A stretch of 21,929 nucleotides of DNA. Origin: a virus. Each line of letters begins with the position of its first letter. Positions within the stretch are counted from its first letter, which is position 1. A model generated the notes under the pieces. It ran no database searches, had not been told where the DNA came from, and was given only the letters and a program-made list of their open reading frames with translations. Location: positions 3,584-25,512 of IMG/VR virus record IMGVR_UViG_3300003690_000089; one strand, given 5' to 3'. Of the stretch, positions 1 through 21,929 are shown one piece after another. A program made the translations under genes and the position numbers.

Positions 1-3000
1 GATTCGACATACTTGAAGTGGCTGTGCCGAACAGCGGAAATGTCAAACTGACCACCGCCGACAGCGAACTCTCTTTCGACTGACCGGATCTGGTCCAGGA
101 AGTTCTCCCGGAAGAGCACAGCCTCAGCCGCCTCAGTAGACTCAAACATGATGGGGAACGGTTGCTTCCCACCCTCCTTGCTGGACGCGGCGATAAAGTC
201 ATCAACGTAACCCTCAATGGTGCCGTCGCGTAAAGCACCGCGAATCCCCTTGGAGAACTCAACCTGAACCTTAGAGCCGTCAGCAAACATGCCTCCAAGC
301 CTGGTCTCAAGCGCAGCCTCTGCCGCCTCGGGCGTCAGCCTCGCATGATTCATGATGTACTCTTCGCGGGTCATCTCCCACGGCAAGCTGTCTGCGGTTG
401 CGGCCAGCCTCTCCCCCGGCATCACCGGAAGTGGATTTCGCAGGCTGTACTTTTGCCCCGCTACAGCATATGGGTCTCGACTGTAGAGCCGGGTGATGTG
501 GTCGTGCTCGTACTTGAGCATATCGCGAAGAATGGGCCAGTCAGCCTCTTTAACATTACGGAGACGCTCTGCTACCCGGTAGACAAACTCACCGGCAGCG
601 CCATCCGCTTCCCGCATTCCTGTTTGCCATGCATCCGCCAAGCGGTTGTTTCTGTCGTACCACCAGGCCCTCGCCCTCACTTTGCTGACCTTAAATAGGC
701 CGGGGATGCCGATGGAACCTGGGCCGTCGAGTATCCAATGAATACCGCGATTGGCGAGGGCAAGCTGACCGAAGACCGGAAGCGAATACATGGCGGACTG
801 ACGAATGAAATCCGCCATGTCCGAGAGGGCCTTGCCATCGTTTGCCAGGTCCCTGGCCCTCTTTGGGATGCCGGCCTGCCTGATCGCCGTGCGCCGCTGT
901 CGGCTTACCTGTCTCGCCTGGTGCCTAAGGGCCTTCCTGTGGGCCATCTTTGTAAAGAGAAGTTCGACAATACCAGCCTCGCCGGCCTTTCCGTATATCA
1001 GACCCTGAAGCTCGTCGATCTGTTGCGCAAGATCTGGCACCGCTAACTTGTCCAGCTCGTGCTGCCTTACTCTGATGTCACGCAGCTTCGCCTCCAACTC
1101 GGCCACCCTGGCGGTTTTGCCCTTCTTGCGCGCCCTGGACAGCGCCGACTTGGTTCTCTTCCACTCCAACTTGAGTTCTGTGTCGAGGATCTGCCGACCA
1201 GACCCCCTGGCGTTGACGTTAAAAGCTTCGCCCGCCTCCAGGGTTTTCTCGTGGCGAAGCATTCTGTTGTTGGTCCTGTGAAAGTTTTTGTTGACGACAT
1301 TGTTCAGGCCGTCAAGCTTGCCCTTCAGTAGCTCATTCAGGGTCTTTATCGCCTCGGAAACCTCTGCGTTCTGGGCGACAAGGGTCGCGGCAAACTCTTT
1401 TTCGTCTGCCGAGAGATGCACTCGCTCTTCCAGGAGGATATCGTCGGTCACCTCCAGAGCGCTTCTCCCGGCCCTGGCATCCTTTAGTTGGAACTTGGCG
1501 CTCTTCAACTGGGCCTTGGCTGATTCGACGGCGGTCTTTCGCGCTTTGCCAAACACAACAACATCCTCACCGAGGAGTTGTCTGGCCCTGGTCAACAAAC
1601 GACCGGCCCCCTCTTCCGCCCGCCAACTCGCGACCTTGGTCACCCTCGGCATGGCCTTGGCGTCTTTAAGTGCTTGTTCCGCAGTCTTTACCGCTTTCTC
1701 TGCGGCTGAGATGGCCGCCGCTTTCCGCGCTTCCACCTGCTTTGCCTCAAAGGCGCTCCTGCCGGTGCCCCTAACCCCCTGCTCACGAGAGGCTTTTGTG
1801 TATTTGGCCGTTGCCTCTTTTATCGCAAGATTCCTCGCCTTGCCATCGGGCATGGCCTTGGCCCGCTCCAGCCCTGCCGTTGCCTTCTTCATGGCCTCTG
1901 TTGTTGGCTTGGTGTACTTGGCCTTGTCCATCGTAAGCCGCGCCTCATCGATTGCGATGGCTCTCTCCGCAACCTGGCGATGCGTCTTTGTCGGCATGGC
2001 CCTTGCCTCTTTCATGAGCATCTCAGCACTCTCTACCATCTGCCTGAGACCATTCGTCTCTGCTTCTGCAAGAAGCCGCGCGCTTGAGATTGCCCTGGAT
2101 GCCATGATCCGGGCTGGCAACATTGCGATGTCCGCCGCCATCAGTATATCCAGGAACACCTTGAACGCGCCTTCATTGAAGACAGCCGCTGGATCCTTGA
2201 AGTACATCTTGTATCGGTGACCAAGATGGTCGCCCATCTGACCAAGGAGGTCTCCAGACGCCTTGAGTTTGGTCTCGGTATCAATGTTTGGATCGCTCCA
2301 GTACGAGGCTACCTGACCAAGACCGCGAACAAGATGAACCGCAACCACCGCTGCCCCTGGTATTTCGAGCATGGTGTTCTTGACTGCTTTGTTCCACTCA
2401 AATGCCGATTCTACTTGGCTGGGCATCCTGCGCTGATCGATATATCCGAGACCCTCTGGCACCCGAACGCCTTGCTGACGTGCCGCCTCCCACATCAACG
2501 GCATCATGACATCGGCATTCTTCCAGGCGAACTCAGCCATGGAGTCTTCAACATCATCAAATATGGTCCTTCGGCCAGTAACAAAGTGTTCGCCAAATCC
2601 GAGCACACCCCGCATTCCGCTTGGTAGCCACTCTGTAAGGGAAAGTTCAACAATGTCTAGCGTTGCGCTCACAAGCCCCTTTGCCCGCCTGTAGCCGGGA
2701 TCCACCGCAGACCCCAACAAAGACCCGACGGAAGCAGTCCAGTTCCAGTAGGTCTCATTGGGGTCTATATCAACACTACCAAACACGTTGGGGAAGGCCT
2801 TGGCCAGGAACTGCTGCGGAATCGAGTACATCCCGTAGTAGGCCCTCGCAAAACCCTCATAGTAGAACCAGGGATCGTCGACATCGGCACCAGCCTGGCG
2901 ACCGAATGGTCCCCAGGTCATCCTCATCTCACCGAGACCACGGGCATAGGCACCCTCCCGCACCATGCTCTCAAAGGTCTGCTCTGCTCGTTCCTTGAAG

Positions 3001-4058
3001 ACCCTGTCAGCCGTCCTATTGACCGCCTTAAAGTGCTCGGCCTGCTGCTTTCTGTTCTCGCGGTACCCCTTTGCCGTTTGAGCCGCGTTGAAAAGATCAA
3101 CCCAGTCCTCTTCAGGCCCCTCCTTCTTCGGAAGCATCTTGACCGTGGCCTCTTCGATAACCTTGCCGTCCCTGTCTCGACTTGCCGGCACGTAGGTTGG
3201 CACATCTTCGCCCACCCTGGCGTTCTTCCAGGCAGGCATATCCTCGAGCCTGGTGGCGATTTGCAACGGTGGGAGGGCAAGCGCCAGGTACCTTTGCATT
3301 GAAGGGCCGTCCCTGCCTTGTACACCGGCGAGCGCTCGTAGCGTTTCAGCCTTTTCCTTCTCTCTCTGCGCGAGGAGCCACTCCCTTGTCTCCTTGTCAT
3401 TGTAATCCGGGACAATGGATCCATCCGGCAACTGCACGTATTCTATCGGCGGCTGACCCTGCTCCCTGAGGAGCTTCTTGGCCTTCGCCGTATAGCCGCC
3501 GACACGGAGCGGCTTCCGCTTCAGATCGCTTACTATCCTGAGCGTCTCTTTGCTGTACTCATCGACCGCCGTCTGCACTTTCCCTAGCTCGCCGCTGGCC
3601 TGCAACTCCTCAAGGAGCTTGCCGTAAGGAACCCACGACAGACCGGCTTCGCTGTATGCCGCAGCGTTTTCCCGGGTCTCGGCAAAATACGGACCCCGCA
3701 ACCCAACCGGGTCAAGGCCGAGCTTGATTACCTCCTCGCCCTTGCCGAGGATCATCCGCTTCATTTGTCCTGGGGTGAACTTCTCCCCTTCTGGCGACGT
3801 AAACACCGGCTCGCCCGTGGGGCCCTGCACCCCCGGGGGGAGATGCTCCCACGGTTCGGGCTTTTCTTCAGGGAGAGGGGGGAGTTGGTACGGACCCTTC
3901 TCCTCTTCAGAGAGAGGGGGGAGTTGGTACGGACCCTTTTCTTCAGGCTGGGCAACCACCTCTTCTTCAGAGAGAGGGGGGAGTTGGTAGGGCCTTTCCC
4001 TTTTCTTCTTCTCCTCCTCTTCCTCAGGGAGGGGAGGAAGCTGGTAGGGTCCTGCCAC
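1..4058 (-). CDS. Giant internal virion / polyvalent-type protein, 3' end outside window
   Basis: I read one uninterrupted frame of 1352 codons from a GTG at 4058 to the left edge, with no stop, so the protein is longer than seen. The start is chosen because AGGA (4067-4070) lies 8 nt upstream and the 746-aa gene ends 3 nt before it; the first in-frame ATG is only at codon 99. In order: four PYQLPPL repeats separated by acidic linkers (residues 4-65); a mixed charged region; a Trp/Tyr-rich stretch (about 375-460); hydrophobic helices near 565-585 and 630-660; an Ala/Lys/Glu-rich coiled-coil region (about 660-1010) with repeated RAMP/KAMP and AKYTK motifs; then a more globular part containing PWEMTREEY. 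Position after two proline-rich internal proteins suggests an ejection protein, like T7 gp16 (1318 aa) in place and size. PWEMTREEY-like text recalls large phage polyvalent proteins, but that is inference. No enzyme active site is recognised in the visible part. Confidence 0.8.
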   Translation of the reverse strand, partial: MAGPYQLPPLPEEEEEKKKRERPYQLPPLSEEEVVAQPEEKGPYQLPPLSEEEKGPYQLPPLPEEKPEPWEHLPPGVQGPTGEPVFTSPEGEKFTPGQMKRMILGKGEEVIKLGLDPVGLRGPYFAETRENAAAYSEAGLSWVPYGKLLEELQASGELGKVQTAVDEYSKETLRIVSDLKRKPLRVGGYTAKAKKLLREQGQPPIEYVQLPDGSIVPDYNDKETREWLLAQREKEKAETLRALAGVQGRDGPSMQRYLALALPPLQIATRLEDMPAWKNARVGEDVPTYVPASRDRDGKVIEEATVKMLPKKEGPEEDWVDLFNAAQTAKGYRENRKQQAEHFKAVNRTADRVFKERAEQTFESMVREGAYARGLGEMRMTWGPFGRQAGADVDDPWFYYEGFARAYYGMYSIPQQFLAKAFPNVFGSVDIDPNETYWNWTASVGSLLGSAVDPGYRRAKGLVSATLDIVELSLTEWLPSGMRGVLGFGEHFVTGRRTIFDDVEDSMAEFAWKNADVMMPLMWEAARQQGVRVPEGLGYIDQRRMPSQVESAFEWNKAVKNTMLEIPGAAVVAVHLVRGLGQVASYWSDPNIDTETKLKASGDLLGQMGDHLGHRYKMYFKDPAAVFNEGAFKVFLDILMAADIAMLPARIMASRAISSARLLAEAETNGLRQMVESAEMLMKEARAMPTKTHRQVAERAIAIDEARLTMDKAKYTKPTTEAMKKATAGLERAKAMPDGKARNLAIKEATAKYTKASREQGVRGTGRSAFEAKQVEARKAAAISAAEKAVKTAEQALKDAKAMPRVTKVASWRAEEGAGRLLTRARQLLGEDVVVFGKARKTAVESAKAQLKSAKFQLKDARAGRSALEVTDDILLEERVHLSADEKEFAATLVAQNAEVSEAIKTLNELLKGKLDGLNNVVNKNFHRTNNRMLRHEKTLEAGEAFNVNARGSGRQILDTELKLEWKRTKSALSRARKKGKTARVAELEAKLRDIRVRQHELDKLAVPDLAQQIDELQGLIYGKAGEAGIVELLFTKMAHRKALRHQARQVSRQRRTAIRQAGIPKRARDLANDGKALSDMADFIRQSAMYSLPVFGQLALANRGIHWILDGPGSIGIPGLFKVSKVRARAWWYDRNNRLADAWQTGMREADGAAGEFVYRVAERLRNVKEADWPILRDMLKYEHDHITRLYSRDPYAVAGQKYSLRNPLPVMPGERLAATADSLPWEMTREEYIMNHARLTPEAAEAALETRLGGMFADGSKVQVEFSKGIRGALRDGTIEGYVDDFIAASSKEGGKQPFPIMFESTEAAEAVLFRENFLDQIRSVEREFAVGGGQFDISAVRHSHFKYVE
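3864..4049 (-). repeat. Fourfold PYQLPPL-(S/P)-EE coding repeat
   Basis: The N-terminus of the giant gene carries PYQLPPL four times, at residues 4-10, 23-29, 43-49 and 56-62, each followed by S or P and then an acidic run (EEE or EEK). The three copies nearest the capsid-distal side share almost the same DNA, while the first copy uses other codons (CAGCTTCCTCCC against CAACTCCCCCCT). Spacing is 19, 20 and 13 residues. A fifth, decayed copy may exist around residues 69-76 (PWEHLPPG). Confidence 0.9.
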
Positions 4059-4061
4059 TAT

Positions 4062-6302
4062 CTACTTCCTGACCAGATGTTCTATTTTCTTGAAGGCCTT
4101 CTCTACGGCCTTGGTGACATCTCCTCCCGACGCATTCATTGCATCCTCGAGGACTTTTTCAACAGTCGACTCCTTCCCGCCTATCCTTACCTTTGTCCCT
4201 TTTTTCGACTGTTCATTAAGGAAGGCGTGCTTATTAGCGGTAGTCCAACCCTTGGTGCTTACCCTTTTGCCGGTGGGCGCTTCTGTTGTTTGTTTGGGTG
4301 GCAGCGTCATCTTCAACTCAGGCTGCTTCTTTACATCTGTTGGATCTATCCCTTCTTCCTTAGTGTCTTTCTGTGAAGCCATTAGGTTTTGAAGCATTGC
4401 CTCCGCTGAGGACATGGCGTTCGGACCCAGCGGCTCGAAGTTTACGAGCTTTTTGGAAAAAGCAGTGCCCGCGTACATCCTCTCTCGCGTATCCATAATT
4501 GATTTAATTCTTGCTTTGATTAACTCCTTCGAAACCCCCTGGAGGTGCTTTTTGCTTTGAAGGCGCAGGCTCAATGCATGTTTGAGGTTCATCATTTCTA
4601 CGGCAAAATCTTGCTGTTCCTCCACGCTCAGGTTCTTGAACCCCTGAGTTTTGGTTAGAATCACCACCGCATGCGCTCGATCTGCCAGCTTTTGCGTTGT
4701 CTTGTTCTTAAACTTCTCCGCAACGACGGCCAGCTTGCCGGAATACTCAGCTCGATAACGACCAACATCCAGGCCTTCCGCCTTGAGGGAAGCCCATATC
4801 TTTTCTGAGGCTTCTGGGGTGCCATTCATTATCGCCTGCGCCACATGCGCGGTGGTCCATGTCTGCCCTGTTTCCTTGGTCATCTGCGCAGCCACGTTGC
4901 CCACCACCACAGAGTTTTCCGTCATCATCTTTTTTATGGACGCAGCGGCTGCCTTGAGGGCCGCTTTGCTGGGCTCTGGCGGCTTGTCACCCGCTGGCGG
5001 TTTCTTCCCCCTCCAGCCGGGGGCTCGGAGGTTGGCCCACTCTTTGGATGTCTTGCCCGCTGCCGTAAAGAAATCAAACGCGTTACCGCTCTTCAGCGCT
5101 TTGTCAGTTATCTGGAACCGGTGCATAAACTTTCTGAGGCGACCCCTTCTCTCTTTCGGGGTGGTGTCCTTGATCGCTCCGGTGATTGCCTTGATCTCAT
5201 CAAACATCGCCTTTCTTTTGGCGATCACTAGCTTTTCCTCCGCTATCTCCTGTTGGCGGACGAACTGCTTTGCTTGAATCTGGGCCATCCTTCTGAGGCG
5301 GTATTCCTTTGGCTTTGTCTTCTTGAGCCCTGGGTCAATTAGGTCTGGGGCCACGACCCCCTTGATGGCCGCTTCTACCTTTGCCTGGGGTGTGTCCGCT
5401 GGCTCACCGTAGGCGTCTCCCAGCAAGGCCTCCGGGGAGCGGGTGCGAAGGAATCGTTCAGCCTCCTCAACCTGTCTGACTGCCGCCTCCTCCTTCGTGG
5501 CCGGTGGTCTCCCCTCTAAACCAAGCTCAGCCGGCGCAGCGGGCGCATACCCGCGCTCTTCAGCCATGGATGGCGGCGGGGGCATGTCCAGAAGCGCGCC
5601 TTTGAACATCTCAGGCTGAAGCCCTCTCGGTGCCTCTCTGGGTAGCGGTGGTGCCGGCTGTCGAGCTACGTCCGGCAACGGAAGGCCTGGCGCTACCACC
5701 GGCGCGGCCCTCGGGGGCTCAAGTCCTGCTGCGGGCTGTACTCCCATCGCCATGGACGGCGGGGGGCGCTCCCCAAGCTCAGTCCTTGGGATCTCCGGCG
5801 CAAGTTCAGGCGGTCCAACAAATTCAGAGGGTTGCTGCATCGCCTGAGCGAGTTCCTGGCCTATGACCTGGGCAGACTGTAGGTTGCGAGCCGCCTGCAT
5901 CTTTGCCTGGTTAGCACTCGCCTGCTTCTGCTCAGCATCAGAGAAGCCAATGATGGCATCCATCGTGTATTCGTTTAACTTGTTCTTTGTTCTTAGTGTC
6001 TTAAGCGCCTCGCCAGCCGTTTCGGTTTTGACTCCCGTCAGCTTAGTGGTGGCTTTCGCCTGGGCGATACGGGCCTGAGCTGCCGGAAACTCCTGAGCAA
6101 TGCGCTCAGCGCCAAGCCCAACAGTGCTCTTTATGACCTGACCAAGCGCAGCCTCACCAACGCGCTCCCAGAACCCCGGCTTGGCGCGCTCCTGTGCTTC
6201 AATCGCCTTGTCCTGTCTGAAAGCGGCCCCACGCTGCCTGGCCAACTCGGTCAGGTAGCCAGGGGCAATGTTTGGAACTGTTCCGTATTGTGATCGTGGC
6301 AT
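4062..6302 (-). CDS. Putative internal virion (ejection) protein, 746 aa
   Basis: The ATG at 6302 follows GAGGG with about 8 nt spacing and sits 22 nt after the 676-aa gene. The protein is basic and mostly helical. Residues 1-60 hold an amphipathic helix with FWERVGEAALGQV; about 80-165 are rich in Ala, Gln and Lys; 165-265 are rich in proline with repeated PPPSMA motifs; about 290-480 are charged coiled coil with IDPGLKK; the C-terminal end (about 680-746) is Lys-rich with GWTTANKHAF. There is no signal peptide and no recognised enzyme motif. The place between another proline-rich protein and a giant protein at the end of the morphogenesis cluster, and the length of 746 aa beside 747 for T7 gp15, support an ejected core protein. 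Homology to gp15 is not shown. It ends in TAG, three bases before the GTG of the giant gene and in the same frame. Confidence 0.75.
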   Translation of the reverse strand: MPRSQYGTVPNIAPGYLTELARQRGAAFRQDKAIEAQERAKPGFWERVGEAALGQVIKSTVGLGAERIAQEFPAAQARIAQAKATTKLTGVKTETAGEALKTLRTKNKLNEYTMDAIIGFSDAEQKQASANQAKMQAARNLQSAQVIGQELAQAMQQPSEFVGPPELAPEIPRTELGERPPPSMAMGVQPAAGLEPPRAAPVVAPGLPLPDVARQPAPPLPREAPRGLQPEMFKGALLDMPPPPSMAEERGYAPAAPAELGLEGRPPATKEEAAVRQVEEAERFLRTRSPEALLGDAYGEPADTPQAKVEAAIKGVVAPDLIDPGLKKTKPKEYRLRRMAQIQAKQFVRQQEIAEEKLVIAKRKAMFDEIKAITGAIKDTTPKERRGRLRKFMHRFQITDKALKSGNAFDFFTAAGKTSKEWANLRAPGWRGKKPPAGDKPPEPSKAALKAAAASIKKMMTENSVVVGNVAAQMTKETGQTWTTAHVAQAIMNGTPEASEKIWASLKAEGLDVGRYRAEYSGKLAVVAEKFKNKTTQKLADRAHAVVILTKTQGFKNLSVEEQQDFAVEMMNLKHALSLRLQSKKHLQGVSKELIKARIKSIMDTRERMYAGTAFSKKLVNFEPLGPNAMSSAEAMLQNLMASQKDTKEEGIDPTDVKKQPELKMTLPPKQTTEAPTGKRVSTKGWTTANKHAFLNEQSKKGTKVRIGGKESTVEKVLEDAMNASGGDVTKAVEKAFKKIEHLVRK

Positions 6303-6324
6303 TTGTTAATCCCTCACCCTCTAC

Positions 6325-8355
6325 TTATGCGTAGTACGCCCCTCCATGGGTCCAACCATATTCTTCTTTCAGCCACGCACCAAATTTTGCAGTCCAGAGC
6401 TGGCCGTCTGGTTTTACCATGTTGTGTCCCGTCTTTTGATAGAACGCTTTCTCGAGTGCCTCCTGTACTTCCTGGGGAGCATTTTCCCACTTCTTCGCGA
6501 CCATGGTGGCCTTGTCGGATCCGACGGGTGCGTTCATCTTCCAGCCCTTGTGTTCGACTTCTCCACCCTGAAGATCTGGATCCTTCAACCCAAGACGGAC
6601 GATCCCGGTCTCCTTGTCTGTGTAGGTGTAGAGATTCGCCATTACCTCAGCGGCACTCATCGGCGCGTCAGGCTTACCGTCTCCGTCGGTATCGTGAACC
6701 AGCTCGGTCATGGCATTGAAGGCATATGACATTGCATCATCGTCGTATGCCTGCGCCATGGCAGCCATGTTGTTGAGCTTGGTCCATTCGTCGGCAAGGA
6801 CATTCTGGTCTTTTTCGTACTTGAACTTATCCTTCTCAAGAGCGCTCATCTCGTCAAAGATGTCTTTGCGGTTCTGCTCGCTCATCATCTGACCGTACAT
6901 CGACATATAGGCCTTCATCTTGTTGAGCTTCTCATCGATGGCCAGCTTGGCGTTCTCAAACCGCAGGTTAGCGACCGCTGCCACTGTCTGCGATGCAATC
7001 TGCCCCATGCCCGCGCCCGCAATGCCAGACGCTCCTAAGCCACGAGAAGCCATCTGCTGAGCGAACTTGGACATTTGATCAGCCGACGCCATCTGAAGCT
7101 GCGCAATCTGCCCCTTAAGCTCCTCTTCAGGAATACCGGTGGACTGGGATAGATAGTCGGAGAACGCCTTCTCGTACTTCTGGTGCTGAGCTAGGGCCGT
7201 CTGGGTATCTCCGTGGCCGTATCCGTACTCAGTCACGCCTCCCGGTAAATCATCAGGGTCTGCGTCATTGCCGTATTTGTCGTAGTAGTTGCCATCCTCG
7301 TCCTGGTACCAGGAGTTGCCCTGATCATCTGTGAACTCCGTCCAGCCCTCCTGCTTGGCAAGCTCCTTTCCGGCCTGTTCCTCTGCCTCCAGGCCGGGTG
7401 TCGTCCCTTCTACAGTAACCTCCTCTTCCGCATCGGGCCATGTAGCCTCCTCCAGCTCACTGCCCGACGGCAACGCCTCTTCTTTTTCCTTAACGGCGCT
7501 CAGGTCTTTATATTCAGGCTTAGGCGGGGCCGCCTCGTAGGTGGGCTCGGGGTCTTCCTTGGTTCCATACACCGGTGGCGGCTCTTTTTCTTCATCGTAA
7601 ACCGGTGCAGCAGTCGCAGGTGCCTCCGGCGGCATCTCCAACACTTCCTCGACCTCGCTCGTTGGCGGCACGGCCGGTGCCCCTTCCTCAACATCCTCAT
7701 ACAACCCAGCCTGCTGGCCTGGAGCACCCCCAGGCTCTGGTTCTACCCCCTCGCCGGCACTGGGACCACCCAGCGGTGTCGGTCCGGGTGGAATCCCTGG
7801 ACCACCCTGCGCCTCAAGCATTTGCATTTTCTCGTCAGGAGGCTTGGGTATCGTTGGGTACTGCGTTGGCTGCCCACCCTGACCCTGAGCCATTGCATTC
7901 AAGTTATCCCACGCAGCCTGCTTGTCCTGACCCTGCGTTGGCTGCTGCATCTGACCCATGGCTGTTGCATTCAAGTTATCCCACGCAGTCTGCTTGTCCT
8001 GAGCAATAATCGCGGCGGCACGACGTCTTCTGTCCGCTTCAGTCATGCCAGCCGGCTGCATCTCACCCTGCACTGGCTGTCCCGGCCCGCCGCCCATGGC
8101 GGGAATTCCAGCGGGCGTCTGTTGGACTGCCGATTGAGGGGGAGCGCCGGATGGTCGCTGCGCAGGGTTGAACGGGCGTGTCTCTGGAATAGGGGGTGCG
8201 CCAGGCTTTGGCTGTCTTGCTCTCGCTGCCGCTGCCATCTTTAGCATGCCTCCCCCGCGAGGAGGTGCCGACGGACTCCGCTGGCCAGCGCCCATGGCCT
8301 CGTTTGCTCGCGGAAGCCGTGGGTTCTTGTAAGACTTTCTGTCATACATCGGCAT
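6325..8355 (-). CDS. Putative internal virion protein with proline-rich head and Ca-binding-like loop, 676 aa
   Basis: The ATG at 8355 has AGGAG 7 nt upstream, embedded in the stop of the preceding gene. Residues 1-120 are basic and rich in Pro, Gly, Ala. Residues 119-165 hold two tandem copies of a 24-residue unit (QDKQ-A/T-AWDNLNA core). Residues 170-330 are acidic and proline-rich, so probably disordered. Residues 340-370 contain aromatic and acidic text such as DEDGNYYDKYGN. Residues 385-500 are a predicted helical, Gln/Met/Ala-rich section with ASRGLGASGIAGAG, a type of motif seen in internal virion and minor structural phage proteins. Near residue 554, DTDGDGKPDA matches a calcium-binding EF-hand or thrombospondin-type loop. 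The C-terminus ends in a Trp/Tyr-rich tail. Function is inferred from position after the spike genes and before two further large proteins; no enzymatic domain is visible. Confidence 0.7.
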   Translation of the reverse strand: MPMYDRKSYKNPRLPRANEAMGAGQRSPSAPPRGGGMLKMAAAARARQPKPGAPPIPETRPFNPAQRPSGAPPQSAVQQTPAGIPAMGGGPGQPVQGEMQPAGMTEADRRRRAAAIIAQDKQTAWDNLNATAMGQMQQPTQGQDKQAAWDNLNAMAQGQGGQPTQYPTIPKPPDEKMQMLEAQGGPGIPPGPTPLGGPSAGEGVEPEPGGAPGQQAGLYEDVEEGAPAVPPTSEVEEVLEMPPEAPATAAPVYDEEKEPPPVYGTKEDPEPTYEAAPPKPEYKDLSAVKEKEEALPSGSELEEATWPDAEEEVTVEGTTPGLEAEEQAGKELAKQEGWTEFTDDQGNSWYQDEDGNYYDKYGNDADPDDLPGGVTEYGYGHGDTQTALAQHQKYEKAFSDYLSQSTGIPEEELKGQIAQLQMASADQMSKFAQQMASRGLGASGIAGAGMGQIASQTVAAVANLRFENAKLAIDEKLNKMKAYMSMYGQMMSEQNRKDIFDEMSALEKDKFKYEKDQNVLADEWTKLNNMAAMAQAYDDDAMSYAFNAMTELVHDTDGDGKPDAPMSAAEVMANLYTYTDKETGIVRLGLKDPDLQGGEVEHKGWKMNAPVGSDKATMVAKKWENAPQEVQEALEKAFYQKTGHNMVKPDGQLWTAKFGAWLKEEYGWTHGGAYYA
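7861..8002 (-). repeat. 72-bp tandem duplication inside the 676-aa gene
   Basis: The segment 7893-7930 recurs at 7965-8002 with a single C/T difference over 38 bases, and ctgcgttggctg at 7861-7872 recurs at 7933-7944. The offset is 72 bp in both cases, which keeps the reading frame and duplicates 24 residues around AWDNLNA. The middle of each unit has drifted (AMGQMQQ against AQGQGGQ). Confidence 0.93.
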
Positions 8356-8358
8356 GGG

Positions 8359-8880
8359 TTAGCTCCTGTTGTCCGCTTTGGCGAAAAGGCTGATTGTTAT
8401 GCCAGTCACGGAATTTCCAGCGGCCACGTACTCGATGTAAAAAGTATCACCAGCCGCAAATGTCGCCGTTGTGAATGTGGTCGCTTCGGTTAGCTCACCA
8501 TCCGCATCGGCTACAATTGCCGTCGCAACCAGCTTGGTTGAGCTTGTCGGAGGGAAGGCTGAACCGTTGTGCAGGTTGACTGTCACGCTACCCGGTGCGC
8601 CCGAATCTTGCAAAAAGACCTGAAGCGATAGGAATGTCCCGGTGCCCGAGCTGAACGTGCTCGGCACCTTGAAGCCTATTTGGCGCGTCTCTGGCAGGCT
8701 AGCGACCGACTCAACATGCCATGTCCAGCAGATGTTGTGGAGCGAGTTCTTGATGTATTGGTTCTCTAGACCGGTGCCGTCAAGGTAGGTGTTGATGGCC
8801 TCAAAGTTATTATTCAGGGCAACGGCCGCAACCGTTGCGCCTGGCACCAGGGTGGTATGCGCTATTGGGGTTCCTGCCAT
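8359..8880 (-). CDS. Small beta-rich tail fibre-like or virion protein, 173 aa
   Basis: The ATG at 8880 follows AGGAG with about 7 nt spacing and starts 2 nt after the spike gene stop. The N-terminus (residues 1-60) holds LVPGATVAAVALNNNF and GTGLENQYIKNS, the type of segment found at the start of podovirus fibre and adaptor proteins that describe their own oligomer anchor. Residues 65-173 alternate hydrophobic and Thr/Ser residues and look like a beta-sandwich. There is no signal peptide and no catalytic motif. Its place between the beta-helix protein and the first internal protein suggests an exposed tail component, possibly a receptor-binding partner of the spike. The exact role cannot be told from sequence. 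Confidence 0.6.
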   Translation of the reverse strand: MAGTPIAHTTLVPGATVAAVALNNNFEAINTYLDGTGLENQYIKNSLHNICWTWHVESVASLPETRQIGFKVPSTFSSGTGTFLSLQVFLQDSGAPGSVTVNLHNGSAFPPTSSTKLVATAIVADADGELTEATTFTTATFAAGDTFYIEYVAAGNSVTGITISLFAKADNRS

Positions 8881-8882
8881 AT

Positions 8883-9653
8883 CTAGCTCCTCTCTTCAAC
8901 TTGGTCAGCATGCACAACATTCAAAGCTGAACCTGTAACAATCTCTTTACTTGCGAAGTAGCTTATCTTCACAGCGCCACCACTTACGTTGTCGAATACA
9001 TTAGAAAGCACCGCTGTCTTGGACACGCTGTCACCAAGGTACACGGTACCACCTAGTGCCTGAAATATGTTGCCTAAAACAAGGCCGTTGCTTGCACTTC
9101 CCGTGAACTCAACAACGCGCTTGTTGCCTGTCTGATCGACGGCTAAAAAATCACAGTCTCGGATGGCGCACCAGTTGCTGGAGACGGTGACACCCTTGTA
9201 AACATCTTCGAATACACAGTTCTTGACGGTGCCCCTGGTCCCTGAACAGGTAATCACAGCTTGTTCGACCTTATCAATGAACCTAATGCCATCAATAATC
9301 GCCCCATCAGCAGAAAGGGTAATAAGGGAGCTGGTGGCGGATGATGTGGACGGGCGTTTGAATATCGTCCTCCCTGGCGATGTGCTCAGAAAGTGTATGT
9401 CCGGGACATCAATGGATATGCTGCCGTCAAACACCCACACGCCTTCAGAGAACAACAGCCTGCCCCCCCTTTTCCCAAGCATGCCGACGGCTTCTCTTAT
9501 TGATGTGAGTGGTGTGATTACTGGGCCGAGTCCGCCGTATATGCCTGCCTCTGCCTCAATCTGACGGCCAGTCGTTCTGAGTTTGTGGTCAACGCTCCAA
9601 ATAACCTGAGGCCTTCGAATGCCTCTCTTGTGTATGGGTCCTGTGGTGGCCAT
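8883..9653 (-). CDS. Right-handed beta-helix tail spike-like protein, 256 aa
   Basis: The ATG at 9653 overlaps the nozzle stop as TAATG, so translation is probably coupled. The first 45 residues (basic, KRGIRRPQVIW) may anchor it to the virion. Residues 46-75 read SIREAVGMLGKRGGRLLFSEG, the usual entry of pectate-lyase-like tail spikes, followed by repeated short beta turns: GAIIDGIRFID, GTVKNCVFEDV, CAIRDCDFLA, NGLVLGNIFQ and AVLSNVFDNV. These coil-per-coil N/D-x-F patterns mark a parallel beta-helix. At 256 aa it is much shorter than P22-type spikes (about 660 aa) and lacks an obvious catalytic carboxylate cluster or C-terminal trimer domain. It may bind rather than cleave its receptor, or the next gene may supply the missing tip. 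Confidence 0.75.
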   Translation of the reverse strand: MATTGPIHKRGIRRPQVIWSVDHKLRTTGRQIEAEAGIYGGLGPVITPLTSIREAVGMLGKRGGRLLFSEGVWVFDGSISIDVPDIHFLSTSPGRTIFKRPSTSSATSSLITLSADGAIIDGIRFIDKVEQAVITCSGTRGTVKNCVFEDVYKGVTVSSNWCAIRDCDFLAVDQTGNKRVVEFTGSASNGLVLGNIFQALGGTVYLGDSVSKTAVLSNVFDNVSGGAVKISYFASKEIVTGSALNVVHADQVEERS

Positions 9654-11875
9654 TATCGCGTGTCTCCGGCGACAACCTCTACGGTCATGCTCTGGACTGC
9701 AAGTTCGGGCCCCCTGAGCGGGGTGGTTCTGTTATGACCCGAGAAGAAGGCCATGCGTAGGGACCGTGAGCGTATTGAAGCGCTTTCGACCTTCGATGTG
9801 AACCAGTCCTCGTCCTGATATGGCATTGATTTGGTGCCGTCCACGCCCCAGGTTACGGCGGTGCCACTATCCGGGGCGTTCCCTGACGAGAAGCGGATGG
9901 TTACTGCTCCGGTGCTCTTGTTCCACGAACTGCTGGTGATCTCAGCCGCAGCATTGAAGTCGCTGTTATTGGCATCAACGATGGTCTTTTCTGTGCCGCC
10001 TTTTGTGAATGTCAGGAAATGACCGCCCGTCACGTCGGTCCAGTATGGTGCCGCATGGTCCGACGCTGGGAGGTCAAAGTTAAAATTCACAGTGGCGCTA
10101 AAGGTCACCGCAGATCCGTTACCCGTGCCTATTGTTTCAGAGTCCTTGTAGGCACCCACACCATAGAAGAAGTTCATCTCCTCTGCCGGGTGAAGCGTGA
10201 TTGCGCCCTCGGTGTATTGTCGGTCACCCGAGTCAGCGTCCCTCACTGTTCCGGCTGTGTTCTTATACTGTGAGTCCGCGTGGGCTTCCTCACCATAGGC
10301 CATCCAAAACGGAGGGTTGGTCATCTGTCCAGAATCGCCGTTGGAAAGCATCTTGAGCCGAATTGGCCGATACAGGTTGAAGGAGTTGTTCTCCTTGAAC
10401 ATGCGACCAGATATGTACATCATCGGGATGTTCGATTCAGCAGCAGCCACGCCGATGTCGGTGCCGCCCACATACTCGAATATGCCGGCTGCCGCAGAGC
10501 TGATAAAAATACGCTCCCTTGCGCCCTTGGTAATGGTGACGCCATCGTACATAAATGACTCTCGTTGTGCTGCTGTCATGCCGCCGTTGGAGAACAGGCT
10601 CCACGCCTGATGATAGTAGTCAAAGACGAGGGTAAGAGACCAGGCCTCGTCAGGGGTCTGCTCGAGATCTAAACCCCACCAAATCTGATTCCGGCTCTGC
10701 ACATGAAGGGCGTTGGATCGATCCAGGTTGTCCATCTTCACGCGGAATGGCCATCCCCTGTCGTACAGGAAGGTCCGCATCTTCTCCGGGACGTATGTGT
10801 TTGTTGGCCGACCCATGAATATTGAGTCGATGGGTTTGCTGATTTTTTGCACAGCCGCCTGCTGTCCCGCCCCGGTAAACGCATAGACCCCGTCTTTGGC
10901 CATAAACATCAATACGCCACCCACCTCGACAATGGAGTGAGGGGCAATGCATCCCACATCAGAGATGACCTTGAAGACCTGGAACGTTTCGTCGGTTCCA
11001 CCGGTCTTCACGTAGATCGAGCGGTCTGTGAAGATGACAAGCTGTTCCATGAAGCTTTTCAGGCCAGTAATCTTCTCGTGTTCCTCCACGGCCAGGAAGT
11101 GGTAGGCGATGAGACCCACTGGGTCGAACTCATCAGACCAAACCACAAACTGGGGTCCAATGCTGAACTTGCTCCTGTCGCCTTGATTGATGAGCATTTC
11201 TGGTATCAGGGACTGAAGCTCATCCAGCGGGCTTGTCAGCTCGACGGTAAAGCCGTCCTGGAAGCCTGCGTAGTACACACGGCTTTGGTGCTCTATGGCG
11301 ATGTGCCCCCTGGGCCTTACGTTCCAATACCCCCAGTTCAGGCTGTTGAGTTGCGTTGGATCATCTGCCATGTCGACTTCAGCGAGCGTCGTCTCGCTTG
11401 CCATTGGGTCATAGACGTATGAGCCGTTCCTGGTGGTTATGAGTGTAACGTGCCTGGGTTCCGTCTTTAGGCCGGTGGCCGGATCGGGTACCGCTATAAT
11501 GACAGCGACAAACGAGCAGTCGAAATCTTGATCAGGCGATTCACCAAACACGGCAGTCAAATCTTGCGGTGTAGCTGTCAGGGACTCCCCGTTAACACCC
11601 AGGACGTTGAACTGCACCGGGTCGTCAGTGTTACCGCCTCGCGGACCAATGCAGATGATGTATTCAGGGATTCCATTTCTGCGGTGAACGTGCATGCGAG
11701 ATCTAGACGGTACGTTAGACGATGTTCTGGCCAGGCCAGCGCGCCCTTCAATGTATCCACGGCTGAAATCTACATTGAGCGCAAGCTGGCAGTGACCATC
11801 GGTCTGATAGTTCTCCCGCTCCTCCATTCCAAGCCACGGGCCCGGAAAGGATTTGGTGTTACTCCCACGGGGCAC
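9653..11875 (-). CDS. Tail nozzle / DNA stabilization protein (P22 gp10 or T7 gp12 type), 740 aa
   Basis: It starts with GTG at 11875, inside the last 17 bases of the adaptor gene, with no strong ribosome site, so coupling is likely. The N-terminus (NVDFSRGYIEGRAGLAR) is typical of nozzle proteins that open with a list of fixed values. Residues about 270-345 carry the family signature: LVIFTDRSIYVKTGG, then ISDVGCIAPHSIVEVGG, then MFMAKDGVYAFTG, a beta-propeller-like repeat of phage nozzle proteins. Residues 560-690 hold an extra Thr/Ser-rich beta domain. The product forms the distal tube of short-tailed phages and plugs packaged DNA. Position directly after the adaptor agrees with T7 gp11-gp12 and P22 gp4-gp10 order. 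The 740 aa are nearer to T7 gp12 (794) than to P22 gp10 (472). Confidence 0.82.
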   Translation of the reverse strand: MPRGSNTKSFPGPWLGMEERENYQTDGHCQLALNVDFSRGYIEGRAGLARTSSNVPSRSRMHVHRRNGIPEYIICIGPRGGNTDDPVQFNVLGVNGESLTATPQDLTAVFGESPDQDFDCSFVAVIIAVPDPATGLKTEPRHVTLITTRNGSYVYDPMASETTLAEVDMADDPTQLNSLNWGYWNVRPRGHIAIEHQSRVYYAGFQDGFTVELTSPLDELQSLIPEMLINQGDRSKFSIGPQFVVWSDEFDPVGLIAYHFLAVEEHEKITGLKSFMEQLVIFTDRSIYVKTGGTDETFQVFKVISDVGCIAPHSIVEVGGVLMFMAKDGVYAFTGAGQQAAVQKISKPIDSIFMGRPTNTYVPEKMRTFLYDRGWPFRVKMDNLDRSNALHVQSRNQIWWGLDLEQTPDEAWSLTLVFDYYHQAWSLFSNGGMTAAQRESFMYDGVTITKGARERIFISSAAAGIFEYVGGTDIGVAAAESNIPMMYISGRMFKENNSFNLYRPIRLKMLSNGDSGQMTNPPFWMAYGEEAHADSQYKNTAGTVRDADSGDRQYTEGAITLHPAEEMNFFYGVGAYKDSETIGTGNGSAVTFSATVNFNFDLPASDHAAPYWTDVTGGHFLTFTKGGTEKTIVDANNSDFNAAAEITSSSWNKSTGAVTIRFSSGNAPDSGTAVTWGVDGTKSMPYQDEDWFTSKVESASIRSRSLRMAFFSGHNRTTPLRGPELAVQSMTVEVVAGDTR

Positions 11876-12602
11876 GGGTCACACGCACGCCCATGGGGGC
11901 GTCTACATTTCGCAGTTGGGCGTTGTTGTTCATTCGCGCCAAACCCTCCCCCCACAACTGTTCGATCATGGGGTTTTGACCCTGCTGCTTGCTGTTCATC
12001 AGCTTGGCCAGGTAGACGCCAACTAGATCACCAAATTCTTCGGATGCGCCATTGATATCCGCCTGCTTTGTCACGAGCAGGATGTCTGAGTCGGTTGAGA
12101 TGTCGGGGATGTGCGGTATCCAGTAGATGTGAACGTTCATCGCCTTATCTGGAATTGGCGACACGTACATCCGGTTCCTCACGAGCACATATGAGCGGCC
12201 AAGGTCTCCGAAAACGCTCCCTGCGGTAATCTCAACGATGCGGCGATCTTGGAACCGCATTGTTCGCCACTTGCTCGGCATGTTGTTTCGGCTCGGCACT
12301 TCAGCCTTCTCCGTATCCTCGACCTGTATGATCTTATACGGGAGCACGCCGGAACCGAGAAAGCCTGATGAGTTGAGGTCAACGTGCTCTGTGTCTCTTG
12401 CCCACGTAAACGGCCCCGAGTCATCGTCAATGAAGTATTCAGGATTGGTGGCGACCAGCTCTCTGAACACCACTCGGTTCGCCTCTGAGGCCAGCGCCGT
12501 CTGCTCCGTCTGGCTCCAGAAGAGATTACCCGTCTCGTCCAGGAGCACCTTGGCAAACTCCCTGGCGTCTTCAAGCGTCCTTACCTGTCCGGTCCATGCC
12601 AT
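11859..12602 (-). CDS. Head-to-tail adaptor protein (T7 gp11 / P22 gp4 type), 247 aa
   Basis: I place the start at the ATG at 12602, two bases after the TAA of the preceding gene, rather than at upstream alternatives that would overlap that gene by 50 bases. Early residues (RTLEDAREFAKVLLDETG, then FWSQTEQTALASEANRVVF) give the helical N-terminal pattern of podovirus adaptors in which a Trp is followed by a helix ending in N-R-V. The middle is beta-rich (YVLVRNRMYVSPIPD, NVHIYWIPHIP), and the end is a long helix with Gln and Asn. In a podovirus this protein sits as a ring between portal and nozzle. The assignment rests on this pattern and on the gene directly following it. Confidence 0.68.
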   Translation of the reverse strand: MAWTGQVRTLEDAREFAKVLLDETGNLFWSQTEQTALASEANRVVFRELVATNPEYFIDDDSGPFTWARDTEHVDLNSSGFLGSGVLPYKIIQVEDTEKAEVPSRNNMPSKWRTMRFQDRRIVEITAGSVFGDLGRSYVLVRNRMYVSPIPDKAMNVHIYWIPHIPDISTDSDILLVTKQADINGASEEFGDLVGVYLAKLMNSKQQGQNPMIEQLWGEGLARMNNNAQLRNVDAPMGVRVTRAPWE

Positions 12603-12604
12603 GG

Positions 12605-13105
12605 TTAGCCCCCAAAGAAGAAACGCTGAGAATGGTTCTTGGAGTAATTGTACCCACACAAAGCGTCTGCGGCCTTTTTGACCTGTGGATATACTACGTG
12701 CTTGGCGAAGTACTCGTCCTCGTCCTGTTGGCTCAACCTGCGCCCATCCTCAAGCCAGTCGATGTGGTCGTACTGCTTGAGGTACTTGTCCGCGCCAGTG
12801 CGCCACAGGTCGCATCGACGGATGTATGGAATCAGACGGGGGTCTCTTATATTCAGAGGCACCCCGCCATCATCCTCCCAGACCTTCCAGGTGTAGGGCA
12901 CTCGTTCCCTTGTGGGAACTACCTGAACCCCAAACTTCACCTCGACGGTCACATCAATGAGACGAGCGAGCATCCAGCGTTTGTTCTTTCCGCACCACCC
13001 AACCATGAGTTTGTCATCGTAGGTGGCTTCTCGGATACGGCGACTCTCAGCGTCACTCCACCGGACGCGCTTAATGTCCCGCCACTGCTTCTCGCTCAGT
13101 ACCAC
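12605..13105 (-). CDS. Unassigned head or neck protein, 166 aa
   Basis: It starts with GTG at 13105, sharing one base with the TAG of the gene before (TAGTG), so it is probably translated by coupling. The protein is charged and rich in Trp, Tyr, Arg and Lys, without membrane segments or signal peptide. The first half reads like a beta-rich fold (LMVGWCGKNKRWMLARLID), the second like helices (WLEDGRRLSQQDEDEYFAK). Three cysteines are spread along it and no metal motif is evident. I do not recognise the family. Its place between a beta-rich virion protein and the adaptor allows a role in head closure or as a minor structural part, but this is inferred from position alone. Confidence 0.55.
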   Translation of the reverse strand: MVLSEKQWRDIKRVRWSDAESRRIREATYDDKLMVGWCGKNKRWMLARLIDVTVEVKFGVQVVPTRERVPYTWKVWEDDGGVPLNIRDPRLIPYIRRCDLWRTGADKYLKQYDHIDWLEDGRRLSQQDEDEYFAKHVVYPQVKKAADALCGYNYSKNHSQRFFFGG

Positions 13106-13707
13106 TATGCGTCCGTCGGGTCTGCTTGGTCACTTACCTGCGGTCCATCTGTCAGTTTAGGTAGATACGCAACCTCAGTGCCGATGAGAAAAATCTCATT
13201 GGTCCCGGCGTTTGCGCCAACCGTATCAAGGACAAGGAGGTCGTTGGTCGATTTCAACGTCCCTGCGTCAATCTTACCCCAAGCGGTCGCATCAATCGAC
13301 TCGCTGCCAGTGCTTGTATCCACCGCAGGCTGCGTGCTGATTGCTGTCGTATTTGCAGTTGGGTCGTTGTCTATCGCTGCTCCGCCAAACGCAAGCTGAT
13401 TGAAGCGAAAGTCAATATCTACGCTTTGAGCGCCGTCAGCCTCTGCGTAGATGGCCCGTAAAAAGATATCGTTATCCAAGTCCCAGTGGCTGGGCATTGT
13501 CATAACAATGCGCCCGAACTCATCATCTGCCGTTAGCGTAAGGGCACCGTAGTGATCATTATCCACTTCCGCCAAGACCGGGTTCGTGCCGCCGCCACCC
13601 GCAGCTGAGTTTGTTGTGCTCGTTGCCGTGCCAGCGTAGCAGTTGAAATTACCAGCGGCGAAGAACTCCCGCTTGTACTTATAGTTAATATTTCTATCGC
13701 GAATCAT
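13105..13707 (-). CDS. Beta-rich virion protein downstream of the capsid gene, possible decoration protein, 200 aa
   Basis: The ATG at 13707 has GGAG about 9 nt upstream. The first 17 residues are basic and aromatic (INYKYKREFFAAG). The rest is poor in Lys, rich in Asp, Ala, Thr and Gly, with beta-type segments such as GRIVMTMPSHWD, IFLRAIYAEADG and IFLIGTEVAYLP. Low Lys content and acidic surface text suit a secreted-like or virion surface protein. It is the first gene after the major capsid gene and the terminator-like hairpin. This place is often taken by head decoration or minor head proteins, so that is the leading guess. I see no Ig-like or known decoration motif that would settle it. 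Confidence 0.55.
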   Translation of the reverse strand: MIRDRNINYKYKREFFAAGNFNCYAGTATSTTNSAAGGGGTNPVLAEVDNDHYGALTLTADDEFGRIVMTMPSHWDLDNDIFLRAIYAEADGAQSVDIDFRFNQLAFGGAAIDNDPTANTTAISTQPAVDTSTGSESIDATAWGKIDAGTLKSTNDLLVLDTVGANAGTNEIFLIGTEVAYLPKLTDGPQVSDQADPTDA

Positions 13708-13730
13708 GATTTACCACTCCACAGTTTGCC

Positions 13731-13743
13731 CCCCTCTGAGGGG
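13731..13743. other. Short perfect hairpin before the 200-aa gene
   Basis: CCCCTctgAGGGG forms a 5-bp stem with a 3-base loop. It lies between the larger hairpin and the ribosome site of the next gene. It may help to set transcript ends or stability; this is a guess. Confidence 0.45.
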
Positions 13744-13751
13744 ATACTAAG

Positions 13752-13779
13752 TAAAACACCAGGGGGCTTTTAACCCCCC
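13752..13779 (-). terminator. Terminator-like hairpin after the major capsid gene
   Basis: Read on the minus strand, GGGGG-TTAAAAG-CCCCC (centred at 13762-13779) forms a GC-only stem with a 7-base loop and is followed by TGGTGTTTT. The trailing T tract is broken, so termination may be partial. The hairpin sits in the only gap of about 100 bases inside the head-tail gene run, directly downstream of the capsid gene. A leaky terminator there would raise capsid mRNA relative to the genes behind it. Confidence 0.5.
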
Positions 13780-13810
13780 GGCGAGCGAGGCTTGGCACAA
13801 GGCCCTGCCC

Positions 13811-15148
13811 CTAGAAAATCAGGTTATCAACGGTGATGTCTTCGAGCACGGTCTGCCCGAACCGGCGCTCAAGACCCAGGTCGCCGTACCAACACATAAA
13901 CGCTTCCCAGCTATCAGAGTTGGCCTTGCGGCTAAACGAAGAGCCATCACGGTCTGCCCATGCCCAGTCCTTCATCGTGTACATCTTGATGTCCTTCGTT
14001 TGAATGAAGAACAGCTTGTTGTACGGCGCATGTCGGTCGAACTCCAGTGGCATCGGTCGCATGCCTCCAGCATACGTCAACGTCTGGAAACCACCTTTGA
14101 GCTGCTCCGGGGAGTAGCGCACATCCGATGTGAGCAAGTTGATGTACTCACGGCGGATTGAGTGGTGACCCATGATGAGGTTGGGCTCCTCACCAGCGAC
14201 CTCGTCGGTTGTGTCGATGGCAAGCTGCATCAACTCCAGTGACAGCGGTCGATTTGCCCCGCCTGTACCAGAAAGAATGTTAGCCGCCCACTCCGGGTTC
14301 TCCGAGGTGTCAACGTTCTGGAACTCATCGTCATCCTTGGTCATCATAAAGCTGAGGCCGGTGATCTCCTTGTTGAACGAGTTGTCAACATCATCACCGC
14401 GCGCGACACAATCATTGTCTGCGACGGTGATGCTGCCACCTGATGTGTTTGACAATATCGCAGAGGTGGTGTTCGTCACACTCGTAACTGTCAATTCACC
14501 CGTGCCAGCCGTTGCTAATGTGCCGGTGCCTGCGGTAACCCCTGGTCCTGGCCCACCGGTAACCGTTCCGATGTTCAGGGCCATGCCGGCCTTGATATAC
14601 CGAGTGCCTGGGTTATCAAACACCACAGTGCCGCTGGCGTTATGAGCAATGGTGACAGGATCGCCGTTGGCCTGGGCAATTAAGCCCGTGTTGGTCGCGA
14701 AGGCGTTTACAACGCCACTTGCGGCAATTGGATTGCCCCAAACCATGCGGTTCATATCCACACGCAAGTCACGACGCACGCCCTCGACCTCTGTCCGCAG
14801 AGCGGAAGCGAACGAACCCTTGTCGCCTTCGGATGCGGCAATAACCACACCTGTCAGCTCGATTCGTCCATAGAGGAACTTAGCCCGAATACGACATTCG
14901 GTGTAGGCCTGCTTGCCGGCATTCGGAAGCGTTCCCGTCTCGCCGCGAGCACCAACGCCGTGGTTCCGTCGCAGATGGACCGGAAAGAGGATTTGCCGCC
15001 CACTCCACTTGCGCTTGGATTTCTCCACGTACTTGAGGATGGGAATAGAATTATTGAGGTGTTCCCGTACGGGCCCCTCATAGTAATTTTTTAGTACAAA
15101 ATCAAAATTATCTCGGGGACTTGACCCGATTCCTGATGTGAGTGCCAT
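13811..15148 (-). CDS. Major capsid protein, HK97-like fold with an inserted domain, 445 aa
   Basis: The ATG at 15148 follows AAGGAG (15156-15161) with 7 nt spacing, one of the strongest ribosome sites in the window, as expected for the most abundant product. The N-terminal arm (residues 1-60) and the text GRQILFPVHLRRNHG and GRIELTGVVIAASEG match the N-arm, E-loop and beginning of the P-domain in HK97-type shells. Residues about 175-265 are a Gly/Thr/Val-rich beta insertion (GTVTGGPGPGVTAGTG) that looks like an added I-domain. The chain then returns to A-domain-like text (LIMGHHSIRREYINLL) and ends with VLEDITVDNLIF. It lies between the scaffold gene and a terminator-like hairpin. It is somewhat longer than simple HK97 shells, which the insertion explains. 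Confidence 0.88.
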   Translation of the reverse strand: MALTSGIGSSPRDNFDFVLKNYYEGPVREHLNNSIPILKYVEKSKRKWSGRQILFPVHLRRNHGVGARGETGTLPNAGKQAYTECRIRAKFLYGRIELTGVVIAASEGDKGSFASALRTEVEGVRRDLRVDMNRMVWGNPIAASGVVNAFATNTGLIAQANGDPVTIAHNASGTVVFDNPGTRYIKAGMALNIGTVTGGPGPGVTAGTGTLATAGTGELTVTSVTNTTSAILSNTSGGSITVADNDCVARGDDVDNSFNKEITGLSFMMTKDDDEFQNVDTSENPEWAANILSGTGGANRPLSLELMQLAIDTTDEVAGEEPNLIMGHHSIRREYINLLTSDVRYSPEQLKGGFQTLTYAGGMRPMPLEFDRHAPYNKLFFIQTKDIKMYTMKDWAWADRDGSSFSRKANSDSWEAFMCWYGDLGLERRFGQTVLEDITVDNLIF

Positions 15149-15171
15149 TGTTCGGCTCCTTTGCTTAGAAG

Positions 15172-15882
15172 TTATTCACCGCCAAGCGCTGCAATCGCCG
15201 CTGCTTCAGCCGCCTCCATGTCGTCACCGAAGTCCTGTTTGATCGCAGCCTTTCCGCGTGCTTTCTGAAGGGCCTTTGGTTTGGGCTTGTAGCCCTGACG
15301 CTTGAGTCGGTTATTGAAGCGTTTGAGTTCAGCTTCGTGTGACCGCTTTGCCAATGCACTGACAGAGGCATTTGGGTTCTGCATAAGAGAGTTGACGACA
15401 TCCGCATCCCGCATTTCTGGGAATTCTTTCCGCGCAGTCTCGATCTCCCCCAGTATTTCACGCTCTGCCTGCGCCACTTGCATCTCCTGATGCCGGTGGT
15501 CGTAGAATTGCGATTGCTGGTTGAGTTGGACCTCAAGCTGCTTGACCCGCCTTTCCATTGGGTCTGAGTACAATTCATCGTCGCTCTCTTGCGGCTGACT
15601 CTCCTGAGCCTGCATTTTCTCCCATGCCCAGCGATTCCACTGTGCTGTCTCTTGGTGCTGCGATTGCAGCGCCACCATCTGTTGTTCCAACTGGTTTACT
15701 CGCTGTTTGCTTTCTCCCAGTTGTTCCCTGCTCTCTTTGAATCGTTCATAGGGAACAGGATCTGCTGAATCAGATTCAGAACCTGTATCGCCGGTATCTT
15801 GCGAAGAATCCTCATCACCAGCACCAGAGGTCTGCGAATCCTCTAAGGGGCTTTCACCCGTATCGCCATAATCATCACTCAT
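15172..15882 (-). CDS. Capsid scaffold protein, 236 aa
   Basis: The ATG at 15882 follows GAGG with about 6 nt spacing. Residues 1-42 are strongly acidic and Ser/Gly-rich (disordered); residues 43-150 are long helix and coiled coil with many Gln and Glu (ESREQLGESKQRVNQLEQQM); the C-terminal part is basic (KRQGYKPKPKALQKARGKAA) followed by an acidic Ala-rich tail. An acidic, coiled-coil protein with a basic capsid-binding end, placed between portal and capsid genes, is the pattern of podovirus scaffolds. No protease motif is seen, so it would leave the shell intact or be removed by another enzyme. The family was inferred from composition and position, not from a conserved motif. Confidence 0.82.
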   Translation of the reverse strand: MSDDYGDTGESPLEDSQTSGAGDEDSSQDTGDTGSESDSADPVPYERFKESREQLGESKQRVNQLEQQMVALQSQHQETAQWNRWAWEKMQAQESQPQESDDELYSDPMERRVKQLEVQLNQQSQFYDHRHQEMQVAQAEREILGEIETARKEFPEMRDADVVNSLMQNPNASVSALAKRSHEAELKRFNNRLKRQGYKPKPKALQKARGKAAIKQDFGDDMEAAEAAAIAALGGE

Positions 15883-15919
15883 CTAAAACCTCACGTACCA
15901 GCTATCGAGCTGGCGGTCG

Positions 15920-18082
15920 CTACCGTGAAGCAGCTTCAAAGCCGGTCTCGTAGTCAGGTCGTCCGGGGCCTCGTGAACCAATTGCTTGATTCAGCTCCGG
16001 CGTTCCCCCACCCGCGAGTCCGACGGGCGGTCCGCCTCCGGTTGGAGGGGGGCCTGGTGGCGCTTGCGCGCCCTGTTCTGGTGCCATGGGGGCACCACCC
16101 TGCGCCGGAGCACCCGGCGGCATTCCCGGAGCACCCGCTTGCACATGCATCTGCCACCAGGGTTGCCCCTGTTGGTTTTGGCTTTCGGCCTGATAATGCC
16201 AAGCGAGGTGTCTCTCGAAATTCTGTTGATGCTCTTCGGGAAGCAGTCTGAAATCGATGGATTTCATGTAGCTCAAGCACTCATCGATGTGAGTTACGTG
16301 GTCCTCCCACGGCTGAACATCCTGCGGTTTCCCGTTGGCCATCATGTGATTCTCTTCTCTGGCGTAGTTGCGATCTTTAGTCTCATCGCCATACACCGGA
16401 TCCATGTCCCCAAACTCCATCATGCGGCGGGCCTTGATGCCCGTCTGTGGGTCCTTTGGATCGCCCAGGATACCCACCTGGTACATCTGCATGATTTGCT
16501 CACGCCGATAACTTGGGTGTTTCGGTAACATGGAGTTCGCATGCACGCGCACCCGCGTATTCTTTATCTGCTCCGCGAAAAACTCGACCACCTCAACCGC
16601 TCCGTTTCGGCCCATGATCTGAACTGCCTGCGGCACCGGCATGTATTCGCGCACCATCCACAACATCATTGAGCACATCTTCTCAATGGCGTGCTCTATC
16701 TCCCTCACCGTCGGACCAAGCTTCGTGGCGTCAAGGTCAGACAGCAAACCAATCGCGCGTCCTGATGTCTGCGATGGTGCCATCCCGCGTGTAACGTCCG
16801 AGACGCCACTGATGGCCTGAATATGCTCAATTTGCTCTTTCTCGAGCATCTTGTGTTCTGGTGATAGCGGAGGCGGGGGCAGTGGCTCCGGGGGCCTGGC
16901 GGCGGTTCTGTTGTAGAAGATGATCTCCCCCGGCTCATCGGTGAACGTCTGTTTATCAACCGAGCCCTTCTCGGCCCGCCACTTGGGCTGGGCGTGGAGA
17001 TTCTTGTTCTCAATGCGTTGCGAGATACTCTTGTTCAGCTCTTTTTGTGCAGGGATAACCGAAGTAACAACACCCTCGCCCGCAAAGCGACCAGGAACAG
17101 TGTTATGGCGAGCCATGACGAACGGCAGCTTGCCGTAGGGCAGGATTTCCTGCTCCTCAAGGACAACGCTTTCCGCCACGATGGTATAGTAGCCCTCCGG
17201 GTGGCGGGGGCTCGGCCTTTCAAAATACTCAAGAACCAGCACTCGGTCTAGGTTTTGATCGTCTGTCTGGCTCGATCTCGAGTATTCGCGCAGCACCTGC
17301 TGGCTGTACTGGTCAACCTCGTAGCTGGAGTCCGGGTGTACGTGCTTTCCACGGTCCGGCCAGCGATCTCTTACCTCGTCGATGTGCATCATGTTGGCAT
17401 GGATCATCCATCGACAAGTCTCCATGTCCTTTGCGCCTGGGTCCCAGCCCACCTCGAGCGGACTAATGACATCAATCACAGGGAGACCCGTCTTGGACTC
17501 CGGTCGCTCGGGAACCTCTTCCACTGAGTCGTTGATGTAGTCAAGCGTTGGCTCAACCTCGTCGTCCAGGTAATCATCGCCGGCAGCGTCATCCCACCAA
17601 ACTTTGAAGAAAACCGTGCCTGTCACAGCCATCCACTTAACGGCCTCATGAAGCTTGATTTGCATACCAAGCTCCTGCCAGAGGTAATCCAGCATGTGAT
17701 CGCACTGACGCGCCGCTTCGATATCGTCATCGTCCGTGGAGGCGGGCGAACACATAAAGCCAGGACGGTTCTCGGTCAGCTTCCCGGCCAACGTCTCAAC
17801 TGTGGGTAGAATATAGTTCAGAACCATCCGCACGCGCCACGGCGGCGGGTTCTCATCAACGAGCAAACGAGTCACCCGGTTGAACCGCGCCCACTGACGA
17901 CCCGTGAAGAAGGCTAACCCAAGCCAGCACTTCTCAATAATAAGCTGCTTCGCGCTCTCAGAATGATCCCACTGGTCACGAACGTACTTAGCCGCCTTTC
18001 GCTCCTCATCGGTCGGAGTGTAGGGCTTTACCTTTTCATCCAGCTCGGTGTATTGGCTGGATATGGGACCGGAATAGCTCAT
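15920..18082 (-). CDS. Portal protein (P22-like type), 720 aa
   Basis: The ATG at 18082 overlaps the preceding stop as ATGA, so translation is probably coupled. The N-terminal part has ESAKQLIIEKCWLGLAFFTG followed by RQW, then NYILPTVETLAGKLTENRP, the usual opening of P22-type podovirus portals. The middle carries GTVFFKVWWDD, ISPLEVGWDPGAKD and GRAIGLLSDLDATKLGPT, in positions expected for the wing and stem. The last 80 residues are rich in Pro, Gly, Gln and Ala (GAPGMPPGAPAQGG) and probably form a flexible tail inside the head. The protein makes the dodecameric ring through which DNA enters. At 720 aa it is close to the 725 aa of P22. Neighbours are a small gene of unknown role before and the scaffold after. 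Confidence 0.88.
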   Translation of the reverse strand: MSYSGPISSQYTELDEKVKPYTPTDEERKAAKYVRDQWDHSESAKQLIIEKCWLGLAFFTGRQWARFNRVTRLLVDENPPPWRVRMVLNYILPTVETLAGKLTENRPGFMCSPASTDDDDIEAARQCDHMLDYLWQELGMQIKLHEAVKWMAVTGTVFFKVWWDDAAGDDYLDDEVEPTLDYINDSVEEVPERPESKTGLPVIDVISPLEVGWDPGAKDMETCRWMIHANMMHIDEVRDRWPDRGKHVHPDSSYEVDQYSQQVLREYSRSSQTDDQNLDRVLVLEYFERPSPRHPEGYYTIVAESVVLEEQEILPYGKLPFVMARHNTVPGRFAGEGVVTSVIPAQKELNKSISQRIENKNLHAQPKWRAEKGSVDKQTFTDEPGEIIFYNRTAARPPEPLPPPPLSPEHKMLEKEQIEHIQAISGVSDVTRGMAPSQTSGRAIGLLSDLDATKLGPTVREIEHAIEKMCSMMLWMVREYMPVPQAVQIMGRNGAVEVVEFFAEQIKNTRVRVHANSMLPKHPSYRREQIMQMYQVGILGDPKDPQTGIKARRMMEFGDMDPVYGDETKDRNYAREENHMMANGKPQDVQPWEDHVTHIDECLSYMKSIDFRLLPEEHQQNFERHLAWHYQAESQNQQGQPWWQMHVQAGAPGMPPGAPAQGGAPMAPEQGAQAPPGPPPTGGGPPVGLAGGGTPELNQAIGSRGPGRPDYETGFEAASR

Positions 18083-18393
18083 ACGTTAGTCGGTTGCACC
18101 CCGCCATATGTGGGAGCCTCTTGTTGCTGATACCGTCTCCGAAGTCTGTCTCTCAGCATCATCGCAGCCCGAAGACGCGGATCTATAGGTGCCTGCTGCA
18201 CGTTCAATCCCTGGGCGGGGGCAGGTGCCTGTTGCCCTGGCTGAGTGCTCTGTGAGGCAAGGCCCTGCTTTCTCTTTCGCTCTGCAAGCAGGCGAAGCAG
18301 GTTTGGATCAATCTGTGCAGGACCGGCTCCACCTGGAGCCTGAAAACTCGGCTTTTGCTGCTCTTTTGAAAACTCAAATTTAGGCAATGCCAT
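18079..18393 (-). CDS. Small basic protein with duplicated IDPxL motif, 104 aa
   Basis: The ATG at 18393 has GGAGG 6 nt upstream, a strong site. The protein is rich in Gln, Pro, Ala and Arg. Two segments repeat: AQIDPNLLRLLAERKRK at residues 26-42 and APIDPRLRAAMMLRDRLRRR at 68-87, each an IDP turn followed by a basic helix, 42 residues apart. The linker between them is Gln/Pro-rich (QPGQQAPAPAQG). It ends in ATGA with the portal start. I do not recognise the family. The basic helices could bind DNA, scaffold or portal; this is inference from composition and place. Confidence 0.6.
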   Translation of the reverse strand: MALPKFEFSKEQQKPSFQAPGGAGPAQIDPNLLRLLAERKRKQGLASQSTQPGQQAPAPAQGLNVQQAPIDPRLRAAMMLRDRLRRRYQQQEAPTYGGVQPTNV

Positions 18394-18405
18394 TACTCAC
18401 CTCCA

Positions 18406-18747
18406 CTAAACCGCCCGGGGCGGAACGGCCGCACCGCCCCCTGCCCTGGCCATCGCAGCACCGCGAATCCCTTCCGGGGGCAGTCCACCGCCGCCGGGGG
18501 GCCCGCCAGGAGGTCCACCAGGGGGGCCGCCGGGAGGTCCACCCTCTGGGGCAGGCTTGCTCAGTTCAGCAACAATGAGTTGCTTCACCTGTGGCGGCAA
18601 CTGCATCAAAATCTGCATCAAGTCGCCAAGCGATGGCCCTTTATCGCCACCAGGAGGTCCGGCCCCGGGAGGCGGTCCACCGCCAGCCCCAGCAGGAGGT
18701 CCGGGGGGTGGTCCAGATTCTGGCCCTGAAGGTAAGATCGATGCCAT
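18406..18747 (-). CDS. Pro/Gly-repeat protein, 113 aa
   Basis: The start is the ATG at 18747: GGAGG (18756-18760) lies 8 nt upstream and the preceding gene stops one base before it. A longer frame reaching 19047 exists but overlaps that gene and lacks such support. Residues 1-35 are GPP-rich (SGPPPGPPAGAGGGPPPGAG). Residues 36-68 form one clean helical segment (SLGDLMQILMQLPPQVKQLI). Residues 69-88 are GGPP repeated four times plus GGGG. The end is Gly/Ala-rich. Family unknown. A short helix between two flexible arms would suit a virion linker or scaffold-binding part. Confidence 0.55.
   Translation of the reverse strand: MASILPSGPESGPPPGPPAGAGGGPPPGAGPPGGDKGPSLGDLMQILMQLPPQVKQLIVAELSKPAPEGGPPGGPPGGPPGGPPGGGGLPPEGIRGAAMARAGGGAAVPPRAV
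18484..18543 (-). repeat. GGPP coding repeat
   Basis: Residues 69-84 of the 113-aa protein read GGPP four times, followed by GGGG; the DNA repeats ggaggtcc/ccaccagg-type units. A second, less regular GPP-rich stretch lies at 18655-18725 in the same gene. Confidence 0.85.
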
Positions 18748-18748
18748 G

Positions 18749-19189
18749 CTAGGATCCTCCAAATATCTTCTTCTTGATGTTGCCCGCCGCAGCGAGTCTT
18801 GCGGTTTGTGGCATCTGCATGCCTGGGCCTGCGCCAGGGTCGCGAAGGCTGGAACCCGATGACTTGTACGGTGCTGGCTGGAAAAATCCAGGCCTGGGTG
18901 GTGGCGGCTTTGCGGCAACTGCCCTTTTGCTGCCCGTCCCGCCAAACAACCAGTCAACCGCCGCGCCAACTGCCAAACCAATGAGCCCACCAACGGGGCC
19001 TGCGGCCCAGCCCCCAGCGGCCAGCGCGGTGCCTGCGGCGGCAGCACCGATTCCTGCGCTGGCCCCGCCTATGGCACCTATGGTGCTGCCAATCGCCATA
19101 CCCGTAGAGCCTTGGTAGCCTGGATCTCCTGGTTCACCAGGCTTCCCCTTGGCCCCGGGGAGCGAGTATACAGGCAGTCTACCCGCCAC
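18749..19189 (-). CDS. Collagen-like plus glycine-zipper protein, 146 aa
   Basis: The GTG at 19189 follows GAGAGG with about 7 nt spacing and starts inside the last 11 bases of the preceding gene. Residues 12-30 place Gly at every third position (GAKGKPGEPGDPGYQGSTG), six collagen-like triplets. Residues 30-85 are a long stretch of Gly, Ala and Ile with small-residue zipper spacing (GSTIGAIGGASAGIGAAAAG), able to span or coat a membrane, ending at VDWLFGG. The rest is Pro-rich then basic (KPPPPRPGFFQPAPYK; NIKKKIFGGS). Family unknown. A glycine zipper in a virion protein can be membrane-active during DNA entry; collagen triplets often give trimers. It lies between terminase and portal, where such a protein is not standard. 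Confidence 0.6.
   Translation of the reverse strand: MAGRLPVYSLPGAKGKPGEPGDPGYQGSTGMAIGSTIGAIGGASAGIGAAAAGTALAAGGWAAGPVGGLIGLAVGAAVDWLFGGTGSKRAVAAKPPPPRPGFFQPAPYKSSGSSLRDPGAGPGMQMPQTARLAAAGNIKKKIFGGS
19100..19156 (-). repeat. Collagen-like G-X-Y triplets
   Basis: Gly occurs at residues 12, 15, 18, 21, 24, 27 and 30 of the 146-aa protein, with Pro or Lys in several X and Y places. Confidence 0.85.
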
Positions 19190-19412
19190 GCTCTAACCTC
19201 TCTGGGTGGTTCACGGTGGTATTCCAATAGTCGGACTCAAAGTCATTCTTGTGCTTGGACTCGAATTCCTGCCATTGAACTTTATAATCCTTAGATTGCT
19301 CATAGAGCCACCGCCGGCGCTGGCGTTGCTCTCGCCTATAGATGTGAATGGTCCCAGCGGTGCATAGCGCGCTGAAAGGAAGGAGCATCAATATTACAAC
19401 TATTTCCACCAC
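19179..19412 (-). CDS. Small membrane-anchored protein, 77 aa
   Basis: The frame opens with GTG at 19412 (second GTG at 19409, ATG at 19388) and overlaps the end of the terminase gene by 13 bases. No strong ribosome site marks which start is used. Residues 2-23 are hydrophobic (VEIVVILMLLPFSALCTAGT) and would form one membrane helix; then comes a very basic stretch (YRREQRQRRRWLYEQ) and a charged helical tail. The basic side after the helix predicts N-out/C-in topology. It overlaps the next gene by 11 bases. A single-helix phage protein with a charged tail could be a holin-like or spanin-like part, yet no lysozyme gene is beside it, so I make no firm assignment. Confidence 0.55.
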   Translation of the reverse strand: MVEIVVILMLLPFSALCTAGTIHIYRREQRQRRRWLYEQSKDYKVQWQEFESKHKNDFESDYWNTTVNHPERLERGG

Positions 19413-21181
19413 ACCCCTAAGTGGGGGTCTCCTTTTTCCACGTCAGCCTCGATGAACTGAGCAACGCAATCGCGCGACATGGTCTCGACCCGCACTGGCT
19501 CCGATATTGCCGCATCTTCTAGTGTAGAGTCAACATATATGGCAATGGCAATAGCCATGACCGCATCATCATGCTCCCCCGGCATGGACTCACACCGCCC
19601 ATTTGAGTTCTCTATAAACACTTTGCACTCATTGAGCAGCCTCAGGGAATTGATGGTGTGGGTGTCTAGTCGGATTGCCTGGGCCAGGGCTGCAATTATG
19701 CCGTCCCTCATGTCCTTGGCTTGCGTTCTGAAGCCAAAACGCTGTGTCCAGTTCGTGGCTGTGATGCTTCGGACCCACAGGTTCATATAGCCTGAGTCTA
19801 AAAGATCTTTGATAACAGCGATGCCCGGACCATCAACCTCCGGGACGAGAACGGCATCGTTGTAAAGAGTCGCAACCAGCCTCGCCTGTTCCGCGACAAT
19901 GCCCGGTGGTGTCCTGGCGTAGTATTCAGCGGCCTGCATTCTGTCGGTTCGATCCAAAACCTGTATACAGGAGTAGTCACCGTCTTCAACGCCATGGGCG
20001 GTATCAACTGATACGATGTATTGATGCCCCGGAAGGGGTTCCTGGTATATTTGCCAGTCATCGCGTCCCGGAACCAGTGTAAACTCCGGCGTCCACAGTT
20101 CGCCTGTCCGCAGCGTCGTATCTCCGTCACTTAGTTCGTCAATGCGGTCCTGTATCAGGGTTTGGTCCAGTGGGCTCTTGGCCGATGAGGTGAACGCAAT
20201 CTGTGGAGAAAGCGGGTATTCGGTGTCGAATCTGGTGATATCCCCGCTGAACTTTGTTTGCAGCGTCTGAATAGCCCACTTGACCCTGTATGGCGGTAAA
20301 TTGAACTCCATGGCCCTTTTGGCCCATGTCTCATCGTATCCAAGTTCTGTTGCCACCCGCCAGAACAACATGTCGTCGCCCTTTGCGTGGGCGGTCCGCA
20401 TGCGCTTGTCTAACGCATTGTCCGTGATGTCTTCCGGGAGCTTGTACCTGTCGTGGTCCTGCCATCCGAAGAAGACATACTGGTAGATGTTTCCGGGTTC
20501 GTTTTTGTAGGCCTGCCAGAATCTTGTATAAAATGCGCCGGAGGCTCCATTCGCAGTCGATTCCATAAAGACGTAAGTTCCAGGAACGTCAGCAACTGCC
20601 GCGAGCTGAGCTTGGAGAGCATCTTCATCAGTGGTACTTCTTCTCCGCTTGTGCCAGAGCGCCACCTCAGATAGGTGGAGAAAATCCCAGGTGGAACCGC
20701 GTGCAGCGTCTGTGCTTCCCTGAGTTTGGATTTGGTATCTTGCGCCATGATCCCACCGGATTGAGTTTCCAATCATCTTCGCTGGAGCAACGAGCGGGAT
20801 AGCCGCTGGCAGGTTCTCCTGGTAGCGTTTGATGATGTGAAAGATTTCCTTGGTTGAGTCTCTTAAGTGGGCAATGCACATGGCATTGGCCTGCTTTTGG
20901 AACTGACAGTGGTGGTGCCCCAGCGCCTTGAAGAACGTGGTGCCGCCAACCTGTCTTGATTTTAGATCGATAACCCTGACCGGCAGCCGGCGGGACTCCG
21001 CGTCCTCTATGAGGGTCAGCAGTTCTTCCTGCTCCCCGTTCAGCAGCAGCGGGGCCAGCCGGTAGCTGTCTCCCACAAGCGTCCGTATCTTGAGGCAGTT
21101 CTGAAAATAGAACCGGCGGTCATGCCGGCACCGCTCCCAGAACTCCTGGAACTTATACGCCTCTTTTGAAATACCGCCCAC
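19400..21181 (-). CDS. terL: Terminase large subunit (ATPase and nuclease), 593 aa
   Basis: The protein is the packaging motor and cuts DNA concatemers. Motifs seen: Walker A KSRQVGGTT (residues 74-82), a Walker B-type strand DFLHLSE (166-172) with catalytic Glu, and the coupling motif ESTANG (207-212). The nuclease domain follows with VSVDTAHG (D393), VPEVDG (E448, D450) and GEHDDAVMA (D538, D539), the acidic triad of RNase H-like terminases. Start is the GTG at 21181, because a stop lies two codons upstream in frame; the ribosome site is weak. The small-terminase candidate precedes it after a 107-base gap. It ends in TAG and overlaps the next frame by 13 bases. Length is normal for the family. 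Confidence 0.93.
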   Translation of the reverse strand: MGGISKEAYKFQEFWERCRHDRRFYFQNCLKIRTLVGDSYRLAPLLLNGEQEELLTLIEDAESRRLPVRVIDLKSRQVGGTTFFKALGHHHCQFQKQANAMCIAHLRDSTKEIFHIIKRYQENLPAAIPLVAPAKMIGNSIRWDHGARYQIQTQGSTDAARGSTWDFLHLSEVALWHKRRRSTTDEDALQAQLAAVADVPGTYVFMESTANGASGAFYTRFWQAYKNEPGNIYQYVFFGWQDHDRYKLPEDITDNALDKRMRTAHAKGDDMLFWRVATELGYDETWAKRAMEFNLPPYRVKWAIQTLQTKFSGDITRFDTEYPLSPQIAFTSSAKSPLDQTLIQDRIDELSDGDTTLRTGELWTPEFTLVPGRDDWQIYQEPLPGHQYIVSVDTAHGVEDGDYSCIQVLDRTDRMQAAEYYARTPPGIVAEQARLVATLYNDAVLVPEVDGPGIAVIKDLLDSGYMNLWVRSITATNWTQRFGFRTQAKDMRDGIIAALAQAIRLDTHTINSLRLLNECKVFIENSNGRCESMPGEHDDAVMAIAIAIYVDSTLEDAAISEPVRVETMSRDCVAQFIEADVEKGDPHLGVWWK

Positions 21182-21288
21182 CAGCTACAGGGAGAACCAG
21201 TGGACGGCGGGGGGATCGAACCGAGGGGACTTCGTAACCGGAGGGAAAAGAATGAACCCCATGTAGAACACTGGCCGATGGTAGCACA
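21182..21288 (-). other. Non-coding gap with unpaired tRNA-like motifs
   Basis: Between the two terminase genes I find no protein gene. Read on the minus strand, TTACGAA (an anticodon-loop-like string) is followed by GGTTCGATCCC (a T-loop/B-box-like string) and GCCGTCCA, in the order of a tRNA 3' half. The expected stems do not pair and no matching 5' acceptor strand is present, so an intact tRNA is unlikely. It could be a decayed tRNA, a packaging site or chance. Confidence 0.35.
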
Positions 21289-21756
21289 TCACCCAAACAC
21301 CTCGACAGATTTCTTGCTTTTCCGCCGAGCGCCCTGCTTCTTGATCAGTTGCTTGAGCTGCTTGGTTCCCATCCCTGTGTGATGACATATATCCCTATAC
21401 GTCATCCCGCTTTGGTATAGCGCCACGGCGGCGGATTCGGTTGAGGTCACCGCCGTGAACTCGGCCTTCGCCTGTACCACCTGAAGCTTCGTATCCAGGG
21501 AGTCCTGCGCTGAGAATGGATCCCAGACGGTCTGCCCACCACCGCGCCCCGCCTTCTCCAACAACTCCCCAATCGACCCACGTGCTTTGATATACGCATT
21601 CACACCCTTGAGGTTCCGGTTCAACAACTCATAGTCGCCGCCGGCCTGAGAGACCGCACCCTCGAGAAGCATCTGAGCAGTATGTACGCTATCGCTATAG
21701 TAGGTAACTAAGTCTGGCGGACTGTCATTTACCGTGATAACTTGTTCATCCGACAT
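21289..21756 (-). CDS. Putative terminase small subunit, helix-turn-helix protein, 155 aa
   Basis: The start chosen is the ATG at 21756; a GTG at 21816 would overlap the divergent plus-strand gene and adds a hydrophobic leader without support. No clear ribosome site precedes the ATG. Residues 1-100 are mostly helical (AYIKARGSIGELLEKAG). Residues 110-141 form a helix-turn-helix (ALYQSGMTYRDICHHTGMG, then KQLKQLIKK) followed by a basic tail. A small DNA-binding protein directly before the large terminase usually recognises the packaging site. Small terminases usually carry the HTH at the N-terminus, here it is near the C-terminus, so a late-gene regulator is an alternative. Confidence 0.5.
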   Translation of the reverse strand: MSDEQVITVNDSPPDLVTYYSDSVHTAQMLLEGAVSQAGGDYELLNRNLKGVNAYIKARGSIGELLEKAGRGGGQTVWDPFSAQDSLDTKLQVVQAKAEFTAVTSTESAAVALYQSGMTYRDICHHTGMGTKQLKQLIKKQGARRKSKKSVEVFG

Positions 21757-21758
21757 AC

Positions 21759-21766
21759 AAGGAGGG
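21759..21766 (+). promoter_or_regulatory. Ribosome binding site of the plus-strand gene
   Basis: AAGGAGGG ends 8 bases before the ATG at 21775. It decides the start: a closer ATG at 21768 is followed by a stop after ten codons. It lies in the 18-bp space between two divergent genes. Confidence 0.75.
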
Positions 21767-21774
21767 TATGGTAG

Positions 21775-21929
21775 ATGACGAAACGAAGCAAGAACGATGA
21801 CAAGCCCACAGAGCACCCGGCGAGAAACACCACCAACGGCCCTACGGTTGACAAAGACGTGTGGAAGCTTGTCACCAGAACCGCCGACAGGAACAACGTA
21901 AAGCCCAGCACCCTTGTATACCTGGCCAT
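21775..21929 (+). CDS. Divergent small DNA-binding-like protein, 3' end outside window
   Basis: The ATG at 21775 has the strongest Shine-Dalgarno sequence in the window. Fifty-one codons are visible without a stop. The first 22 residues are polar and disordered (KRSKNDDKPTEHP); the next segment reads TVDKDVWKLVTRTADRNNVK then PSTLVYLA. This looks like the start of a ribbon-helix-helix or similar small helical DNA-binding fold, with a Trp in the first helix and PSTLV opening the second. It is the only gene on the plus strand and faces away from the morphogenesis cluster, which suits a regulator or the first gene of another module. The minus-strand frame lying opposite lacks such a start. Confidence in function is low, in coding moderate. 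Confidence 0.55.
   Translation, partial: MTKRSKNDDKPTEHPARNTTNGPTVDKDVWKLVTRTADRNNVKPSTLVYLA

Follow-up and report, generated by a model that had tools for sequence, protein, structure and literature searches.

Ejection proteins of short-tailed phages

A known protein that resembles the one discussed here is gp50 of phage N4, the virion RNA polymerase (vRNAP); each virion contains 4 ± 1 copies of it, which are expelled together with gp51 and gp52 (PMC12633501). No deposited structure showed significant structural homology to the C2 domain of gp50, and the same paper describes the C-terminal domain as being of unknown function (PMC12633501). The C-terminal 1400 aa of gp50 were reported to be required for encapsidation and the N-terminus was implicated in injection (PMC5512222); the encapsidation role is cited as unpublished in another report (PMC4496689) and traces to partly unpublished work. 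A survey of polyvalent proteins described one of the two C-terminal parts of gp50 as common to more diverse proteins, namely the upstream part, which carries the HExxH signature.

The N4 ejection genes lie in the order gp52, gp51, gp50. In T7, the order is gp14, gp15 (747 aa) and gp16 (1318 aa), followed by the fibre. Ejection proteins, gp15-like proteins above all, are largely matched by size and synteny (PMC8954989).

A giant gene in a late operon

The window, i.e., the whole stretch of 21,929 nts analysed here, corresponds to bases 3584-25512 of a 25,512-base virus contig. On its minus strand, a stop-free frame of 1352 codons runs from a GTG at position 4058 to base 3 (3..4058). Over 300 base-shuffles of the same stretch, the longest stop-free run was 377 codons, which excludes chance as the origin of the open frame, and the codon-position GC of the frame (0.63/0.43/0.67) is of the coding type. 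An earlier note, made from the letters of the window, had read this region as one frame open at the left edge, and both points were confirmed. The part of the contig left of the window showed that the gene goes on for ~870 codons beyond a 38-N scaffold gap (contig 3546-3583), which directly adjoins window base 1, and ends at a TAA at contig 960. The raw stop found shortly left of base 1 is an artefact that arises from reading through the Ns. In an alignment to the giant protein of the close relative G012, the piece within the window stops at G012 residue 1337 and the gene resumes left of the Ns as SLQKALVAEQAMIQRRLEVMNRHDD..., with 57% identity from residue 1356, hence ~18 residues lie inside the gap. 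Summed by alignment, the full gene has ~2260 codons and encodes a protein of ~2260 aa.

Upstream of the giant gene, and likewise on the minus strand, lie in order a 746-aa gene (4062..6302), a 676-aa gene (6325..8355), small genes and a gene for a 740-aa tail or stabilisation-type protein. Farther upstream are the major head protein (13811..15148, minus strand; phrog_14242, E 8.6e-65), a scaffold-like protein, a P22-type portal protein (15920..18082, minus strand; PF16510, E 1.8e-41; phrog_156, E 3.8e-60) and the terminase. The P22-type portal places the giant in the late operon of a short-tailed phage. In the direction of transcription, the 676-aa and 746-aa genes are the first and second members of a putative ejection trio, the latter in the position of T7 gp15, and the giant is the third and largest, followed by a tail fibre. 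The largest gene of the operon thus comes directly after two smaller ones, as in a gp16-like trio, and the order is also like that of the N4 trio. The first protein is much larger than T7 gp14. Searches of Pfam and PHROG gave no family match for the 746-aa protein and no significant one for the 676-aa protein.

This order is conserved in relatives, as far as each contig reaches. In G007, G012, G013, G014, G015 and G016, giants of 1709-2221 aa stand third after two mid-sized proteins, and a fibre-like gene follows the giant in several of them. Gene position and trio order are shared with gp16 of T7 and P22, but there is no detectable sequence similarity to either, and the giant is considerably longer and lacks a transglycosylase domain. 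The portal of Arthrobacter phage Casserole (Jasminevirus) is related (26% identity), and the giant gene of this phage, gp27 (1803 aa), lies at a comparable late site; however, gp27 gives no significant profile match to the giant and belongs to its own PHROG, unlinked to the family.

Other features of the neighbourhood can be noted. Residues 242-358 of the 740-aa protein (9653-11875, minus strand) match PHROG families named as internal virion, tail appendage and amidase proteins, and the protein is probably a tail hub or stabilisation protein. Between portal and terminase (18079-19189, minus strand), glycine- and proline-rich unannotated frames overlap and the coding frame is ambiguous. In G016, unlike the other contigs, the portal (L042, contig 6040-8142, minus strand) and the giant (L040, plus strand) are on opposite strands, which is a rearrangement or a misassembly.

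The C-terminal core resembles the end of the N4 vRNAP

BLAST links the giant of the window to ten others through a C-terminal core of roughly 350-500 aa, which in this phage lies left of the window (~contig 1100-2500). Its members range from G012 to giants of Helicobacter pullorum prophages and of an environmental podovirus, and the N-terminal parts are alike within clades only. The first lead to a known protein was a weak match of the family near the C-terminus of N4 gp50. A profile of the core of 11 giants was then compared by HHalign with a vRNAP profile, to which the C-termini of 12 further Schitoviridae vRNAPs had been added, giving a probability of 96.2%, an E-value of 2.7e-9 (for one comparison) and a score of 84.6 over 250 columns. 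The control maxima were 23.7 with permuted columns, 42.1 with 15-column blocks and 26.3 with reversed profiles. The matched region of gp50 (residues ~3130-3461) is the last part of the C2 domain, and motifs occur in the same order in G012 and N4: IQPD and VRRD; KTI....TH.TNWLGN and KTV....VPAVNFLAN; MGDDYYR and YSDFIAK; further pairs, again in the same order, are RRAFADYENLNGLF and TEEFINYDRLPGRF, and FVAFDARTTPLVVQKMQQSP and FYNFKIRSIKVAMSMIRNNP.

Independent subsets of the family align to the same place in the vRNAPs. The match persists at E 5.7e-6 when the three farthest members are removed, and four distant members alone reach E 1.4e-7. Core profiles made only from the clade of the window, G012 and G015 are not significant (E 0.02), although they fall in the same place, so the signal needs the wider family. 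In HMMER searches of 315 real ORFs, the giant profile places vRNAPs directly after the family, and with the vRNAP profile the best-ranked ORF outside the vRNAPs is a giant. These alignments make it very likely that the core of the giants and the last part of the N4 vRNAP C2 domain are homologous.

Similarity was seen only at this end of the protein. Compared with the N-terminal region of gp50, its RNA polymerase (N4 1007-2101) and its C1 region, the N-terminal parts of the giants score at control level, and comparisons with T7 gp15, T7 gp16, P22 gp16 and N4 gp51 gave no match. The giant shares with gp50 ~250 aligned core columns with their motifs in order, its giant size and the last place in an ejection trio whose genes are ordered by size. 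It differs in length (2260 aa versus 3500 aa), in having acidic peptide arrays at the N-terminus, and in that no single-subunit RNA polymerase, no C1 HExxH and no similarity to the gp50 N-terminus were found. Judged by its sequence, the giant of the window is not a vRNAP, and the present family appears to extend the downstream C-terminal part of gp50 to phages without the polymerase. A giant of a Helicobacter pullorum prophage (BK070138, 2045 aa) has the same core (HHalign 92%, with a BLAST link through G017), but a different N-terminal part, which carries an HExxH signature and no peptide array.

Searches for enzymatic domains

The two breaks in the giant gene, the 38-N gap and a second one described below, were left unmended and its pieces were searched separately. 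Sequence searches of Pfam, PHROG, NCBIfam and PDB assigned the giants to no family; weak matches, among them Med14, DUF494 and phrog_2177, were put down to coiled coils or to chance. No match was found by tblastn of the pieces against 50,697 phage records, and no host came to light when bacterial genomes were scanned with the head protein and a distant giant. AlphaFold models of six sequences had a pLDDT of 39-41, owing to little sequence depth, and Foldseek found nothing with these models, hence no structural claim is made.

In the earlier note, any enzymatic part was expected to lie beyond the window. The remainder of the gene has now been recovered save for the two short breaks. Searches detected no protease, ADP-ribosyltransferase, transglycosylase, LPD or RNA polymerase domain, so this expectation was not upheld. 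HExxH was found neither in the pieces of the giant nor in G012. An LPD38-type polyvalent protein was considered as a lead and found no support in a profile search, in which LPD38 (PF18857) gave no match at E up to 10, nor any in the control genomes. The N4 gp50 C-terminus does not match LPD38 either.

Upstream of the core, HELVH is found in the giant of G006 (L020:10119-15812, residue 458) and HELIH in that of the H. pullorum prophage (L043:10858-16995, residue 978), both resembling the HELVH at residue 2228 of N4 gp50. The signature is absent from G007, a near relative of G006. Some giants may therefore carry a zincin-like domain, as vRNAPs do.

These signatures in two distant relatives, which recall polyvalent proteins as well as vRNAPs, are consistent with a polyvalent-type effector, delivered mainly against host defences, whose enzymatic domains are too diverged to be seen. 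The giant is also very long, multi-domain and variable at its N-terminus, as such an effector could be. However, Pfam detects no enzymatic or LPD domain in the giant or its relatives, the pieces from the window's phage lack HExxH, and the gene is placed in the ejection trio rather than at an accessory site. We regard a role mainly as an effector as unlikely; it is compatible with, and not exclusive of, the reading as an ejection protein.

Gene integrity and segments of the protein

The second break lies near contig 2350 (~2340-2360), where the frame changes and ~38 residues present in G012 are missing; the last frame beyond it encodes 478 aa. Such a pattern could mean that the gene is truly split, by a programmed frameshift or as a pseudogene. 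On the other hand, the G012 giant is a single intact frame of 2221 aa and is longer at this place, the pieces on both sides of the break are conserved (57% and 66% identity), and the break lies in a metagenome contig, 1.2 kb from the scaffold gap. Near contig 2350 there is no sign of a canonical slippery heptamer, and with G012 intact and longer there the programmed frameshift was set aside. A true split is accordingly given little credence. The left end of the contig (G000, L002) carries assembly faults, namely this frame change and the 38-N gap.

Within the window, three segments of the giant are held in common with G012 by alignment: residues 96-421 (2796..3773, minus strand; 36% identity), residues 549-687 (1998..2414, minus strand; 58%) and residues 788-1352 (3..1697, minus strand; 34%). 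The second contains the hydrophobic stretches at residues 559-584 and 634-652, which by hydropathy alone are candidate membrane helices; hydrophobic helices had been mentioned in the earlier note. The third comprises part of a charged coiled-coil-like region and the PWEMTREEY text. The giant is not a plain coiled coil, and full-length likeness to one was not found. Retention in the particle, as a protein of tail or head with a structural function only, would suit the late-operon position and the helical, coiled-coil-like content, but is very improbable in view of the homology to the ejected N4 gp50, the trio order and the absence of a tape measure of such size from short-tailed phages.

Acidic peptide arrays at the N-terminus

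The giant begins with an array of PYQLPPL, whose four copies are at residues 4-10 (4029..4049), 23-29 (3972..3992), 43-49 (3912..3932) and 56-62 (3873..3893), all on the minus strand. Acidic residues come after these copies, and a fifth copy is found at the C-terminus of the protein, outside the window. The array noticed earlier is real: the first 130 residues contain 47 near-identical 6-mer pairs, compared with a mean of 0.5 and a maximum of 5 in shuffles. PYQLPPL was not found elsewhere when the whole contig was looked at. Comparison of copy 1, copy 2 and the C-terminal copy shows 3-5 synonymous changes but no amino-acid replacement, which indicates selection on the peptide. Over the motif, the DNA of copies 3 and 4 is identical, and these two are a recent duplication.

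At the same site, other giants carry other peptides: DYR[QSD]F[TE]IG[DP]P five times in G012, two copies of PPYDEVEVPP and a looser third one in G013, DDVDLLFEELGY twice in G016, and a weaker pair, DIFD.I..D[IL]GVG, in G015. No N-terminal repeats were found in the remaining giants compared. The repeat-bearing giants have a net charge of -11 to -17 over the first 95 residues, and the charge of the remainder ranges from neutral to strongly basic; for the giant of the window, the count covers the in-window piece. The repeats would serve in multivalent docking or capsid targeting, and the differing acidic motifs of the relatives are perhaps fast-changing docking peptides. The 670-aa trio protein of G016 (L040:1330-3342) ends in SPPYEDV, resembling the PPYDEVEVPP repeats of the G013 giant; such a peptide may move between trio proteins.

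Proposed role and significance

We conclude with good confidence that the giant is a ~2260-aa ejection (internal virion) protein, the third of the ejection trio of a short-tailed phage, of the N4 gp50 type but free of the polymerase. It is read as packaged and ejected because of the conserved trio order and the homology of its core to the ejected N4 gp50. According to the earlier note, the gene might encode a multi-domain protein carried into the cell along with the DNA; gene order and core homology to a packaged and ejected vRNAP speak for such an entry, and only the enzymatic part of the suggestion fell away.

From these comparisons we infer roles in packaging, ejection, channel formation and docking. 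By analogy with N4, the C-terminal core would serve to package the giant in the capsid. During infection, the giant would be threaded out through the tail as a string of loosely connected helical units, and its hydrophobic helices, together with the two smaller trio proteins, could help to form a DNA channel. The acidic N-terminal tail with PYQLPPL, along with the C-terminal copy, would provide multivalent docking to a partner in the virion. The giant would thus work like N4 gp50, packaged and ejected, without a recognisable polymerase or metalloprotease.

A broader reading, which we put forward only tentatively, sees in the last part of the N4 vRNAP C2 domain a general module for the packaging and ejection of giant virion proteins, which unrelated short-tailed phages join to different N-terminal cargoes, N4 being the polymerase-carrying case. 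As part of the same tentative reading, the multi-copy N-terminal peptides of the clade (PYQLPPL, DYRQFTIGDP, PPYDEVEVPP and DDVDLLFEELGY) might be exchangeable address tags that co-evolve with a virion partner.

That the C2 end also occurs in polymerase-free giants of other phages speaks for packaging or ejection, and not transcription control, as its original function. The alignment of giants and vRNAPs marks conserved C2 residues that are worth testing, and the fast-changing N-terminal arrays give a way into the question of how phages load the proteins that they deliver.
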